From Kocuria sp. cx-455 (GTDB lineage Bacteria; Actinomycetota; Actinomycetes; Actinomycetales; Micrococcaceae), in assembly GCF_014698015.1 (NCBI RefSeq), contig NZ_JACXBS010000007.1:124001-188000 (forward strand): DNA of 64,000 nucleotides, written 5' to 3'. The position numbers were made by a program, and so were the translations under genes. Below the pieces are notes generated by a model, which searched no databases, had not been told where the DNA came from, and was given only the letters and a program-made list of their open reading frames with translations. This document shows positions 1 to 64,000 of this stretch, piece after piece; the stretch's first letter is position 1; every line of letters starts with the position of its first letter.

Positions 1-10
1 GAGGAAGTTG

Positions 11-1246
11 ATGGGTGACCGGGGGCCCGGGATGACGCCTGACGATGTGCAGTGCACCTCGCAGGAACGGGCCGTGCTCGACCTCATCGACCCCGACGAG
101 CTGGTCGAGCTGACCTGCACCCTGGTGAACACCGCCGGCGAGAATCCCGGGGGCACCGAGCAGCGCACGGCCCGGGCCTTGGAGCATGCGGCGAGCGAGC
201 GGGGATTACTGGCCCGCAGCGACGTCGTGGCCCCCGGGCGCCCCAATGTGGACGTGGACCTGACCGTGGGCGGGCCCGTGTCCGACGGGCCGGGGCTGTT
301 GTTCTTGGGCCACTCCGACGTGGTGCCCGCCGGGCCCGGGTGGACTCGGCAGCCGTACAGCGCGCAGGTCGACGGCGACCGGCTGTACGGCCGCGGCGCC
401 ACGGACATGAAGGGCGGGCTGGCTGCGGTGGTGATCGCCATGTCGGCGCTTCGCCGTTCGGCGGTTGAACTCTCGGGGCCGGTGCGATTGTCGTCCACGG
501 TGGACGAGGAAGATCTGGGCCTCGGCATCCGTCACCTCACCGCACGCGGGCTGGAACGGAACTTCCGCGGCTGCATCGTGGCCGAACCGACCGATCTGCA
601 GACCGTGATCGCGTGCCGAGGGGATGCCTACCTCGAGGTGGAGATCACCGGAGTGCCCGCCCATTCGGGGCGGCCGGCGGACGGCCGAAATGCTATCGAC
701 GCCGCCGCTGCGCTCCTCACACTCGTCAAACAGGACCACGAGAAGCACACGCGCGTGACAGATCCGTTGCTGGGATCGCCCACGTGGAACGTGGGCAAGA
801 TCGAGGGCGGCCGGGCGACGTCCATGGTGGCGCCGTCGTGCCATGTGTGGTTGGACCGGCGGCTCATGCCGGGCGAGGACCCGGAGCAGATCGTCTCCGA
901 GCTGCGCAACACGGTGGATGAAGCCGGGATCACCGGTGACGGCATCTCCGTGGACATCGACATCACCATGTCCATGCCGGGTTTCCGCACCGATGGGGAC
1001 CATGACCTGGTCACCACGGTTCATGACGCCGTGGCGGATGTGGGCGGGGCGGCGTCCATCGGCGGCTGGACGGCCGCGTGCGATGGCGGGTTCATTGCCC
1101 GGGACCATGCAGTGCCCACGGTGGTCATGGGTCCCGGCGGGCTCAACGACCAGGCGCACCAGGTGGACGAGTCCGTGAGTATTCGTGAACTGACGCAAGC
1201 GGCCAGGGCGTACACGCTGACCGCGTTGCGACTGCTCTCGTGCTGA
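11..1246 (+). CDS. M20 family metallopeptidase (ArgE/DapE-type deacylase)
   Basis: Predicted cytosolic zinc amidohydrolase of the M20 family (acetylornithine deacetylase / succinyl-diaminopimelate desuccinylase / carboxypeptidase G2 group), which cleaves N-acyl groups or small peptides. The metal-site pattern is complete: GHSD (His101), ATDMKGG (Asp132), VDEE (catalytic Glu166 and Glu167), AEPTD (Glu192) and QAHQVDE near the C-terminus (His383). A dimerisation lid (about 205-310) interrupts the catalytic core as usual. The length of 411 aa is normal. GAGGAAG lies at 1-7, just before ATG 11. TTG 8 and ATG 32 are alternative starts, and because the frame is open to the window edge an upstream start cannot be excluded. 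The substrate cannot be told from sequence. It converges on the MHS transporter, so a role in the neighbouring organic-acid block is only suggested. Confidence 0.85.
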   Translation: MGDRGPGMTPDDVQCTSQERAVLDLIDPDELVELTCTLVNTAGENPGGTEQRTARALEHAASERGLLARSDVVAPGRPNVDVDLTVGGPVSDGPGLLFLGHSDVVPAGPGWTRQPYSAQVDGDRLYGRGATDMKGGLAAVVIAMSALRRSAVELSGPVRLSSTVDEEDLGLGIRHLTARGLERNFRGCIVAEPTDLQTVIACRGDAYLEVEITGVPAHSGRPADGRNAIDAAAALLTLVKQDHEKHTRVTDPLLGSPTWNVGKIEGGRATSMVAPSCHVWLDRRLMPGEDPEQIVSELRNTVDEAGITGDGISVDIDITMSMPGFRTDGDHDLVTTVHDAVADVGGAASIGGWTAACDGGFIARDHAVPTVVMGPGGLNDQAHQVDESVSIRELTQAARAYTLTALRLLSC

Positions 1247-1262
1247 CCATACTCGCGTTGTT

Positions 1263-2654
1263 CTACCTGGTGACCACGGGCATCCTGCCCGTCTCCGGGA
1301 TCTCCGTACCGCGCAGCGACGCGCCCACGGTCTCCCTCATGAACTTGGCGGCAATCAACCCGATCACGCACGCGCCCATCATGTAGAAGGCGGGGATCAA
1401 CGGATTGCCAGTGGATTCGATCAGGGCCTCGTTGACCAGCGGTGCGGTACCTCCGAAAATCGCGGTCGACACGTTGTAGGTGATCGCGAAGCCCGCATAG
1501 CGAACCTGCGTGGGGAACATCGCCGGGAACGTGGCCGAGATGCAGGCCAACTGCGGGATGTAGAGCAGTCCCAGCACCGCGAAGCCCAGCAGCGCCCACC
1601 AGAAGCCGTTAGCCATGAGCATGTACATGGGGATCGACATCACGATCAGGCCGATGAGCGAGAAGTACCACATGGGTTTGCGCCCGAACCTGTCGGACAG
1701 CGTTCCTGCGAACGGAATCACGAGCATCATGGCGAACTGCGCAACGAACATGATGGTCAGCACCGTCTGAGCGGACATGTCCGTCTGTCCCTCGAGGTAC
1801 GTGGGCATGTAGCTGAGCAGCGTGTAGTTGACCACGTTCACGGACACCACCAGGCCGGCCATGATCAGCATGGGCTGCCAGTAGGTGGTGACCAATTCCT
1901 TCAGGGCCATGCCCGCGGATTCCTCCGAGTGGCCGGCTTCCTCCAGTTCCAGGAACACCGGGGAGTCGGCCAGTTTGGACCGCAAATACAAACCGATGAG
2001 GCCCATGGGTCCGGCCAGCAGGAACGGGATACGCCAGCCCCAGTCCATCATGGCCTCGTTGCCGAGGATGACCTCGCCCAAGAGCACAATCAGCGAACCG
2101 AGGGCAAAGCCGCCCAGGGTGCCGAATTCCAGGAAGCTGCCCAGGAAACCTCGCTTCTTGTCCGGGGCGTACTCGGCCATGAACGTGGCCGCCCCGCCGT
2201 ACTCTCCACCGGTCGAGAATCCCTGAATCACGCGCAGCAACACCAACAGGACGGGGGCCGCCAGGCCGATGCTCGCGTGGGTGGGCAAGATGCCGATACA
2301 GAAGGTAGCACCTGCCATGAGGATGATGGTCAGAGCCAAGATTCTCTTGCGACCCAGCCGGTCACCGAGCGGACCCCAGAACAAGCCACCCAAGGGCCGG
2401 ACCAGGAAGGACAGGGCGAACGTACTCAGCGCCAGCAGGGTCCCGGCCTCGCCCGGGAAGAAGTTCTGGGTGATGTAGACGACCGAGACGGCGTACACGC
2501 CGTAGTCGAACCACTCGGTGGCGTTACCGATCGCCGACGCCGCTACCGCGCGGCGCACCGTTTGGGCGTCCGGCTCGGGGTGGTGGGAGGTTCCGTCGAG
2601 GGTGTTCGTACCGCGCGCATCATGCGGCGGATCAGCCTGGTGTTGCGAATTCAT
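1263..2654 (-). CDS. MHS-type major facilitator, organic acid/osmolyte:H+ symporter
   Basis: Twelve-helix inner-membrane symporter of the metabolite:H+ symporter (MHS) branch of the MFS, which includes ProP, KgtP and ShiA. The diagnostic N-terminal segment GNATEWFDYGVYA follows a short hydrophilic leader (residues 1-35). The loop 2-3 motif appears as GDRLGRKRIL, and the half-repeat as LSDRFGRKP. The length of 463 aa fits the family. The gene is divergent from the FCD/GntR regulator, with a perfect palindrome (2737-2750) between them, so it is probably repressed by that protein. Neighbouring enzymes suggest a carboxylate substrate such as a hydroxy or oxo dicarboxylate; proline or betaine cannot be excluded. 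Confidence 0.85.
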   Translation of the reverse strand: MNSQHQADPPHDARGTNTLDGTSHHPEPDAQTVRRAVAASAIGNATEWFDYGVYAVSVVYITQNFFPGEAGTLLALSTFALSFLVRPLGGLFWGPLGDRLGRKRILALTIILMAGATFCIGILPTHASIGLAAPVLLVLLRVIQGFSTGGEYGGAATFMAEYAPDKKRGFLGSFLEFGTLGGFALGSLIVLLGEVILGNEAMMDWGWRIPFLLAGPMGLIGLYLRSKLADSPVFLELEEAGHSEESAGMALKELVTTYWQPMLIMAGLVVSVNVVNYTLLSYMPTYLEGQTDMSAQTVLTIMFVAQFAMMLVIPFAGTLSDRFGRKPMWYFSLIGLIVMSIPMYMLMANGFWWALLGFAVLGLLYIPQLACISATFPAMFPTQVRYAGFAITYNVSTAIFGGTAPLVNEALIESTGNPLIPAFYMMGACVIGLIAAKFMRETVGASLRGTEIPETGRMPVVTR

Positions 2655-2736
2655 AGAACCTCCACTGTGAATTCAAGTGGCACCTGGTGGTGCCCCGGGA
2701 TCTTCAGCCGCGACGCCAGATGCGTGCTGACCGTTT

Positions 2737-2750
2737 GATTGTCGACAATC
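2737..2750. promoter_or_regulatory. Palindromic operator GATTGTCGACAATC, probable FCD/GntR site
   Basis: Perfect 14-bp palindrome between the divergent MHS transporter and GntR genes. Its core TTGTCGACAA fits the TTGT-N2-ACAA type often bound by FCD-subfamily GntR proteins. A nearly identical copy lies at 8209-8222 in the other divergent promoter of this block. The regulator assignment is inferred. Confidence 0.65.
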
Positions 2751-2824
2751 CTACCCTTCGGGGTATCGTTACGTAAGACATTGACGCGCAAACCCGTGCG
2801 GTTTGCCCCGGACCGGAGGCCGCC

Positions 2825-3487
2825 ATGCCCGGCAATCTGCTACGACCCGTGGTGCAGGAAACCACCCCCTCTTTGATCGCCCGGCAACTGCGGCGAGCCA
2901 TCGGGGACGGCGAATTAACACCCGGCCAACAGCTCAATGAAATGGAACTGAGCCGTTCCCTGGGCGTGAGCCGCGGGCCGCTGCGCGAAGCCCTGCAGCG
3001 CCTCACCCAGGAGGGCCTGCTGCTCAGCGTCCGTAACCGCGGCGTGTTCGTCATCGAGGTCACCGACGACGACGTTCGTGACCTCTACCTGGCCCGTAAC
3101 GCCGTGGAGTGCGCCGCCGCCGACCGTGTCATTGCGAGCGACCCCGAGGCCGGTGCGGATCGTCTCCTCGAAAAGGTCGAGGACATGGCTGCGGCCATCG
3201 ACCGCGGTGACACCGCCGCCCTGACGGAGGCCGACGTCGCGTTCCATGTCCTACTCGTGGAACTGTCCGAAAGCCCGCGGCTGATTCGCATGCACGACAC
3301 CCTCATGGTGGAGACCCGCATGTGCATGACCGCGCTCGAGACCCGGTACGCGTCCCACAGTTTCCGCTTGGACGAGCACCGGGAGATCACCGAGGCCATC
3401 CGCGCGGCGGATGAAGCCCGCGTGGATGCGCTGCTGCTCGATCACATGCGTGATGCGATCATGCGGCTGACAACGGACCACGTGTAG
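2825..3487 (+). CDS. GntR-family transcriptional regulator, FCD (FadR C-terminal) subfamily
   Basis: DNA-binding repressor of 220 aa. The N-terminal winged helix-turn-helix (about residues 15-78) includes LSRSLGVSRGPLREALQRL and the wing VRNRGVFV. The C-terminal all-helical FCD ligand domain (about 85-215) keeps the metal-binding pattern: Asp in EADVAFH, His in FHVLLVE, DEHREI and LLDHMRD. Such proteins usually sense carboxylates. The start ATG 2825 has GGAGG at 2815-2819. The gene is divergent from the MHS transporter and convergent with the aldehyde dehydrogenase gene. It probably controls both through the GATTGTC(G/A)ACAATC palindromes at 2737 and 8209. The ligand is unknown. Confidence 0.9.
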   Translation: MPGNLLRPVVQETTPSLIARQLRRAIGDGELTPGQQLNEMELSRSLGVSRGPLREALQRLTQEGLLLSVRNRGVFVIEVTDDDVRDLYLARNAVECAAADRVIASDPEAGADRLLEKVEDMAAAIDRGDTAALTEADVAFHVLLVELSESPRLIRMHDTLMVETRMCMTALETRYASHSFRLDEHREITEAIRAADEARVDALLLDHMRDAIMRLTTDHV

Positions 3488-3488
3488 C

Positions 3489-4979
3489 TCAGGTGCGCGG
3501 CACCGCCACGTACTTGTACTCCAGGAATTCTTCGATGCCCACGCGCCCGCCCTCGCGCCCGAGCCCGGAGGCTTTGACGCCGCCAAACGGGGCAGCAGGG
3601 TTGGAGACGATGCCCGTGTTGAGACCTACCATGCCAACCTCAAGAGCGTCACTCACCCGGAAGCTGCGATCCACGTCCTGGGTGAACAGGTAGCCCACGA
3701 GTCCCCACGGGGTGTCGTTGGCCATCTCAACCACCTGCTCCTCCGAGTCAAAGGGAATCACGGGGGCCACGGGACCGAAGATCTCCTCGGTCATCAGCTG
3801 GGATCCCGGGTCCACGCCGGAGAGCACCGTGGGGCTGTAGAAGAATCCGGGGCGATCCGGGCGGGAACCGCCGCAGTCCACGGTGGCGCCCTTGGCCACG
3901 GCGTCGGCCACCAGTTCCTGCACCTTGTCGAGGGCCTTGGCCTCGACCAGGGGTCCGACGTCGATCCCGTCCTGGGCGCCGTCGCCCACCGAGAGCCCAT
4001 TCAGCCGCTCGGCGAGTTTGCGGGAGAACTCACCCATCACGGAACGGTGGACGAACAACCGGTTGGCCGCGGTGCAGGCCTCCCCCATGTTGCGCATCTT
4101 GGCGGCCACGGCGCCGTCGACCGCGCGCTCCAGATCAGCGTCCTCGAAGACGATGAACGGTGCATTGCCGCCCAGTTCCATGGATGAGCGCATCACGTGC
4201 TGGGCCGCTTGTTCCAGGAGTCGCACACCCACCTCCGTGGAACCGGTGAAGCTGACCTTGCGGGCGATCCCGCTGGCCAGCCACGGACCCACCACCGATG
4301 AGGCCTTCTTGGTGCACACCACGTTGAGCACCCCGGTGGGAAGCCCCGCTTCGACCAGGATGTCCACGAGCGCCAGGGAGGACAGCGGGGTGAGGTTGGC
4401 CGGTTTGAACACCATGGTGCAGCCGGCGGCGATGGCCGGCCCGATCTTGCGGGTGCCCATGGCCAGGGGGAAGTTCCAGGGCGTCACCAGCACGCACGGG
4501 CCCACGGGTTGCTTGGAGACCATGATCCGGTTCTTACCGTCACCGGTCATGGTTTGGTCCCCACCGATTCGCACGGCTTCCTCCGAGAACCACCGGAAGA
4601 ACTCGGCGGCGTAGGCCACCTCGCCTTTAGCTTCGGTCAACGGTTTGCCCATTTCCGTGGTCATGATGAGCGCCAGCGCGTCCTGGCGTTCCATGATCAG
4701 GTCGTAGGCGCGGCGCAGGATGTCGCTGCGTTCGCGCGGCGGTGTGGCGGCCCAGTCCTTCTGGACGCGCCCGGCGGTTTCGATCGCGCGCTGGGCGTCC
4801 TCGGGTCCGCCGTCCGCCACGGTGGCAATGACCTCCTCGGTTGCGGGGTTGAGCACGTCGAACCGTGCTCCGGAGGCGGCCTCGCCCCACCGTCCGTCGA
4901 TGAACGCACCCGTGTTGACCGTGGCGATCGCGTCCAGCGCGGCCTGCGAGGTGCGGTGTGCGGTGGCGTGTGTGCTCAT
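3489..4979 (-). CDS. gabD: Succinate-semialdehyde dehydrogenase-like NAD(P)+ aldehyde dehydrogenase
   Basis: Oxidises an aldehyde, most likely succinate semialdehyde or a related semialdehyde, to the acid with NAD(P)+. The 496-aa protein has TPWNFPLAM, the cofactor-loop residues around FKPANLTPLS, FTGSTEVG, the general-base Glu in MELGGNAPF and the nucleophilic Cys in GEACTAANR. It also has the SSADH-type C-terminal motif APFGGVKASGLGREG. The start at 4979 was preferred because AGGAGGA lies 6-7 bp upstream; an 11-codon longer frame lacks this. It is the second gene after the FAD/Fe-S dehydrogenase, about 60 bp downstream on the same strand, so they probably form an operon. Alternative substrates such as 2-oxoglutarate semialdehyde are possible. 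Confidence 0.85.
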   Translation of the reverse strand: MSTHATAHRTSQAALDAIATVNTGAFIDGRWGEAASGARFDVLNPATEEVIATVADGGPEDAQRAIETAGRVQKDWAATPPRERSDILRRAYDLIMERQDALALIMTTEMGKPLTEAKGEVAYAAEFFRWFSEEAVRIGGDQTMTGDGKNRIMVSKQPVGPCVLVTPWNFPLAMGTRKIGPAIAAGCTMVFKPANLTPLSSLALVDILVEAGLPTGVLNVVCTKKASSVVGPWLASGIARKVSFTGSTEVGVRLLEQAAQHVMRSSMELGGNAPFIVFEDADLERAVDGAVAAKMRNMGEACTAANRLFVHRSVMGEFSRKLAERLNGLSVGDGAQDGIDVGPLVEAKALDKVQELVADAVAKGATVDCGGSRPDRPGFFYSPTVLSGVDPGSQLMTEEIFGPVAPVIPFDSEEQVVEMANDTPWGLVGYLFTQDVDRSFRVSDALEVGMVGLNTGIVSNPAAPFGGVKASGLGREGGRVGIEEFLEYKYVAVPRT

Positions 4980-5037
4980 CAAAAATCCTCCTGTCGAAGT
5001 CCGCGAGCCCAATGGTGGAGAGCTCGACGGCGGAACT

Positions 5038-8000
5038 TCACGTGGTTGATATTCCGGGGTCGAGGATTTCGGCCACGTGGGTGCCGCGCGCGGTTGAATG
5101 CAGATGGTTCACCTGCATCGCGCATGAGAACCCGTCCGTGAGCACCACGGTGTCCGGCGCGGCCGCGCGCAGGGCCGGGGCCAGGGACGTCTCCGCGACG
5201 TTCATGCTGACCTCATAGTGTTCGGCCTCGAAACCGAAGTTTCCGGCCACCCCGCAGCAGCCGTGGGCTTCACTCACCTCCGCCACCCCCGCGGCGGCCA
5301 GCGCCTTGCGCTGGGTGGCGGGGCCGAACACCGAGTACTCGTGGCAGTGGGTCTGCACCACGGCGCGCCGCGGCACCGGCCGTGCCGGTTCCGCCAGCCG
5401 ATCCTCTCCGGCCAGCGCGACAACGTGGGTGGCAAAGCTCCTCACGCGGCGCGCCACCCGCTGCGCCTGTTCGGTGGGTACGAGTTCGGGAAGGTCCTTG
5501 CGCAGCGCCGCGGCGCAACTGGGTTCGATCACCACGATGGGGCGGTCGGTGCCGTCATCCAGTTCCGCGGCGGCTCGGGTCAGCAGTTTCTTGGCCGTGC
5601 CCAATTGTCCCGTGGAGATCCAGGTGAGCCCGCAACACACGTCCGCCGTGCACTCAACCGTCTCCCCCGCACCGGCCAGGACCCGGGCTGCGGCACCGGC
5701 CACCTCGGGCCGGAAACCTCGGGTGAACGTGTCCACGAAGAGGACGGCACTGTCGGAATTCGCGCCGACGGGCGGGGTGCCGTCGGGAAGTGAAGTGGGA
5801 ACGTCATCGGAACCGTCGAGCCGAACGGAGCGAGCGGCGCGGCCGACCTCGGCGCGCCATTGCCCGGCGCGGGCGAACGTCGGCAGCTCCCGGCTCGTGG
5901 TGAGTCCCCCGACTCGCGCCGCGAGCTTGCCCAGCGGCGTGGCCAGGACGGCGTTGACGAGCGGTGCGATCGGGCCGGCGAGCGCGAGCCAGCGCGGCAA
6001 CCAGCCCAGGGAGTAGTGGGAGCGCGGGCGGATCCGGCGCGCGTAGTAGTGGTCGAAGAATTCGGACTTGTAGGTGGCCATGTCCACCCCGGCGGGGCAG
6101 TCCGTGGCGCACGCCTTGCAGGAGAGACACAGGTCGAGGACCTCACGCACGTCCTCGGACCTCCAGCCCTCGGCCACGCCGGGCGCACCGCGCACCATGT
6201 CCTGCAGCACTCGGGCGCGGCCGCGGGTGGAGTCCTTCTCGTCGCGGGTCGTCCGGAAGCTGGGGCACATCACGCCGCCGCTGTCCGCGCGGCACCGCCC
6301 CACGCCAATGCACCCCTGAACGGCGTGCACCCAGGGATCCGGCTGGGCTGCCGGCCCCGATTCTCGGGCGGTCTCAGTCGCCCCCACGGGTTGCAAGTCG
6401 AAGCTCGTGCGCCACTGCCTGTCCGGGACACCCTGGAGCGCCAGGTGCGCGTCGATGGGTTCCGGGCCCACGATCGAACCCGGGTTCAACAGTCCGGTGG
6501 GGTCCCACACTCGCCGGAACCGCGCGAAGGCCCCAAGCACCTCGGGCGAATACATGATGGGCAGCAACGCGGAACGAGCGCGACCGTCACCGTGCTCCCC
6601 GGACAGCGAGCCCCCGTGACGGACCACCAAATGAGCCGCATCGCGAGTGAAATTCCGATACACCTCACGCCCGGGCCCGGTGCGCAGGTCGAAGGTGATG
6701 CGGATATGGATGCACCCGGCACCGAAGTGCCCGTACATCACGCCGTGCAGGTCGTAATCGCCCAGCAACACGCGCAGGTCGGCCAGGTAGTTGGCGAGGT
6801 TTTCCGGGGCCACCGCGGAGTCCTCCCAGCCCGGCCAGGATTCCCCGCCCGTGGCCAGCCGGGACGAGAGGCCTGCGCCGTCCTCGCGGACCCGCCACAG
6901 GTTTGCGCGTTCCTCGGGGTCCGGGACCGCGATGCCCTGCACGAGCCGGCCGTTCTCGCTCAACCGTGCCAGCAGTTCATGGGCCTGCGCTTTGACCGCT
7001 TCCTCCGTGTCACCGTCCAGGTCCACGAACAACCAGGCATTGCCCTCCGGTAACCCCGTGACGGAATCCGGCCCCCGGCGCCAGTGCATGGTTTCGACAA
7101 TGGCCCGGTCCGTGCCCTCGACCGCGGCGGGCGAGAACTCGAGGATCGTGGTCACGTCCCGGGCGGCATCGACCACCGTGCCGTAGCCCAGGCAGACCAG
7201 CAGGGCGCTGGCGGGTTTCGGCACCAAACGCATGCGCGCCCCCACGACCAACGCGCACGTGCCCTCCGAACCCACGAGGGCGCGGGCCACGTTGAAGCCC
7301 TTTTCCGGCAGCAGGTTCTGCACGTGGTATCCCGAGACCTGACGCGGAATCTGCCCGAGTTCCAGTCGGAAAGCGGCCAAATGATCGTGGGCCAGCGCGC
7401 GCAATTCGCGGCTCAACTCCTCCGCTCGCTCCACCGCCATCCGGTCGCCGGGCTCCGTGGCGCGCAGCCCGGCGGCCGTGGCGGTCAGCCGCGCGCCGTC
7501 CGTGGTCACCACGTCGATCTCGAGCGTGTGATCGCTCGTCCGGCCGTGGCGCACGGAATGATTGCCGCACGCGTCGTTACCGATCGCCCCGCCCACCGTG
7601 GCGCGGTTCTTCGAGGACGGGTCCGGTACGAACGTCAGCTGTCCGTCGGTCGCGGCCTCGACCTCGCGGGTCAGGGTGGCCAGCACCACCCCCGGTTCCA
7701 CGTCGACCGTTCCGGCCTCCCGATCCACGCGGCGGATCCGGTTCAGGTGGCGCGAAAAATCGACGACGACGCCGCGCCCCACCGCATTGCCCGCCATGGA
7801 CGTGCCGCCGCCCCGGCTGACGATCGGGGTGCGGGAGTCCGCGCACGCGCGCACCGTGGCGACCACGTCCTGCACGGTGCGCGGGAAGACGACGGCCAGG
7901 GGACGCACCCGGTAGTTGGAGGCATCGTAGGCGTACTCGGAGGTTCTGCGCTCGGACGCGTCGACCTCGACCCCCGCATCGCGCAGTCGAGTGAGCACCG

Positions 8001-8076
8001 GCGTGGTACTGGCGGAGCGTGCATCGGAGGCAGCGGCGAAACCTGCCGACGTGGCGGTGTTGGTGGCAGCGTTCAT
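5038..8076 (-). CDS. FAD-linked oxidase / Fe-S oxidoreductase fusion (YdiJ-like, D-2-hydroxyacid dehydrogenase)
   Basis: Large flavo-iron-sulfur dehydrogenase of 1012 aa, close to the length of E. coli YdiJ. Domains in order: PCMH/VAO-type FAD-binding domain (about 55-270, with SRGGGTSMAGNAVG); FAD-linked oxidase C-terminal domain with the metal-binding segment HFGAGCIHIR and SGEHGDGRAR (about 270-560); a first Cys cluster (GCIGVGRC...MCPS); a second cluster CLSCKACATDC (Cys650, 653, 656, 660); and the GlcF-like CCG domains VCCGLTW and GCCGVAGNFG (about residue 937). It probably oxidises a D-2-hydroxyacid, such as D-2-hydroxyglutarate or D-lactate, and passes electrons to the respiratory chain. 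The start 8076 has CTGAGGAC upstream; the 37-codon extension looks non-conserved. It is divergent from the 2-hydroxyacid dehydrogenase at 8247, with a GntR-type palindrome between. Confidence 0.85.
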   Translation of the reverse strand: MNAATNTATSAGFAAASDARSASTTPVLTRLRDAGVEVDASERRTSEYAYDASNYRVRPLAVVFPRTVQDVVATVRACADSRTPIVSRGGGTSMAGNAVGRGVVVDFSRHLNRIRRVDREAGTVDVEPGVVLATLTREVEAATDGQLTFVPDPSSKNRATVGGAIGNDACGNHSVRHGRTSDHTLEIDVVTTDGARLTATAAGLRATEPGDRMAVERAEELSRELRALAHDHLAAFRLELGQIPRQVSGYHVQNLLPEKGFNVARALVGSEGTCALVVGARMRLVPKPASALLVCLGYGTVVDAARDVTTILEFSPAAVEGTDRAIVETMHWRRGPDSVTGLPEGNAWLFVDLDGDTEEAVKAQAHELLARLSENGRLVQGIAVPDPEERANLWRVREDGAGLSSRLATGGESWPGWEDSAVAPENLANYLADLRVLLGDYDLHGVMYGHFGAGCIHIRITFDLRTGPGREVYRNFTRDAAHLVVRHGGSLSGEHGDGRARSALLPIMYSPEVLGAFARFRRVWDPTGLLNPGSIVGPEPIDAHLALQGVPDRQWRTSFDLQPVGATETARESGPAAQPDPWVHAVQGCIGVGRCRADSGGVMCPSFRTTRDEKDSTRGRARVLQDMVRGAPGVAEGWRSEDVREVLDLCLSCKACATDCPAGVDMATYKSEFFDHYYARRIRPRSHYSLGWLPRWLALAGPIAPLVNAVLATPLGKLAARVGGLTTSRELPTFARAGQWRAEVGRAARSVRLDGSDDVPTSLPDGTPPVGANSDSAVLFVDTFTRGFRPEVAGAAARVLAGAGETVECTADVCCGLTWISTGQLGTAKKLLTRAAAELDDGTDRPIVVIEPSCAAALRKDLPELVPTEQAQRVARRVRSFATHVVALAGEDRLAEPARPVPRRAVVQTHCHEYSVFGPATQRKALAAAGVAEVSEAHGCCGVAGNFGFEAEHYEVSMNVAETSLAPALRAAAPDTVVLTDGFSCAMQVNHLHSTARGTHVAEILDPGISTT

Positions 8077-8208
8077 GGGCGTCCTCAGCCCCGGGCGTCC
8101 GAGCCGTAAAGTCGACTCCCCAGGCCATGATCGACCACACCCGGAGTCGCCTGCTTCAGAACGGGGCTCAGGGATGTCATACATCACATTCTCCCGGCGT
8201 TATCGAAT

Positions 8209-8233
8209 GATTGTCAACAATCGGAGGATTGTC
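8209..8233. promoter_or_regulatory. Palindromic operator GATTGTCAACAATC plus half-site, probable FCD/GntR site
   Basis: GATTGTCAACAATC at 8209-8222 differs from the palindrome at 2737-2750 by one central base. It is followed by a half-site GATTGTC at 8227-8233. It lies between the divergent FAD/Fe-S dehydrogenase and D-2-hydroxyacid dehydrogenase genes and directly abuts the leader of the latter, fitting repression of both. Confidence 0.65.
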
Positions 8234-8246
8234 CTAGGGTTCAGGT

Positions 8247-9329
8247 GTGGAGCCGCAACAGACACCCGAGAGTCACCCGGCCGGCGGCGCGCGCCAGGGC
8301 ACCGTCAATACGCGCGGGGCACTCAGGGCGAGCAACTATGAGTCAGGAACCGAGCGACGTCGTCGCCCCAAGCTCGTAGTCCTCACGTCCCCCAGCGCAG
8401 CGGACCTGCCGAATGCCCGGGAGGTTGAGGCGCTCTCCGAGGTGGTCTACGCAACCGCGGAACAACTACCCGACGCTCTTCCCGGGGCTCAAGTGCTGCT
8501 GGTCTGGGACTTCTTCTCCACGGCACTGCGGGATGCCTGGCAGTACGCGACGGACCTTGAGTGGATCCACGTGGCTGCGGCGGGCGTGGACTCGTTGTTG
8601 TTCGATGCACTGCGCGACTCGGACATCACGGTGACCAACGCCCACGGCGCCTTTGACGTACCCATCGCCGAATTCGTGCTCGCCTCGATCCTGGCCCATG
8701 ACAAGCATCTGCACCGCAGCAAAGAACTGCAACGAAATACAGAATGGCGACATCGAGAGCTCCAGCAGACCGCGGGCCAGCGGGCGCTGGTGGTCGGCAC
8801 CGGAGGAATCGGCCGAGCGACCGCAAGACTCCTGCGAGCGGCAGGCTTGAAGGTCACGGGCGCAGGCCGCACCGAACGCGAGCGCGACAGGGATTTCGGC
8901 ACGGTGGTCGCCAGTTCGGACCTCGCGCAGCATGTGGGAGAGATTGATCATCTGGTGTTGATCGCGCCCTTGACCAACGCGACCCGGGGACTGCTCGACC
9001 GCCACGTACTCGGGCACATGAAACCGAGCGCGCACGTGGTCAATGTGGGCCGCGGGGCGCTCGTGGACGAGCCCGCACTGGTGGCTGCGTTGCGCGAAGA
9101 ACGCCTGGCGGCGGCGTCGCTGGATGTCTTCGAACGGGAGCCCCTGCCCGGCGACCATCCGTTCTGGGCCATGCCCACCGTGCACATCTCCGCACACATG
9201 AGCGGCGATGTGGTTGGCTGGCGCACCACCCTGGCGGAACAGTTCGAGCACAACTTGGCCCGCTGGCTGCACGGCGAGGACCTCAAGAACGTGGTCGACA
9301 AGCACCTGGGCTACGTGCGCGGTCACTAA
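8247..9329 (+). CDS. D-isomer-specific 2-hydroxyacid dehydrogenase
   Basis: NAD(P)-dependent reductase/dehydrogenase that interconverts 2-oxo and D-2-hydroxy acids. The Rossmann motif VVGTGGIGRATARLLRAAG lies at about 178-196. The signature NVGRGALVDEPAL carries the catalytic Arg region; the segment LDVFEREPLPGDHPFW and the catalytic His in HISAHMSG follow. The length of 360 aa includes about 35 poorly conserved N-terminal residues, so the GTG start at 8247 (weak AGGG upstream) may not be correct. The divergent partner is an FAD/Fe-S D-2-hydroxyacid dehydrogenase, and both probably answer to the GntR palindrome at 8209. The exact substrate is undetermined. Confidence 0.8.
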   Translation: MEPQQTPESHPAGGARQGTVNTRGALRASNYESGTERRRRPKLVVLTSPSAADLPNAREVEALSEVVYATAEQLPDALPGAQVLLVWDFFSTALRDAWQYATDLEWIHVAAAGVDSLLFDALRDSDITVTNAHGAFDVPIAEFVLASILAHDKHLHRSKELQRNTEWRHRELQQTAGQRALVVGTGGIGRATARLLRAAGLKVTGAGRTERERDRDFGTVVASSDLAQHVGEIDHLVLIAPLTNATRGLLDRHVLGHMKPSAHVVNVGRGALVDEPALVAALREERLAAASLDVFEREPLPGDHPFWAMPTVHISAHMSGDVVGWRTTLAEQFEHNLARWLHGEDLKNVVDKHLGYVRGH

Positions 9330-9421
9330 TACACCCCCGCAGTCTCAGGTGATGAACCTGCAGAAAGGAGGCGCGCTCTAAGCGTTTTCCTCCCTCACAT
9401 CGGGTAACTGTCTTCCCCTCA

Positions 9422-9464
9422 CGTGAGACCCCGTGAGCCACTGGCTTCACGGGGTCGCGTCACG
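9422..9464 (+). terminator. Hairpin terminator after the 2-hydroxyacid dehydrogenase gene
   Basis: GACCCCGTGAGCC (9427-9439) pairs with GGCTTCACGGGGTC (9443-9456), with one bulged base and a 3-nt loop. Outer CGTGA/TCACG pairs extend it. There is no T-tract, which is common for actinobacterial terminators. Confidence 0.6.
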
Positions 9465-9503
9465 CACCCGCGCGATACCGCAAAAAATTTCTGGGCAAAC
9501 CCC

Positions 9504-9532
9504 TTGACCTGTGACCCAGCCTACAGTAGATT
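9504..9532 (+). promoter_or_regulatory. Sigma-70-type promoter TTGACC-N17-TAGATT
   Basis: A -35 TTGACC (9504-9509) and a -10 TAGATT (9527-9532) are separated by 17 bp. Transcription would begin near 9539, about 38 nt before the small gene at 9577. Confidence 0.5.
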
Positions 9533-9576
9533 TCATATTACGGAAAACAGCTTCCGGATTACGAAAGGAATGAGAA

Positions 9577-9756
9577 ATGTCGAACGCACCCGCCACTGCA
9601 GCCCACGTGTCCTACTTCAAGTACACCGGCGATACGCTGGACCCGGATTTCTCCTCCGGTAGCAGCAAGATCCAGAACCGGTCCGCTGAGATGTGGACCC
9701 TGGCCGTCTCCGCTGCGTGCGTTGGAGCAGCACTGTCCCGGATCCTGGCCCGCTGA
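9577..9756 (+). CDS. Small protein of unknown function (59 aa)
   Basis: Short gene starting ATG 9577 after AAAGGA (spacing about 8) and ending TGA 9756. A good promoter (9504-9532) lies upstream. The product starts MSNAPATAAHVSYFKYTGD, has a Ser/Asp-rich centre, and ends in an amphipathic to hydrophobic helix (MWTLAVSAACVGAALSRILAR-like, residues 39-59) that could touch the membrane. It sits 40 bp upstream of the Bcp peroxiredoxin gene on the same strand, so they may be co-transcribed. I do not recognise a family. Codon use is strongly GC3-biased, as in real genes here. Confidence 0.6.
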   Translation: MSNAPATAAHVSYFKYTGDTLDPDFSSGSSKIQNRSAEMWTLAVSAACVGAALSRILAR

Positions 9757-9796
9757 CCGCGGATCCCGCCGGAACCCCCCACCACTAGGAGCAGCC

Positions 9797-10270
9797 ATGT
9801 CCCGCGAACTCACTTCGGGCGATACCGCCCCCGCACTCACTCTCACCGCTCATGACGGCACCACCGTGACCCTCGGTGACCAGAACGAACGCAGCGCAGT
9901 GGTGTACTTCTACCCCAGGGCGTTCACGCCGGGGTGCACCACCGAGGCATGCGACTTCCGCGACAACCTGGCCGCCATCCAGGGCCTGGGTTACGACGTG
10001 TACGGGGTCTCCGGGGACAGCCCGGAAGAACTCAGTCGTTTCGTGGCGGAATATCACCTCCCCTACACACTCTTGTCGGACCCCGAGCACACCGCCGCCA
10101 AGGAATGGGGCGCGTGGGGCGAGCGCACCATCAACGGTGAAACCTCCGAGGGCCCGCTGCGCTCCACGTTCGTGGTGAACGCAGACGGCACTCTCGCGAA
10201 CGCCGAATACCGCGTGGACGCGAAGGGCCACGTGGGACGCCTCGTGTCCGAACTCTCCAACGGTTCCTGA
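9797..10270 (+). CDS. bcp: Thioredoxin-dependent thiol peroxidase (Bcp/PrxQ-type peroxiredoxin)
   Basis: Cytosolic peroxiredoxin of 157 aa that reduces H2O2 and organic hydroperoxides with thioredoxin. The active-site motif PRAFTPGCTTEACDFRDN holds the peroxidatic Cys in TPGCT and the resolving Cys five residues later, the PrxQ spacing. ATG 9797 was chosen because AGGAG lies at 9787-9791; longer in-frame starts read into a non-conserved stretch. It follows the 59-aa gene and ends at a strong hairpin terminator (10323-10357). Confidence 0.92.
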   Translation: MSRELTSGDTAPALTLTAHDGTTVTLGDQNERSAVVYFYPRAFTPGCTTEACDFRDNLAAIQGLGYDVYGVSGDSPEELSRFVAEYHLPYTLLSDPEHTAAKEWGAWGERTINGETSEGPLRSTFVVNADGTLANAEYRVDAKGHVGRLVSELSNGS

Positions 10271-10322
10271 GAACCGTCACCAGACTCCGCCCGGGCAGTG
10301 GCCTCCTGGACGGGCGGAAACA

Positions 10323-10357
10323 GCGGCAGCCGTCTTCGGGCGGCTGCCGCCCTTTTT
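10323..10357 (+). terminator. Rho-independent terminator of bcp
   Basis: GCGGCAGCCG (10323-10332) pairs perfectly with CGGCTGCCGC (10341-10350), followed by CCTTTTT. The remaining bases up to 10443 hold no supported gene. Confidence 0.85.
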
Positions 10358-10443
10358 AGCCCTTGAGCATTACCTCGCGCGACGCCGCCCGCTCGACTGC
10401 CAGCCCGGCCCCGTCATCGGGACGCAGCCCCAACACCGCCCGC

Positions 10444-11499
10444 TCAGCCCTCGCCCGTGATGAGCCCCTCGGACACCATCCAGTCGTGGGCCACGTCCAC
10501 GGGCTCTTGGCCTTCCACGTCCACCTTGAGGTTCAGCTGGCGCATGGTCTCATCGGTCAGTAGCGGCGAGACCTGATCGAAGACCTCCCGCAGCTGCGGG
10601 TATTGCTCCAGGGTTTCCGAGTTGAACACCGGCGCCGCGTTGTACGCGGGGAAGAACTTCCGGTCATCCTCGAGCACCGTGAACTCCAGGGCGTCGATCC
10701 GACCGTCGGTCGTGAAGACCTCACCGAAGTTGCAGTCGCCGTTATCGGTTGCGGTGTACACGGCACCCGTGTCGTACACGCCGATGTTGCCGTCCGGAAT
10801 GCCGTTGGCCGAGCCTCGCGGAATGTCGTAGGTGTCCAGCATGGGATCCAGGCCGTCCGGGCGGGAGTTGAATTCCGCCTCCACGCACAACGTCCGTTCG
10901 GCCACGGGCAGGTTCCCGATCTGTGACAGCTTGGAAATGTTGCCCAGCTCGGGCACGGCCTCGCTGCGCACCGCGAACGCATACGTGTTGTTCAACGGCG
11001 CCGGCCTACCCCACGTGAGTCCGTTCTCGAGGTCGGCGTCGTGGACGGCCCGCCACTGTTCTTCCTTGTCCGGGATGCCGGTCGGGTTGCCCATGTACGT
11101 GATCCAGGCGGTTCCCGTGTACTCGTAGGTGAAGTCACCCTCTCCCGACACCATGAGTTCGCGCACCGGTTGGCTTCCCGGAACGTTGGTGAAATCCTCC
11201 ACCTCGAACCCGGCAGCCTCCGCGGTCATCACGGCGATCTTGCCCAGGATGAGTTGCTCCGTGAAGTTCTTGCTCACCACCGTGATCTGGGCGTCCTCGG
11301 GCAGGCCTTCCACGGCCTGTATCGACCCCGGTTGCACCTCCGGCACGAACGACGTAGCCGGTTGCAGACCGCAGCCCGCCAGCAGCATCACGCCGAAGCC
11401 CGCGCTCAGCCCGGCGGCAATGCGCGTGGGCTTTCGTGTCGACGACGCCGCCCCGGCCACCGGTCGTTGCCTCTGTCCCGTTCGTTTCGACGTTGCCAT
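10444..11499 (-). CDS. Osmoprotectant ABC transporter, substrate-binding lipoprotein (OpuCC/ProX type)
   Basis: Extracytoplasmic binding protein for glycine betaine, choline or a related quaternary amine, 351 aa. It has an N-terminal basic region, a hydrophobic helix and lipobox LLAGC with Cys43 as the lipidated residue. The OpuAC-type domain follows (about 65-345; ITVVSKNFTEQLILGKI and YEYTGTAW are typical of OpuCC/ProX proteins). The start ATG overlaps the stop of the upstream permease gene (TGATG), which fixes it. It is the last gene of a four-gene operon. The substrate is inferred from family only. Confidence 0.88.
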   Translation of the reverse strand: MATSKRTGQRQRPVAGAASSTRKPTRIAAGLSAGFGVMLLAGCGLQPATSFVPEVQPGSIQAVEGLPEDAQITVVSKNFTEQLILGKIAVMTAEAAGFEVEDFTNVPGSQPVRELMVSGEGDFTYEYTGTAWITYMGNPTGIPDKEEQWRAVHDADLENGLTWGRPAPLNNTYAFAVRSEAVPELGNISKLSQIGNLPVAERTLCVEAEFNSRPDGLDPMLDTYDIPRGSANGIPDGNIGVYDTGAVYTATDNGDCNFGEVFTTDGRIDALEFTVLEDDRKFFPAYNAAPVFNSETLEQYPQLREVFDQVSPLLTDETMRQLNLKVDVEGQEPVDVAHDWMVSEGLITGEG

Positions 11500-12281
11500 C
11501 ACAGTCCCTTCGGGCGCGCGACGTATTCCACGAAACGCCCCAGCCAATCCACGAGCAGAGCCAACAGTGCCACCAGCAGGGAACCCGCTATGAGCACCTT
11601 GATCAAGTTCAGGTTCACTCCCGTGGTGATCAGGATTCCCAAGCCACCGCCGTTGATGAACGTGGCGAGGGTTGCGGTGCCCACCAGCAGCACCAGTGCC
11701 GTGCGAATACCGGACAGCATCACCGGCACCGCGAGCGGCAGTTCCACCCTGAAGAGCACCGCGGCCGCGCTCATCCCCATGCCGCGTCCGGCTTCCACGA
11801 GCCGCTGGTCCACTTGTTGCAGTCCCACCATGGTGTTGCGCAACACCGGCAGGATCGCGTACGCCACCAATGCCACGACCGCTGCCGTGAACCCGAAACC
11901 GAGCCAGAAGGCCAATAACACCACCAGGCCGATGGCCGGAGCCGCTTGCCCGATGTTGGCCACCACCAGAACGGGTCCGGTGAACTTTCGGAGCGGGCCG
12001 CGCGTGAGCAGGATTCCCAGCGGGATCGCGATGGCCAGGACCAGCACGGCCGCCACCGCGGTGAGTTTCAGATGCTCCCACGTGTAACCCCACAGTGCGC
12101 CGGGCGCCAGTGTCGCACGTTCCGTATCCGTCAGGTCACCGAAGGCCAACCACGCGAACAAGGCCGCAATGGCCACGAGGATGACGGCCAGCTGGATCCA
12201 CAGTCCCTTGGACGAACTTCCGGCCACCGCGGCGGTGGTCGAGACGGCATCCGGGTTCGCGACCCCGGTGGTGGCGCTCAT
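11499..12281 (-). CDS. Osmoprotectant ABC transporter permease (ProW/OpuC type)
   Basis: Integral membrane permease of 260 aa with the binding-protein-dependent transport fold. It has an N-terminal helix at about 30-47 and five to six further helices. The conserved coupling-loop region is VLRNTMVGLQQVDQRLVEAGRGMGMS, and the C-terminal GTATLATFINGGGLG segment is typical of glycine-betaine permeases. It starts within the end of the ATPase gene (4-bp ATGA overlap) and ends within the start of the binding-protein gene. This is the longer of two permeases in the operon and should pair with the one at 13566. Confidence 0.88.
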   Translation of the reverse strand: MSATTGVANPDAVSTTAAVAGSSSKGLWIQLAVILVAIAALFAWLAFGDLTDTERATLAPGALWGYTWEHLKLTAVAAVLVLAIAIPLGILLTRGPLRKFTGPVLVVANIGQAAPAIGLVVLLAFWLGFGFTAAVVALVAYAILPVLRNTMVGLQQVDQRLVEAGRGMGMSAAAVLFRVELPLAVPVMLSGIRTALVLLVGTATLATFINGGGLGILITTGVNLNLIKVLIAGSLLVALLALLVDWLGRFVEYVARPKGL

Positions 12282-13573
12282 GACCGGTCCCCGGCCGCGT
12301 CTTCGGTGGCCGCTGTGGAACCGGCCGCGGCGGCGTCGTCCTGGCTGTCGTGGTCGGAAACTTGGGGGAGGGCACCGGTGTTGAGACCGACCGGCGCGTC
12401 ACCGTGGCCCTGGGCGGCGGCCTGGCCGGCCGAGATCGCGTCCATCACGGTATTGACCGTGATCAGTCCGGTGAACACATCTCTTCGCCCGGCGACCAGC
12501 GCCGCGCCCGTGCTCGCGACCAGCATCGCGTCCAGGGCGTCGTTGAGCGTGGATTGTTCGTTGACGAGCGGCAGGTCGGGGTCCGCGGCGTCCGAAATCA
12601 CCTGCATGCGTGAGAGCTGGCGTTGCGACAACCACTGGATCGCGCGGCCACGTGAATCCAGGATCACCACATTCTGCTGACCGGCTTGCTCGAGCCGGGC
12701 GATGACCTCCTCCGGCGACTCCCCCGCCCTGGCGGTGACGGCTTCCTGCTGCTCCACCTCGTGCACCCGGTTGAGCGTGAGCTGCTTGAGCCCGGCGCCG
12801 GAACCGATGAAGTTCTCCACGAACTCGTTGGCCGGATTGGCGAGGATACGTTCGGGAGAGTCGTACTGCTCGATTTGGGCGCCCTCGTTGAAGATGGCGA
12901 TCCAGTCGCCGAGCTTCACGGCCTCGTCGAAGTCGTGCGTCACGCAGACAATGGTTTTCTGCAGCTCGGCCTGGATGTTGAGCAACTCGTTCTGCAGGCG
13001 TTGCCGGGTGATGGGGTCCACGGCGCCGAACGGCTCGTCCATGAGCAGGATGGGCGGGTCCGCCGCGAGCGCACGGGCCACGCCAATGCGCTGCTGCTGT
13101 CCGCCGGAGAGTTCCTTGGGGTACCGGTTGCGGTAGGTCTTGGGGTCTAGGGACACCAGGTCGAGGAGTTCATCCACCCGAGCGGCAATGCGGTCCTTGT
13201 CCCACCCGAGCATTTTGGGCACCAACCCGATGTTGGCGGCAACGCTCATGTGGGGGAACAGTCCGCCGGCCTGAATCACGTAGCCGATCTGACGGCGCAG
13301 CTTGTCACCGTTCATGTCCGTGACGTTGTCCCCGTTGATCACGATGGACCCGTCCGACGGTTCGATCAGGCGGTTGATCATTTTGAGGGTGGTCGTCTTG
13401 CCGCAGCCGGAGGGACCCACGAACATCACAATGCTGCCCGCGGGGATCTCCATGGTGAGCCCGCCCACTGCCGGCTTGGCCTGACCGGGGTACTGCTTGG
13501 TCACCTGATCGAGAAGGATGGATGCGCCGCTGACCTGCTCGGCAGAGTTCTGGATGGTTTGTGTTTCAGACAC
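12278..13573 (-). CDS. Osmoprotectant ABC transporter ATP-binding protein with CBS domains
   Basis: ATPase subunit of 431 aa that powers osmoprotectant uptake. It has Walker A GPSGCGKTT (about 53-61), signature LSGGQQQR, Walker B ILLMDEPFG and the H-loop CVTHDFDEA. The part after about residue 265 contains a CBS-type regulatory region (ILDSRGRAIQWLS, and ALVAGRRDVFTGLITVNTVMDAI), followed by an Ala/Asp-rich tail. In related systems CBS modules sense ionic strength. It overlaps the permease genes on both sides, so all four genes are one transcript. Confidence 0.9.
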   Translation of the reverse strand: MSETQTIQNSAEQVSGASILLDQVTKQYPGQAKPAVGGLTMEIPAGSIVMFVGPSGCGKTTTLKMINRLIEPSDGSIVINGDNVTDMNGDKLRRQIGYVIQAGGLFPHMSVAANIGLVPKMLGWDKDRIAARVDELLDLVSLDPKTYRNRYPKELSGGQQQRIGVARALAADPPILLMDEPFGAVDPITRQRLQNELLNIQAELQKTIVCVTHDFDEAVKLGDWIAIFNEGAQIEQYDSPERILANPANEFVENFIGSGAGLKQLTLNRVHEVEQQEAVTARAGESPEEVIARLEQAGQQNVVILDSRGRAIQWLSQRQLSRMQVISDAADPDLPLVNEQSTLNDALDAMLVASTGAALVAGRRDVFTGLITVNTVMDAISAGQAAAQGHGDAPVGLNTGALPQVSDHDSQDDAAAAGSTAATEDAAGDRS

Positions 13574-14207
13574 GGATACCTCGCGAGGTTGTCAGTCGGC
13601 TCAGGACCACCAGAAGGAGGTCCAAAATAATGGCCAGCAGGATCACGCCAACGACTCCTACCACCACGGATTCAAATGCGTTGGCCCCGCCCAGCCGGGA
13701 GAGACCCGAAAAGATGAAACCGCCCAGGCCGGGGCCGAGCGTATAGGCGGCGACCGCCGCAATGCCCATGACCATTTGTGCGGACACTCGAATGCCCGCC
13801 AGGATGATCGGCCACGCCATGGGCAGTTCCACGGTGGCCAGGGTGCGCAACCGGCTCATGCCGATTCCGCGCGCGGATTCGACCACGGAGGCGGGGATGC
13901 TGTTCAGCCCCACCACCGCGTTGCGCAGGATGGGCAGGGTCGCGAAGAACGTGACCACAATGACGGCCGGGATGACACCAAAACCGAAGGGTGCGATCAA
14001 CAAACCAATGAGCGCGAAAGAAGGAATGGTCAGCCCCATGGCCGAAACGCCGTTGGCGAGCGCGCTGGCCGTTTTACTGCGGTAGACCAGCGCGGAGAGC
14101 ACCACGGCCACAATCGTGGCCAGCACCAAGCATTGGACCACCAGGCTGAAATGCTGCCACGAGGCGAACAAGATCTGTTGCTGACTATCTCTGACAAAGT
14201 CCCACAC
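13566..14207 (-). CDS. Osmoprotectant ABC transporter permease (OpuCB/ProW type)
   Basis: First gene of the osmoprotectant operon: a 213-aa permease with about five helices, the loop LRNAVVGLNSIPASVVESARGIGMS, and AAVAAYTLGPGLGGFIFSGL near the C-terminus. The GTG start at 14207 has GGAG about 11 bp upstream, which is rather long; no better start is visible. The stop overlaps the ATPase start by 8 bp. Two different permeases in one operon imply a heterodimeric membrane channel. Confidence 0.85.
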   Translation of the reverse strand: MWDFVRDSQQQILFASWQHFSLVVQCLVLATIVAVVLSALVYRSKTASALANGVSAMGLTIPSFALIGLLIAPFGFGVIPAVIVVTFFATLPILRNAVVGLNSIPASVVESARGIGMSRLRTLATVELPMAWPIILAGIRVSAQMVMGIAAVAAYTLGPGLGGFIFSGLSRLGGANAFESVVVGVVGVILLAIILDLLLVVLSRLTTSRGIRV

Positions 14208-14489
14208 GCGCGCACCGTCTCCACCCCCGCCGCAGGCAGAGAGCTATCTCGTCCATAGTGATCAGATTGCTGCTGATTTCCGTTTAGAGTATGACCGACC
14301 TCACCCATTCACGTGCATTACGACGCATCTTTCTTCCATCGTGACCTGTTCGTTACATTAGCCGACCCGCCGTTAGTTGCACCTCTGCCGGGTCGTGTTG
14401 CTCATAGCGGACAGTCCCGGAATCTTCTTGCCAAGAGCAGTGAGCAGTGGAAGCGTGGAGGCATAACCCATTAGAAAGGAGCTTTACCA
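14208..14489. other. Intergenic region between the osmoprotectant operon and the PfpI gene
   Basis: 282 bp of less GC-rich DNA that must hold the divergent promoters of the transporter operon and the PfpI-like gene. The PfpI ribosome-binding site AAAGGAG is at 14474-14480. I could not assign convincing -35/-10 boxes or an operator. Confidence 0.6.
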
Positions 14490-15044
14490 ATGGCTGACTT
14501 GACCGGTAAGAAGATTCTCTCGCTTCAGACCAACCGCGGTGTGGAGCAGGATGAGTTGAAGGTTCCCCTGGAGAAGCTGCGCGAAGCGGGTGCCACCGTG
14601 ACCGTCGCTTCGCCGGAGAACGGTGAGGTTCAGAGCCTCGTGGGCGACTGGGATTTGGGTGAGACCTTCCCCGTGGACCAAAAGATTTCCGACGTCAACG
14701 ACTCCGAGTACGACCTGCTGCTGCTGCCCGGGGGCACACTCAACGCGGACACCCTGCGCTTGGACGAGGATGCCCAGAAGATCGCCCAGGCCTTCGCATC
14801 CTCCGGCCGCCCCATTGCCTCCATCTGCCACGGCCCGTGGCTGCTCGTGCAAACCGGACTGGTGGACGGCAAGACCCTGACCTCCTACGAGTCCGTCAAG
14901 GTCGACATCAGCAACGCCGGCGGCACGTGGGTGGACCAGCCCGTCAAGCGGTGCCCCGCCAAGGACTGGGTGCTCATCACCTCTCGCAACCCCGGTGACC
15001 TGGAACCGTTCGTCCAGGCCATCGAGAAGGAGCTGACCGCCTGA
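14490..15044 (+). CDS. DJ-1/PfpI family protein (general stress protein 18 type)
   Basis: 184-aa cytosolic protein of the type 1 glutamine amidotransferase-like superfamily. The nucleophile elbow ASICHGPW carries the conserved Cys followed by His, and KILSLQTNRGVEQDEL is the usual first strand and Glu loop. Family members act as deglycases, chaperones or stress proteins; the actual activity here is unknown. The start is supported by AAAGGAG 9 bp upstream. Single gene followed by a hairpin at 15092-15126. Confidence 0.88.
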   Translation: MADLTGKKILSLQTNRGVEQDELKVPLEKLREAGATVTVASPENGEVQSLVGDWDLGETFPVDQKISDVNDSEYDLLLLPGGTLNADTLRLDEDAQKIAQAFASSGRPIASICHGPWLLVQTGLVDGKTLTSYESVKVDISNAGGTWVDQPVKRCPAKDWVLITSRNPGDLEPFVQAIEKELTA

Positions 15045-15091
15045 GATCACTGAGCGGGATCACCACCCGGAAAGATCTCGACCAGAACCAC

Positions 15092-15126
15092 AACTGCCCC
15101 GGTCGCATCTTGCGGCCGGGGCAGTT
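15092..15126. terminator. Hairpin between convergent PfpI and aminotransferase genes
   Basis: AACTGCCCCGG (15092-15102) pairs with CCGGGGCAGTT (15116-15126), and CGC/GCG pairs inside continue it around an ATCTT loop. It can serve both convergent transcripts. No T-tract. Confidence 0.7.
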
Positions 15127-15175
15127 CCGTCACCGGGTAGGGTGCCGGACGTCATCCGGTGTAGGTCCTCGAGGA

Positions 15176-16273
15176 CTACTTCCCCAGCACGTCCTTCAAT
15201 GCACCCAGGATGAGCGCCACGGATTCCGGGGCGGCATTGGGGCCCATCAGGCCGATGCGCCACACGGTGTTGGCGAACTCTTTGACGCCCGGTCCGATCT
15301 CCAGGTTGTACTTCTCGAGCAGTTCCTTACGGACGGCGGTGGAATCGACCCCGTCCGGGACCTTGACGGTGGTCAGCTCGGGCAAGCGGTGGCCCTCCGC
15401 CGCGAAGAGCTCCAGCCCCATGGCCTCCAACCCGTTCTGCAGCGCGTGGCCGGCCGCGTAGTGACGGTCGCGAACGGCGTCGAGCCCTTCATCGAGAATG
15501 CGCTGCAGTCCGGCATCCAGGGACGCAATCATGGCGACCGGGGCGGTGTGGTGGTAGGTGCGGGTCGCGCTGCCGGAGGCCTCCCCCACGTAACCGCCCA
15601 GCATTCCCAGGTCCAGGTACCACGAGCGGGGGTTTTCCACTCGGCGCTCCCACGCGCGATCCGACACCGTGAAGGGCGCCAGGCCCGGGGCCACGCCCAG
15701 GCACTTCTGTGTGCCGGCGTAGCCGATGTCGATGCCCCACTCGTCGGCCTTCAGTTCAATACCGCCGATCGACGTCACGGCGTCCACGAGGAGCAGGGCG
15801 TCGCCCTTGATGGCCCCGAGGGCGGCGATGTCCGAGCGGACGCCCGTGGAGGTTTCCGCGTGGACGGCCGCAATGATTGTGGGGTTCGGGTGCGCCTGCG
15901 ACACTTTCTGCGCATCCACGGGCTGGCCGAAGGGGAAGTCCACCCGAATCACCTCGGCACCGCAGCGCGCGGCAACATCGCACATGCGCTCGCCGAAGAG
16001 CCCGTTGACGGCGATCACCACCGGGTCACCGGGATTCACGAAGTTCACGAACGCCGCTTCCATGCCCGCCGAACCGGTGGCCGAGACCGGCAAAGTCCGG
16101 CGATTGGCGGTGCCCCACACCTGACGCAGGCCGTCACAGGCACGGTCCATGATCTCCAGGAACTTGGGGTCCAGATGTCCGATGAGCGGTCGGGCGAGTG
16201 CCTCGGTGGCTTCAGGGTACGGATTGGTCGGTCCGGGGCCGAACAAGTGGCGAACGGTCAACGTGCTGGTCAT
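15176..16273 (-). CDS. Class V aminotransferase (alanine-glyoxylate / serine-pyruvate type)
   Basis: PLP enzyme of 365 aa that transfers an amino group from alanine or serine to glyoxylate or another 2-oxo acid. FGPGPTNPYPEATEAL is the typical N-terminus; VDAVTSIGGIEL holds the cofactor Asp and AGTQKCLGVAPGL the PLP-binding Lys. GAGGAGG lies 7 bp before ATG 16273. A longer frame upstream of this start is not conserved. It lies 47 bp behind the MFS gene at 16321 and is probably co-transcribed with it. Confidence 0.88.
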   Translation of the reverse strand: MTSTLTVRHLFGPGPTNPYPEATEALARPLIGHLDPKFLEIMDRACDGLRQVWGTANRRTLPVSATGSAGMEAAFVNFVNPGDPVVIAVNGLFGERMCDVAARCGAEVIRVDFPFGQPVDAQKVSQAHPNPTIIAAVHAETSTGVRSDIAALGAIKGDALLLVDAVTSIGGIELKADEWGIDIGYAGTQKCLGVAPGLAPFTVSDRAWERRVENPRSWYLDLGMLGGYVGEASGSATRTYHHTAPVAMIASLDAGLQRILDEGLDAVRDRHYAAGHALQNGLEAMGLELFAAEGHRLPELTTVKVPDGVDSTAVRKELLEKYNLEIGPGVKEFANTVWRIGLMGPNAAPESVALILGALKDVLGK

Positions 16274-16320
16274 GGGGGCCTCCTCAGGTGGTCCATGTGC
16301 GGGGTGCGTCTCCGTCAACC

Positions 16321-17559
16321 CTAGCCGTCGAGGGACCGCGCCGTGGCCGGTGTGACCGGCCGGCGCAAGAAGACCAGGGTCAAGGCAATTGCCACCGCGA
16401 TCAGGGCCCCGATGAACGCCACCGCGCCGCTCCAGCCGTAACCCGTGAGGAACAGCCCCGCCACGTAACCGAACACGGATGAACCGCCGTAGTAGAAGAG
16501 GGTGTACAGGGAGGACGCCTGGGCCCGCCCCACGGTGGCCCGCGCCGGCACCCAACCATTGGCCACCGAGTGCGCCCCGAAAAAGCCCGCGGTGAAAATC
16601 AGCAGCCCCGCCACCACGGCCGGCAACCACGGGATGAGCATGACGAGCAGGCCCCCCAACATGATCAACGAGGACGTGATCAACACCGCGCGGCGGCCGA
16701 ACCGGGCCGCGATCCGACCCGCCTGAGCGGAGGACCACGTGCCCGAGAGGTAGGACAGGAACAGCACGGACACAACCGACTGCGGCACGTTGAACGGTTC
16801 GTCACCGAGGTGGAACCCGATGAAGTTGTAGACCGCCACGAATCCGCCCATGAGCAGGAAACCCTGCATGTACAGCGAGACCAATCCGGGATCCTTGAGG
16901 TTCACCCGCAGCCGCTCGAAAAGACCCTCCGGCCCTCCGAGCCGCACCGCTTGCGGTGTAAAACCTTGTTGCTTGGGCGCCAGCAGAATGAACGCGACCG
17001 CCGCGAGAGCCGCATAGATGGCCACCACGAGAGTACCGGCGCGCCAACCGAAGAAGTCGGCCACCGGCGCCGCCACGATGCGCCCCGAGAGCCCACCCAG
17101 CGTGGTGCCGGAAATGTAACTCCCCGCGGCAATCGCCGCGTGCCGCGGGTTCACCTCTTCCGCAAGGTAGGCCATGGCCACGGACGGAATGCCACCCAAC
17201 GCCATTCCCTCCAGGAAACGCAGACCCACGAGCAGTTCGAAGGATGGCATGAGACTCATGGTCACGCCCAGGATGGTGGCCGCCACCACCGCGCTCACCA
17301 TGGTCCGGCGGCGGCCGAACCGGTCCGACACCAACGACCACGGGATCACCGCGACCGCCAGGCCGAGGGTTGCGGCCGACACGGCCAGCGAGGCCTGAGC
17401 GGCATCGATGCGCAAATCGCGCGCCATGATCGGGAGAACGCCCTGGACCGAATACAACTGGGCGAATGTCGCGATGCCCGCGCACAACAGCGCGATCAGG
17501 ATCTTCTTGTACCCGGAGCTGCCTCGCTCGTAGCCTTCCCATGTCCCTGCGGACTGCAT
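16321..17559 (-). CDS. MFS transporter (DHA1/YnfM-like)
   Basis: Twelve-helix permease of 412 aa. The A-motif is visible in loop 2-3 as SDRFGRRRTM, and the second half has AARFGRRAVL. VQGVLPIMARDLRIDAAQASLAVS near the N-terminus is typical of YnfM/AraJ-like exporters. ATG 17559 was chosen because residues before it are low-complexity and AAGGGAG precedes it. It probably forms an operon with the downstream aminotransferase. The substrate is unknown. Confidence 0.82.
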   Translation of the reverse strand: MQSAGTWEGYERGSSGYKKILIALLCAGIATFAQLYSVQGVLPIMARDLRIDAAQASLAVSAATLGLAVAVIPWSLVSDRFGRRRTMVSAVVAATILGVTMSLMPSFELLVGLRFLEGMALGGIPSVAMAYLAEEVNPRHAAIAAGSYISGTTLGGLSGRIVAAPVADFFGWRAGTLVVAIYAALAAVAFILLAPKQQGFTPQAVRLGGPEGLFERLRVNLKDPGLVSLYMQGFLLMGGFVAVYNFIGFHLGDEPFNVPQSVVSVLFLSYLSGTWSSAQAGRIAARFGRRAVLITSSLIMLGGLLVMLIPWLPAVVAGLLIFTAGFFGAHSVANGWVPARATVGRAQASSLYTLFYYGGSSVFGYVAGLFLTGYGWSGAVAFIGALIAVAIALTLVFLRRPVTPATARSLDG

Positions 17560-17653
17560 GCCGAGGCGCTCCCTTTCACTACGTTCATGTGGATGATGTC
17601 CTGGACCAGGGTACGCCGCGCCCGCACCGTCCCGGGCCGCACCGACCCGAACG

Positions 17654-17706
17654 CGACGACGCCGCCCGGTGACCCGCATACTGCGGGCGACCGGGCGGCG
17701 TCGTCG
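17654..17706 (-). terminator. Strong hairpin terminator after the SRPBCC gene
   Basis: CGACGACGCCGCCCGG (17654-17669) pairs perfectly over 16 bp with CCGGGCGGCGTCGTCG (17691-17706), with a smaller CCGC/GCGG hairpin in the loop. It lies between the SRPBCC gene and the MFS gene, both on the minus strand. Confidence 0.75.
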
Positions 17707-17730
17707 GGTGAACCGTGCGGGAGTGAACCC

Positions 17731-18195
17731 TTACTTGTCGCTCACCGCTGCGGCGAGGTTCTCCAGGGAATCCTCCAGCACGGACTCCGGGAACACCGGG
17801 AAGCTCATCTTCTGGAGGAGCGCCGGGTTGGCGTCGCCCCACGAGTAGGTCAGCGTGACCTCTGTGGAATCGGAGCCCTGGGACTGGAGTTCGTACATCC
17901 ACTCCCAGCCGTTCTTCTCCACGGGAGTGCCCTCCTGGCACGGCTTCCACGCGATCAACTTCTTGGGGTCGAAACCGGTGACGTGATTTTCCATCTTGTA
18001 ATCACCGCCCATGGCGTCCGAGTTCATGTTCATCACGAACACGTCCCCGACCTGCTGGATCCGCTGGTCGGTGCCGGACACCACGGTGCCGGATCCGTCC
18101 ACCTGCGGGTGCTTGGCGGGCAGGGAGAGCACCTCGAAGATGTCCTCCGCCGAGGCGTCGATGACCCGATTGGCGCTGATGCTGGTCTCACTCAT
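17731..18195 (-). CDS. SRPBCC family protein (polyketide cyclase/START-like fold)
   Basis: 154-aa soluble protein with the helix-grip fold pattern: SANRVIDASAEDIFEVLSLP, then VDGSGTV, ENHVTGFDPKKLIAWKP and VTLTYSWGDANPAL. Members bind hydrophobic ligands; this subgroup is widespread in actinobacteria without known function. AGAGG lies 5 bp before ATG 18195. It follows the GT2 gene by 79 bp on the same strand and ends at a strong hairpin. Confidence 0.8.
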   Translation of the reverse strand: MSETSISANRVIDASAEDIFEVLSLPAKHPQVDGSGTVVSGTDQRIQQVGDVFVMNMNSDAMGGDYKMENHVTGFDPKKLIAWKPCQEGTPVEKNGWEWMYELQSQGSDSTEVTLTYSWGDANPALLQKMSFPVFPESVLEDSLENLAAAVSDK

Positions 18196-18274
18196 GAAAA
18201 CCTCTTTCTGCGTTGGGTACTGCAACGAACTGCTCTCAACCTTAGGCAGTGCCGGGCCCGCTACTGCAAGGGCT

Positions 18275-19012
18275 TCAGCGATCGGCGAAGCCCTCGACCG
18301 CCCCTCGCTGGGCCGCCAGACTGCGCAAATGGTAGGCGAACCCGAGGGCCGCCCGGCCGCGCAACCGTCCGGAGGTGATCGCGCGGATGCGGTCCGTGGA
18401 CTCCACTCGGGCCCCGTGCGCGCGCAGCGCTCCGACCACGGCCTCGTCCTCGCTGCATTCCACGTTCGGGAAGCCACCGGCCGCGGCGAAGGCACCGGCC
18501 CGCACGCCCATGTTGGCCGCGTGAATATAGGGGTGCCCCTCCGCCAGGTCGTGCTCCGAATGCCACAGCCGGGACACGTGGTCGGGGCATTCGTCCGGGT
18601 CCGGTTCCACGGTGCCCAGTACGGCGTCCACACCGCTTCGCGCGCGCTCCACCTGGTAGCTGAGCCAATGAGCGGGCACGGCGGTGTCAGCGTCCGTGGA
18701 GGCGATCCAGTCCGGGTTCCCAGCCAGCGCGTGGTTCGCGGCCGCCTGCCTCGCTCCCCCGGCGCTGGCCCAGCGGCCCTGCAGAACCGTCAGCCGCGCC
18801 CGTTCGTCCATGCCCCACGACGCCGCCCACGCCTCGCGCGCCTCGGGGACCGTGCGGTCGGTGCAGTTGTCGGCGGCCAGGACCACGCACACGATGGCCC
18901 CCGGTTCGGCGCTCACGAGGTTGCGCACGGCCGCGCTCACCGATTCGATGCACCGGGCCACCCGATCTTGTTCGTTGCACGCGGGAATCACCACCGCGAT
19001 CCGAGAGCTCAT
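18275..19012 (-). CDS. Family 2 glycosyltransferase, soluble
   Basis: 245-aa GT-A fold enzyme. The N-terminal VVIPACNEQDRVARC is the nucleotide-sugar-binding strand, STDADT at about residue 106 is the metal-binding DXD-like motif, and ECSEDEAVV is the acceptor-side acidic motif. No transmembrane segment is evident, so it is probably cytosolic or peripheral. Its ATG overlaps the stop of the PIG-L/methyltransferase gene by 4 bp, so it is the third gene of a three-gene operon (21386 to 18275). Donor and acceptor are unknown. Confidence 0.85.
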   Translation of the reverse strand: MSSRIAVVIPACNEQDRVARCIESVSAAVRNLVSAEPGAIVCVVLAADNCTDRTVPEAREAWAASWGMDERARLTVLQGRWASAGGARQAAANHALAGNPDWIASTDADTAVPAHWLSYQVERARSGVDAVLGTVEPDPDECPDHVSRLWHSEHDLAEGHPYIHAANMGVRAGAFAAAGGFPNVECSEDEAVVGALRAHGARVESTDRIRAITSGRLRGRAALGFAYHLRSLAAQRGAVEGFADR

Positions 19013-20346
19013 GAACGGCCGCGCCTGGTCCGTGCGTAGATGTCGATCTCGAAATCCGCTTCGCGGTGCGCCACCACCCTGGTGAGGTTCCGGCGGCGCC
19101 GGGCCTCACGATGCACATCGTCACCGTCCAGGGGCCAGTCCTTGATGGGATGCCGCCAGTGGCACAGCACCAGGTGCCCCTCCGGGGACAGCGCGTGGGT
19201 GCACAGGGACAACAACTCGTTCCATTGCTCGGCCGAGCAGAAGTAACCCACCTCGCTCACCACAATGAGGTCCAGCTCGGTCCACGCGGGGTCCCATTGC
19301 TCCGGGAGCACGGCCTGGCGCAGCTGCACGTTCTCCAGACCCCGCGCGGTGAGGCGCGCGCGGGCCTTGCCCAGGGCGACGTCGCTCGCGTCCACCGCGG
19401 TCATCGCACCCACGTGCGCTGCCAGCTGCGCCGTGAGAGCACCCGTGGAACAGCCGATGTCCAGGGCACGGGGGTACAGCTCACGCGGAAGGCTGGCGGT
19501 GAGAACGTCGCGTTTACGGTGTTCGTAGCGGGAACTGTCCACGTTCCAGGGGTCCTCGGACAAGCTGTGGACCCTGTTGAACACCGGTGTCTGGTGCGGT
19601 GCGGACAGGATGAAGTATTCGCGGTCCCGTTCGAAGTGCTCCAGGATGTGCGGTCCGAGCAACACTTCGTCCCCCGGCCGATCCGACAGCGGGCGCACCT
19701 GAGACACATGCTGGGCCAGGGCCCGCTGTTTGGCGTTCCGGTCCTCGTCCGACAGCGGCACGTGCACCACCCCGCGCGGCAACGTGTTGGGAGCGCCCCA
19801 GTGCCACCACCAAATGGGGTACTGGACGCAACGCACCGCCGCGGCCCCGGCGGCCCGCTGCACCTGGGCCGCAAGGATCTCGTGGTCCGGGTGACCGTCC
19901 TTCACCCACGTAACCACAGCCAGGGGCCGCCTGCCCTCCGCCACCCAGGCCACGGCCTCCGAGACGGGGTCCGCGAGCGCCTCCGCAGTGAGCCCTCCGT
20001 CGGGCAGGGCCAGGTACTCGGGTTCGCTGGAGCCTGCGCTGATGACGTTCACCGCGTCCGCCATTTCCTGATGGCGCACCCGCGAGAGTGATTCCCGCGT
20101 GTGAGTGGGGGATTTCGGGTGCGACTTCTCCCCCAGCGTGGCCACGATGACATGCACCGAAGTGCCCGCCCGGATCAGACGGTGAACGGTGCCGCCGGCA
20201 CCCAGGGTTTCGTCGTCCGGATGCGCCGCAAAGACCACAGCGCGGTCCACGCCCGCCAGATCCAGTTCCGGCACCGCACGCAGCTGTTTGTTGTCGGCCC
20301 ACACCTGTTCGGGGGTTCCGGGCTCACGGTGATCGAAGCTCACCAC
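19009..20346 (-). CDS. PIG-L/LmbE deacetylase fused to a NodS-like SAM methyltransferase
   Basis: 445-aa two-domain enzyme. The N-terminal PIG-L domain (about 35-225) has the zinc motif AAHPDDE (His42, Asp45) and GHPDHE, as in N-acetylglucosaminyl deacetylases. The C-terminal class I methyltransferase (about 245-440) has the SAM loop ALDIGCSTGALT. Its flanks DPWNVDSSRYEHRKRDVL and LIVVSEVGYF resemble rhizobial NodS, an amino-sugar N-methyltransferase. The fusion suggests sequential deacetylation and N-methylation of one sugar residue, which is an inference. It overlaps the acyl-CoA dehydrogenase-like gene by 7 bp and the GT2 gene by 4 bp. Confidence 0.85.
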   Translation of the reverse strand: MVSFDHREPGTPEQVWADNKQLRAVPELDLAGVDRAVVFAAHPDDETLGAGGTVHRLIRAGTSVHVIVATLGEKSHPKSPTHTRESLSRVRHQEMADAVNVISAGSSEPEYLALPDGGLTAEALADPVSEAVAWVAEGRRPLAVVTWVKDGHPDHEILAAQVQRAAGAAAVRCVQYPIWWWHWGAPNTLPRGVVHVPLSDEDRNAKQRALAQHVSQVRPLSDRPGDEVLLGPHILEHFERDREYFILSAPHQTPVFNRVHSLSEDPWNVDSSRYEHRKRDVLTASLPRELYPRALDIGCSTGALTAQLAAHVGAMTAVDASDVALGKARARLTARGLENVQLRQAVLPEQWDPAWTELDLIVVSEVGYFCSAEQWNELLSLCTHALSPEGHLVLCHWRHPIKDWPLDGDDVHREARRRRNLTRVVAHREADFEIDIYARTRRGRS

Positions 20347-21386
20347 GGCGCATCCTCCGCCCCCGCCAACAGCAACTCGCCCAGCGCTCGGTTGTCACGC
20401 TCCGCATGGTCCTGACGGATGTACACCTGCAACGAGTTCACGCGGCGGATGTGCGCGGGGTCCCCGGTGAGCGGGCCCGGCCCGGTGGCCCGGGACACCT
20501 CGCGCAGCACCGCTTCCGCCGCTTCGGCAACGGTGCGGCGAACCCGCAGTGCCCACAAAGCGCCCTGCTCGCCCGTGGCCTCCCCACCGTCGACGGCGCT
20601 CGCCGCCCGGTCCAGCACGGCCGACGCCGCGGACAGGGCCAGGTCCACGCGGCCCAGGTGGGTGTGCGCGGCGTCGTCGAGGGGTGTGCGCGGGTGTTTG
20701 CATCGTTGCCACAGGAGGTCCGCGACGGACTGGGCGCCGCCCCACCAGATCGCGGCCACCCCCATGCCGCCCCACGCGAATCCGGGGCGAGTGAGGTACC
20801 ACTCGTCCTCGCCGAGCGGTTCGGCGGGCACCTCGCGGAAGTCCACGGCGGCGGTGGGGACGTCCGAGAGCCCTTGGGCGACCCACGCCGTGTTGGACTC
20901 GGGCAGGAAACCGGGGTGGTCGGTGGAGATCATGAACGCGCGGCGGTGGCCGGTGAGTTCCCCCGTCTCATCCGCCACGTGGGCGGTGAGCACGGCGCGG
21001 CTCACGAACTCCGCGAGCGAGCACCACGGTTTGGTGCCGGCGAGTGTCCACCCGGTCGCGGACGGCGTTGCGGTCAAGGGCGTGCCGGGGCCTTCCGCGG
21101 CCCACACGGCCCAGGTGTCCGCGCCGGTGAGAACGTCGTTGCGGCCGGCCTGATCGATGATCGCCGTGGCATCCAGATGCGGTTCGATAATGCGTGCATA
21201 GGCGAGATCCTGCCGCGCCAAACCGCTCAGCTCCGCCCACAACTCGCGGGTGCTGCCCTGGCCCGGCAACGGCAGGCCGGATGACAACTCGCGGGCCGCG
21301 TTCAAGCCGTGGCGCACGAACTCCTGAACCTCCCGCCGCTCGGGTCGAGGAGTGTGCGGGATCGGCAACGTCGACTGGTCAAACAC
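20340..21386 (-). CDS. Acyl-CoA dehydrogenase-like flavoprotein
   Basis: 348-aa protein with the acyl-CoA dehydrogenase fold. The N-terminal helices run to about residue 100. The middle beta domain includes TPLTATPSATGWTLAGTKPWCSLAEF (a GxKxWCS motif), and the C-terminal four-helix bundle ends with YIRQDHAERDNRALG. It is shorter than classical acyl-CoA dehydrogenases, and the usual glutamate base is not obvious to me. It may therefore act on a carrier-bound or small non-fatty substrate. GTG 21386 has no good ribosome-binding site and may be leaderless. First gene of the operon with the PIG-L/NodS fusion and GT2, divergent from a YtrA-type regulator. Confidence 0.75.
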   Translation of the reverse strand: MFDQSTLPIPHTPRPERREVQEFVRHGLNAARELSSGLPLPGQGSTRELWAELSGLARQDLAYARIIEPHLDATAIIDQAGRNDVLTGADTWAVWAAEGPGTPLTATPSATGWTLAGTKPWCSLAEFVSRAVLTAHVADETGELTGHRRAFMISTDHPGFLPESNTAWVAQGLSDVPTAAVDFREVPAEPLGEDEWYLTRPGFAWGGMGVAAIWWGGAQSVADLLWQRCKHPRTPLDDAAHTHLGRVDLALSAASAVLDRAASAVDGGEATGEQGALWALRVRRTVAEAAEAVLREVSRATGPGPLTGDPAHIRRVNSLQVYIRQDHAERDNRALGELLLAGAEDAPW

Positions 21387-21500
21387 AGTAGTAAGCCTAC
21401 GTGCTTTGGGCGACCGGCCGAGCCTCTTTATCCGACAACGGCCGGATTTGTATCATGGTTAGTAACACGATGCGCGAATCACCGTCCGAAGGGGCCCGCC

Positions 21501-21887
21501 ATGTCCACCACCGCAGCCAGCTTCACCGTGGACACTGCGTCCCCGGTGCCGGTGTACGAACAGCTCATCGAGTGCGTCACGACCGGGATCGCCTCCGGCT
21601 CGCTGGAAACCGGCGACCGGATTCCCCCGGTGCGCTCGCTCGCCATCGAGCTCGGGGTGGCCGCCGGGACCGTGGCCAAGGCCTACCGCACCATGGAGGC
21701 CAGCGGTGTGATCGAAACCCGCGGGCGTAAGGGCACGTTCATCGCCCAGTCCTCCGACGATCGTCACGCGGCCGCCTGCAGCGCCGCCGCCGAGTACCTG
21801 GACCGCGCCGCGGGAGAGCTGCACTACTCCCCCGACGAATGCGTGCAGATCGTGCGACGGATGCTGGATCAGCGAGCCACCGGCTAA
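21501..21887 (+). CDS. GntR-family regulator, short YtrA-type
   Basis: 128-aa regulator with an N-terminal winged helix-turn-helix (about 15-80; VPVYEQLIECV, IPPVRSLAIELGVAAGTVAKAYRTME, GVIETRGRKGTF) and only a short helical tail, as in YtrA proteins. GAAGGGG lies 6 bp before ATG 21501. It is divergent from the acyl-CoA dehydrogenase/PIG-L/GT2 operon, with 114 bp between, so it may control that operon. YtrA-type genes usually sit beside ABC transporters, which are absent here. Confidence 0.85.
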   Translation: MSTTAASFTVDTASPVPVYEQLIECVTTGIASGSLETGDRIPPVRSLAIELGVAAGTVAKAYRTMEASGVIETRGRKGTFIAQSSDDRHAAACSAAAEYLDRAAGELHYSPDECVQIVRRMLDQRATG

Positions 21888-21926
21888 CGGCGCGGCTCGC
21901 CCCGGGTCGGCGGGCGCCGCGGCGGC

Positions 21927-21995
21927 GCACCATTTCATCCGGCCGTACTGCAGAGTAGGGAGCCTTACTGTGCAGTAAGGCCGGATGAGATGGCG
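21927..21995. repeat. 69-bp imperfect-palindrome repeat, copy 1
   Basis: This element and 30491-30559 match at 59 of 69 positions in the same orientation; the first 34 bases differ at one. This copy folds along its whole length: CCATTTCATCCGGCC pairs with GGCCGGATGAGATGG (15 pairs, one G-T), then TACTGC with GCAGTA, then an inner AGTAGG/CCTTACT stem. It lies between the convergent GntR gene and narK and might also act as a terminator. Confidence 0.8.
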
Positions 21996-22027
21996 TGGGT
22001 CAGGCGCCGTCGTGCCGCGCGTGTCAG

Positions 22028-23287
22028 TTACCCGGCGGAGGCCTGGGCCTGTTCGACCGGCTTGTCGTTCTCACTGGTCTTGCCGCCGTTGCGAACCATG
22101 AGGGCGAGCAGGAACGCCAGGGCTGCAAACACCGCCAGCAGTGTGAGGCCCACGAAATACGAACGGTTGTCCGGGTTATAGGTGGCGCCCATGACCAGCG
22201 GCGGGAAGTAACCACCCAGTCCACCGGCCGCAGCAATGATGCCGCCGATGGTGCCCACGTCCTTGGCCGGAGCGGCACGACCGACCCAACCGAAGACACC
22301 GCCGGTTCCCAGGCCCAGGAACACGGCCATGGCCAGGAATAGCGGGCCGTAGACGTGCTCGGCATCGGGCTGGAAGGCCACGAGCATCGCCAGCACGATG
22401 GTGCCGCCAAAGGACGTGAGGGTGACGATCTTGGGTCCGAACGTGTCCGCGAGCGTGCCGCCGATCGGGCGGGCGATCACGGCCGCCAGGGCGAATCCTG
22501 CGGTGCGGGTTCCGGCTCCGGTGGGGTCGTACTCATACACGTTGGCCAGGTAGGTCGGCAGGTAATTGGAGAACGCCACGAAAGCGCCGAACACCACCGC
22601 GTACAGGAAGCACAACTGCCAGGTGACTTTCAGGCTGAATGCCTGCTTGAGCTTGGGCATCATCGGCTCAACCTTGCGTCCGGCTCGCGCCGGAGAGTCT
22701 CGCAGCAGCAGCCAGCACAGCAGGGCACTGACGGCCACGATCGCGGCAATGATGATGTGGGTGGCCATATATCCGGTGGCCGCAACCAGCCGCGGGGTGA
22801 AGAACGCGGAAACGGCCGTGCCCACCATGCCCGCGCCGAACACACCGGTGGCAAAACCCTTGCGGTGAGACTCGTACCAGGCGGAGCAGAATGGGATACC
22901 GATCGCGAACACGGTGCCGGCGATGCCCAGGAGGAACGCGACCGCGACCAGCAGCGGGAAGTTGTTGAGTTGGCCCACCAGGCCTGTGAGCAACACGAGC
23001 GGCGCTGTGATGCCCAGGATCACCGTGAACATGACCCGCCCACCGTATTTGTCGGTGAGCGCACCCACCGGAACTCGAGCAATGGACCCCACGAAAATGG
23101 GCATGGCCACCAGGATGGCGGTCTGGCCGGGAGTCAGTGACATGTCCCCGGCGTAGCGCTTGGACAGCGGACCCACGATGGTCCACGCCCAGAAACCCAC
23201 GGTGGACGCCAGGGTGGCCAGGATGAGGTTCCTGAGTTGACCCTGTTTCAAGTTCGGTGCCGCTGAGGCGGCTTCAACGGAGGACAT
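22028..23287 (-). CDS. narK: Nitrate/nitrite transporter NarK
   Basis: 419-aa MFS permease of the nitrate/nitrite porter family, moving nitrate in and/or nitrite out. Twelve helices are evident. Typical NNP segments are ATLASTVGFWAWTIVGPLSKRYA, the A-motif ALTDKYGGRVMF, and the glycine-rich nitrate signatures FFGAGMVGT-like (TGVFGAGMVGTAV) and ATGGVFGWVGRA-like in the second half. GAAGGAG lies 5-6 bp before ATG 23287. It is 75 bp downstream of narI on the same strand, so it is the probable last gene of a narGHJI-narK transcript. Confidence 0.93.
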   Translation of the reverse strand: MSSVEAASAAPNLKQGQLRNLILATLASTVGFWAWTIVGPLSKRYAGDMSLTPGQTAILVAMPIFVGSIARVPVGALTDKYGGRVMFTVILGITAPLVLLTGLVGQLNNFPLLVAVAFLLGIAGTVFAIGIPFCSAWYESHRKGFATGVFGAGMVGTAVSAFFTPRLVAATGYMATHIIIAAIVAVSALLCWLLLRDSPARAGRKVEPMMPKLKQAFSLKVTWQLCFLYAVVFGAFVAFSNYLPTYLANVYEYDPTGAGTRTAGFALAAVIARPIGGTLADTFGPKIVTLTSFGGTIVLAMLVAFQPDAEHVYGPLFLAMAVFLGLGTGGVFGWVGRAAPAKDVGTIGGIIAAAGGLGGYFPPLVMGATYNPDNRSYFVGLTLLAVFAALAFLLALMVRNGGKTSENDKPVEQAQASAG

Positions 23288-23362
23288 GACGCTCCTTCTG
23301 GGACGTGGTGGGCCTGAGCCGGGAGGCGTTGTGGCGAGAACGCTTCCCGATCCGAGAATTAC

Positions 23363-24169
23363 TTACTTGACGCGCGTGGAACCGGAGCGCTCACGCGGCG
23401 GCCGGGTGCGGCGTCGTCCGCTGTCCCGGTCGTGGGTGCCAATGGGTTCCCACCCGCGGCGCACCGGGGCGGAGCCGGCCCGGGGGCTGGAACCGCGCGT
23501 GCGGTACACGATGTACGGGCGGAACAAATAGTGCAGCGGGGCGGTGAAGGCATGCACCAGACGGGTGAACGGCCAAATCGCGAATAGTGCCATACCCCAC
23601 AGCACGTGGACGTGGAACGAGGTGGACGCCGCGGCCATGGCTCCGACGTCCGGCTGCAGGACCCACAGTGAACGGAACCACGGGGAGACGGTTTCCCGAT
23701 AGTCCACGGTGTTCGGGTCGAACACGGCCAGCACCGTGGTCGCCAGACCGGCCAGGATGGCACCCAGCAGCATGATGTACATGAACTTGTCGTTACCGGT
23801 GGTGGCCATGAAGACGGGACCGGTAAGGCGGCGCCGGACGATCAACATCACGATGCCCACCAGGGTGCCCACACCGGCCACGGTGCCGATGGACAGCGCC
23901 AGGAAGTGGTACGCGTGCTGGGACATCCCCACGGCCTCGGTCCATGACTTGGGAATCACCAGGCCCACGATGTGCCCCACGAGCACCGCCAGGATGCCGA
24001 AGTGGAACAGCGGGGACGCGATCCGCAGCAGCCTGGATTCATAGAGTTGGGACGAGCGGGTGGTCCACCCGAACTGGTCGTACTTGTAACGCCAGATCAG
24101 CCCACCGGCGAGAACCGCCATCACCACGTACGGCAAAACTCCCCATAGCAGGGTGTCGAGAATGTTCAC
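23363..24169 (-). CDS. narI: Respiratory nitrate reductase gamma subunit NarI
   Basis: 268-aa membrane cytochrome b subunit that takes electrons from menaquinol and passes them to NarH. Five helices are visible. Heme-ligand histidines lie in PLFHFGILAVLVGHIVG and in FHVHVLWGMALFAIWPFTRLVHAF. The GTG start at 24169 overlaps the narJ stop (GTGA) with GGAGGAAA just upstream, which fixes it. The C-terminus has an Arg-rich tail of about 40 residues. Confidence 0.94.
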   Translation of the reverse strand: MNILDTLLWGVLPYVVMAVLAGGLIWRYKYDQFGWTTRSSQLYESRLLRIASPLFHFGILAVLVGHIVGLVIPKSWTEAVGMSQHAYHFLALSIGTVAGVGTLVGIVMLIVRRRLTGPVFMATTGNDKFMYIMLLGAILAGLATTVLAVFDPNTVDYRETVSPWFRSLWVLQPDVGAMAAASTSFHVHVLWGMALFAIWPFTRLVHAFTAPLHYLFRPYIVYRTRGSSPRAGSAPVRRGWEPIGTHDRDSGRRRTRPPRERSGSTRVK

Positions 24170-24864
24170 TGGTTTCCTCCGGTCATGGGCAGGAGTCGGG
24201 GGTCGTAGGCGTCCAGGCCCACGGATTCTGTGGGCGGGCCGTAACCGGCCATGCGCGCCACGGCGGTTTCGTCCTCCGGGGACGGTCCCGGCAGCGTGGA
24301 GCACACCAGTTCCACCGCGCACGCGTGGGGTAGGTTGTCGCGGACCAGCGCGAGCCGCAACAGCTCCAGCGACGGCCGGTACCGCTGCAGCAGTTCGAAC
24401 CCGTCCTGCGGTGAGACCCGGGCGGCGAATTCAAGCACCACGGGCAGGTGGTCCGGCAGTTCCTCGTCCCCGAACACACACCCGTGGGCGCGGTACACCT
24501 GCTTGAACGCGGATAGCGCTTCGCCGCGGCGGCGCGTGTCACCGTCCGTCCAATACGTCAGGTGCAGGCTGTGGCGGCGGGAGAGATCGTATTCCTGGAC
24601 GTACTCGCCCTGGATCTCGCTCAGATCGCTGTCACGCAGCCAGCGGGTCAGGGGTTCGACGGCGCTCGGTGCCACCCCCACCTCGGCCAGGGCTTCCTCG
24701 AGCACGGGCAGCTCATCGATCAGTTCCCGATCCGGGTAGCCCAGCAGCACCGCGGCCGCTTGCCGGATGACCGCCGAGCGCTGCGGATGACGATCCCGGT
24801 ACTCGGGAACGTCCACGGTGCCCTTGGTGGCCTTACCCAGGAGAGTTGAGAGCAGCCCCATCAT
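24166..24864 (-). CDS. narJ: Nitrate reductase molybdenum-cofactor assembly chaperone NarJ
   Basis: 232-aa cytosolic TorD/NarJ-family chaperone that binds apo-NarG and helps insert Mo-bis-MGD before membrane attachment. Typical segments are RQAAAVLLGYPDRELID, YVQEYDLSRRHSLHLTYWTDGDTRRRG and DELPDHLPVVLEFA. The start ATGATG overlaps the narH stop. It is not part of the final enzyme. Confidence 0.94.
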   Translation of the reverse strand: MMGLLSTLLGKATKGTVDVPEYRDRHPQRSAVIRQAAAVLLGYPDRELIDELPVLEEALAEVGVAPSAVEPLTRWLRDSDLSEIQGEYVQEYDLSRRHSLHLTYWTDGDTRRRGEALSAFKQVYRAHGCVFGDEELPDHLPVVLEFAARVSPQDGFELLQRYRPSLELLRLALVRDNLPHACAVELVCSTLPGPSPEDETAVARMAGYGPPTESVGLDAYDPRLLPMTGGNQ

Positions 24865-26603
24865 CGTCCCCCGTCGGAACCGGCGGTGTCACGATCGGGC
24901 CGGGCCCATGGATCACGCGACGTGGTCGACAGGCTGTCCGCGTCCTCCTGCGCCCTGGCGGGGAACAGCCCGTCCGGGCTGCCGTTGCCGTCCCAGTTGA
25001 GCAGGTTCACGCGGCCGGCCAGTTGCTCGTTGCCCGTGGGGTCCTCCCCCGTCTGACGGGAACGCAGTGCCTGGAAGTTCTCCACGGCCACCGGCATCGG
25101 ACGGCCCGAGGCCTCACCGAACACGCCGGTCTGACCCATTCCGGGCCCACCGTCCACGTCCAGTGAGCAGCCGATCTCCTCCAGGTTGTGGGCATCCTCA
25201 ACGTGGGCCGCGGGAATCACGTAGCGCTCGTCGTACTTGGCGATCGCCATGAGCCGGTACATTTGCTGGATCTCGGAACCGGTCATGCCCACGGCCTGGG
25301 CAATGGACTCGTCCGGAGCGTCACCCAGGGTGATGTTGCGCATGTAGGCGCGCATGGCGGCCAGCTTGCGCAGCACGTCGGTCACCAGCTCGGTGTCACC
25401 GGCGGTGAACAGCTCCGCGAGGTACTCCACCGGGATGCGCAGACTCTCAATCGCGCCGAAAAGGTTCTGCGGGTCTTCTCCGTCATGACCCTGTTCCTTG
25501 AGCAGATCCACAATCGGAGACAGCGGCGGCACATACCAAACCATGGGCATGGTGCGGTACTCGGGGTGCAGCGGCAGTGCCACGCGCAGGGTCTTGGCCA
25601 GCGCGTACACCGGCGATTTCCGAGCGGCGTCGAGCCAGTCCTCCGGGATGCCCTCCACGCGGGCGGCGGCAACGACCTCCGGGTCATTGGGGTCGAGCAT
25701 GAGCTCTAACTGAGCCTCGTAGAGATCCTGCTCGTTGGGGGTCGCGGCGGCCTGGGTGACCTTGTCGGCGTCGTAGAGGAAGATGCCGATGTAGCGCATG
25801 CGGCCCACGCACGTCTCCGCGCACACGGTGGGGATGCCCACTTCGATGCGGGGATAACAGAACGTGCATTTCTCGGCTTTGCCGGACTTGTGGTTGTAGT
25901 AGATCTTCTTGTACGGACAACCGGTCACGCACTGGCGCCAACCACGGCACTGGTCCTGGTCCACCAGCACAATGCCGTCCTCGGCGCGCTTGTAAATGGC
26001 GCCGGACGGGCACGCGGCCATACAGGACGGGTTCAGGCAGTGTTCGCACAGCCGGGGCAGGTAGAACATGAAGGTCTGTTCGAACTCGAACTTGATCCGG
26101 TCGTTGGCTTCCTTGTGGAGCTTCTGGATGACCGGGTCCAGGTGGCCCATTTCCGTGGCGCCACCGAGATCGTCGTCCCAGTTGGCCGACCATTCGACCT
26201 TGGTGTCCTCGCCCGTGATCAGGGACTTGGGTCGGGCCACCGGGAAGTCGTCACCGGCCGGGGCGCTGACCAAATTCTCGTAGTCGTAGGTCCAAGGCTC
26301 GTAGTAATCCTTCAACTCCGGCTGCACCGGAGAAGCGAACAACTGGGCGAGCTTCTTGAGCTTGCCACCGGATTTCAACTTGAGGTTGCCCCGCTTATTG
26401 AGTTCCCAGCCGCCCTTCCAGGTTTCCTGGTCCTCATAACGGCGCGGATACCCCTGACCCGGGCGGGTTTCCACGTTGTTGAACCACACGTACTCGGTAC
26501 CGGCACGGTTGGTCCATGCTTGTTTACACGTCACCGAACAGGTGTGGCACCCGATGCACTTGTCGAGAGTCATCACCATGGCGACCTGAGCCATGACACG
26601 CAT
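24861..26603 (-). CDS. narH: Respiratory nitrate reductase beta subunit NarH
   Basis: 580-aa iron-sulfur subunit that relays electrons from NarI to NarG. All Cys groups are present: CIGCHTCSVTCK (about 17-28), CEHCLNPSCMAACPSG, CRGWRQCVTGCPYKK (with the Trp that marks the [3Fe-4S] cluster) and CTFCYPRIEVGIPTVCAETCVG. The ATG at 26603 overlaps the narG stop by one base and follows AGGAGG by 10 bp. It is longer than E. coli NarH, with an extended C-terminal tail, as in other actinobacteria. Confidence 0.95.
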   Translation of the reverse strand: MRVMAQVAMVMTLDKCIGCHTCSVTCKQAWTNRAGTEYVWFNNVETRPGQGYPRRYEDQETWKGGWELNKRGNLKLKSGGKLKKLAQLFASPVQPELKDYYEPWTYDYENLVSAPAGDDFPVARPKSLITGEDTKVEWSANWDDDLGGATEMGHLDPVIQKLHKEANDRIKFEFEQTFMFYLPRLCEHCLNPSCMAACPSGAIYKRAEDGIVLVDQDQCRGWRQCVTGCPYKKIYYNHKSGKAEKCTFCYPRIEVGIPTVCAETCVGRMRYIGIFLYDADKVTQAAATPNEQDLYEAQLELMLDPNDPEVVAAARVEGIPEDWLDAARKSPVYALAKTLRVALPLHPEYRTMPMVWYVPPLSPIVDLLKEQGHDGEDPQNLFGAIESLRIPVEYLAELFTAGDTELVTDVLRKLAAMRAYMRNITLGDAPDESIAQAVGMTGSEIQQMYRLMAIAKYDERYVIPAAHVEDAHNLEEIGCSLDVDGGPGMGQTGVFGEASGRPMPVAVENFQALRSRQTGEDPTGNEQLAGRVNLLNWDGNGSPDGLFPARAQEDADSLSTTSRDPWARPDRDTAGSDGGR

Positions 26604-29600
26604 CAGTACTGCACCTCCTGAGAACGTTTGCGGACAACGGAGACGATGTCGCGCTGATTTCCGGTGGGGCCCATGTAGTTGAAGGCCCAGGACAGATGGG
26701 CGTAGCCGCCGATCATGTGGGTGGGTTTGACCAGGATGCGCGTGACGGAGTTGTGGATGCCGCCGCGTTTACCCGTGATCTCGGATTTGGGAACGTCAAT
26801 GGTGCGCTCCTGGGCGTGGTGCACGTACACCACACCCTCGGGCATGCGGTGGGAGACCACCGCGCGTCCGACGAATACGCCGTTGGTGTTCACGCACTCG
26901 ACCCAGTCGTTGTCGGAGACCTCGATGGCCGTGGCGTCCTGCGGAGACATCCACACCGAGGTGCCACCGCGCGACAGCGACAGCATGAACAGGTTGTCCT
27001 GGTACTCCGAGTGGATCGACCACTTGTTGTGCGGGGTCAGGTAGCGCACCGCAATGGACAGCTCGCCCTTGTCACCGAGCTTCGGTTCACCGAACAAGCG
27101 GTGCATGTCCAACGGTGGGCGGTAGGTGGGCAACATTTCGCCCATGTCTTTGAGCCAGTCGTGGTCCAGGAAGAAGTGCATGCGCCCGCTGAGCGTGTGG
27201 AACGGCTTGAGCCGTTCGATGTTCACCGTGAAGGGTGCGTAGCGGCGGCCGCCGGTTTCCGACCCCGACCACTCCGGTGAAGTGATCACCGGAACCGGTG
27301 CCTGCTGGGTGTCCTTGAACGTGATGCGTTTTTCCTCCGAGCCGCGGGCCAGATCCGACAGTTCTTTACCCACACGCCTCTCGAGGGTCTCGAAGCCCTG
27401 CGTGGCCAGCTCACCGTTGGTCGTGCCGGAGAGCATCAGGATGGCCTCCGCCATGCGCTGATCGGTGTCCAGTGCGGGGCGACCCTCGGCGGCGCCGGAA
27501 TCGAAGACTCCGTGCAGGCGACCCAGCTGGTCCACCTGGCGCGTGACGTCGAACGTCACGTTCTTGGTGGTCAGCCCCAGTTTGTCCGCCAGGGGCCCGA
27601 GCGCCACGAACTTGTCGCCGATGGCCGTGTAGTCCCGTTCCACGATCTTGAGGTTGGGCAGGTTCTTACCCGGAATCGCGGGAAGGTCTGTACCCTTCCA
27701 CTCCGGTGCGTGACCGCCCGGCTGGGCGATTTCTCCCGGTGTGTCGTGGGTGAGCGCGGTGGCCACCACGTCCTTGCGCACGCCCAGGTGATCGCGGGAC
27801 TGCCGCGCGACCTCATCGGCCAACAATTGGAATAGCTTCCAGTCGGTCTTGGCCTCCCACGGCGGGGCGATCGCCGGGGTGAATGCGTGCACGAACGGAT
27901 GCATGTCCGTGGACGAGAGGTCGTACTTCTCGTACCAGGTGGCTGCGGGGAATACCACATCGGAGAGCAGCGTGGACGAGGTCATGCGGAAGTCCGCCGA
28001 GACCAGCAGGTCCAGCTTTCCTTCTGGCGCCTTCTCATGCCAACGGACATCACGCGGCTTGGCGGACCGGTGATCCTCGCCCTGCACACTGTTGTGGGTG
28101 CCCAGCAAATGTTTGAGGAAGTACTCCTCACCCTTGGCCGAGGAACCGAACAAGTTGGAGCGCCACAGCACCAGCGTGCGCGGCCAGTTCTCGGGCGCGT
28201 CCGGGTCCTCCACGGCAAAATTGAGATCGCCGTTCTTGAGCTTGCTCGCGATCCACTCGGGTCCACTGCCGGCCTCACCGCGTTCGACGGCGCTCACCGC
28301 GGCGTCCGCCACGTCCAACGAGTTCTCATGGAACTGCGGGTAGAACGGCATCCAGCCCAGACGCGTCGATTGCGCCACGACATCCGCGGTGTGCATGCCC
28401 TTGAGGTGGCCGTCAGCGAGCGGGGACTGCAGTGAATCGGAGGAGTACCCGTCGGAACGGAACTGATCGGTGTGCATGTACCAGAACGCGGTACCGATCA
28501 TGAAGCGCGGCGGACGCACCCAGTCGCCGCCGGAGGCCATGGTGGCCCACCCCGTGATGGGGCGTGCCTTCTCCTGGCCCACATAGTGCGCCCAGCCGCC
28601 ACCGTTTCGGCCCTGGCAACCGCACAGCATGAGCATGGCCAGGATGGCACGGTAGGTGGCATCACCGTGGTACCACTGACAGATACCGGCACCCAGGATG
28701 ATCATGGATCGCCCCTCGGACTTCTCCGCATTTGCGGAGAATTCGCGGGCGGTGCGAATCACGGCCTCCGCGGGAACGGAGGTGACTTCTTCCTGCCACG
28801 CCGGGGTGTAGGGAGTGTCGACGTCGTCGTAGCCGGTGGACCACTGCCCCGGCAGGCCTTCACGGCCCACGCCGTACTGGGCGAGCATGATGTCGAAAAC
28901 GGTGGTCACGGTCCGCCCGGCCACCTCGGTGACAGGCACACCGCGGTGGATCACCGAACCCACACCGGTGGGGTCGGTGAACGCCGGCAGCGCCAGCTCG
29001 CTCACCTCGCCCCGGTAACCGGAGGCGTCAGCAATCGACAGCGACGGCGTGACGCCCTCCAGGTCGAGGTTCCATTTGCCCTCGTCGTGCTCGTTGTAGC
29101 GGAAACCCATGGAACCGTTGGGAATCACCGGCCGGTTGGTGTCCCGGTCCAGAAGCACGGTCTTGAACGCGGGATCGGCCTGCGAAGCGGCGTCGTCGTC
29201 CCCGGCCTTGCCCAGGTCCTCGGCGGTGAGGAACTTGTCCGCGACCACCGTGCCGTCCTCGCGGCGGGACAGTGAGACCAGGAACGGAAGGTCCGTGTAG
29301 TGGGAGACGTAGTTCTCGAAGAACGGGACGCGGCGGTCCACAAAATTCTCCTTGAGAATCACGTGTCCCATGCCCATGGCCAGCGCGGCGTCCGTGCCGG
29401 CCTGAGCGGGCAACCATTCGTCCGCGAACTTGGTGTTGTCCGCGTAATCCGGGCTGACCGAGACCACCTTGGTACCGCGGTAACGCACCTCGGCCAGCCA
29501 GTGGGCGTCGGGCGTGCGGGTCACGGGAATGTTGGAGCCCCACATCATCAGGTAGGTGGCATCCCACCAGTCCCCGGATTCGGGAACGTCCGTCTGGTCG

Positions 29601-30337
29601 CCGAACACCTGCGGCGACGCCACCGGAAGGTCCGCGTACCAGTCGTAGAAACTGTTCATGACCCCACCGATGAGGTTGATGAACCGGGCTCCGGCGGCGT
29701 GCGAGACCATGGACATCGCAGGGATGGGCGAGAACCCGATGCAGCGGTCCGGGCCGTAGGCCTTGATGGTGTGCACGTGGGCGGCGGCCGACATCTCCAC
29801 GGCTTCCTGCCAGCTGGAGCGCACCAGTCCGCCCTTACCGCGGGCCTTTTGGAACGTCTCACGCTTGACCGGGTCATTGACAATGGACTCCCACGCCAGC
29901 ACCGGATCCGAGTGGATCTGCTTCGCTTCGCGGTACATCTCCAACAACACGCCCCGGACGTACGGGTAGCGCACCCGGGTGGGCGAATAGGTGTACCAGG
30001 AGAATGCGGCGCCGCGGGGGCAACCGCGCGGTTCGTACTCGGGCCGATCCGGGCCCACCGACGGGTAGTCCGTCTCCTGAGCTTCCCACGTGATGATGCC
30101 GTCCTTGACGTACACCTTCCACGAGCAGGATCCGGTGCAGTTCACACCGTGGGTGGAGCGGACAACTTTGTCGTGACTCCAGCGGTTGCGGTAGAAGGCA
30201 TCGCCGGCGCGACCGCCCTCCCGGAACACGGCGCGACCGTCCTCCGTCTCGTCCCAGCGGGAGAAGAATTTCCCGAGTTTCAATAACGCGTTCGATGCCG
30301 GGCCATCGACTCCGGCGGGGGTTTCGGTGGTAGCCAT
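26603..30337 (-). CDS. narG: Respiratory nitrate reductase alpha subunit NarG
   Basis: 1244-aa catalytic subunit that reduces nitrate to nitrite at a Mo-bis-MGD centre on the cytoplasmic side. The FS0 [4Fe-4S] ligands are His63, Cys67, Cys71 (THGVNCTGSCSW) and Cys106 (EPRGCPRG). By alignment with the E. coli enzyme the Mo-ligand aspartate is Asp236 in YDWYADLP. The remaining molybdopterin domains are full length. It is the first gene of the nar operon. Its 5' region carries a 10-4-10 palindrome (30404-30427), an FNR-box-like sequence (30372-30385) and a 69-bp repeat (30491-30559). mobA and moeA lie just upstream on the other strand. Confidence 0.96.
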   Translation of the reverse strand: MATTETPAGVDGPASNALLKLGKFFSRWDETEDGRAVFREGGRAGDAFYRNRWSHDKVVRSTHGVNCTGSCSWKVYVKDGIITWEAQETDYPSVGPDRPEYEPRGCPRGAAFSWYTYSPTRVRYPYVRGVLLEMYREAKQIHSDPVLAWESIVNDPVKRETFQKARGKGGLVRSSWQEAVEMSAAAHVHTIKAYGPDRCIGFSPIPAMSMVSHAAGARFINLIGGVMNSFYDWYADLPVASPQVFGDQTDVPESGDWWDATYLMMWGSNIPVTRTPDAHWLAEVRYRGTKVVSVSPDYADNTKFADEWLPAQAGTDAALAMGMGHVILKENFVDRRVPFFENYVSHYTDLPFLVSLSRREDGTVVADKFLTAEDLGKAGDDDAASQADPAFKTVLLDRDTNRPVIPNGSMGFRYNEHDEGKWNLDLEGVTPSLSIADASGYRGEVSELALPAFTDPTGVGSVIHRGVPVTEVAGRTVTTVFDIMLAQYGVGREGLPGQWSTGYDDVDTPYTPAWQEEVTSVPAEAVIRTAREFSANAEKSEGRSMIILGAGICQWYHGDATYRAILAMLMLCGCQGRNGGGWAHYVGQEKARPITGWATMASGGDWVRPPRFMIGTAFWYMHTDQFRSDGYSSDSLQSPLADGHLKGMHTADVVAQSTRLGWMPFYPQFHENSLDVADAAVSAVERGEAGSGPEWIASKLKNGDLNFAVEDPDAPENWPRTLVLWRSNLFGSSAKGEEYFLKHLLGTHNSVQGEDHRSAKPRDVRWHEKAPEGKLDLLVSADFRMTSSTLLSDVVFPAATWYEKYDLSSTDMHPFVHAFTPAIAPPWEAKTDWKLFQLLADEVARQSRDHLGVRKDVVATALTHDTPGEIAQPGGHAPEWKGTDLPAIPGKNLPNLKIVERDYTAIGDKFVALGPLADKLGLTTKNVTFDVTRQVDQLGRLHGVFDSGAAEGRPALDTDQRMAEAILMLSGTTNGELATQGFETLERRVGKELSDLARGSEEKRITFKDTQQAPVPVITSPEWSGSETGGRRYAPFTVNIERLKPFHTLSGRMHFFLDHDWLKDMGEMLPTYRPPLDMHRLFGEPKLGDKGELSIAVRYLTPHNKWSIHSEYQDNLFMLSLSRGGTSVWMSPQDATAIEVSDNDWVECVNTNGVFVGRAVVSHRMPEGVVYVHHAQERTIDVPKSEITGKRGGIHNSVTRILVKPTHMIGGYAHLSWAFNYMGPTGNQRDIVSVVRKRSQEVQY

Positions 30338-30371
30338 GGAGCCACCGTACCCCTAACTCACATCCAAAATG

Positions 30372-30385
30372 CCGATTTAAATCAC
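30372..30385 (-). promoter_or_regulatory. FNR/CRP-box-like site in the narG promoter
   Basis: Read on the minus strand it is GTGAT-TTAA-ATCGG, which matches the FNR box TTGAT-N4-ATCAA at 7 of 10 positions and contains the perfect palindrome GATTTAAATC. It is centred about 41 bp before the narG start codon. Weak evidence. Confidence 0.3.
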
Positions 30386-30403
30386 TCGCAACACGAAATT
30401 CAT

Positions 30404-30427
30404 TATTCCCAGGCTGACCTGGGAATA
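30404..30427. promoter_or_regulatory. Perfect 10-4-10 inverted repeat in the narG promoter region
   Basis: TATTCCCAGG and CCTGGGAATA form perfect arms around CTGA, about 67-90 bp before narG. The position and symmetry suit an operator of a dimeric regulator. It could also form an RNA hairpin if transcribed from further upstream. Confidence 0.55.
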
Positions 30428-30490
30428 TAGTCACATATTCGTGCGCTAATCGATCGTTTGGTCGGCCCGGCGGCGATGACCTGGGGCAGT

Positions 30491-30559
30491 GCACCATTTC
30501 ATCCGGTCGTACTGCAGAGTAGGGGGACTTACCGCGCAGTAAAGCCTCATCACATGGCG
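30491..30559. repeat. 69-bp imperfect-palindrome repeat, copy 2
   Basis: Second copy of the element at 21927-21995 (59 of 69 identical, same orientation). The inner stem TACTGC/GCAGTA is kept, but the outer stem has several mismatches. It lies upstream of narG and of the membrane-protein gene at 30620. Confidence 0.8.
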
Positions 30560-30619
30560 CTCCGTCGGGTTCCACCACCGGTTCGAAGCCACGCCGTGCC
30601 GCCTCTAGACTGGTGCCTC

Positions 30620-31012
30620 ATGAAGTCCATGATTGCGCCGATCCTGCTGGTCGCCACCGCCCTGCTTCAGTCCATGGGTTTGTTCCCCTATCACGGTGAC
30701 GGCATCACGCTGGCGGGGCAGTTGCTGTTCCCCATCCTGTTCGCGCTCCTGGCCATGTACCTCTCCACCAAGGGCACACCGGGCGCGTTCGCCACGGTGC
30801 ACCTGGTGATTTTGATTGCCGCGGCAATCCTGCTCCTCCTGTCCCTGGTGGGCATGAACATGACTCTCCCCCAGCTCTACCCGACCATGATCCTGTACTA
30901 CGTCGCCTTCCTCCTGGCGGCAGTGGAGTGCGGCCTACGGATCGCGGGGATGCCCAAGAAGCGTCGCCCCCGGGACCGTGAAGAGATCAGCGATTCGGAA
31001 ACCACGGTCTAG
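30620..31012 (+). CDS. Small four-helix membrane protein of unknown function
   Basis: 130-aa protein with four hydrophobic segments (about 3-20, 30-48, 58-80 and 88-108) and a charged C-terminal tail (KKRRPRDREE). I do not recognise a family. It starts at ATG 30620 (ATG 30629 is possible) and ends 3 bp before the mobA start, so it is probably translated with mobA and moeA. A nitrate-respiration role is only suggested by position. Confidence 0.7.
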   Translation: MKSMIAPILLVATALLQSMGLFPYHGDGITLAGQLLFPILFALLAMYLSTKGTPGAFATVHLVILIAAAILLLLSLVGMNMTLPQLYPTMILYYVAFLLAAVECGLRIAGMPKKRRPRDREEISDSETTV

Positions 31013-31015
31013 GCG

Positions 31016-31594
31016 TTGCACTTTGACAGCGTGATCGTGGCCGGGGGCCGCTCCTCTCGGTTGGGAGGCACCCCCAAGGCCGCACTTCGCAGGGGTGGGG
31101 AAAGCCTGGTCGAGATCACGGTGCGCGCCGTGGGTGCGGCCGGCAGCGCCGTCGTGGTGGGCCCCGATGACCTGCTCGTACCGGCAGGCACCCTGCGGAC
31201 CCGCGAGGACCCTCCGTTCTCGGGGCCGGCGGCGGCCATAGCGGCGGGCCTGGATCTGCTGGGGCGGCAACCGTCCCGTGCGGCATGGACCGCGGTCCTG
31301 GCCTGCGATATGCCTGACGTTGCCGGGGCCGTTCACGCACTCGCCGACGCCGCTCGCGGCCTTCCGGAGGACGCGGACGGTGTGATCGCCGCGGCCGCCG
31401 ACGGGCACCGCGAGAACCTGGCGGTCCTGATCCGCACCGAACCGCTCACCGCGGTTTTCTCTCAAGACCCCGCACGTGACCGGTCCGTGCGATCGTTCTG
31501 GAAACATCTGCGCTTGATGGAGGTACGTGCCCCGGAGGGCAGCACGCAGGACGTGGATACGTGGGAAGATGTGTCCAGGTTCGATCTGCACTGA
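31016..31594 (+). CDS. mobA: Molybdenum cofactor guanylyltransferase MobA-like
   Basis: 192-aa nucleotidyltransferase that adds GMP to molybdopterin, a step needed for the Mo-bis-MGD of NarG. The N-terminal nucleotide loop VAGGRSSRLGGTPKAALRRGG is the family signature, and VLACDMPDVAGA is the metal-binding motif. The probable start is TTG 31016, only 3 bp after the preceding stop. moeA follows after 22 bp. The neighbouring narG gives a clear reason for its presence. Confidence 0.88.
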   Translation: MHFDSVIVAGGRSSRLGGTPKAALRRGGESLVEITVRAVGAAGSAVVVGPDDLLVPAGTLRTREDPPFSGPAAAIAAGLDLLGRQPSRAAWTAVLACDMPDVAGAVHALADAARGLPEDADGVIAAAADGHRENLAVLIRTEPLTAVFSQDPARDRSVRSFWKHLRLMEVRAPEGSTQDVDTWEDVSRFDLH

Positions 31595-31616
31595 ATCCAC
31601 ACGGCAAGGAGATGGC

Positions 31617-32993
31617 ATGCCCGGACTTCCCGGCCCGCACGAGCACTTCAACCAGGACGACGACCACACGCCTCCGGAGACCGAGGGGCAGGAGCCCACG
31701 CACCGCTGGGCCAGCTGGAACGAGGCGCGAGAGATCGCCCACCGGATTCCCGATGCGCTTCCCAGCAGGTTGCTGCCCCTCACGGAATCCCTGGGTGAGA
31801 CGCTTGCCGAACCCATCACCGCCATCATGCCCGTGCCGCATTACGCCTCCGCCGCCATTGACGGGTGGGCCGTGGCCGGTGAGGGCCCGTGGCGAATCCG
31901 CACCCCTCAGCCGGCGGAAACCGACGAGCGGCTCCTGCTGACCCTTCCGCCGGATGAGCGCATCCTGCCCGTGGTGGAACTGCGCCCCGGTGAGGCCACG
32001 CAGGTGAGCGTGGGGTCGGCCGTGCCCGTGTACACCAAGGCGGTGCTGTCCAACCACCGCGGCCACGTGGTTCCCGCGCAGACGCCGGTGGAGCACATGG
32101 AGGAATACGTCCCGCAGGAGGGTGACACCCTGGAGGACGCGACACCCGCGGCGTCGCTGATCCAGAACCAGGACGTCCGTGCCCTGGGACAGGAAATTTC
32201 CGAGGGTGACGTGCTGTTGCGTACGGGCTGTCACCTCAATCCCGCGCACGTCGGGCTGGCCGCCAGCGCCGGCCATGACATGCTCCCGGTGCTGCGCCGC
32301 CCCCGCGTGACCGTGCTGCTGGGATTCGCGCACGTCGTGGAGGACGGAATTCCCGGTCCGGGAGAGGTCCGCGACGTTCTGGGGCCACAGATCCCGGCGA
32401 TCCTGCATCAACTCGGTGCCAACGTGGACCAGGTGCGCCGTGTGCCCGACGGCGCCCAGGGGGTTCTCACGGCCCTCACCGAGGCGCCTTCCGGCGCGGG
32501 GTCGTTGCTGGATGCCCGAGCGGAGATCGTGGTGACCACCGGTGGCACCGGCCATGGTGAGGACGATCATGTGCGTGCGGCTCTCACCGAGTTGGACGCC
32601 CACCTGATCATTGACGGCCTGGCCCAGGAACCCGCCCACGGCGTGATTGTCGCTCAGCTCCCGGATGACGGCCCCCTTGTGCTGGCACTCCCCGGTAGCC
32701 CGTTGTCGGCCGTCACGGGTTTGTTGACCGTGGGTCACGCCCTGATCGCCGGCGCCACGGGTGAGCCGTTGCCCGAGGTCCGCGCCGCCACCTCCGGTGC
32801 CACCCTGGAGAAAACGGGCCGTGTTCTCGTGATTCCCGCCTATTTCCAAGAAGGACGCGTGCTGCCCGAGCCCGCGGTGGGCCCGGCCATGCTGTCCGGC
32901 ATGGCCCACGCGGACGTTCTCATGGTGGTTCCCGCCGAGGGCCTGCGGCCCGGTCAGGACGTCAAGGTACTGGGGCTCCCCTGGCGCCGGTAA
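31617..32993 (+). CDS. moeA: Molybdopterin molybdenumtransferase MoeA
   Basis: 458-aa protein that inserts molybdate into adenylylated molybdopterin. MoeA features are ASAAIDGWAV (about 82-91), PVGTAVP-like VSVGSAVPVYTKA, the dimer-interface linker, VTTGGTGHGEDDHVR (family motif TGGxS/TxGxxD) and LALPGSPLSAVTG. AAGGAG lies 6 bp before ATG 31617. It ends at a hairpin at 33009-33041. It probably forms one transcript with the 30620 gene and mobA. Confidence 0.92.
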   Translation: MPGLPGPHEHFNQDDDHTPPETEGQEPTHRWASWNEAREIAHRIPDALPSRLLPLTESLGETLAEPITAIMPVPHYASAAIDGWAVAGEGPWRIRTPQPAETDERLLLTLPPDERILPVVELRPGEATQVSVGSAVPVYTKAVLSNHRGHVVPAQTPVEHMEEYVPQEGDTLEDATPAASLIQNQDVRALGQEISEGDVLLRTGCHLNPAHVGLAASAGHDMLPVLRRPRVTVLLGFAHVVEDGIPGPGEVRDVLGPQIPAILHQLGANVDQVRRVPDGAQGVLTALTEAPSGAGSLLDARAEIVVTTGGTGHGEDDHVRAALTELDAHLIIDGLAQEPAHGVIVAQLPDDGPLVLALPGSPLSAVTGLLTVGHALIAGATGEPLPEVRAATSGATLEKTGRVLVIPAYFQEGRVLPEPAVGPAMLSGMAHADVLMVVPAEGLRPGQDVKVLGLPWRR

Positions 32994-33008
32994 CCAGCCT
33001 TGATCACC

Positions 33009-33041
33009 CACGGCGCTCCTCCGGTGCGGAGGGGCGCCGTG
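33009..33041 (+). terminator. Hairpin terminator after moeA
   Basis: CACGGCGC (33009-33016) pairs with GCGCCGTG (33034-33041), with an inner CCTCC/GGAGG stem. There is no long T-tract. It stands between the convergent moeA and DUF456 genes. Confidence 0.7.
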
Positions 33042-33121
33042 GCGTTTCAAGGGTGGCGGGATCGGCCGCGATGCCCGCGTCACCGAACTGGCGCTCCGGT
33101 TCGCCTGACCGGGCCGGCCCA

Positions 33122-33631
33122 TCAGACGGCCGTGACGAAGAAGGTAATGGCCCCGATAATAAACACGCTCGCGGCCAGCAGCGCACAGGACAGCTCAATG
33201 ATGATGCCGATGCCGGCGGCCTTGATCGCCACCCACGAGGTGTCCAGGGCGGTCCGGAAATTGCGGTTGCGCACCGTTTCCGATGCCAGCAGCCCCACGA
33301 TGAAGCCGATCACCAGGCCCAGCACCGGAATCACGAACATGCCGATCACGGCACCTATCACGCCGAACAGGAGCGTGCGGTTGGGGATCGCGCGGCGTTT
33401 GAGGCGGGAGCCCGTGAGAACCAGGCTCGCGGACATGCCCGCGAGCAACAGGGTGCCCCCTAGAGCGAGGACCACCCAGCCCTCCACGGATTGCAGGACC
33501 ACCGCCCAGATGATCAGACCGATCAATGCGGTGATGGAACCCGGCAGCACCGGAATGACGATGCCCAGGCATCCAATAATGATGAGTACCGAGGTCACGA
33601 TGGTGGCGATAATCTCCGGGGTCACCGTCAT
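33122..33631 (-). CDS. DUF456 family membrane protein
   Basis: 169-aa protein with about four to five helices and the glycine-rich motif of DUF456: IIGCLGIVIPVLPGSITALIGL near the N-terminus and FGVIGAVIGMFVIPVLGLVIG in the middle. The family has no known function. ATG 33631 was preferred over a frame 13 codons longer, because the conserved part begins there. It is divergent from nirK with about 68 bp between. Confidence 0.8.
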   Translation of the reverse strand: MTVTPEIIATIVTSVLIIIGCLGIVIPVLPGSITALIGLIIWAVVLQSVEGWVVLALGGTLLLAGMSASLVLTGSRLKRRAIPNRTLLFGVIGAVIGMFVIPVLGLVIGFIVGLLASETVRNRNFRTALDTSWVAIKAAGIGIIIELSCALLAASVFIIGAITFFVTAV

Positions 33632-33699
33632 ATCGTACGGCCCCGGCGGGCGAACTATACTTGCATCCAAGTTGCCAATTTTCGTGGATCGGATGGACG

Positions 33700-36441
33700 G
33701 TGCCCACTCTCATCAAACCCCAGGACCCTGCCCCCGCCCGGACGAAGCACGGGAGGTCATGGCACCGCATCGCAGGTAAACCCGTGCGCTGGTGGATGAT
33801 CGCGCTGCTCCTAGTGATTGGTTTTCACCGATGGATCCCCGATACGCGGTGGCTCATGGTGCACATGGTGACCCTGGGGTTGATCACCACCTCGATCATG
33901 GTGTGGTCCCAGCACTTCACCGAGGCACTGCTGCACCATCGCCTCTCCGACAGCGAGCGACCGCGCCAGGTTCTGCGGATCTACGGCGTCACGGTGGGCA
34001 CCCTGGTGCTGATGGTGGGCATCCTGGCGGACTGGTGGTGGCTCACCCTGGTGTCCGCAACGGTCATGGGCGGTGTGCTCACGTGGCACGGGGTGTCGCT
34101 CTTGGGCCAGGTGCGCACAGCCCTTCCCGCCCGGTTCGGCATGACCGTGCGGTGGTACGCCGCGGCGGCATTCTTTCTGCCGCTGGGTGCGATCTTCGGG
34201 GCGATCCTCGCGTTGGACCTGGCCGACCCCTGGCACTCGCGGTTCCTCCTGGCCCACCAGAGCATCAACATTCTGGGCTTCGTGGGCCTCACGGTCTCCG
34301 CGACCCTGCTGACCCTGTGGCCCACCATGGTGCGCACACGCATGGAGGACACGGCCACCACCCTGACCCGCATGGCGTTACCCGCCATGGCCGCGGGCAG
34401 CCTGGTGGCGGCTGGTGGCGCACTGGGCGGCTGGGTTCCCGTGGTGATCCTTGGACTGCTCTGCTATGCCACAGGGGTCGGTGCGATCGGTTGGATCATG
34501 ATCCGCACCGGCAGGCGGAAACCACCCGCGGGCTACATGGGCTGGTCCGTGGCCTCCGGAATCGCGTGGCTGTTCTTCACGGTGGTGGTGGCGCTCATTC
34601 TGGTGGCGGTCCGGGGCGTGCACACCAGTGTGATGAGCGCCCTGACCATCCCGTTCGTGGCCGGTTTCCTGCTGCAGACCCTGCTCGGTGCCATGAGCTA
34701 CATCCTGCCGTCGACCATGGGCGGAGGCCCCGCCACGGTGCGCGCCTCCCTGGCCGCCATCAACCGCGGTGGGATCTATCGGGTCACGGTGTTGAACCTG
34801 TGCATTGCGCTGTTCGCCCTACCTTCCGATATGTTGCCTTCGTGGGTGCGCGCCCTGGTCTCGATCGTGGGCGCGGTGGTCTTCGCCGCGTTCCTTCCCC
34901 TGATGATTTCTTCCGCCAAGATCTCCGTTGCCGGACGACGCCGCCTCATGGCCCAGCGCGCGGGCGGCCAGCCACCCGCACCGACCCGGGCCGATACCGC
35001 CGAGCCCGAACGTAAGACCCGGGCACTGTGGCAACTCGTGGCCGGGGTGCTCACCGTAGTCCTGGCCGTGGGGGCGGGAATTGCCGTGGCACCGCAGTCG
35101 GCGGGGCTCGGGGTGAGCGGTAGCGCGGAGAATGCCGTTCAGGCCACCGGCAACACCACCGAGGTCACGATGCATGCCCATCAGGACATGCGGTTCGACC
35201 CGGCAGAAATCCAGGTTCCCGTGGGCGACCGGCTGGTCATCACGTTGGTCAATGACGATCCGACCAATGTCCACGACCTGGTCTTTGCCAACGGCGCCAC
35301 GACCGGCCGTATGAGCCCCGGCGATACAGCGCACGTGGACGCGGGCATCATCTCCGAAGCGCTCGAGGGCTGGTGTTCGGTGATCGGCCACCGGTCCATG
35401 GGCATGACCGTGGCCGTGACTCCCGTGGACAGCCACGGCAACCCCGTGGGTGCGGCGGGACACGAGAACCATGGCGTGGGAACGGCGTCGGCGGCGGATG
35501 ACTCGCAGGACCCGGCCGCGGGAGTGGACTTCAACGCACCGCCCGGGGAGGCTTTCACGGTGCGTGATTCCGCGCTGGAGCCGGCCCCGAACGAAACCGT
35601 CCACGAGCTTGCCTTGGACGTCCAGGAAGTGGCCCGTGAGGTGGCACCCGGGGTGACCATGGACGCGTGGACCTTCAATGGTGACTACACGGGGCCCACG
35701 CTGCGCGGTACGGTGGGTGACGTGTTCGAGGTGACGCTGACCAACAGCGGAACCATGGGGCACTCGGTGGATTTTCACGCCGGGGACGTTTCACCGGATC
35801 AGACCATGCGGACCATTGCGCCGGGTGAATCGCTCGTGTATCGCTTCGAGGCGGCACGATCGGGAATCTGGCTGTACCACTGCTCCACCGCCCCCATGAG
35901 CACACATGTCGCGGCAGGAATGTTCGGGGCGGTGATCATCGACCCACCCAACCTGCCCGAGGTGGATCGCGAGTACTTACTCCTGCAGAACGAGACGTAC
36001 CTGACGGCCCCCTCCGCCGACCAACCCGACCTACCGGAGGGCGTGAACGCCGTGGTGGATCCGGCGGCCATCACCGCCGGGCCGCCGTCGCTGACCATGT
36101 TCAACGGCCACGCAACGCAGTACATGCATGAGAAACTGCCCGCCCGACCGGACGAACGCGTGCGGATCTGGGTGCTCGCGGCCGGGCCGTCCAAGGGCAC
36201 GAGTTTCCACGTGGTGGGCGGCCAGTTCGACACCGTCTACAAGGAGGGTGCGTACTTGCTCTCCCCGTCCAGCTCGGCAAACCCAGAGGGCACCGGCGGG
36301 GCCCAGGCCCTGGACCTGGCCCCGGCCCAGGGTGGCTTTGTCGAAATGTCGTTCCCGGAAGCCGGCACGTACACGTTCGTGAACCACTCCTTCGCTGAGG
36401 CCGAACGCGGCGCGCGGGGCCAGATCGAAGTGACGCAGTAG
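33700..36441 (+). CDS. nirK: Membrane-anchored copper nitrite reductase NirK with extra blue-copper domain
   Basis: 913-aa three-part enzyme expected to reduce nitrite to NO outside the membrane. Residues 1 to about 405 form roughly 12 helices with conserved-looking His (for example LLAHQSINILG); a further helix at about 440-460 leads to the exterior. The middle cupredoxin (about 470-575) has a type 1 copper set His525, Cys559, His564, Met567. The C-terminal two-domain NirK (about 600-913) has type 1 ligands His688, Cys728, His736, Met741; type 2 ligands His693, His727, His896; and catalytic Asp691 and His837. All are intact. GTG 33700 follows GGATGGA; TTG 33661 would overlap a possible TATACT -10 box. 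It ends at a strong hairpin. Confidence 0.92.
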   Translation: MPTLIKPQDPAPARTKHGRSWHRIAGKPVRWWMIALLLVIGFHRWIPDTRWLMVHMVTLGLITTSIMVWSQHFTEALLHHRLSDSERPRQVLRIYGVTVGTLVLMVGILADWWWLTLVSATVMGGVLTWHGVSLLGQVRTALPARFGMTVRWYAAAAFFLPLGAIFGAILALDLADPWHSRFLLAHQSINILGFVGLTVSATLLTLWPTMVRTRMEDTATTLTRMALPAMAAGSLVAAGGALGGWVPVVILGLLCYATGVGAIGWIMIRTGRRKPPAGYMGWSVASGIAWLFFTVVVALILVAVRGVHTSVMSALTIPFVAGFLLQTLLGAMSYILPSTMGGGPATVRASLAAINRGGIYRVTVLNLCIALFALPSDMLPSWVRALVSIVGAVVFAAFLPLMISSAKISVAGRRRLMAQRAGGQPPAPTRADTAEPERKTRALWQLVAGVLTVVLAVGAGIAVAPQSAGLGVSGSAENAVQATGNTTEVTMHAHQDMRFDPAEIQVPVGDRLVITLVNDDPTNVHDLVFANGATTGRMSPGDTAHVDAGIISEALEGWCSVIGHRSMGMTVAVTPVDSHGNPVGAAGHENHGVGTASAADDSQDPAAGVDFNAPPGEAFTVRDSALEPAPNETVHELALDVQEVAREVAPGVTMDAWTFNGDYTGPTLRGTVGDVFEVTLTNSGTMGHSVDFHAGDVSPDQTMRTIAPGESLVYRFEAARSGIWLYHCSTAPMSTHVAAGMFGAVIIDPPNLPEVDREYLLLQNETYLTAPSADQPDLPEGVNAVVDPAAITAGPPSLTMFNGHATQYMHEKLPARPDERVRIWVLAAGPSKGTSFHVVGGQFDTVYKEGAYLLSPSSSANPEGTGGAQALDLAPAQGGFVEMSFPEAGTYTFVNHSFAEAERGARGQIEVTQ

Positions 36442-36451
36442 CGGGCGGGTG

Positions 36452-36495
36452 GGAAAGCCCGGGCCGGTGCACTCGCCGGCCCGGGTTCCCTCCCT
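36452..36495. terminator. Bidirectional hairpin between nirK and the glutamate dehydrogenase gene
   Basis: CCCGGGCCGG pairs with CCGGCCCGGG around a TGCACTCG loop. GGGAA/TTCCC pairs extend the stem with a 2-nt bulge. It serves two convergent genes. Confidence 0.75.
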
Positions 36496-36501
36496 CCCGA
36501 A

Positions 36502-39500
36502 CTACTCGGTCAGGGCACTGCGCATGGTGCGTAGCGCAACGGAGAGCGCAGCGAGTTCGGCACCGGCATCGCCGCCGGAGGACATCTCCTCGATCTCGTC
36601 CAGCACGTCACGCAAACGCTCCAACCGGTCCTGGTTCTCGCGCTCCCACGAAGTGACCTTCTCCTCGGCGTTCTCCCCGGGAGATTCCAGAGCCTGTGCC
36701 GCGAGGGCCACCAGGGTCGAGTACAGGTCCTCTCGCATGGAGATCCGCGCCATGTTCTCCCACCGGGAGGTCTGCGGCAGCGCGGTGATGCGGTTCAGCA
36801 GGTTTTCCAGCCCATAACGATCGAACAGCTCGAAGTAGACCTTGGCAATGGTTTCCACGGTGACGTGCTCATCACCCGCATCCGCCGATGTCGTGTGCTC
36901 ACCGGCGCGTTCGCCCGCCACCTGGACGCCGCCGGCCTGAGCCAGTCGAGCCACGTCCAACAGGGCGAAGGCGTCGAGGAGTTCGGCCCATTCGACCGCC
37001 AGTTCCTTGGGCACTCCCTGGCGCTCAGCCAGCTCGGTTTCCGCGCTGACGCGCTCCTGGGACTGGGCGGCCATGAGCTGCTGCTCACCGAATCGAAGCT
37101 GCACGGTGGGCTTGTAGGCGGCCACGAGTTCCTGGATGGTGGCCTCGGAATCGCTGCGGTTGAGGAACCACCGCACCACCCGATCCAGCAGCCGCCGCAT
37201 GCGCAGGGTCAGCTTGTTCCACATCTCCAGCGGGACATCCGTGCCGAGTTCTGCGTGCCGGGCCATGTAGGGGTCCAGGTCGAAGATCTCCACGGCTGCG
37301 GTAAACACCGCGGCGAGATCGGCCAGATCCGCGCCCGAGTCATCGATCACCCGGTACGCGAAGGCGATCCCGCCGTAGTTGATGATCTTGTTCGCCACCA
37401 TGGTTCCGATGATCTGCTTGCGCAGCGGGTGGGTCTGGATGTCCTCGCCGAACTTCTCCCGGATCTGCAGGGGGAAGTAGTTCTCGAGCGTGGCATCGAA
37501 CCACGGGTCATCCGCCAGGTCACTATTGGTCAGGGCACCGGTGAGCTGGATCTTGGTGTAAGCGGTCAGCACGGAAAGCTCCGGGCCGGTGAGGGAACCG
37601 CCCTCTTCCGCGCGGTCACGCAACTGTTCGTCGGTGGGCAGGAACTCGAGTTCGCGGTCCAGGTCGGCCGTTTCCTCCAGCCAATGCATGAGTCGGATGA
37701 ACGTTTCCGCGAACTCGGGGCCGCGGGCGCGCTCCGTGGTCAGCAAGACATTTTGCGCCACGTTGGTGCGCAGCACCAGGTCCGCGACCTCGTCGGTCAT
37801 GGACTGGATGAAGTCAGCGCGTTCATCCCGATCCAGCTTTCCGGCCTCGACCATGCGGTCGACCAGGATCTTGATGTTCACCTCGCGATCGGAGGATTCC
37901 ACGCCACCGGAGTTGTCGATCGCGTCCGTATTGACCAGCACCCCGTTGCGCGCGGCCTCGATGCGGCCGAGCTGCGTGGCGCCCAGGTTACCGCCCTCGC
38001 CGATCACCCTGACGCGCAGTTCCTCGCCGTTGACGCGGATGGGATCGTTCGCCTTGTCACCCACCTCTTGGTTGGTTTCCAGTGAAGACTTCACGTACGT
38101 GCCGATGCCGCCGTTGTACAGCAGATCCGCCGGAGCCAGCAGGACGGCGCGCACGAGTTCCTGCGGGGCCATGGACTCCACGCCGTCCTCGAGCCCGAGC
38201 GCCTCGCGGACCTGCGGGCTGATCGGCACGGACTTCTCCTGGCGCGAATACACGCCGCCGCCCTCGGAGATCACGGACTTGTCGAAGTCCTGCCACGAGG
38301 TACGGCCCGCGTTGAAGAGCCGCTCGCGTTCCTTGTACGACGCCGCGGCGTCCGGGTTCGGATCCAGGAAAACGTCGCGGTGATCGAACGCGGCAATCAA
38401 CTTGATGTGCTCTGACAGCAACATGCCGTTGCCGAACACGTCTCCGGACATGTCTCCCACGCCCACCACGGTGAAGGCCTCGGACTGGGTGTCCACGCCG
38501 AGTTCGAAGAAGTGTCGTTTGACCGACTCCCATGCGCCCCGGGCGGTGATGCCCATGGCTTTGTGGTCGTAGCCGACCGAACCACCGGAAGCGAACGCGT
38601 CCCCCAGCCAGAACTTCCGGTCGAGAGAAATGGCGTTTGCGGTGTCCGAGAATGCCGCGGTTCCCTTGTCCGCTGCAACCACCAGATAGGAGTCGTCATC
38701 ATCGTGACGCACCACCTGGTCCGGGTGCAGCACGGTGTCTCCCTCGGGTGTCTCCGGGGCCTCAGCGGCGTCCTTGGAGGAGTCGTCGGAGACTTCCGCG
38801 TTGGGTTCTGCGTCGGAATCGTGGGTGATGTTGTCGGTGAGGTCCAAAAGCGATGCAATGAACAACTTGTAGGCCTCGCGGCCTTCCTCCAGCCACCCCT
38901 CGCGATCCTGCTGGGGATCCGGAAGCTGCTTGGGGAAGAACCCGCCCTTGGCACCGTCCGGAACAATCACGGCGTTCTTGACCATTTGGGCCTTGACCAG
39001 GCCGAGTACCTCGGTGCGGAAGTCCTCCCGGCGGTCGGACCAGCGCAGCCCGCCACGGGCCACGTGTCCGAAACGCAAGTGTGTTCCCTCCACACGCGGG
39101 GACCACACCCAGATCTCGAACCTGGGCCGCGGGAACGGCGCCACGTTGATGGACTGAGGGTCCATCTTGAACGCCATGGTGGGGCGTTGCTTGTACACAT
39201 TGGTGCGCAATGTTGCTCCCACAATGTTGCTCAGCGCGCGGAACAGTCGATCGGCGTCCAATGACGGTACGTCGTCCAGGTCCTTGTCGAGGCGTTCCCG
39301 GGCGGCCTCACACGCCTGCGATCGCTCGGATCGGCCCTCATCCGTGTCAGGGAACCGGGCCGGGTCGAAACGGGCGGAGAAGTACGCGACCAGTTCCCGC
39401 GTGGCCTCCGTGTAGTCCAAGAGGGTGTCGGCAATGTACTCGAAAGAATTGGCGTACCCCAATTGCAGCAGGTAGCGCACATAGGCTCGTAGCACGGCAA

Positions 39501-41613
39501 CGGCCCGCCAACTCATGCGTTCCACGAGCACCAGGCGGTCCAGGGAATCGGATTCCGAACGTCCGGAGAGGACCGCGCACAGGGTGTCCTCAATGAGGTC
39601 TTCGGTCTTGGCGTCGTCCGGACCGTACGTATCCACACCCTCGGGCAGTTCCACACCAAAGTCGTACAGCTGGAACTCGCGCCCGTCCGCGGGGGTCACG
39701 GTGTAGGGCCGCTGATCCAACACGCGCAGACCCATGTTCTGCAGTAACGGCAGCAGCTCCGTGAGCGAGAGCCGCTGCGTCAGGTAGATGTTCAGTCGAA
39801 CCTGGCCGTTGTGTTCGGCCACCCGCACCTCGGCAGGCAGGTTCGGGTCCCTCCCCCACAGCTCCTCGCAACGCTGCAGGTCCTGGACGGCCTCTTCAAT
39901 TTCGTAGTCCTCGCGGTAGGCCCCCGGGAAGGCGTGGGTCCACAGCGGGGTCAAGCGAGCGACGTCGGGGGAGTCGAAACCCAACCGAATGGCGCGCGCC
40001 AGGGTGTCCGGCCATGAACGGACGGCTGCGCGCAGTCGATGCTCCAAATTCACCTGGTCGAATTCGCGCACTTCACCCGTGTACGGCAACCGGATGCGGA
40101 AGAACAGTCGCGCCAAGGATGACGAGGTCAGCCGGACCTCGAAATCAATGGCCTCGGCTTGGAAGACATCCTGCAGTTGTTCCTCGATGCGTTCACGCAC
40201 GGAGGTGTTGTACCGGTCGCGCGGCAGGAACACCACAGCGGACATGAAACGACCGAACGTGTCCTGGCGAAGGAACAAACGCGTTTGACGGCGCTCGTTC
40301 AGACCGAGCACACCGCTGGCGGTCTCGTAGAGCTCGTCCGCCGTCATGTGGAACAACTCGTCGCGCGGGTAGTCCTCGATGATTCCCAGCAGATCTCGTG
40401 CGGAGTGGCTGTCCGGTAAGAAACCGAAGCGCTCCACCACCGATTGCACCTTGTTGCGCACCAACGGGGTCTGGTGGGCGGGCACGGAGTAGGCCCGGCG
40501 GGAGAACAGCCCCAGGATCAGGTATTCACCGGTGACCGTGCCGTCCTGCGCGAAGGTTCGGATGCCGATGTAATCCAGGTATTCGCGCCGGTGAATCGAG
40601 GAACGGCGATTGGCTTTGGTCACGAAAAGTACTTCTCGGTCCCGGGCGTGCAGACTTCCCAGACCGGTGAGCTTCTGCGTGTGTCCCTCGGTGCCTTCTT
40701 CTCGCAACAGTCCCAGCCCGGTGTCCGGGCGGGACTGCAGGGCAGCTTCTTCCCCGGCAACGGTGAGGTCGTACCGTTTGATTCCCATGAACACGAAGTT
40801 GCCGTCCCGCAGCCAGTCCAAGAACTCGGCGGCGGAGTCGACGTCCGGCAACCGGGAGCCGTCCTCGAACCGGATCTCGTGCAGGCCGGAGAGGGAACGG
40901 GCGAGCTCGTCCGTCACGGCGTGCATCTTGTCCTGGTCTTCCTCGACCCGGCGAACGTCCGGAACGAGCCGCCCGCCCAGATAGTTCCTCAGTTCTTCCC
41001 GGTCCGCATCGCTCAAATTACGGTGCAGCACGATGCGGATCCACGATTCGATCCGGGATTCTGTGCGGCCACCTCCGCTGGGGTGCGCGGTGGCATCCGC
41101 GCCGCGGTCAACCAACGGGATGGCGGTCGTGTCCCCGGACGAGGCCGTCGAGATATTCGGAACCCGCGTCAGCGATTCCAGCTCATGGGTCTGCATGTCA
41201 CGGGTGGCCAACAGCAGCGGGTGAAGCACCAACTCGGCACCGCCCCATTTGGCAGCAATCTCTGTGTTCAACGTGGACACCAAGAACGGCATGTCATCAG
41301 TGACCACGTAGAGAACGGTACTGCCCTGGTCCTCGCGCACGTCAACACACACGTCCCCCGTGGAGCGGATTTTACCCACCTCCCAGTGGGCCGTGGCCAG
41401 GGAGGTAAGGCGATCCCCGTTAGCGGCAGCGACGTCGGCGTCGGGAACCGAACGGTAATACTCGTTGATCCACTGTTGCTCGCCGCTCCACTCGGGTCGC
41501 TTCCACGTTTGGGGAATGACCTGGGTGTCGGTCGTGTCGGTCGTGTCGGGAGGGGTCACGTCTGCATCACGCCTTTGCTCGCAGTCGATGTGCAATGAAC
41601 GCACGGCAATCAC
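36502..41613 (-). CDS. gdh2: NAD-specific glutamate dehydrogenase, large (180-kDa) class
   Basis: About 1700-aa cytosolic enzyme that converts glutamate and NAD+ to 2-oxoglutarate, ammonium and NADH. The N-terminal regulatory (ACT-like) half includes YLDYIGIRTF and DNFVFMGIK-like segments. The catalytic dehydrogenase core lies at about 850-1300: THLRFGHVARGGLRWSDRREDFRTEVLGLVKAQMVKNAVIVP-type motifs (substrate lysines) and GVGDMSGDVFGNGML (nucleotide loop). An acidic low-complexity insert (about 930-970) lies inside the core. The start is uncertain: GTG 41613 is the longest, and GTG 41559 is a good alternative because the first 18 residues look unlike the family. Single gene, convergent with nirK. 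Confidence 0.93.
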   Translation of the reverse strand: MIAVRSLHIDCEQRRDADVTPPDTTDTTDTQVIPQTWKRPEWSGEQQWINEYYRSVPDADVAAANGDRLTSLATAHWEVGKIRSTGDVCVDVREDQGSTVLYVVTDDMPFLVSTLNTEIAAKWGGAELVLHPLLLATRDMQTHELESLTRVPNISTASSGDTTAIPLVDRGADATAHPSGGGRTESRIESWIRIVLHRNLSDADREELRNYLGGRLVPDVRRVEEDQDKMHAVTDELARSLSGLHEIRFEDGSRLPDVDSAAEFLDWLRDGNFVFMGIKRYDLTVAGEEAALQSRPDTGLGLLREEGTEGHTQKLTGLGSLHARDREVLFVTKANRRSSIHRREYLDYIGIRTFAQDGTVTGEYLILGLFSRRAYSVPAHQTPLVRNKVQSVVERFGFLPDSHSARDLLGIIEDYPRDELFHMTADELYETASGVLGLNERRQTRLFLRQDTFGRFMSAVVFLPRDRYNTSVRERIEEQLQDVFQAEAIDFEVRLTSSSLARLFFRIRLPYTGEVREFDQVNLEHRLRAAVRSWPDTLARAIRLGFDSPDVARLTPLWTHAFPGAYREDYEIEEAVQDLQRCEELWGRDPNLPAEVRVAEHNGQVRLNIYLTQRLSLTELLPLLQNMGLRVLDQRPYTVTPADGREFQLYDFGVELPEGVDTYGPDDAKTEDLIEDTLCAVLSGRSESDSLDRLVLVERMSWRAVAVLRAYVRYLLQLGYANSFEYIADTLLDYTEATRELVAYFSARFDPARFPDTDEGRSERSQACEAARERLDKDLDDVPSLDADRLFRALSNIVGATLRTNVYKQRPTMAFKMDPQSINVAPFPRPRFEIWVWSPRVEGTHLRFGHVARGGLRWSDRREDFRTEVLGLVKAQMVKNAVIVPDGAKGGFFPKQLPDPQQDREGWLEEGREAYKLFIASLLDLTDNITHDSDAEPNAEVSDDSSKDAAEAPETPEGDTVLHPDQVVRHDDDDSYLVVAADKGTAAFSDTANAISLDRKFWLGDAFASGGSVGYDHKAMGITARGAWESVKRHFFELGVDTQSEAFTVVGVGDMSGDVFGNGMLLSEHIKLIAAFDHRDVFLDPNPDAAASYKERERLFNAGRTSWQDFDKSVISEGGGVYSRQEKSVPISPQVREALGLEDGVESMAPQELVRAVLLAPADLLYNGGIGTYVKSSLETNQEVGDKANDPIRVNGEELRVRVIGEGGNLGATQLGRIEAARNGVLVNTDAIDNSGGVESSDREVNIKILVDRMVEAGKLDRDERADFIQSMTDEVADLVLRTNVAQNVLLTTERARGPEFAETFIRLMHWLEETADLDRELEFLPTDEQLRDRAEEGGSLTGPELSVLTAYTKIQLTGALTNSDLADDPWFDATLENYFPLQIREKFGEDIQTHPLRKQIIGTMVANKIINYGGIAFAYRVIDDSGADLADLAAVFTAAVEIFDLDPYMARHAELGTDVPLEMWNKLTLRMRRLLDRVVRWFLNRSDSEATIQELVAAYKPTVQLRFGEQQLMAAQSQERVSAETELAERQGVPKELAVEWAELLDAFALLDVARLAQAGGVQVAGERAGEHTTSADAGDEHVTVETIAKVYFELFDRYGLENLLNRITALPQTSRWENMARISMREDLYSTLVALAAQALESPGENAEEKVTSWERENQDRLERLRDVLDEIEEMSSGGDAGAELAALSVALRTMRSALTE

Positions 41614-41691
41614 AAACCGGAACGCGCGCCCACCCGACTCTTACGGCATGACTCGCGCTCGGCCACGTTGCCGAGTCTGCTTCCACCCTAG

Positions 41692-42141
41692 GGCTCCCCG
41701 CCCGCGAGAGCCACTGATCGTGTTGAGCGGGGAGTGAACGTCGCACCGGCCACGGCGACCGCAGAGGCCAAAACCCTCGAGTATCAGGCCCTGGGAGTTG
41801 CCGGGATCGGCACCGTCTTCGTCAAGGCCATGCTGTGCAACTGGCTCGTGTGTCTGGGTGTCTTCATGGGTTTGACGTCAAAGGACACCGTGGGGAAAAT
41901 CGCGGCGATCTGGTTGCCGATCATGGTGTTCTACGGCCTGGGCTTCGAGCACGCCGTGGTCTACTTCTTCATGGTCCCCATCGGCATGTTTATGGGCGCG
42001 GACGTGAGCATCGCCGACTGGTGGCTCTGGAACCAGATACCCGTGCTGCTGGGTAACCTTGTGGGCGGCTTCGTCTTCACGGGTCTAGCGCTGTTGCGGG
42101 CCTTCCGCCCCGCGCCGAAGGAAGTTCCCGTCAACCACTGA
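41692..42141 (+). pseudogene. Formate/nitrite channel (FNT family), C-terminal half only
   Basis: The open frame encodes only the last three helices of an FNT channel such as NirC or FocA. FVKAMLCNWLVCLGVFM, KIAAIWLPIMVFYGLGFEHAV and FFMVPIGMFMGADVS are clear family motifs. The first half, with helices 1-3 and the channel's first selectivity region, is absent; upstream DNA in this frame gives unrelated residues back to a TAG at 41689. A GTG at 41734 could start a 135-aa product but has only a poorly placed GGGGA. It is most likely a deletion remnant of a nitrite or formate channel. A functional fragment is unlikely. Confidence 0.75.
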
Positions 42142-42146
42142 TCCGC

Positions 42147-42190
42147 GGTGGGGTATCCCCGTCTTCGGCTGACCTCACGGGGTAGCCACC
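42147..42190. terminator. Hairpin between the FNT remnant and the histidine phosphatase gene
   Basis: Arms GGTGG...CCCCGT and ACGGGG...CCACC pair with small internal loops around a 14-nt loop. It separates convergent genes. Confidence 0.5.
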
Positions 42191-42191
42191 C

Positions 42192-42761
42192 TTAATTCGC
42201 GACGCCACCCGGGGCCGACGCCGCCTGCCTCACCTGCTCCACCGTCACGGTCACCACTTCCCCGTTCTCCAGGCTGCGAAGCTTCCGGTTCATGATGTGA
42301 CCCGCGGTCAGGCGAATGAACGAGCCGTGGCTGACGATCATGACGTTGCGCCCCGGGTAATCGTCAATGATCTGCCGCAGCACCGCGACTCCGCGCGCCA
42401 CCAGGTCCGCGGTGTGCTCGCCGTGCCGTTCCATGAACGCGTGGCGCTCGTGCTCGCTCATGTGGCTGCAGTCTCGGCCCTCGATGTCGCCGAAGCTGCG
42501 TTCGATCAGATCGTCATACATGCGTGACAATTTCAGACCGACTTCTGCGCCGATGATGTCCGCCGTTTCTCGGGCGCGGGACAGCGGTGAGGACACCAAC
42601 ACGTCCCAGTGCTCCCCCGACGCCGCCAGCTCGCGGCCCACGTCACGGGCCTGTCGACGCCCGGTGTCGTTGAGGGGGATATCGGTGCGGCCTTGCAACC
42701 GGCGATCGAAATTCCAATCGGTCTGGCCGTGGCGGATCAGGGACAGTGAAGAATCAATCAC
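42192..42761 (-). CDS. Histidine phosphatase family protein (phosphoglycerate mutase-like)
   Basis: 189-aa phosphatase of the RHG superfamily. LIRHGQTDWNFDRRLQGRTD carries the catalytic His, and MIVSHGSFIRLTAGHI the second catalytic His. SSPLSRARETAD provides the conserved Arg and ERSFGDIEG the acid region. The start appears to be GTG 42761 with no strong ribosome-binding site. The substrate cannot be inferred. Monocistronic between two convergent or facing units. Confidence 0.87.
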   Translation of the reverse strand: MIDSSLSLIRHGQTDWNFDRRLQGRTDIPLNDTGRRQARDVGRELAASGEHWDVLVSSPLSRARETADIIGAEVGLKLSRMYDDLIERSFGDIEGRDCSHMSEHERHAFMERHGEHTADLVARGVAVLRQIIDDYPGRNVMIVSHGSFIRLTAGHIMNRKLRSLENGEVVTVTVEQVRQAASAPGGVAN

Positions 42762-42830
42762 GGTTCAACGCTACCCGCCGTCACCCGCCCGTCCTGTTCC
42801 GCCCCCGCAACGCCGCAGGAGAGCAACTGC

Positions 42831-43274
42831 TTAGGCGCGGCGGTCATCCGTCTCGATATCGATGCGCTCCTTGCGGAGGGTGTCTTCAATGACTTCGGTG
42901 CGCTCGGCGCGCTGAGCCACCAGCCGCACCCGCTGGTACGGCACGCGCACGGTCCGAACCACAGCCTCCGTGCGGTACAGAATCAGTTCGTCGTCGCCAA
43001 CGGAAAGGTCATGACCGTCCAGGAAAGCCTGGCGTTCATCATCGGAAATGGGTGTCCGCACCACGTCCGGCTCGTCATGGCCAACGGTCACTTCCTGACG
43101 GACGGGCTCTTCCACCACGTACTTGCGCAGCCGGAGTGAGCCGGTCTCGCGCCGTTGCCGGTTGATCACCAGACGCTCTTCATGACGAACCACCGATGCG
43201 GCCCGGTCATCAAGCATTTCGTCACGCTGCGGGTCACGCGGGTCCTGCCCGGGAACGCTGTTCTGTGCTGCCAT
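42831..43274 (-). CDS. DUF2382 (YsnF/AvaK-type) stress-related protein
   Basis: 147-aa charged soluble protein with the DUF2382 repeat pattern: VVRHEERLVINRQRRETGSLRLRKYVVEE-like first unit, EVTVGHDEPDVVRTPI, and RKERIDIETDD at the end. The family is associated with general stress but has no defined activity. The start at 43274 has CAGGAGGT 6 bp upstream; a longer frame lacks a site. The PRC-barrel domain often found before DUF2382 is missing. Confidence 0.82.
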   Translation of the reverse strand: MAAQNSVPGQDPRDPQRDEMLDDRAASVVRHEERLVINRQRRETGSLRLRKYVVEEPVRQEVTVGHDEPDVVRTPISDDERQAFLDGHDLSVGDDELILYRTEAVVRTVRVPYQRVRLVAQRAERTEVIEDTLRKERIDIETDDRRA

Positions 43275-43380
43275 CCTGACCTCCTGAAAGAGTGTGTTCC
43301 CGAGATTATCAGCCGGGTTATGTTCCGGCCTACCGTGTAGCATTTGGAGCTACCCCGGTGGGTCCCGAAAGGATGAGCTG

Positions 43381-44037
43381 ATGAGCTATTCGGATGATGG
43401 CAACGGATATTTCACACGTGCCCTGGACGCCGAGGACCGGGGTGAGCTCGCGCAGGCCGAAACCGCATATCGGCAGGCCATTGAGTTGTTCAAGGAGACT
43501 CGACAGACCCAGCGTGAACTCGCGGCGTGCCACTACAATCTGGGCCACCTGTACGTGGTCATGAATGTGCGGGACAAAGCCATCACGGAATATCAGCGGT
43601 GCCTGGAGTACTTCGGGCAGGTCTCCGACAGCAGTCAGCCCAAGGGCCGCGCGCACTTGATCGTGGGGTCCCTGTTCGTGGAGGACCGGGACTACCCGCG
43701 GGCCGAATCCCACTTACTCGATGCGCTCGGGCAGTATTTGGACGCCCCGCACGATCCTCAGGACGAGGCCGAGTGTTACGTGAACCTCGCTCGCGTCTAC
43801 AACGCCACCAAGCGTCGGGCGCAGGCTGTGACGGCGTACAACCGCGCCTTGGACTTCTACCAGGAGACACCGGATTCCCAGCGGGACCAATCGGATTGCT
43901 ACACCGAGCTGGGCATCGTCTACCAGGATCTGGGCAAACTGGAGGAATCCGCTGCCGCGTACGGAGAGGCCGCCAGACTGCGTCAGCAAAGCACCCACCG
44001 CCACCACAAACACAAAAATAAGGGTTCCGAGTCATGA
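43381..44037 (+). CDS. Tetratricopeptide repeat protein
   Basis: 218-aa all-helical protein with about five TPR units: RALDAEDRGELAQAETAYRQAI, CHYNLGHLYVVMNVRDKAI, LDALGQYLDAPHDPQDEAE, CYVNLARVYNATKRRAQAV and CYTELGIVYQDLGKLEES. It ends in a His/Lys-rich tail. TPRs bind partner proteins. No signal peptide. Its stop overlaps the start of the aldo/keto reductase gene by 4 bp, which implies translational coupling and perhaps a shared role. Confidence 0.85.
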   Translation: MSYSDDGNGYFTRALDAEDRGELAQAETAYRQAIELFKETRQTQRELAACHYNLGHLYVVMNVRDKAITEYQRCLEYFGQVSDSSQPKGRAHLIVGSLFVEDRDYPRAESHLLDALGQYLDAPHDPQDEAECYVNLARVYNATKRRAQAVTAYNRALDFYQETPDSQRDQSDCYTELGIVYQDLGKLEESAAAYGEAARLRQQSTHRHHKHKNKGSES

Positions 44038-44990
44038 GTTTTCCGCTGATTTTCGGTTGCATGGCCCTGGGTGGGCCGTGGGATCGTTCCGAGATCACCA
44101 ACGCCCAGTTCGACGCCGCTCACACCGCAGTGCGCGCAGCTCACCGGGCCGGATTCGAGCTGTTCGACCACGCGGACATCTACGCCGCGGGCAAGTCCGA
44201 GGCGGTGTTCGGCCGCATCCTCGCTGAGGACCCCGAATTGCGTCAGGGCATCCGGTTGCAGACCAAGTGCGGTATCCGGCTACCGGGCAACACCGGGCCC
44301 CAGGACTCCCCGGTTCACTATCGTCTGGATCGTGACACCATCCGAGCAAGCCTCGAGGGTTCATTGCAGCGCCTGGGCGTGGACCGCGTGGAGCGGTTGA
44401 TCCTGCACCGACCGGATCCCTTGACCACCCTGGGAGAGACAGCCCAGACCCTGGATGACCTACGCTCCGAGGGGTTGATCAACTCCGTGGGGTTGTCCAA
44501 TATGACCCTGCGTCACGTAGCGGCTTTCCAGCAGGTCCTGAGCACCCCGTTGACCGCGGTTCAAATTCAAATGAGCCTGTCCCACCGTGATTTCGTGGAG
44601 ACTCAGGTGCTGGGTAATCAGAGCGAGGGCACCGAGTACAACTTCCCCGAGGGCCTGCTGACCCACTGCGCCGCGGATGAGATCGAGGTTCAGGCGTGGG
44701 GTGCCATGGCGAACGGCATTTACTCGGGCCGTGGCGCCCCTGAAGGTGACCCGACTGCGGAAGCTACGAGCGGCGTCGTCACGCGCTTGGCCGAACGCAT
44801 GAATCTCCCTCGTGAGGCCGTGGTGGTGGGTTGGCTACTACGCCACCCGTACGCGATCCGCCCGGTCGTGGGCACTACCAACCCGGAGCGAATCCGGGCG
44901 TGCACCCATGCACCTCAGGCCGCCGCGCAGATGACGCACTCGGACTGGTACGAGCTGTGGACGGCCGCCCGCGGACATGCCCTGCCATGA
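44034..44990 (+). CDS. Aldo/keto reductase (YdhF-like)
   Basis: 318-aa NADPH-dependent oxidoreductase with the AKR barrel. The catalytic tetrad is visible: Asp and Tyr in FDHADIYAAGKSE, Lys in LQTKCGI, His in LILHRPDP. The cofactor-binding end is VVGWLLRHPYAIRPVVGTTNPERI. Closest in style to the YdhF subgroup. It is translationally coupled to the TPR gene (ATGA overlap). Substrate unknown. Confidence 0.88.
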   Translation: MSFPLIFGCMALGGPWDRSEITNAQFDAAHTAVRAAHRAGFELFDHADIYAAGKSEAVFGRILAEDPELRQGIRLQTKCGIRLPGNTGPQDSPVHYRLDRDTIRASLEGSLQRLGVDRVERLILHRPDPLTTLGETAQTLDDLRSEGLINSVGLSNMTLRHVAAFQQVLSTPLTAVQIQMSLSHRDFVETQVLGNQSEGTEYNFPEGLLTHCAADEIEVQAWGAMANGIYSGRGAPEGDPTAEATSGVVTRLAERMNLPREAVVVGWLLRHPYAIRPVVGTTNPERIRACTHAPQAAAQMTHSDWYELWTAARGHALP

Positions 44991-45075
44991 GCGTCTCAGA
45001 CCTACGGGGTATCCTCCCAAGAGGGGCTTGAGTAGGGCACTAAGTAATTGTTAGTGAACGGTGACCTAGACACGC

Positions 45076-45104
45076 TTGCCACAAACAGCCCACATGACTA
45101 TTTT
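45076..45104 (+). promoter_or_regulatory. Promoter TTGCCA-N17-TATTTT
   Basis: A -35 TTGCCA (45076-45081) and a -10 TATTTT (45099-45104) with a 17-bp spacer, upstream of the DUF2617-like gene. The local DNA is AT-rich for this genome. Confidence 0.5.
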
Positions 45105-45118
45105 CTTTTGTAAAGAAG

Positions 45119-45137
45119 CCGTCGCGGGCTGCGACGG
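45119..45137 (+). promoter_or_regulatory. Small hairpin in the 5' leader of the DUF2617-like gene
   Basis: CCGTCGC (45119-45125) pairs perfectly with GCGACGG (45131-45137) around GGGCT. It sits just downstream of the expected transcription start and 5 bp before the AGGGAGAG ribosome-binding site. Confidence 0.4.
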
Positions 45138-45155
45138 TCGACAGGGAGAGTATCC

Positions 45156-45710
45156 ATGAACCGACCTTGGCTTACCCGGACGCCCGGACACGTGGTGTGC
45201 AACCCGGACGAGTTCAGTCACCGCACCGACCTTCCCGTGGTGGACGCCACGGCAACCCGGTCGCTAGCGGTCAATGAACTCACCACGGTGCAATTGCGGG
45301 TCAACCCCGGCCAGCACCAATTGGTCATCACCCACCGTGACGATCGCTGGGTGGAGACCATCGGTCTTTTCGACGACGCCGCTCCGGATCTTCCGGTCCT
45401 CCGGCGCCATCCCAACCCCACCGGTTTCGCCACCGATTTCGAGGTGGGTTGCACGGTGACCTCCCACTCACAGCGCGGATTGGTCAAAACGTTGGCACAG
45501 TTGCGTGATCGATTGGACAACGCGCCCTTGGCCGTGTGCGTCCAAGACGCGGACGAGCCCACCGCGATCACCGCGGCGTGCTGTCATGTCGACCCCGTGG
45601 AAAACGCCCTCATGTGGTGGACGTGGCGGACGCTGCCCGAATCGGGCTGCGTGATCCGCACCCGCGCGCAACTACACCTCACGGCCGCGCCGCAGGGCGT
45701 CGCGGCGTAG
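45156..45710 (+). CDS. DUF2617-like protein of unknown function
   Basis: 184-aa soluble protein. Three segments suggest DUF2617: an early strand TVQLRVNPGQHQLVI, the helix RGLVKTLAQLRDRLD and the late segment WWTWRTLPESGCVIRTRAQL. The assignment is from memory of the family pattern and is moderate. AGGGAGAG lies before ATG 45156, and a promoter and a small hairpin precede it. Monocistronic; its neighbour at 45755 converges. Confidence 0.65.
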   Translation: MNRPWLTRTPGHVVCNPDEFSHRTDLPVVDATATRSLAVNELTTVQLRVNPGQHQLVITHRDDRWVETIGLFDDAAPDLPVLRRHPNPTGFATDFEVGCTVTSHSQRGLVKTLAQLRDRLDNAPLAVCVQDADEPTAITAACCHVDPVENALMWWTWRTLPESGCVIRTRAQLHLTAAPQGVAA

Positions 45711-45754
45711 CTCGGCTCGCTCAGCGGTTCTGCGTCGTGCGTAGTCGCGCGGTC

Positions 45755-46231
45755 TCAGAACGGGGACGGTGCCGTGTACGGCTCCAGTAGCTCTCGCTGC
45801 TCCTTGGTAATGCGCAGAACGGTCCGCGTTTCCGGGACGAACAGTGCGAGCTGGGTTTGGGCGCGAACGCAGGGAGCGCCGTCGGCGGCGTCGACAATTT
45901 CGAATCCGAGGGCGAGCGTGGCTGCCTTGGCCGAAACGACCCAGACGCGGACCTCCGTGGGCACGTTGCGGTAGGCCAGCGGGCGCAAATACTTGACGCG
46001 GTGCTCGGCAATGAGCGCCTGCGTGCCGTCCGGCAGAACCGAGAAGAGCGGGATCTTGGCCGGCGCCACCTGCTCGCCGGTGCCCACGGGTACTCCGAAA
46101 GCCGCAATGCGCGCTTCTTCGAGGACACGCATGACCTCCACGTTGTTCACGTGGCCGTACGGGTCCATGTCACCCCAGCGCAGCGGAACCTCGCACGTGA
46201 CGGAGCGTTCCAAGTACTCGTTCGATCGCAT
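45755..46231 (-). CDS. Acyl-CoA thioesterase, hotdog fold (4-hydroxybenzoyl-CoA type)
   Basis: 158-aa hotdog-fold protein. RWGDMDPYGHVNNVEVMRVLEEAR carries the active-site Asp and the His-Val-Asn-Asn motif of the 4HBT/FcbC family. It probably hydrolyses medium-chain or aromatic acyl-CoAs. ATG 46231 was chosen because GAGGAG lies 7 bp upstream; ATG 46246 is five codons earlier with no site. Confidence 0.87.
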   Translation of the reverse strand: MRSNEYLERSVTCEVPLRWGDMDPYGHVNNVEVMRVLEEARIAAFGVPVGTGEQVAPAKIPLFSVLPDGTQALIAEHRVKYLRPLAYRNVPTEVRVWVVSAKAATLALGFEIVDAADGAPCVRAQTQLALFVPETRTVLRITKEQRELLEPYTAPSPF

Positions 46232-46337
46232 ATCGACGCTCCTCACGTGTGGATGTGTCCTCCCGGCCGGCAGCTCACGTGGTTGCCGGGGATGAGTGAG
46301 ATGATATCCGCGTCCGTGTTGCGATGGAGGTATTGGA

Positions 46338-46967
46338 GTGACGATTCAGGGGCCCGCCGGACCCAAACGACGGCGTTGGCCCGCGCGGCTGGCCGTGGTT
46401 TTGGTATTGGCCTTCGTTGCGTGGCTGGCCGTGTGTTGGGCCGTGTTGGAGCATCCCCGCACCGAGGAACCTGCCGTGTCCGACGCTCTGCTCGTGCTCG
46501 GCCCTCCGGACATCCAGCGCATGGCCACGGCGCAGGAATTGATGGAACGTGGCATCGCTCCCGTCCTGGTGATCGCCACTCCGGATGCTCAACCTGGCGA
46601 CTCGCCCGCCATGGTCCAGTACTACGAGGACAAGGACTTTTGCGCCCCGCGCACCGACTATGAGGTCATATGTTTCAAGCCCAACCCGTCCACCACCCAG
46701 GGTGAAGCTATTGAGCTGCGCGACCTGGCCGCCGAGCGCGGTTGGGACACCGTCACCGCCGTGACGTTCAAGCAGCACGTACCGCGGGCGCGCATGATTC
46801 TGAAACGGTGCTACGGCGGCGAGTTACGTATGGCCGCAACCGATTATGGGTTCACGCCGCTGGGTGCTCTGGGTCAGTATGTGTATCAGAGCGCCGGGTT
46901 CGTGAAAGCGTGGCTCACTCCCGGCTGCGAACAGCAGCTGCCGGGCAACCCGAAAGAGCTGGAATGA
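46338..46967 (+). CDS. YdcF/DUF218 family membrane-anchored protein
   Basis: 209-aa protein with a basic N-terminus, one transmembrane helix (about 17-37) and an extracytoplasmic DUF218 domain: DALLVLGPPDIQRMATAQELMERGIAPVLVIA, followed by STTQGEAIELRDLAAERGW and VTFKQHVPRARMILKRC. This family (YdcF, SanA, ElyC) is linked to envelope functions and nucleotide-type folds. GTG 46338 has GGAGG about 8 bp upstream. The small gene at 46975 follows after 7 bp. Confidence 0.82.
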   Translation: MTIQGPAGPKRRRWPARLAVVLVLAFVAWLAVCWAVLEHPRTEEPAVSDALLVLGPPDIQRMATAQELMERGIAPVLVIATPDAQPGDSPAMVQYYEDKDFCAPRTDYEVICFKPNPSTTQGEAIELRDLAAERGWDTVTAVTFKQHVPRARMILKRCYGGELRMAATDYGFTPLGALGQYVYQSAGFVKAWLTPGCEQQLPGNPKELE

Positions 46968-46974
46968 GGATCTC

Positions 46975-47295
46975 ATGGGTGACCTTCAGTGCCCCGCGAC
47001 CGTAATTTTCGTCGCCGACGCCGCCACCGCCGATTCCCTGCCCACTTTACGTTTTCGGGTGGCTCAGGTGCTGTCTCCGGACGTGTGCACTCCCGTTGAT
47101 CTGGTGGGAGCGGTCAAAAGTATCGTGGACGAGTACCGCGGCGAATGCGTTGCTGTTGTAGCGCCGCGGCCACTCGTGAGCAAGGCTTTGGCGGAGGCTT
47201 CCGCACATGGTTCCACGCCACCTGCTATCGCTGCCCCGTGGGTTGCGGTGGAGGTGGATTCCTCCGGTTGGAAGCTGCTGCCCACGAATTGGTGA
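46975..47295 (+). CDS. Small unknown protein, possibly a degenerate histidine-phosphatase fold
   Basis: 106-aa protein. TVIFVADAATADS at the start and IVDEYRGECVAVVAPRPLVSKAL later fall where histidine phosphatases have their RHGET and VVSHGG segments, but both catalytic histidines and the middle of the domain are missing. This resemblance is my own reading and is weak. ATG 46975 follows GAGG and lies 7 bp after the YdcF-like gene, so the two are likely co-transcribed. Confidence 0.6.
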   Translation: MGDLQCPATVIFVADAATADSLPTLRFRVAQVLSPDVCTPVDLVGAVKSIVDEYRGECVAVVAPRPLVSKALAEASAHGSTPPAIAAPWVAVEVDSSGWKLLPTNW

Positions 47296-47391
47296 ATGCG
47301 CTTATGCGTGTCTGAACACGTTTCTAACGTGGGGCTTTATGAGTGATAACCCCGCGATTGGAGAATTCGTGTTGACCGTGATGCCCCGGTG

Positions 47392-48234
47392 ATGGGTCCG
47401 AGCCATGCCGCATGCGGTGCTGCCGCTTGGGTGGCGCTGACCGGTGATTACACCCTGGAATTGGCCGACTTTTCCGTGCCCATTGGATTCGGCGTGCTCC
47501 CCGTGGGAGACGCGGGCGTGGTGACCGGTGCACTGATCTGCGCCGGCGCGGCGCTGTTGCCCGACATCGATCACCCGAGCGGAACCGTGGCGCGATCCCT
47601 GCCGCCGTTCTCAGGGTGGCTGTCCCGGATCGTGGCCCGGTTGTCCGGGGGCCATCGGCGAGGCACGCATTCGGTGATCGGACTGCTCGTGTTCACCCTG
47701 TTGGCGTGGTTGTCGCAGAACACCTCACTGCCCGTGGGTGATGGGCTGCGGTGGCTGGCTCAGTCGAGTGGTGATGGATCCACCCCTGCCGTGGTTGAAG
47801 CCCTGCCCGGGCAGGTGTGGCCACTGGCCGCGGTGCTGTCCGTGTTACTGATCGCGTTCGCCGTGAAGGTCCTGGCCTTTCTTCCCGACCGGATTTCGCA
47901 CGCCAACTGGTTGGTGGCCCTCGGCCTTGGACTCGTGGTGGCAACCAATCCCCCGGACCATCCGTGGTGGTTCGTCATTGCTGTCGCACTGGGCTGTGCC
48001 GTTCACATGCTCGGGGACATGGTGACCACCCAGGGCATTCACCTGCTGTGGCCGCTGCGCACTCGCCTACCGGTGCCGTCCACGTTCTACCGGGGCAAAT
48101 CCTTTGTGCGCTTTCCCGTTCTGGGCAAGGCCGGATCCGGTATGGAACTCGCGGCACTGACGCCCATCAGTCTGTACGCGGTGGTCGGTTTAGTCTGCGC
48201 AGTGGCCGCATGGGGTGGCATAACGCTGGGCTGA
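47392..48234 (+). CDS. YdjM-type membrane-bound metal-dependent hydrolase
   Basis: 280-aa protein of the YdjM/DUF457 family. The metal-binding motif starts at the N-terminus with GPSHAACG, followed by LLPDIDHPSG and HRRGTHSVIG, and HMLGDMVTTQGIHLLWPL near the C-terminus. About five helices. Catalytic role inferred from family only. The start is ATG 47392 (GTG 47389 also possible), without a clear ribosome-binding site. Confidence 0.83.
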   Translation: MGPSHAACGAAAWVALTGDYTLELADFSVPIGFGVLPVGDAGVVTGALICAGAALLPDIDHPSGTVARSLPPFSGWLSRIVARLSGGHRRGTHSVIGLLVFTLLAWLSQNTSLPVGDGLRWLAQSSGDGSTPAVVEALPGQVWPLAAVLSVLLIAFAVKVLAFLPDRISHANWLVALGLGLVVATNPPDHPWWFVIAVALGCAVHMLGDMVTTQGIHLLWPLRTRLPVPSTFYRGKSFVRFPVLGKAGSGMELAALTPISLYAVVGLVCAVAAWGGITLG

Positions 48235-48337
48235 TGCGGTTGCGGCGGGTCGCCGTTCACGGTGATTCGCCAAACGGCTCACCCATCGGGTAGGCTACTC
48301 AACGTTGTTCACCGGCGGAAGCCGAGTGATCCAACAA

Positions 48338-48424
48338 GCGCGAGTGGCGGAATAGGCAGACGCGCACGGTTCAGGTCCGTGTGCCCGAGAGGGCGTGGGG
48401 GTTCAACTCCCCCCTCGCGCACCA
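48338..48424 (+). tRNA. tRNA-Leu (anticodon CAG), CCA encoded
   Basis: The acceptor arm GCGCGAG (48338-48344) pairs with CTCGCGC (48414-48420), followed by ACCA. The anticodon stem-loop CACGGTTCAGGTCCGTG gives CAG, reading CUG. A long variable arm (class II) and a T-arm GGGGGTTCAACTCCCCC are present. Length 87 nt with CCA. Confidence 0.97.
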
Positions 48425-48431
48425 CACTAAG

Positions 48432-48476
48432 ACCGGCTGTTGACAAGGCGAAATGCCCTGTTAACGGCCGGTTTTT
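48432..48476 (+). terminator. Rho-independent terminator after tRNA-Leu
   Basis: ACCGGC...GTT...ACAAGGC pairs with GCC..TGT..AAC..GCCGGT in an imperfect long hairpin with an AAAT loop, followed by TTTTT. Confidence 0.8.
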
Positions 48477-48627
48477 CGTTGTCCTTCACCGCGCATGCAT
48501 GCGGGGGTAGCCGCCAGCGACATCTGAGGTCGAGGTACGTCGCGTTCAGGCGACTTAGAGTGCGTTCTCGCGCCACAGATGTCAGAGTCTTCGGGGCCCA
48601 CCGTGGAGCACAACCCTCAGGAGCCTC

Positions 48628-48861
48628 GTGACTGACGTTGCGACCCAGAGTCCCCAGCCCCTGCATTCTGATCGACAGTGGAACCCAACATTGGTCGAAT
48701 TCTGGCTCTACCGTCGATCACTCTGCACCCAGTGGCTGATTGCTCATGCCGATGTTCTGGACAGCCAGTACGTGATCTTCGACGATAAGATCTGGAGCAC
48801 CCACAGCTCCCGCGGACACTGGCAAACCTACAAAGCTTCCGGACCGAAAGCCGCCACATGA
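48628..48861 (+). CDS. Small hypothetical protein (77 aa)
   Basis: Small soluble protein with a core NPTLVEFWLYRRSLCTQWL and YVIFDDKIWSTHSS; no family recognised. GTG 48628 has CAGGAG 6 bp upstream. Its stop overlaps the start of the GNAT gene (ATGA), so it is real and translationally coupled to it. It could assist or be modified by the acetyltransferase, but there is no direct evidence. Confidence 0.65.
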   Translation: MTDVATQSPQPLHSDRQWNPTLVEFWLYRRSLCTQWLIAHADVLDSQYVIFDDKIWSTHSSRGHWQTYKASGPKAAT

Positions 48862-49355
48862 CATCCACTCCCCCGCTGCAACTCAAACCCTTCGATGCCA
48901 CCGACGTCCCGTTTTTCGCGAACATGGCCGCGGATCCGCGGGTCACGAAATTCGTGGGAGACGGCAGCATCTGGGACCAGGCCACCCTTGCGGAGAAGAC
49001 CAACAACGCGCTCCGAGCCGCTCCTTTGAATGAGCAGGGCGCAGCCCGCTGGTTCGTGGCCCTCCATGATGGCCAACCCGTGGGCGTCCTAGTCTCCACA
49101 CGCCGAGAAGCCGGTGTGGAGATCGGTTACTGGGTGCCGCCGGAGCACTGGGGGCAGGGAATCGCGGGATCCATGGTCGACGCCGGCCTGGAGACCATCC
49201 CGGCGCTGTATGACTCGGACAACCTGATCGCACGCGTTGACCCGGACAACACGGCGTCGGCGAGGGTGCTGACCCGGCGAGGATTCCACGTAACGGGGTG
49301 CGAAAACGGCTTGGACCGGTACACGCGGAAGGAGCCCTCTTCCGCGGCCCCGTGA
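48858..49355 (+). CDS. GNAT family N-acetyltransferase
   Basis: 165-aa acetyltransferase of the RimJ/RimL-like group. The acetyl-CoA site EIGYWVPPEHWGQGIAGSMVDAG (Q/R-x-x-G-x-G/A pattern) lies at about 90-112, and VDPDNTASARVLTRRGFHVTG near the C-terminus is typical. Substrate unknown. Coupled to the 77-aa gene before it. Confidence 0.88.
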   Translation: MTSTPPLQLKPFDATDVPFFANMAADPRVTKFVGDGSIWDQATLAEKTNNALRAAPLNEQGAARWFVALHDGQPVGVLVSTRREAGVEIGYWVPPEHWGQGIAGSMVDAGLETIPALYDSDNLIARVDPDNTASARVLTRRGFHVTGCENGLDRYTRKEPSSAAP

Positions 49356-49412
49356 TCAGGCGTTGAATGGGGCGCAACAGAAGCACCGCCAGAACCGCCC
49401 CAAAGGTCCGTC

Positions 49413-50120
49413 ATGACCAGCAACGACCCGGAACGCTCTGCCGCCGAACCCAAATTGAACCAGCCCGCCGCCGCACCGCCGGTTGTCGACCGAAACGTTT
49501 TCGACGCCGCGCTGGCAAAGCAAGTAGCTCGCGAGAAAGAAGTGACGCGACATAACGACCGGGTCTCGGCCGAGCGGCGTCGGCTTCCCATGGTGGAAGT
49601 CGAGAACTACACGTTCGAGGGCCCGGAAGGCCCCGTCACGCTGACCGACCTGTTCGGTGAGCACTACCTGCTGCTGGTGCAAAACGTGATGTTCGGCCCG
49701 GACTGGGAGCAAGGCTGCCCCAGTTGCACCTGGGCCGTGGACAACCTGCCTGCCAACATGGAACGGGTGACGGAGAACGGGATCGCGTTCGCCATGATCT
49801 CCCAGGCCCCCATCGAGAAACTCGAGACCTGGCGAAAAAGGAACGGCTGGCCGCACCTGTGGGTCTCCTCGCACGGGACCAGCTACCACTACGACTGGGG
49901 CTGGACCCGCACGAACGACCAGGGCGAGGAGTGGCAACTGCCCGGGTATTCGTACTACCTCCTCAAAGAAGGCGTGCCGTACCTGACGTACATGACGACG
50001 GCGCGCGGCACCGAGGCCATCCTGCCCACCGCCCACATCATGGACCGAATGGTCTATGGACGCCAGCAAGATTGGGAGAACAGCCCTGAGGGTTGGCCTC
50101 AGTACCCGACCTATGGTTAG
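49413..50120 (+). CDS. DUF899 family thioredoxin-fold protein
   Basis: 235-aa protein of DUF899. LPMVEVENYTFEGPEG, YLLLVQNVMFGPDWEQGCPSC (a CPxC pair in a thioredoxin-like position), WAVDNLPANMERV and GWPHLWVSSHGTSYHYD are characteristic. Probably a redox or dithiol-disulfide oxidoreductase-like cytosolic protein; function not established. Start ATG 49413, close behind the GNAT gene. Confidence 0.85.
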   Translation: MTSNDPERSAAEPKLNQPAAAPPVVDRNVFDAALAKQVAREKEVTRHNDRVSAERRRLPMVEVENYTFEGPEGPVTLTDLFGEHYLLLVQNVMFGPDWEQGCPSCTWAVDNLPANMERVTENGIAFAMISQAPIEKLETWRKRNGWPHLWVSSHGTSYHYDWGWTRTNDQGEEWQLPGYSYYLLKEGVPYLTYMTTARGTEAILPTAHIMDRMVYGRQQDWENSPEGWPQYPTYG

Positions 50121-50166
50121 GGCGTGGCTGTTCTCCCAGAACACCGCAATGTTTGATCAGGTCAGA

Positions 50167-51570
50167 TCAACCCCGTGTCACGGTCACCCGGCCGGTGCTG
50201 CGATCCCATGTGGCCACGCGCCCATTGGAGAACTTCTGCTGGACACCCTTGGCCACCTTGTACTCATTGGTCACCGGGTAACCCCAATTGTGTTCGTGGC
50301 CGGCGGCGCGCCACGCGGAACCAATGCCTCCGGTCAGTTTCACAACCCGAGCGCCGGTTGTCGGTGACCACATTGCACGGTTGACGGTGCCACCGCGGCG
50401 GAAGTCCTGATAGGCGCCTCCCGCCAGGGAGCGTTCGGCATGCGCGGGGTATCCCCACCCGCGCTCATAACCGGCCTTCTTGTACGAGGTGCCGATGGCC
50501 CCGCTCCACTTCACGGGAGCAGCCGCAGTCTGGGGACTCCAGTAGTAGGTGTACCCGCGGGTGAATCCTTGGTACACGCCACCGAGGAATCCCGTGGCTC
50601 GTTCCCCGGAGGTGGGTTGACCGTATTTGGCCGCCCCGCCCGTGCTCAAATAACTCGTTCTGATCCCGCCTTTGAGGAGGGAGCTGGTCTGCGTCACGGC
50701 CGTTCCACCGCCCACGTTGGGCAGCGCCCGGAGATCATGGCCGATCAAGGTTGCCGGGTTGTAGCCGTAATGGTCGACTCCCTGCAGGGTCCGCAGGCCC
50801 GCGCGCCCGAATCCGGCGTTCTTGTAGGTCTTATGACCCTGGGATGCGGCCGCCTTGGCCGACCACTCGGGCGGGTTGGTGTTGCCCTTCACATCAGCGG
50901 ATCCGGCGTGCCACGTCACGGGCAAGCTGCGGACAGCCGCACTGGGTGCCGTTTGCATGGGATTCGCACCACCACCGCCGATGAGCGTGACGCCACCACC
51001 GCGGATCCAATTCTGCTGATTGGCCAGGACCTCGTACGTGATGAACTCGGCCCCGCCGGAGTAGCCGGACAGCCACACTCGTGACGTGTCCAAACCGTAG
51101 CTGCGGACCAGTGAGTCCTTGAGCGAGCGGAAGTACTGCCCGTTCTTGTCGATGTCTTCCCACCAGGTGATGCCGTCGCCGGTGGCCTTCTTGTCGGGAG
51201 AGATCGGGACCACCAGGATCATGTTCTTCTTGCGCGCTTCAGCAGCCATGGCCCTCAGGTGGCTTCCACCGGGGTTGTGGACCCAGGTTTCCGAGGTTTT
51301 CCAGTAGTCACCGCCGAAGTAGAACAACACACCAACGGGCTTGGTGCGATCAATGCCGTCCGTGTAGATGTGGTAACTGGACGTCATGCCGTGGGCACTG
51401 AAGGGTTTGAAGTAGGTGGTGGCCGGTGGGGTGGCTGCGGCCACCTGCACCGCGGGAGCCTGCGCAATGTGCGCGGACGAGGGAGCTGCGGTCGCTGCGG
51501 GGGCCAGCGAGACCACAAGACCCAAGGACAGGGCTGCGGTGGGCAGCACAAAAGAGCGTAAGAAGCGCAT
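50167..51570 (-). CDS. Secreted alpha/beta hydrolase with C-terminal LGFP repeats
   Basis: 467-aa exported protein. A Sec signal peptide (residues 1 to about 28, ending APAATAAP) is followed by an esterase-like domain (about 55-290) with the nucleophile motif LSGYSGGAEF and a candidate catalytic His in GVDHYGYNP. Three or four LGFP-type repeats follow (about 300-465): KYGQPTSGE, GYTYYWSPQT, RGWGYPAHAE, AMWSPTTGA and HNWGYPVTNE. LGFP modules attach proteins to the cell envelope in actinobacteria. The domain resembles PHB-depolymerase or feruloyl-esterase-like hydrolases; the substrate is unknown. It probably acts outside the cell. Confidence 0.82.
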   Translation of the reverse strand: MRFLRSFVLPTAALSLGLVVSLAPAATAAPSSAHIAQAPAVQVAAATPPATTYFKPFSAHGMTSSYHIYTDGIDRTKPVGVLFYFGGDYWKTSETWVHNPGGSHLRAMAAEARKKNMILVVPISPDKKATGDGITWWEDIDKNGQYFRSLKDSLVRSYGLDTSRVWLSGYSGGAEFITYEVLANQQNWIRGGGVTLIGGGGANPMQTAPSAAVRSLPVTWHAGSADVKGNTNPPEWSAKAAASQGHKTYKNAGFGRAGLRTLQGVDHYGYNPATLIGHDLRALPNVGGGTAVTQTSSLLKGGIRTSYLSTGGAAKYGQPTSGERATGFLGGVYQGFTRGYTYYWSPQTAAAPVKWSGAIGTSYKKAGYERGWGYPAHAERSLAGGAYQDFRRGGTVNRAMWSPTTGARVVKLTGGIGSAWRAAGHEHNWGYPVTNEYKVAKGVQQKFSNGRVATWDRSTGRVTVTRG

Positions 51571-51774
51571 GGGGGGATGCTTTCTAAGGGGGGTATGAAG
51601 TTATGACGGACCACGTGTCCCGGGGGAGGACTGCGTGGTGGCAGGGCACTTCTAGGGGGATGAGGCCAAGCCAAGAACACATCTTGCCAGGTCAGAGGGC
51701 CCCTGAAAAGCTGTGCGCGAATATGAAGGAACTTTTGATACGCAATGTCCCACCCCTGGGCACCCGCCGGGGTC
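51571..51774. other. Intergenic region upstream of the secreted hydrolase gene
   Basis: 204 bp with no supported gene. It holds the hydrolase promoter, though no clear -35/-10 pair was identified, and the 3' end of the arylamine N-acetyltransferase gene's transcript. Confidence 0.5.
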
Positions 51775-52602
51775 TCAGTCCTGCAGCCGCTCCACGATCT
51801 CGGTGAGGCGTTTCGCTTCCCGATCAGTAAGCGTCACTCCCACCTCACGGACCTTGTTCACCACGTGGCTCGGTTCGAGCGACGTCTGCGCCGTGGGTTC
51901 ACCGGGCGCCCGAACGGTCGTTCCGGATTCGGTGACCGTGATGTGTCCCTCCGGTGTGTGCTTCATGACCATCAAATGATTCAGGAACACCGATGTCGGA
52001 TCCGTGGATGTCTTCCTGTGGCCCATCTCGACGTCCACCGCGTGGACGGTGGACTCGTCCAGCACGTGCTCCAACGCGTCCCCTCGCCGGAACGCCCACA
52101 GGGGCCAGCCTTCGTCATCGATGCGGCCCACCGAGAACACGCGGTCACCCTCGTGTCGCAGAGCACCGTCGGCCAAAGAAATCGGGCCGGTCACGCTGAA
52201 CCCGAACCCGGGATCGCACAGGTAGCGAGCACCGTCGACGTCCACGAGCACCGTCATGTGAGTGCGCGGACTGTCCACGCCGCGCACACGTCCCAGGGCG
52301 CGTCGAACACTGAACCCCAAGGTTTCCAGCGCCGCAGCGAACAGTTGGGAATGCTCGAAGCAATAGCCCCCACGACGCCGCTCCACCAGTTGGGCGTGGA
52401 CGTTCGCCGGCTTCACGCCCGGGTGATCACCCAACAGCACTTCCACGTTGCTGAAGGGAAATGTGAACACGTGCGCGCGGTGCAGCCGTTCGAGTAGATC
52501 GAGGTTCGCAGGCCCCGGTTCAACACCCACGGCGCGCAGATAACCGGGTACGTCGAATTCACCGATCCGCCATTCAGAAACCGCCGCGGCGCTTTCGACC
52601 AT
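51775..52602 (-). CDS. nat: Arylamine N-acetyltransferase
   Basis: 275-aa cytosolic enzyme that transfers acetyl from acetyl-CoA to arylamines or hydrazines. The catalytic triad is visible: Cys in RRGGYCFEHSQLF, His in RTHMTVLVDVDG, Asp in YLCDPGFGF. Normal length for the family. The start was set at 52602 because GAGGAG lies 6 bp upstream; GTG 52605 is one codon earlier. Monocistronic. Confidence 0.92.
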   Translation of the reverse strand: MVESAAAVSEWRIGEFDVPGYLRAVGVEPGPANLDLLERLHRAHVFTFPFSNVEVLLGDHPGVKPANVHAQLVERRRGGYCFEHSQLFAAALETLGFSVRRALGRVRGVDSPRTHMTVLVDVDGARYLCDPGFGFSVTGPISLADGALRHEGDRVFSVGRIDDEGWPLWAFRRGDALEHVLDESTVHAVDVEMGHRKTSTDPTSVFLNHLMVMKHTPEGHITVTESGTTVRAPGEPTAQTSLEPSHVVNKVREVGVTLTDREAKRLTEIVERLQD

Positions 52603-52797
52603 CACGCTCTCCTCGTTGAATCGTTAGCAGTGCAATTGCCCCGACGCTTCGACCAGGATGAGCGCTCTTATCGGTCTTACCGTCGGTCAGGATGCATCCT
52701 TTGGACCCCAATGGCGTTACCGGTCATCAGCCTGCACGATTCTCAGCGGTAAAGACCCTTGCCGCTAAGGGCTCACGTTGCTGGTCAGCTCAACTTT

Positions 52798-53088
52798 TTA
52801 CCGCCCGGTGTTCTGCTCGTAGTCGGTGAATGCGGCGATGAGTTCTTTCCAGACCCGTTCGGCAACCTCAGGGTCCAGTCCAGCATCAAGGGCCTGTTCG
52901 CGGCGTGCCCGCAGGATCGACTCCACGCGTTCGGAGTCATAAGCGTCTTGAGTCCCTTGACCGGCTTTCACTTCACCGGCTCGGGCCACGAAGGACTGCC
53001 GTTCGGCGAGAAGAGAGATCAGCTGCGCGTCGATGTTGTCGATCGCTGCGCGGACCTGTTCGATGTTGTGCGGCATTTGAGCGTCCAT
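52798..53088 (-). CDS. Chorismate mutase, AroQ class
   Basis: 96-aa all-helical chorismate mutase, converting chorismate to prephenate for Phe/Tyr synthesis. IDNIDAQLISLLAERQSFVARAGEVK holds the conserved Arg and Lys of helix 1, with RVESILRARREQA in helix 2 and AERVWKELIAAF in helix 3. Stand-alone, as usual in actinobacteria, where it can be activated by DAHP synthase. ATG 53088 has no strong ribosome-binding site; ATG 53076 is an alternative. Confidence 0.9.
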   Translation of the reverse strand: MDAQMPHNIEQVRAAIDNIDAQLISLLAERQSFVARAGEVKAGQGTQDAYDSERVESILRARREQALDAGLDPEVAERVWKELIAAFTDYEQNTGR

Positions 53089-53240
53089 AACGCCACACTA
53101 ATGGCTCCCCTGCTCGCTCGGACAGGCATACTTCGGTCCGCGCCGCGTTAGGACCACGGAAGATGCCCCGCGTTGCTCGATGAGCTGCCCCGCAGTTCGT
53201 CGGTGAATTCAAACGCCCGAACGGTCATGCACGGTGCATC

Positions 53241-54299
53241 CTAGCCTTCTGAATCCGCGCGATAAGCGCTCGAGCCCGCGCCAGCGGCGTCGTCGTCGTC
53301 GCTCGCGCCCAGCTGGGCGCCGGCGTCCGCGCGCTCCTCGGAACCCTCGTGGCCCTCGGAGTGGCCGTGGCCCTTCTTGCCGAAGGGCAGCAGGTGCACG
53401 ATCAGCACGATGACCGCACCCCACACCAGCCCCAGCAGGAGCGAGAAGAACGTCTCGATCAGCCACGCCAGGGCGCCGCCAATGCCCGCGATGTGGTGGG
53501 CGGGCTCGGCCAGGTGGTGGACCCATTCGTAGGGAGCGGTGAGGCCCAACTCGTCCATGCCCACCAGGATGATGTGGCCACCCACCCACAGCATGGCGAA
53601 GACACCCACGATGGAGATGATTTTCAGCAGCCAGGGCATCGCCTTGACCAGGGCCATACCGATCTTCTGCGCGCCTTCGGATTCGCGTTTGGCCATGGAC
53701 AGTCCGATGTCGTCCATCTTCACGATCAGCGCCACAAAACCGTAGACCGCGATCGTAATGACAATGGCCACGACAATGAGGATGATCGCACGGGCCCAAA
53801 TGCTTTCCGCGGCCACCTCGTTCAGAGCAATGACCATGATCTCGGCGCTGAGAATGAAATCGGTGCGGATGGCACCGGACGTCACCGTCTTCTCGGCCTC
53901 GGTCCCTCGCTCGGTGGCCGGTTCCTCGGGTGCGTGGTCCTTCCTGGAGAAATGCTCGTAGACCTTTTCCGCGCCCTCGAAGCACAAGTAGGTGCCACCG
54001 AGCATGAGCAGCGGCGTGAGCAGGAACGGCGCGAACTGACTCAGCAGAAGCAGTGCCGGGAGGATGAAGAGCAGCTTGTTGCGCAGAGAACCCTTGGTGA
54101 TGGTCCAAATGATCGGGAGCTCGCGCCTGGGGTCCACGCCGTGCACGTAACGCGGGGTGACCGCGGCATCGTCCACGACGACGCCCGCGGCCTTGGCGCT
54201 CGCGCGACCGGCCGCCGCCGCGACGTCGTCAACGCTGGCCGCGGACAACTTCACGAGCGCGGCAATGTCATCCAGTAGTGCGGCCAACCCAACAGCCAT
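53241..54299 (-). CDS. DUF808 (YedI-like) membrane protein
   Basis: 352-aa inner-membrane protein. The N-terminus MAVGLAALLDDIAALVKLSAASVDDVAAAAGRASAKAAGVV-type start (residues 1-40) and RELPIIWTITKGSLRNKL are diagnostic of DUF808. About seven hydrophobic segments follow, with an acidic/glycine-rich C-terminal tail. GAGGAAC lies 7 bp before ATG 54299. Function unknown. Confidence 0.88.
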   Translation of the reverse strand: MAVGLAALLDDIAALVKLSAASVDDVAAAAGRASAKAAGVVVDDAAVTPRYVHGVDPRRELPIIWTITKGSLRNKLLFILPALLLLSQFAPFLLTPLLMLGGTYLCFEGAEKVYEHFSRKDHAPEEPATERGTEAEKTVTSGAIRTDFILSAEIMVIALNEVAAESIWARAIILIVVAIVITIAVYGFVALIVKMDDIGLSMAKRESEGAQKIGMALVKAMPWLLKIISIVGVFAMLWVGGHIILVGMDELGLTAPYEWVHHLAEPAHHIAGIGGALAWLIETFFSLLLGLVWGAVIVLIVHLLPFGKKGHGHSEGHEGSEERADAGAQLGASDDDDAAGAGSSAYRADSEG

Positions 54300-54354
54300 G
54301 ACCGTTCCTCAATTCGGTGGGGAGCAATGCGTTTGGAGTAAGGGTACGGCCAGA

Positions 54355-54966
54355 TCAACCCACCCGTTTGCCCAACACCGCCACCAGGAACTGGCTGTCC
54401 TCGGTGAACGGGCGCAGGTCCCAGCTCGCCAACCGGAGCTGCGGCTCAAGACCGGCCGCAGCGGCGTCGTCGAAGAATTCCTGGAAGGAATAGCCGCGGC
54501 CCGCGCCGAAGCCGATCACGGCGCGCCCGTCCTCGGCCAGGTGGGCGGCAAAGCGCCGCAGCACTTCCTCGCGCGTGCTCGCCGCGAGGAACGTCATCAC
54601 ATTGCCCGCGCACAGGATCGCATCCAGGGGTTCGGTGATGCCGTGGGCCGGTAAGTCCATTTCGGCGAGGTCGGAGACCACGTACTCGGGGCCGGGAAAG
54701 TCCTCGCGCGCGGCCTCGAGCAGGGCCGGGTCCACGTCCACGCCGACGACGCCGTGCCCCACCGCATGCAGGTAGCCCGCGTTGCGTCCGGGGCCGCAAC
54801 CGGCGTCCAGGACTCGGGAACCGCGGGCCACCATGGCATCGATCAACCGGGCCTCGCCCACGATGTCCTCCCCGGCGGCCGCGAGTTGCCGGAACCGCTC
54901 GATGTACCACCGGGAGTGCCCCGGGTTGGCTTCGACCTGTTTCATCCACTGACTTTGTTCAACCAC
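54355..54966 (-). CDS. Class I SAM-dependent methyltransferase
   Basis: 203-aa methyltransferase with SAM-binding motif VLDAGCGPGRNAGYL (about 52-66), acidic loop VVGVDVDPALLEAA and post-motif LDAILCAGNVMTFLA. No substrate-specific domain. The start is GTG 54966 or ATG 54945 (MKQVEANPGHSRWY); neither has a good ribosome-binding site. Confidence 0.82.
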   Translation of the reverse strand: MVEQSQWMKQVEANPGHSRWYIERFRQLAAAGEDIVGEARLIDAMVARGSRVLDAGCGPGRNAGYLHAVGHGVVGVDVDPALLEAAREDFPGPEYVVSDLAEMDLPAHGITEPLDAILCAGNVMTFLAASTREEVLRRFAAHLAEDGRAVIGFGAGRGYSFQEFFDDAAAAGLEPQLRLASWDLRPFTEDSQFLVAVLGKRVG

Positions 54967-55197
54967 ACGGTCAGCGTACCGAGGGAGGGTCTTGATGACG
55001 GCTCAACCACTTGGTAACGAGTCTGCGGGCTGCACATTAATCGCGAAACACAGGTGCCACTTTTGTGCGGATTGCTTCTGACTTCCGATCCCACGAGAAA
55101 CTCAATTGAACCATTCAGCTCGTTGCGGGCACTGAATGGGAATTCCCGAGGCATACTCAGGGGTATTAGTGGCAGCCGACCCCCCCAGGAGCACACA

Positions 55198-56301
55198 ATG
55201 GAGTTTGCAGAACGGTTAACGGCCTTGGCGAACAAGGTTTCCCAGCAGAAGACCGCCCTCGAAACTGAAGAGGCCACGAAGAACGCTTTCGTCATGCCTT
55301 TCATTTCCACGATTCTCGGCTATGACGTCTTCAACCCCGCAGAAGTCGTCCCAGAGTTCACCGCTGACATCGGTGTCAAGAAGGGCGAAAAAATTGATTA
55401 CGCAATCGTGCAGGACAACCAAGTGCAGATGCTCATTGAGTGCAAGCACGTTGGAGCTCCGTTGTCGCTCGAACATGCCTCCCAGCTCTTTCGATACTTC
55501 GCTGTGACAAATGCTCGCATTGCAATCTTGACCAACGGCGAGGTCTACAAGTTCTATACGGATCTCGACGCACCGAACAAAATGGATTCCAAGCCCTTCT
55601 TGGTGCTCGATCTGTCCGACATCGATATGACGCTCATCCCAGAGCTGCAGAAGCTGAGCAAGACAGAGTTCGATCTGGACTCCATCATCAACGCTGCGGG
55701 CGAACTCAAGTATGTCGGTCAAATCAAACGAGCAATTGCCAGCCAGTTCAAGGAACCCTCTGACGAGTGGATCAAGTTCTTCACGAACCGGGTCTACGAG
55801 GGTGCGTACACACAAAAGGTGCGGGAACAGTTCACCCCGCTGGTCGCCAAGGCCGCACAACAGTTTCTCAATGAGCAGGTGAATAATCGTCTCGCCACTG
55901 CATTGGGTGCAGGTTCAACTCCTCCGCCGGTTCCCGGCGAGGATGCCCCCGCTGAAGCCATCCAGAGTCAAGACGAAGCCGATAAGGACCTTCGAGAGTC
56001 CGACGCCGGAATCGTCACTACCGTGGAGGAATTGGACGGCTTTCATATCATTCGCGCCATCGTGTGTAACCAGGTTGACGTTTCGCGCGTGACCCACCGG
56101 GATGCGAAAACGTACTGCGCCGTTCTGTTGGATGACAACAATCGAAAAAGCATCGCTCGCCTCCACTTCAACCGCAGCCAAAAGTACGTGGGCATTTTTG
56201 ATGAGGACAAGAAGGAAACTCGGCGGCCGATCGACTCGCTGGAACAGATCTACGCCTTGAGTGACGAATTACGAGCGACTGTGGAGCGGCTCACCACGTA
56301 A
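55198..56301 (+). CDS. Solitary HsdR-N-like (PD-(D/E)XK) restriction endonuclease homologue
   Basis: 367-aa protein whose first half matches the type I restriction R-subunit nuclease domain: Glu25 in ETEEATKNAFV, then Asp67 in KIDYAIV and Glu81-Cys-Lys83 in LIECKHVG form the PD-(D/E)XK site. A glutamine/proline-rich linker (about 235-275) leads to a small C-terminal domain (about 280-367; FHIIRAIVCNQ, RDAKTYCAVLLDD). No helicase, methylase or specificity subunit is nearby. AGGAG lies 7 bp before ATG 55198. Codon use is visibly less GC-biased than in neighbours, suggesting acquisition. A defence or DNA-repair role is possible. Confidence 0.8.
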   Translation: MEFAERLTALANKVSQQKTALETEEATKNAFVMPFISTILGYDVFNPAEVVPEFTADIGVKKGEKIDYAIVQDNQVQMLIECKHVGAPLSLEHASQLFRYFAVTNARIAILTNGEVYKFYTDLDAPNKMDSKPFLVLDLSDIDMTLIPELQKLSKTEFDLDSIINAAGELKYVGQIKRAIASQFKEPSDEWIKFFTNRVYEGAYTQKVREQFTPLVAKAAQQFLNEQVNNRLATALGAGSTPPPVPGEDAPAEAIQSQDEADKDLRESDAGIVTTVEELDGFHIIRAIVCNQVDVSRVTHRDAKTYCAVLLDDNNRKSIARLHFNRSQKYVGIFDEDKKETRRPIDSLEQIYALSDELRATVERLTT

Positions 56302-56345
56302 CTCGGTAGTCTCGAAACACTTCGATTGTCTCCAGAAAGCACCCC

Positions 56346-57095
56346 ATGCTCATCCTCGTCGCCGCGCTGATTGCCGTCCTGATCGGCAGCATCCTGCAAC
56401 GAGTGTCGGGAACCGGCGTGGGGCTGGTGGTGGCGCCGGTGCTGTCGCTGTTGATGGGTCCGGCCACGGGAGTCCTCGTGACCAACGCGGCCACGGTGTG
56501 CTCGGGGCTCATGATCACCGTGGCCGTGCGCAGGATGGTCGAGTGGAAACACGCGGCCGTTCTGGTCCTGTCCGCCATTCCCGGCGTGGTCCTCGGAGCA
56601 CTGGTGGTCCGTTGGGTCCCGGCGGAGTGGCTCCAGATCGGCGTGGGCGCGGTGGTGCTACTGGCCTTGGCCATCACCAAGTTCGCTCACACCACCGGGC
56701 AGGTGAAACAGCGCAAAGCCGTGGTTCCGGCCGGGCTGATCGGAGGTCTCTTCAACTCCACGGCGGGTGTTGCCGCGCCGGCCATGGTGGTGTATTCGCG
56801 GATCACCAATTGGGATCAACTGCGATTCGCCGCGACCATGCAACCGGTGTTCATGTCCCTGGGGGCATTGTCCGTGGGCTCCAAGCTGATCGCGGGCGTT
56901 CCCTTTGCGCTACCGGTCCCCGTGATCGTGGCATTCGGTTCCCTGATTCTCACGATTTACGTGGGCATCACCGTGGGCACATTGCTGTCACGTCGTTTGG
57001 ACAAGGCGGCGGCCGCCAACTTGGCGATGGGACTGGCGGCCGTGGGCGGCGTCGTCGTCATGGTGCGAGGCGCGCTGGGACTCTTGCTCGGGTGA
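56346..57095 (+). CDS. TSUP (TauE/SafE) family permease
   Basis: 249-aa membrane protein with about eight helices of the sulfite exporter TauE/SafE type. GSILQRVSGTGVGLVVAPVLSLLMGP at the N-terminus and GLIGGLFNSTAGVAAPAMVVYSRI in the second half are the two internal repeats. Family members export sulfite, sulfoacetate or other organosulfur and C2 anions; substrate unknown here. The start at ATG 56346 lacks a strong ribosome-binding site. Convergent with the MFS gene at 57163. Confidence 0.85.
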   Translation: MLILVAALIAVLIGSILQRVSGTGVGLVVAPVLSLLMGPATGVLVTNAATVCSGLMITVAVRRMVEWKHAAVLVLSAIPGVVLGALVVRWVPAEWLQIGVGAVVLLALAITKFAHTTGQVKQRKAVVPAGLIGGLFNSTAGVAAPAMVVYSRITNWDQLRFAATMQPVFMSLGALSVGSKLIAGVPFALPVPVIVAFGSLILTIYVGITVGTLLSRRLDKAAAANLAMGLAAVGGVVVMVRGALGLLLG

Positions 57096-57101
57096 CGGTT
57101 T

Positions 57102-57151
57102 ATGGTTCCCTATTACCGAACCCGGAGCGGAAAACGGGGATAGGGAACCAT
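57102..57151. terminator. 12-bp perfect inverted repeat between convergent TSUP and MFS genes
   Basis: ATGGTTCCCTAT (57102-57113) and ATAGGGAACCAT (57140-57151) pair perfectly around 26 nt, with inner CCG/CGG pairs. A bidirectional terminator is the likely role. Confidence 0.6.
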
Positions 57152-57162
57152 GAATCACGCCG

Positions 57163-58371
57163 CTACCTCCGGGCGGGCAACTCCCGGACCTCGTGCCGCT
57201 TGCCGTACGCCATGATTCCCAGGCAGACGACGGCGATCACCGCACCGGAGAGGAACAGCCAGGGGTAGGTGGTGACCTCTGAGATCACCGCGAGCACCAT
57301 GGGCACGAAGAAGCCGATGTAGGTCAGGGAGTAGAAGACCGCGGTGAGCCCGGCCAGGTCGTCCACGCGCGCAATACGCTGGACCTCCTGCAGCCCGGAG
57401 ACCAGCACCAGGCCGTAACCGCAGCCCAGGATGGCCGCGGAGATTAGTACGACCGGCAGCGACAGGGTGGCCGAGGCGAAGACGGCGCTGAGCATGCCGA
57501 TGACCACGGCAATCATGCCGACCACCAGGGAGCGAATCGACCCGTCACGGTCCAGTCGCTTGCCCAGCGGTTGGATGAAGAAGCCGAAAGTCAGGCAGAC
57601 AAGGCACAACAACCCGGAGAAGGCGATGCCGTAGTCCGGCCCGACCACTTCCGCCATGAGTGCCGGGAGGATGGCGTAGCCGGAGGCCGCGCAGCCGAAG
57701 ACCCACGGAGCGGACGGCGCCACCACGAACCAGAAACGGTGTTGCTTGGCCGCGGGAATTTTCAAGTCGGACCAGAGGGAACCCACGTGCCGCCCGGTGA
57801 CCCGTGTCTCCGGGGCGCCGGCCACGAGGAACACAGTGGGGATGCAGATCACAATGTTGATCAGATACGGCAGCACGGTTTGCAACGGAGCGAACTGCGC
57901 CAACGTTGCAGCCACCGCGGCACCCAGGGCAAAACCGGCGGTCAGGGACAACGACGCCCGGCGAGCGCCTGACACCCTTTCCGGGTGAGGTTCGTGCGGG
58001 CGACCTGACAGTTCCTTGACCCACGAGGTTCCCACGGCCATTCCCAACCCGAGGGCGATACCCGAGAAGACCCGACCGATGAACAACACGGTGAGACTGC
58101 CCGAACCAAGCGCCAAGAGTGCGCTGCCCAGCATCGCGATGATCGGCGCTGGAATCATCAGTGCCCGGCGGCCGTGGCGGTCCGACAACGGACCGCCGAT
58201 CAGCAGGGCGGGAACGATACCCAGCACGTATGCGGCCAGGAGCATATCCACCGAGACTTGGTCGAATCCCTCCACGTGCCGGTACATGACCAGCAGCGGT
58301 GTGAACTCATTGCCGCCCCACGCGACCGCGAACAATCCGGCTGCCACCCGCGTCCAGGGTTTGATGTTCAC
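57163..58371 (-). CDS. MFS transporter in the glucuronide locus
   Basis: 402-aa twelve-helix permease with the A-motif GPLSDRHGRRALM after helix 2 and QPLGKRLDRDGSI in the second half. GTG 58371 was preferred, with AGGA 8 bp upstream; the longest frame starts at 58410. It is divergent from the LacI-type regulator, with inverted repeats between, so it is probably co-regulated with uxaC, uxuB and uidA and may import glucuronides or hexuronates. It is not of the GPH or ExuT type usual for these sugars, so substrate assignment rests on context alone. Confidence 0.78.
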   Translation of the reverse strand: MNIKPWTRVAAGLFAVAWGGNEFTPLLVMYRHVEGFDQVSVDMLLAAYVLGIVPALLIGGPLSDRHGRRALMIPAPIIAMLGSALLALGSGSLTVLFIGRVFSGIALGLGMAVGTSWVKELSGRPHEPHPERVSGARRASLSLTAGFALGAAVAATLAQFAPLQTVLPYLINIVICIPTVFLVAGAPETRVTGRHVGSLWSDLKIPAAKQHRFWFVVAPSAPWVFGCAASGYAILPALMAEVVGPDYGIAFSGLLCLVCLTFGFFIQPLGKRLDRDGSIRSLVVGMIAVVIGMLSAVFASATLSLPVVLISAAILGCGYGLVLVSGLQEVQRIARVDDLAGLTAVFYSLTYIGFFVPMVLAVISEVTTYPWLFLSGAVIAVVCLGIMAYGKRHEVRELPARR

Positions 58372-58384
58372 TCTTGAGTTCCTC

Positions 58385-58443
58385 GATCCACCAGATGCGC
58401 TGCGGTACAAACTGCATGGTAGGTGCCGTCTGGTGGATCACCA
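58385..58443. promoter_or_regulatory. Inverted repeats in the divergent MFS/lacI promoter region
   Basis: GATCCACCAGA (58385-58395) and TCTGGTGGATC (58429-58439) are perfect 11-bp arms 33 bp apart. The right arm also lies in a TGGTG-GAT-CACCA palindrome (58431-58443). They suit paired operators for the LacI-family protein encoded next door. Confidence 0.5.
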
Positions 58444-58500
58444 ACTGGGCCGCTGAAGCAATCCTTTGACTCTCCACCGGCAACTCATGACAATCGAACC

Positions 58501-59538
58501 ATGAGCGCTGATCGACGGGACCCGCAGGTACCTCCGGTCACCGCGCCCACCATTTACGACGTCGCCCGCCACGCCGGTGTTGCACCCTCCACCGTCTCGC
58601 GCACGTTCGCCCGTCCGGGTCGGGTCTCGTTCACGACCGCCGAGAAGGTCAGGGCAGCCGCCGAGGAGCTGGGCTACCGCGTCACGTCCGCCAACCGGTC
58701 GGGTTTGGACGGCGAGCGCCACACCAAGATGATCTCCCTGATGCTCGCGGACATCTCCAACCCCGTGTTCTTCGAGCTGATCCGCGGGGCGGAGGAAGCG
58801 GCGTCGGAGGCCGGGTATCTCGTGCTGCTCAACAACACGCACGAGGACGACCGTGAGGAACGAGCCGTCATTGAGCGCACGTTACCCATGGTGGACGGCG
58901 TGCTGCTCACGAGTTCGCGCATGTCCGATTCCGCGATCCGCATGATGGCCAAGCAGAAGCCCACGGTGGTGGCCAACCGCGCGGTCAACGGTGTGGCCTC
59001 CGTGGTCCCGGACAATGCCCGGGGCATGCGCCGGGCCGCCGAACACCTGGCTTCAAGCGGCAGGCGGAATATTCTCTACGCCGCCGGTCCGGAGGCCTCC
59101 TGGTCGGACGGCATGCGCTGGCGGGCACTGCGCGAATCCGCCCTGGAGCTCGAGCTGAAAGTCCATCGCACGGGTCCGTTCGAACCCACCTCGGAGGGTG
59201 GGCGCAGGGCAGCTCGGCACTGGCTCGACCACCGTGTGCCCGCGGTGGTGTTCTACAACGACCTCATGGCCATGGGGTTTTTGCGCGAACTGCGTCAGCA
59301 CAGAGTGCGGATCCCGGATGAGGTGGCCGTGGTCGGGTTCGACAACGTGCAGGAACTGGACCTGATCAGCCCCTCGTTGAGTTCCGTGGCGGCGCCCATG
59401 CACGCGATTGGGACCACGGCCGTGCAGAATCTGCTGGCCATGGTTCGAGGAGCCACGCACACGGCATCGAAACCCGTGGTGGTCCCGTCCCGGCTGGTGG
59501 TCCGCGAATCCAGCGCGCTGCCCCTGTCGGGCGGCTGA
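58501..59538 (+). CDS. LacI-family transcriptional regulator
   Basis: 345-aa regulator. The N-terminal LacI helix-turn-helix TIYDVARHAGVAPSTVSRTFARPG is at about 15-38, with the hinge helix near residue 60. The periplasmic-binding-like ligand domain runs from ISLMLADISNPVFFELIRGAEEAA to VVGFDNVQELDLISPSLSSV. It probably represses the adjoining MFS, uxaC, uxuB and uidA genes and responds to a uronic acid or intermediate. ATG 58501 fits the family N-terminus. Confidence 0.9.
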   Translation: MSADRRDPQVPPVTAPTIYDVARHAGVAPSTVSRTFARPGRVSFTTAEKVRAAAEELGYRVTSANRSGLDGERHTKMISLMLADISNPVFFELIRGAEEAASEAGYLVLLNNTHEDDREERAVIERTLPMVDGVLLTSSRMSDSAIRMMAKQKPTVVANRAVNGVASVVPDNARGMRRAAEHLASSGRRNILYAAGPEASWSDGMRWRALRESALELELKVHRTGPFEPTSEGGRRAARHWLDHRVPAVVFYNDLMAMGFLRELRQHRVRIPDEVAVVGFDNVQELDLISPSLSSVAAPMHAIGTTAVQNLLAMVRGATHTASKPVVVPSRLVVRESSALPLSGG

Positions 59539-59599
59539 GGAATTCAGCAACTCACGGCAACCCATTGCCTGAGCCCGTGTTCGCGGCTGGGATGGGGGT

Positions 59600-61009
59600 A
59601 TGTCAACGTCGATTGCAGCCCACCCCGACCGTTTGCTGCCGGCTGACCCGGGTACCCGGGCCATTGCCCGCAACCTTCTCACGCAGGTCGAGGACCTGCC
59701 GATCGTCTCCCCGCACGGACACGTGGACGCCCGGATCATTGCGGACAACACCCCGTTCCCGGATCCCACCCAACTGCTCATCAGCCCGGACCACTATGTG
59801 ACCCGCTTGCTGCACGCCAACGGGGTGAACCTCTCCGACCTCAACGTGGGCAACAGCAGCGGCGCCGACCCGCGCGAGGCCTGGCGCATTTTCTGCCGCA
59901 ACTGGCACCTCTATGACGGCACCGCCTCCGGCTATTGGCTGCGTTCCGAGTTCGTCAACGTGTTCGGCATCGATGACTCGCGCATCAACGAGACCAACGC
60001 GGATGAGCTCTACGACCGGCTCCGGAACATCGTGACGCAACCCGATTTCCGCCCGCGCGAACTGTTCGAGAAGTTCAAGCTCGAGGTCATGGCCACCACT
60101 GACGACCCGCTGGATGACCTGTCCGCGCACGAGCAGATCGCCGCGGACACCTCGTTCTCCGGTCGTGTACTGCCCACCTTCCGCCCGGATGCGTACGTGA
60201 AGTTCCACGGCACGGGCTTCACGGACAAGGCCCAGAAACTCATCGACACCGCCGGCGAGGGCCGCACCGGGTACGAGGGCTACATCCGCGCGATGGAGAA
60301 TCGCCGCGCGTACTTCGTCGATCGCGGAGCCGTCTCTGCGGATCACGGCACGCTCAACGCCAACACGCTCAAGCTGGACTCGGCGGACGCCGCCCGCTTG
60401 TTCGACAAAGGCCTGCGCGGCGAGGCCACCGTGGAGGAGGCCAACGCCTTCGAAGCCCACATGACCTACCAGTTCGCACGGATGTCCGTGGCGGACGGCC
60501 TGGTCATGACCATCCACCCGGGTATCTACCGCAATCACTCCCCCGAAACGTTCGACAGGTTCGGGGCGGACACCGGCCACGACATCCCGTTCGCCATGGA
60601 GTACACCCGTGGCCTGCAACCGCTGCTCGGGGACTTCGGCAACGAGCGCGATTTCCACTTTGTACTGTTCACGATCGACGAGACCGTCTACTCCCGCGAG
60701 ATCGCCCCGTTGGCCGGTTTCTACCCGTCCGTGTACGTGGGCGCACCGTGGTGGTTCATCGACGAACCGGATGCCATGTTCCGCTGGCGTTCCGCGATCA
60801 CCGGGACCGCGGGCTTCTCGCGGTCGTCCGGGTTCATTGACGACACCCGCGCGTTCTGCTCCATCCCGGCCCGCCATGACGCCTCCCGCCGCACCGAGGC
60901 CGCTTTCCTGGCCAAGTACGTGGCCGAACACCGCATCAGCGAGGAGCGCGCCGCCGAGATCATCGTTGACATCGTCGACGCCGCTCCCAGAAGGGTTTTC
61001 AAGCTGTGA
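59600..61009 (+). CDS. uxaC: Glucuronate isomerase (uronate isomerase)
   Basis: 469-aa TIM-barrel metal enzyme that isomerises D-glucuronate to D-fructuronate (and galacturonate to tagaturonate). SPHGHVDARIIADNTPFPDP holds the His-x-His metal site, FKLEVMATTDDPLDDL and LPTFRPDAY are typical, and YVGAPWWFIDEPDAMFRWR near the C-terminus is a family hallmark. Length matches E. coli UxaC. It is 61 bp downstream of the LacI gene and overlaps the next gene by 4 bp. Confidence 0.93.
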   Translation: MSTSIAAHPDRLLPADPGTRAIARNLLTQVEDLPIVSPHGHVDARIIADNTPFPDPTQLLISPDHYVTRLLHANGVNLSDLNVGNSSGADPREAWRIFCRNWHLYDGTASGYWLRSEFVNVFGIDDSRINETNADELYDRLRNIVTQPDFRPRELFEKFKLEVMATTDDPLDDLSAHEQIAADTSFSGRVLPTFRPDAYVKFHGTGFTDKAQKLIDTAGEGRTGYEGYIRAMENRRAYFVDRGAVSADHGTLNANTLKLDSADAARLFDKGLRGEATVEEANAFEAHMTYQFARMSVADGLVMTIHPGIYRNHSPETFDRFGADTGHDIPFAMEYTRGLQPLLGDFGNERDFHFVLFTIDETVYSREIAPLAGFYPSVYVGAPWWFIDEPDAMFRWRSAITGTAGFSRSSGFIDDTRAFCSIPARHDASRRTEAAFLAKYVAEHRISEERAAEIIVDIVDAAPRRVFKL

Positions 61010-62430
61010 CCACCTCGAACACCACCGAACCGCGCCCTTTCGACCGCAGCACCGTGGACGTTGCGCCGGCCCCACGCCCGCGCCTGGTTCACATCGGACT
61101 GGGAGCCTTCCACCGCGCCCACCAGCTCTGGTACACGCAGCATTCCGAGGACGACGCCGCTCACCCCCAGTGGGGCTACGCCTCCTTCTCGGGTCGCTCC
61201 GCAGATCTCGCCCATGCCCTGGAATCCCAGGACGGGCTCTACACACTGGTGGAACGCGGCCCGGACAGCGATGAGTACGAGGTGATTAGCGCACTCGTCG
61301 AAGCCCGCCCCGCCGAGAACGTGTCCCGGTTGTGGGAACTGTTGGCCGCACGGAGCACTGCGGTGCTGACCATCACCGTGACCGAGGCCGCGTACAACCT
61401 GGGCGAGGGCCTCGCTTTCGACCCCGCCCAGTCCCCCGTGGCTGCCGACCTTGAGGCGCTCACGGCAGCATTCGTCGACGGCGCTTTCGACCTCGCCGCG
61501 GTGGGTGTCCCGGCCACGATGGCGGGCAAGGTGGTGGTGGGACTGGCCGAGCGACGTCGTCAGGACGCCGGTGGCCTGGCCGTGGTCTCGTGCGACAATC
61601 TCTCCGCCAACGATGTGGCCGCGCACAACGCCGTTCAGGGGCTGGCCGCCGCCGTTGACCCCTCGCTGGGCGCGTGGGTCGAGGACAATGTGTCCTTCGT
61701 GGCCACTTCGATCGACCGGATCACCCCGCGCTCGGAGGACTCCGTGCTGGAAGACGTGGCCCGGGAAACCGGCTACGCGGACCGGGTGCCCGTGGTGACC
61801 GAGCCGTTCCGCAGCTGGGTATTGCAGGGCGAGTTCCCGGCGGGCCGTCCGGACTGGGAGAAGGCCGGCGCGGAGTTCGTGGACGATATCGAACCCTTCG
61901 AGCGTCGCAAGCTGTGGCTGCTCAACGGCTCCCACTCGCTCATGGCGTACGCCGGGCAACTGCGCGGCCACGCCACCGTGGCCGACGCCATCGGGGATCC
62001 CGTGTGCCGCGCCTGGGTGGACGAGTTCTGGGACGAAGCCTCACAGCACCTGACCACGCCGGGACTGGACGTCCCCGGCTATCGCGAGGCCCTGTTGGAC
62101 CGGTTCTCCAACCCGCGGATCGCGCACCACCTGGCGCAAATCGCAATGGACGGTTCCACCAAACTGCAAATGCGCGCCGTGCCGGTGCTGAAGGCCGAGC
62201 GTGCAGCCGGTCGCCCCGGGACGGCCGCGGCCCGGGCGATCGCCGCGTGGATCGCCTACCTCGACGGCCGCACGGAGGTTTCCGATGCCCGCTCGGAGCT
62301 GGTGCTCCAGGCCAACCAAATCACCGGACAGGACCGTCTGCTTGCACTCCTGGGTCTCCTGGACGCAGAACTTACTCACGACCGGGATGTGGTGGCACAG
62401 CTCGGCGGGCTCATCGACGAGCTGCGCTGA
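61006..62430 (+). CDS. uxuB: Fructuronate reductase / mannitol dehydrogenase family
   Basis: 474-aa polyol dehydrogenase-type enzyme that would reduce D-fructuronate to D-mannonate with NADH. The Rossmann segment RLVHIGLGAFHRAHQLWYT is at about 27-45, LAVVSCDNLSANDVA and FVATSIDRITPR follow, and KLWLLNGSHSLMAYAGQLRG carries the catalytic Lys-Asn-His group. The GTG start overlaps the uxaC stop (GTGA). Mannitol dehydrogenase is an alternative, but the uxaC/uidA context favours UxuB. Confidence 0.88.
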   Translation: MTTSNTTEPRPFDRSTVDVAPAPRPRLVHIGLGAFHRAHQLWYTQHSEDDAAHPQWGYASFSGRSADLAHALESQDGLYTLVERGPDSDEYEVISALVEARPAENVSRLWELLAARSTAVLTITVTEAAYNLGEGLAFDPAQSPVAADLEALTAAFVDGAFDLAAVGVPATMAGKVVVGLAERRRQDAGGLAVVSCDNLSANDVAAHNAVQGLAAAVDPSLGAWVEDNVSFVATSIDRITPRSEDSVLEDVARETGYADRVPVVTEPFRSWVLQGEFPAGRPDWEKAGAEFVDDIEPFERRKLWLLNGSHSLMAYAGQLRGHATVADAIGDPVCRAWVDEFWDEASQHLTTPGLDVPGYREALLDRFSNPRIAHHLAQIAMDGSTKLQMRAVPVLKAERAAGRPGTAAARAIAAWIAYLDGRTEVSDARSELVLQANQITGQDRLLALLGLLDAELTHDRDVVAQLGGLIDELR

Positions 62431-62468
62431 CCCACCACATTCGCGAACACTAAGGAAGGGACCGCGCA

Positions 62469-64000
62469 GTGTTACGACCGCAGAACTCCCCCACCCGAGA
62501 AATGGTCACTTTGGACGGCACCTGGCGTTTTGCCGTGGACTGGGACCGCACGGGCCTGACCGACAACTGGCAGAACGGCCCCCTCACCGGCCACTTGGAC
62601 GCCCCGGTTCCCGGATCGATCAACGACCTCTACCACGACGAAAACATCCGCAACCATGTGGGCTACTACTGGTACCAGCGCGAAGTACGCGTGCCTCGAG
62701 GCTGGGACGGCGAGCGCATTTTCGTTCGCTTGGAGTCCGCCACCCACGAGGGCACCGTATTCGTGAACGGCACCAAGGTGGTGGAGCACGCGGGCGGTTA
62801 CACGCCGTTCGAAGCAGACATCACAGACCATGTCACCGCGGGCGAGACATTCCGGTTGAGCGTGGCCGTGAACAATGAGCTGACCAATTCATCCATTCCC
62901 CCCGGCGAAATCATCGAGCTGGAGGACGGTCGGCACCAGCAGGAGTACAAGCACGACTTCTACAACTACGCGGGCCTTCATCGCTCCGTGTGGCTGTGCA
63001 GTGTGCCCGCCGTGCGCGTGGACGACGTCACCGTGACCACCGACTACCGGGGCGCCACCGGGGCCGTGGACTACGCGGTCTCGGTCACCGGAGGCGACGA
63101 CGCCCACGTGGCCGTGCGTGTCCTGGACGAGGACGGCACGGAAGTGGCCCGGGCCAACGGGGCGAGCGGCACCGTGGAGATCCCCGACGTCACCCTGTGG
63201 CAACCCGGCGTTGGCTACCTCTATGACCTCGTGGTGGAGGTTTCCCAGGGCAGTGAACTGAAGGACTCGTTCACCCAGAAGGTGGGCGTGCGCACTGTGG
63301 CCGTGGAGGGGAAGCAATTCCTCATCAACGGGGAGCCGTTCTATTTCACCGGATTCGGCATGCATGAGGATCATGAGACTCTCGGCAAGGGCCATTCCGA
63401 TGCGCACATGATTCAGGACTTCCAACTGTTGGAGTGGATCAACGCCAATTCACTGCGCACCTCCCACTACCCGTACAGCGAAGACATCATGGATTACTGT
63501 GATCGTCACGGTGTCGTGGTGATTGACGAAACAGCCGCCGTGGGCCTGAACTGGGCCATTGCCGGGGGAATCATGGGCGGATCCGCGGGCGGGACATTCG
63601 AGCCCGGCCACGTGGATGATTCCACCCAGACCACCCACCGGCAGGCCATCAGGGAACTCGTCGATCGGGACAAGAACCGCCCGTCCGTGGTGCTGTGGTC
63701 CATCGCCAATGAGCCGGACACCGCGGCGGAAGGCGCCCGCGGGTACTTCGAACCGCTGGTGGAACTCACCCGGGAACTGGACCCCAGCCGACCGGTGGGT
63801 TTCGTGAACGTGATGTTCGCCCCTGCCGGTGCGTGCACCGTCTCGGATCTCTTTGACGTGCTCATGCTCAACCGCTACTACGGCTGGTACGTCCAGACCG
63901 GTGATTTGCGCACCGCTGAGGCCTCCCTGGAAAAGGAACTGCGGCAGTGGGATGAGCAGTACGCCAAGCCCACCATCATGACCGAGTACGGCGCGGACAC
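62469..64000 (+). CDS. uidA: Beta-glucuronidase, glycoside hydrolase family 2 (partial, cut at window end)
   Basis: First 510 codons of a GH2 beta-glucuronidase, which hydrolyses beta-D-glucuronides to glucuronate for UxaC. The start MLRPQNSPTREMVTLDGTW is close to E. coli UidA. Sugar-binding domain (about 10-180), immunoglobulin-like domain (about 180-275) and barrel (from about 275) follow. HYPYSEDIMDYCDRHG is the GH2 signature; the acid/base is Glu415 in ANEP and the nucleophile Glu506 in MTEYGAD, four codons before the window ends. The GTG start has AAGGAAGGGA upstream. No signal peptide, so glucuronides must be imported. Confidence 0.92.
   Translation, partial: MLRPQNSPTREMVTLDGTWRFAVDWDRTGLTDNWQNGPLTGHLDAPVPGSINDLYHDENIRNHVGYYWYQREVRVPRGWDGERIFVRLESATHEGTVFVNGTKVVEHAGGYTPFEADITDHVTAGETFRLSVAVNNELTNSSIPPGEIIELEDGRHQQEYKHDFYNYAGLHRSVWLCSVPAVRVDDVTVTTDYRGATGAVDYAVSVTGGDDAHVAVRVLDEDGTEVARANGASGTVEIPDVTLWQPGVGYLYDLVVEVSQGSELKDSFTQKVGVRTVAVEGKQFLINGEPFYFTGFGMHEDHETLGKGHSDAHMIQDFQLLEWINANSLRTSHYPYSEDIMDYCDRHGVVVIDETAAVGLNWAIAGGIMGGSAGGTFEPGHVDDSTQTTHRQAIRELVDRDKNRPSVVLWSIANEPDTAAEGARGYFEPLVELTRELDPSRPVGFVNVMFAPAGACTVSDLFDVLMLNRYYGWYVQTGDLRTAEASLEKELRQWDEQYAKPTIMTEYGAD

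Follow-up and report, generated by a model that had tools for sequence, protein, structure and literature searches.

What product is made by a compact operon that brings together a flavoprotein, a deacetylase-methyltransferase fusion and a glycosyltransferase in Kocuria sp. cx-455? The locus lies within a 64,000-nucleotide stretch of contig NZ_JACXBS010000007.1, the whole of which is referred to here as the window. An earlier note, made from the letters alone, had described three overlapping genes with the enzyme logic of Nod-factor synthesis. The gene layout was confirmed by open reading frames, Pfam profiles and motif checks, with overlaps of 7 bp between the acyl-CoA dehydrogenase (ACAD)-like and fusion genes and 4 bp between the fusion and GT2 genes (ORF coordinates). 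Chance reading frames were ruled out because the genes are conserved across genomes. The features are:

20340-21386, minus strand: gene for an ACAD-fold flavoprotein, a possible oxygenase or atypical oxidase (348 aa, GTG start)
19009-20346, minus strand: gene for a PIG-L deacetylase / NodS-like methyltransferase fusion (445 aa, GTG start)
19852..20238, minus strand: PIG-L domain in the fusion (PF02585; zinc-site motifs)
19168..19560, minus strand: NodS-like SAM methyltransferase core in the fusion (PF05401; PDB sequence matches)
18275-19012, minus strand: gene for a soluble GT2 glycosyltransferase with a TDAD motif (245 aa; PF00535)
17731-18195, minus strand: gene for an SRPBCC-like small protein, accessory (PF10604 7.4e-5, under its cut-off)
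21501-21887, plus strand: gene for a short GntR-family regulator, divergent (PF00392 4.6e-14)
21387..21500, no strand: intergenic region between the divergent operon and gntR (position only)

Judging from its position, the intergenic region likely holds the promoters of both the operon and gntR. A divergent YtrA-type regulator had been suggested as possibly controlling the operon; a short GntR gene is present (128 aa; NCBIfam top family Rv1152, 91.2 bits, under the 170 cut-off), but it stands beside the operon in only 2 of 80 relatives, is local to Kocuria and therefore falls outside the operon core. The SRPBCC-like gene, found beside the operon near GT2 in 3/80 relatives, is possibly the last, accessory gene of the Kocuria operon.

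The core genes were consistently found together. ACAD-like, PIG-L, methyltransferase and GT2 genes occurred in that order on one strand in 74 of the 80 relatives, so the genes are indeed neighbours in related genomes, and PIG-L and methyltransferase formed one open frame in 76 of the 78 relatives holding both. The locus had been presented as that of an actinobacterium, a restriction that did not hold, as related gene sets were found on plasmids of Pseudomonadota and Deinococcus. Outside these relatives, in other taxa, 16 annotated plasmid regions all carried ACAD-like, deacetylase and methyltransferase genes, as judged by annotation or tblastn, and 13 of the regions carried GT2 as well. None of 268 pattern matches in viral contigs was a relative. 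At Rubrobacter-type loci, a NodB-like polysaccharide deacetylase replaces PIG-L (18/18); the one such deacetylase that was profile-scanned, L129, had PF01522 (3.6e-26) and NCBIfam NodB (9.4e-33) as its best matches. This exchange supports a logic of deacetylation followed by methylation. Together with the conserved gene order, it also supports the earlier view of deacetylase, NodS-like methyltransferase and soluble GT2 as one pathway.

The reading of the fusion N-terminus as a PIG-L deacetylase was upheld by PF02585, which matched residues 37-165 (1.6e-24, 87.3 bits vs a cut-off of 28.2), and by zinc-site motifs, AHPDDE at residue 41 and HPDHE at residue 152. The HPDDE zinc motif was kept in all 79 relatives with a PIG-L match.

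The methyltransferase half had been linked to NodS through two common segments, and both were found, DPWNVDSSRYEHRK at residue 265 and LIVVSEVGYF at residue 360. PF05401 (NodS) matched residues 263-393 (5.3e-12, 46.4 bits vs a cut-off of 24). The profile is unspecific, however: it also hits 8 of the 14 control genomes, 6 of them above cut-off, and is therefore a weak sign of NodS membership; the generic Methyltransf_25 profile outscored it on the fusion (5.4e-14, 53.1 bits). Among NCBIfam families NodS was the best for the fusion at 58.9 bits, short of the equivalog cut-off of 300, with CpaM the next methyltransferase family at 41.0 bits; no unrelated methyltransferase family there lay closer. 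The nearest PDB matches by sequence were 4isc (4.9e-29), a methyltransferase without an assigned function that is presumably from Pseudomonas, and then NodS 3ofj (2.6e-11). The SAM motif was present in 75/79 relatives. In a tree rooted on a single very long outgroup, four NodS sequences formed a 100/100 clade and 47 operon rows (46 distinct) a separate group at 85/85. NodS thus leads the NCBIfam ranking, but the tree sets the methyltransferase apart from it and generic Pfam models outscore the NodS profile; by sequence the enzyme is related to NodS without being a NodS. The same half matched the PADLOC model mad2 (53.8 bits), probably through the common SAM fold, and neither the ACAD-like protein nor GT2 matched any PADLOC model at E 0.001. 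Anti-phage defence (MADS) was rejected as the leading idea, this generic-looking match being the only one.

Stress genes, a context that the earlier note had missed and that the window could not reveal, were frequent neighbours in relatives. Dps, catalase, Hsp20 or Ku/LigD genes lay near 39 of 80 operons vs 1 of 40 control regions, a comparison in which control positions were hand-picked, markers were partly picked after being sighted beside the operon, and related genera are not independent. Within the 20 genomes supplying controls, stress genes were found at 12 of the 20 operon loci. In 14/80, a Dps gene precedes the ACAD match by 105-225 nt in the same orientation. Three sphingomonads have katE and three glycosyltransferase genes upstream of the operon in the same orientation; the Comamonas operon is flanked by otsA and otsB (otsA-ACAD-PIGL-MT-GT2-otsB). 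None of eight stress markers occurred within the 64-kb window, at the 18 Rubrobacter-type loci or in three Deinococcus regions, and other actinobacterial loci yielded them in 1 of 12. The alphaproteobacterial EcfG promoter motif, in the form given in the portion of PMC6599016 consulted, was found upstream in just 1 of 7 loci, and therefore that motif lends no support.

We put at about even the prospect that the operon directs biosynthesis of an amino-sugar glycoside, a small and soluble compound that cells would make chiefly when stressed (by oxidation, drying or starvation). GT2 would put a sugar or N-acetylhexosamine on an acceptor, and the PIG-L domain, or the NodB-like deacetylase in Rubrobacter-type versions, would strip the N-acetyl group. 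The fused methyltransferase would then methylate the freed amine, as NodS does on Nod factors, and the ACAD-fold flavoprotein would oxidise the methylated product. In the Nod-factor pathway, NodB likewise removes the N-acetyl group before NodS methylates the freed amine. We infer the substrates, the order of steps, N- over O-methylation, the flavoprotein reaction and induction by stress; the proposed product would be an amino-sugar glycoside linked to stress, N-methylated and possibly N-oxygenated too.

It is unlikely that the enzymes instead decorate the envelope, modifying a glycolipid or surface polysaccharide with the ACAD-fold protein acting on the lipid or sugar part. Such a role would fit the sphingomonad glycosyltransferase genes, so annotated, of which two of three had a Pfam GT match, as well as a further protein encoded on the Rubrobacter plasmid that weakly resembles arabinofuranosyltransferases and, close to 11 of the 80 operons, a gene for the membrane protein BrkB. 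Polymers are also frequent substrates of polysaccharide deacetylases. However, all three window proteins appear soluble, with no membrane-like stretch (top Kyte-Doolittle 19-mer mean 1.50). GT2 (PF00535, 4.6e-15) was modelled by AlphaFold2 as one soluble domain (pLDDT 95.1), in keeping with the earlier observation that it has no NodC-like membrane helices and at odds with a membrane-embedded processive GT2 such as NodC. Flippase, polymerase and exporter are absent from the conserved core; among neighbour clusters, nine representatives were profile-scanned, and one cluster, in 14 loci, resembles an ABC ATPase by eye.

The flavoprotein could also be a true acyl-CoA or acyl-ACP dehydrogenase, the operon then leading to an unsaturated acyl-amino-sugar. 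The Pfam ACAD domains were matched, weakly (C-terminal 3.1e-5, middle 5.2e-4), and the best PDB profile matches by sequence were dehydrogenases, 7xp7 (3.6e-10) and 6fah (4.8e-10). The AlphaFold2 model (pLDDT 93.5) has the ACAD fold, with Foldseek TMq of 0.75-0.78 to several ACADs and lower to others; the top match was KijD3 4kcf at 0.77, and true ACADs scored alike. The catalytic Glu of ACADs stands at an MCAD-type or an IVD-type position. The former corresponds here to 326, as placed by profile alignment with seven classical ACADs that the same genome encodes and by counts over 51 rows, and the latter to 206, as read from the 7xp7 alignment. The window protein carries D326 and G206. Position 326 held H in 37 rows, D in 5, W in 3 and E, Q and Y in 2 each, while position 206 was G in 51/51; Glu was seen in 0 of 12 further ACAD-like proteins read by eye. 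The N-terminal part is also short, and the core holds no acyltransferase. The description as an ACAD-like flavoprotein therefore holds for fold and Pfam matches but not for the catalytic Glu, which is missing in most rows; an ordinary acyl-CoA dehydrogenase was rejected as the leading idea, and the dehydrogenase reading is rather improbable.

With the catalytic Glu mostly missing, the ACAD-like protein may be an oxygenase, though its fold is as near to dehydrogenases and its sequence profile nearer to them. The nitrososynthases KijD3 and DnmZ, ACAD-fold amino-sugar N-oxygenases, resemble it in predicted fold (TMq 0.77 each) and amino-sugar setting. Unlike them, it has 348 aa rather than about 400, a different gene setting and weak profile matches to the nitrososynthase side (3m9v 5.8e-5, DnmZ 0.0026). 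A Deinococcus homologue scored best against DszC (1.8e-8, far under cut-off). Of the 18 Rubrobacter-type operons, 16 include a ferredoxin-NAD-reductase-like gene, which is no more than suggestive of a flavin oxygenase; the PIG-L-type core has none. More specifically, the proposed glycoside might be an amino sugar that is both N-methylated and N-oxygenated, such as a hydroxylamine or nitrone, if the ACAD-fold protein oxygenates the amine once the deacetylase has freed it and the NodS-like enzyme has methylated it; this form is doubtful.

A thiol had been suggested as a product. MshB and BshB, deacetylases of low-molecular-weight thiols, share the PIG-L family and zinc motifs with the fusion, BshB1 being its second-best NCBIfam family (53.6 bits) and MshB scoring 37.8 bits, and relatives have redox-stress neighbours. 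These scores are under the cut-offs of 182.5 and 224.35, the operon PIG-L is methyltransferase-fused, and Rubrobacter-type operons employ a polysaccharide deacetylase. A mycothiol- or bacillithiol-like thiol or conjugate is very unlikely because the conserved core has no cysteine ligase (core only, the wider neighbours being partly identified) and because the genome has, away from this locus, a gene that resembles MshB more closely (180.7 bits across the entire model, also under cut-off). The sub-cut-off scores and missing core ligase likewise led to its rejection as the leading idea.

A Nod-factor-like lipo-oligosaccharide signal is scarcely credible and was rejected as the leading idea: the Rubrobacter plasmid copy does pair NodB-like deacetylase with NodS-like methyltransferase, but the core has no acyltransferase, GT2 is soluble where NodC is membrane-bound, the methyltransferases lie apart from NodS (85/85 support), and the broad host range includes non-symbionts. 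The rhizobial NodS/NodB/NodC system is thus like the operon in de-N-acetylation followed by a NodS-family methyltransferase, plus GT2, and unlike it in that most taxa seen have PIG-L for NodB and an extra ACAD-fold flavoprotein. Trifunctional GT/methyltransferase/polysaccharide deacetylase proteins of cyanobacteria and Rhizobium also join a NodS-like methyltransferase to GT and deacetylase; unlike the operon, each is one long protein with its methyltransferase in a separate clade, and no ACAD-like gene was annotated within the stretches seen of their loci.

The gene set was not described in the literature searched, in the portions consulted, though supplementary regulon tables might list the genes. 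It was not found in the consulted portions of PMC12029717, PMC8084333, PMC13232832 (which there deals with a different desiccation protein, DtpC), PMC6181384, PMC10325922, PMC3238334, PMC6599016, PMC7083833 or PMC4814048.

Conserved across several phyla and also carried by plasmids, the operon is often a neighbour of core survival genes, and the sources searched name no product for it. Since the deacetylase swap indicates which chemistry one of the steps performs, comparative metabolomics can look for the product directly. A sugar hydroxylamine or nitrone, if made, could scavenge radicals, which would explain why many relatives have the operon next to genes for Dps, catalase and trehalose. It would then represent a class of bacterial stress protectants that is new and widespread, and whose synthesis can use either of two interchangeable deacetylases. 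Should the product protect against drying or peroxide, a stress metabolite would have been overlooked so far, and Nod-factor-type chemistry would operate outside symbiosis as well.

Analysis of the window confirmed three overlapping minus-strand genes, as the earlier note had described them:

20340-21386, minus strand, ACAD-like gene (open reading frame)
19009-20346, minus strand, PIG-L/methyltransferase fusion
18275-19012, minus strand, GT2

The enzyme identities proposed there were upheld by Pfam and NCBIfam for PIG-L, for the NodS-like methyltransferase (MT) and for GT2, while the ACAD assignment rested on a weak match. Judged by sequence, the same-strand genes adjoining the operon at 22028-30337 encode an MFS transporter and nitrate-reductase-like proteins (iron-sulfur subunit, 24861-26603; large subunit, 26603-30337). 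A palindromic repeat (21930-21993) lies in the gap where gntR and the MFS gene converge; its two 31-nt arms are 87% complementary and separated by 2 nt, and there is a second copy near 30491-30559. A genome search returned 19 match rows for it, 11 distinct places by our own count, and it is like a REP-type intergenic element.

A genome-contig scan with an ACAD alignment gave at least 595 pattern matches, of which at least 566 were relatives. Only the best 80 of these were kept (nearly all actinobacteria, going by titles), a choice that selects for near relatives. The window belongs to a Kocuria-like genome: for its ACAD-like gene, Kocuria carniphila was the closest relative with a name, at 85% identity. 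ACAD, PIG-L, MT and GT2 occurred in order on one strand in 74 of the best 80 loci. The six exceptions comprised two without detected GT2 (L078, L082), a contig ending within PIG-L (L091), a locus with ACAD and MT only (L063) and two rearranged operons (L074, L109). A single open frame joined PIG-L and MT in 76 of the 78 loci of this set with both, and the GntR and SRPBCC genes lay beside the operon in 2 and 3 of the best 80, respectively. In a phylum-wide sample, the fusion was matched in 225 of 296 genomes at E 0.001, mostly via one domain, and in 32, including the window's own, at 1e-19 or better (counted from the listing); regions were taken from 30 of the remaining 31, one place each. All four components were present in 10 of 12 loci of other actinobacterial groups, the exceptions being L155, without detected MT and GT2, and L163, without PIG-L.

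All 18 loci in families f18 and f9 had, adjoining the MT, a gene related to the polysaccharide deacetylase of Rubrobacter, and PIG-L was undetected in the fetched stretch. Of these loci, 17 had ACAD (one as a fragment only), 16 a ferredoxin-NAD-reductase-like gene and 15 GT2. They are termed Rubrobacter-type because they resemble the R. indicoceani plasmid L129, the one locus covered by the profile scan. The L129 deacetylase matched PF01522 (3.6e-26), with NodB as best NCBIfam model (9.4e-33, 113 bits vs a cut-off of 240), and NodS was the best Pfam family for its MT (8.9e-19).

The operon set was also found on 16 annotated plasmid regions of other taxa (Pandoraea, two Acinetobacter, three Deinococcus, Bradyrhizobium, Sulfitobacter, Legionella lytica, Comamonas, two Novosphingobium, Sphingobium, Roseomonas, Rubrobacter and Komagataeibacter), with PIG-L and MT as separate genes. 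By annotation or tblastn, ACAD, deacetylase and MT were present in 16/16 and GT2 in 13/16; GT2 was not found in the D. radiodurans, D. wulumuqiensis and Roseomonas regions. Among four further, unannotated plasmid records, Nostoc and A. baumannii had all four genes, Cupriavidus had ACAD, MT and GT2, and Sinorhizobium (L118) had a PIG-L match alone. The ACAD-like gene encodes ~750-790 aa in the Deinococcus plasmids (L034:9698-11947, L119:8172-10511, L133:6104-8476); in D. radiophilus (L034) it is fused to an extra N-terminal part of ~400 aa, for which Pfam gave nothing at E 1e-5 and which, judged by eye, looks like a glycoside hydrolase. Opposite-strand genes lie within the operon in D. radiodurans (DEAD/DEAH helicase, L119:11228-13840) and D. 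wulumuqiensis (TnpB, L133:8484-9836). A "hypothetical" gene of the L. lytica plasmid (L037:13873-14805) is the operon's ACAD-like member.

PF05401 (NodS) is a broad model: of 14 control genomes, 8 also contained a match. By sequence, the closest solved structure to the window's MT half was 4isc (4.9e-29), an MT without assigned function, followed by NodS 3ofj (2.6e-11). The METHYLTRANSFERASE tree (54 rows, 53 distinct) had three groups: a clade of four NodS (100/100), a clade of two trifunctional proteins (100/95) and a group of 47 operon rows covering both types of deacetylase (85/85). Its root is unsure because the outgroup branch is very long. The operon MT seems to be a cousin of NodS rather than NodS itself. 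The trifunctional proteins (L132:3952-7428, L179:4378-7380), whose records name no product, combine GT, NodS-like methyltransferase and polysaccharide deacetylase, an enzyme logic like that of the operon but in a single chain.

The ACAD-like protein gave a confident model (pLDDT 93.5), for which the top Foldseek match was KijD3 with an amino-sugar ligand (TMq 0.77); the nitrososynthase DnmZ scored likewise. KijD3 and DnmZ N-oxygenate amino sugars. The fold is not decisive, because several true ACADs scored 0.75-0.78. Profile-to-profile alignment with seven classical ACADs from the window's genome placed their catalytic Glu at about position 326, occupied over 51 operon rows by H (37), D (5, the residue in the window protein), W (3), E, Q and Y (2 each), next to an invariant Q325. 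The equivalent residue in 12 plasmid proteins, read by eye, was P, A, S, G, N, Q or H, never E. The IVD-type catalytic position, which precedes the helix arginine, was glycine in 51/51 rows. In the sequence-profile search, the best PDB matches were nonetheless dehydrogenases.

Eight stress markers (Dps, KatE, Mn-catalase, Hsp20, Ku, LigD, OtsA, OtsB) were searched around the operon. At least one occurred in 39 of the best 80 loci vs 1 of 40 control regions, each 20 kb long. In these counts some markers were picked after being seen beside the operon, the relatives lack independence from one another, and the control sites were chosen by hand on contigs already found to carry Dps. The controls came from 20 of the 80 genomes, where 12 of the 20 operon loci had a marker. 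Dps alone was found in 20 of the best 80 loci vs 0/40 controls, and in 14 (Cryobacterium 7, Arthrobacter 5, Pseudarthrobacter 2) it lay on the same strand, 105-225 nt upstream of the ACAD match. When 30 of the operon genomes were searched in full, 37 Dps-like rows appeared in 27 of them, and chance adjacency should therefore be rare. None of the eight markers was found in the window, in 18 Rubrobacter-type loci or in 11 of 12 loci of other actinobacterial groups, the last two sets having shorter flanks and distant queries; a longer stretch of L129 holds an annotated Mn-catalase.

Counted without plasmid controls, the fetched stretches of 12 of the 16 annotated plasmid regions included a stress gene (catalase, trehalose gene, Ku/LigD, Hsp20, 'general stress protein' or CsbD); none was found in those of the three Deinococcus, or in that of Roseomonas, which had BrkB alone. 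The most telling plasmid arrangements are otsA-ACAD-PIGL-MT-GT2-otsB in Comamonas, and katE, three GT genes and the operon, in that order, in three sphingomonads. In one sphingomonad, csbD, catalases and ku-ligD are listed among the general-stress targets (PMC7083833).

The gene logic alone is demonstrated; substrate, product and regulation we infer. Under stress, glycosylation would yield a small amino-sugar glycoside, which would then be de-N-acetylated, N-methylated and finally oxidized in a flavin-dependent step. We regard the chances as evenly balanced that the product is a small stress-linked N-methyl amino-sugar glycoside, and think it improbable that the flavoprotein N-oxygenates it. 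Scans of the operon proteins gave no operon-specific model among Pfam, NCBIfam and PADLOC matches, and no description of this operon was found in the literature searched. We read the operon as NodB/NodS-type chemistry, known in kind, combined with an unusual flavoprotein and an unusual setting.
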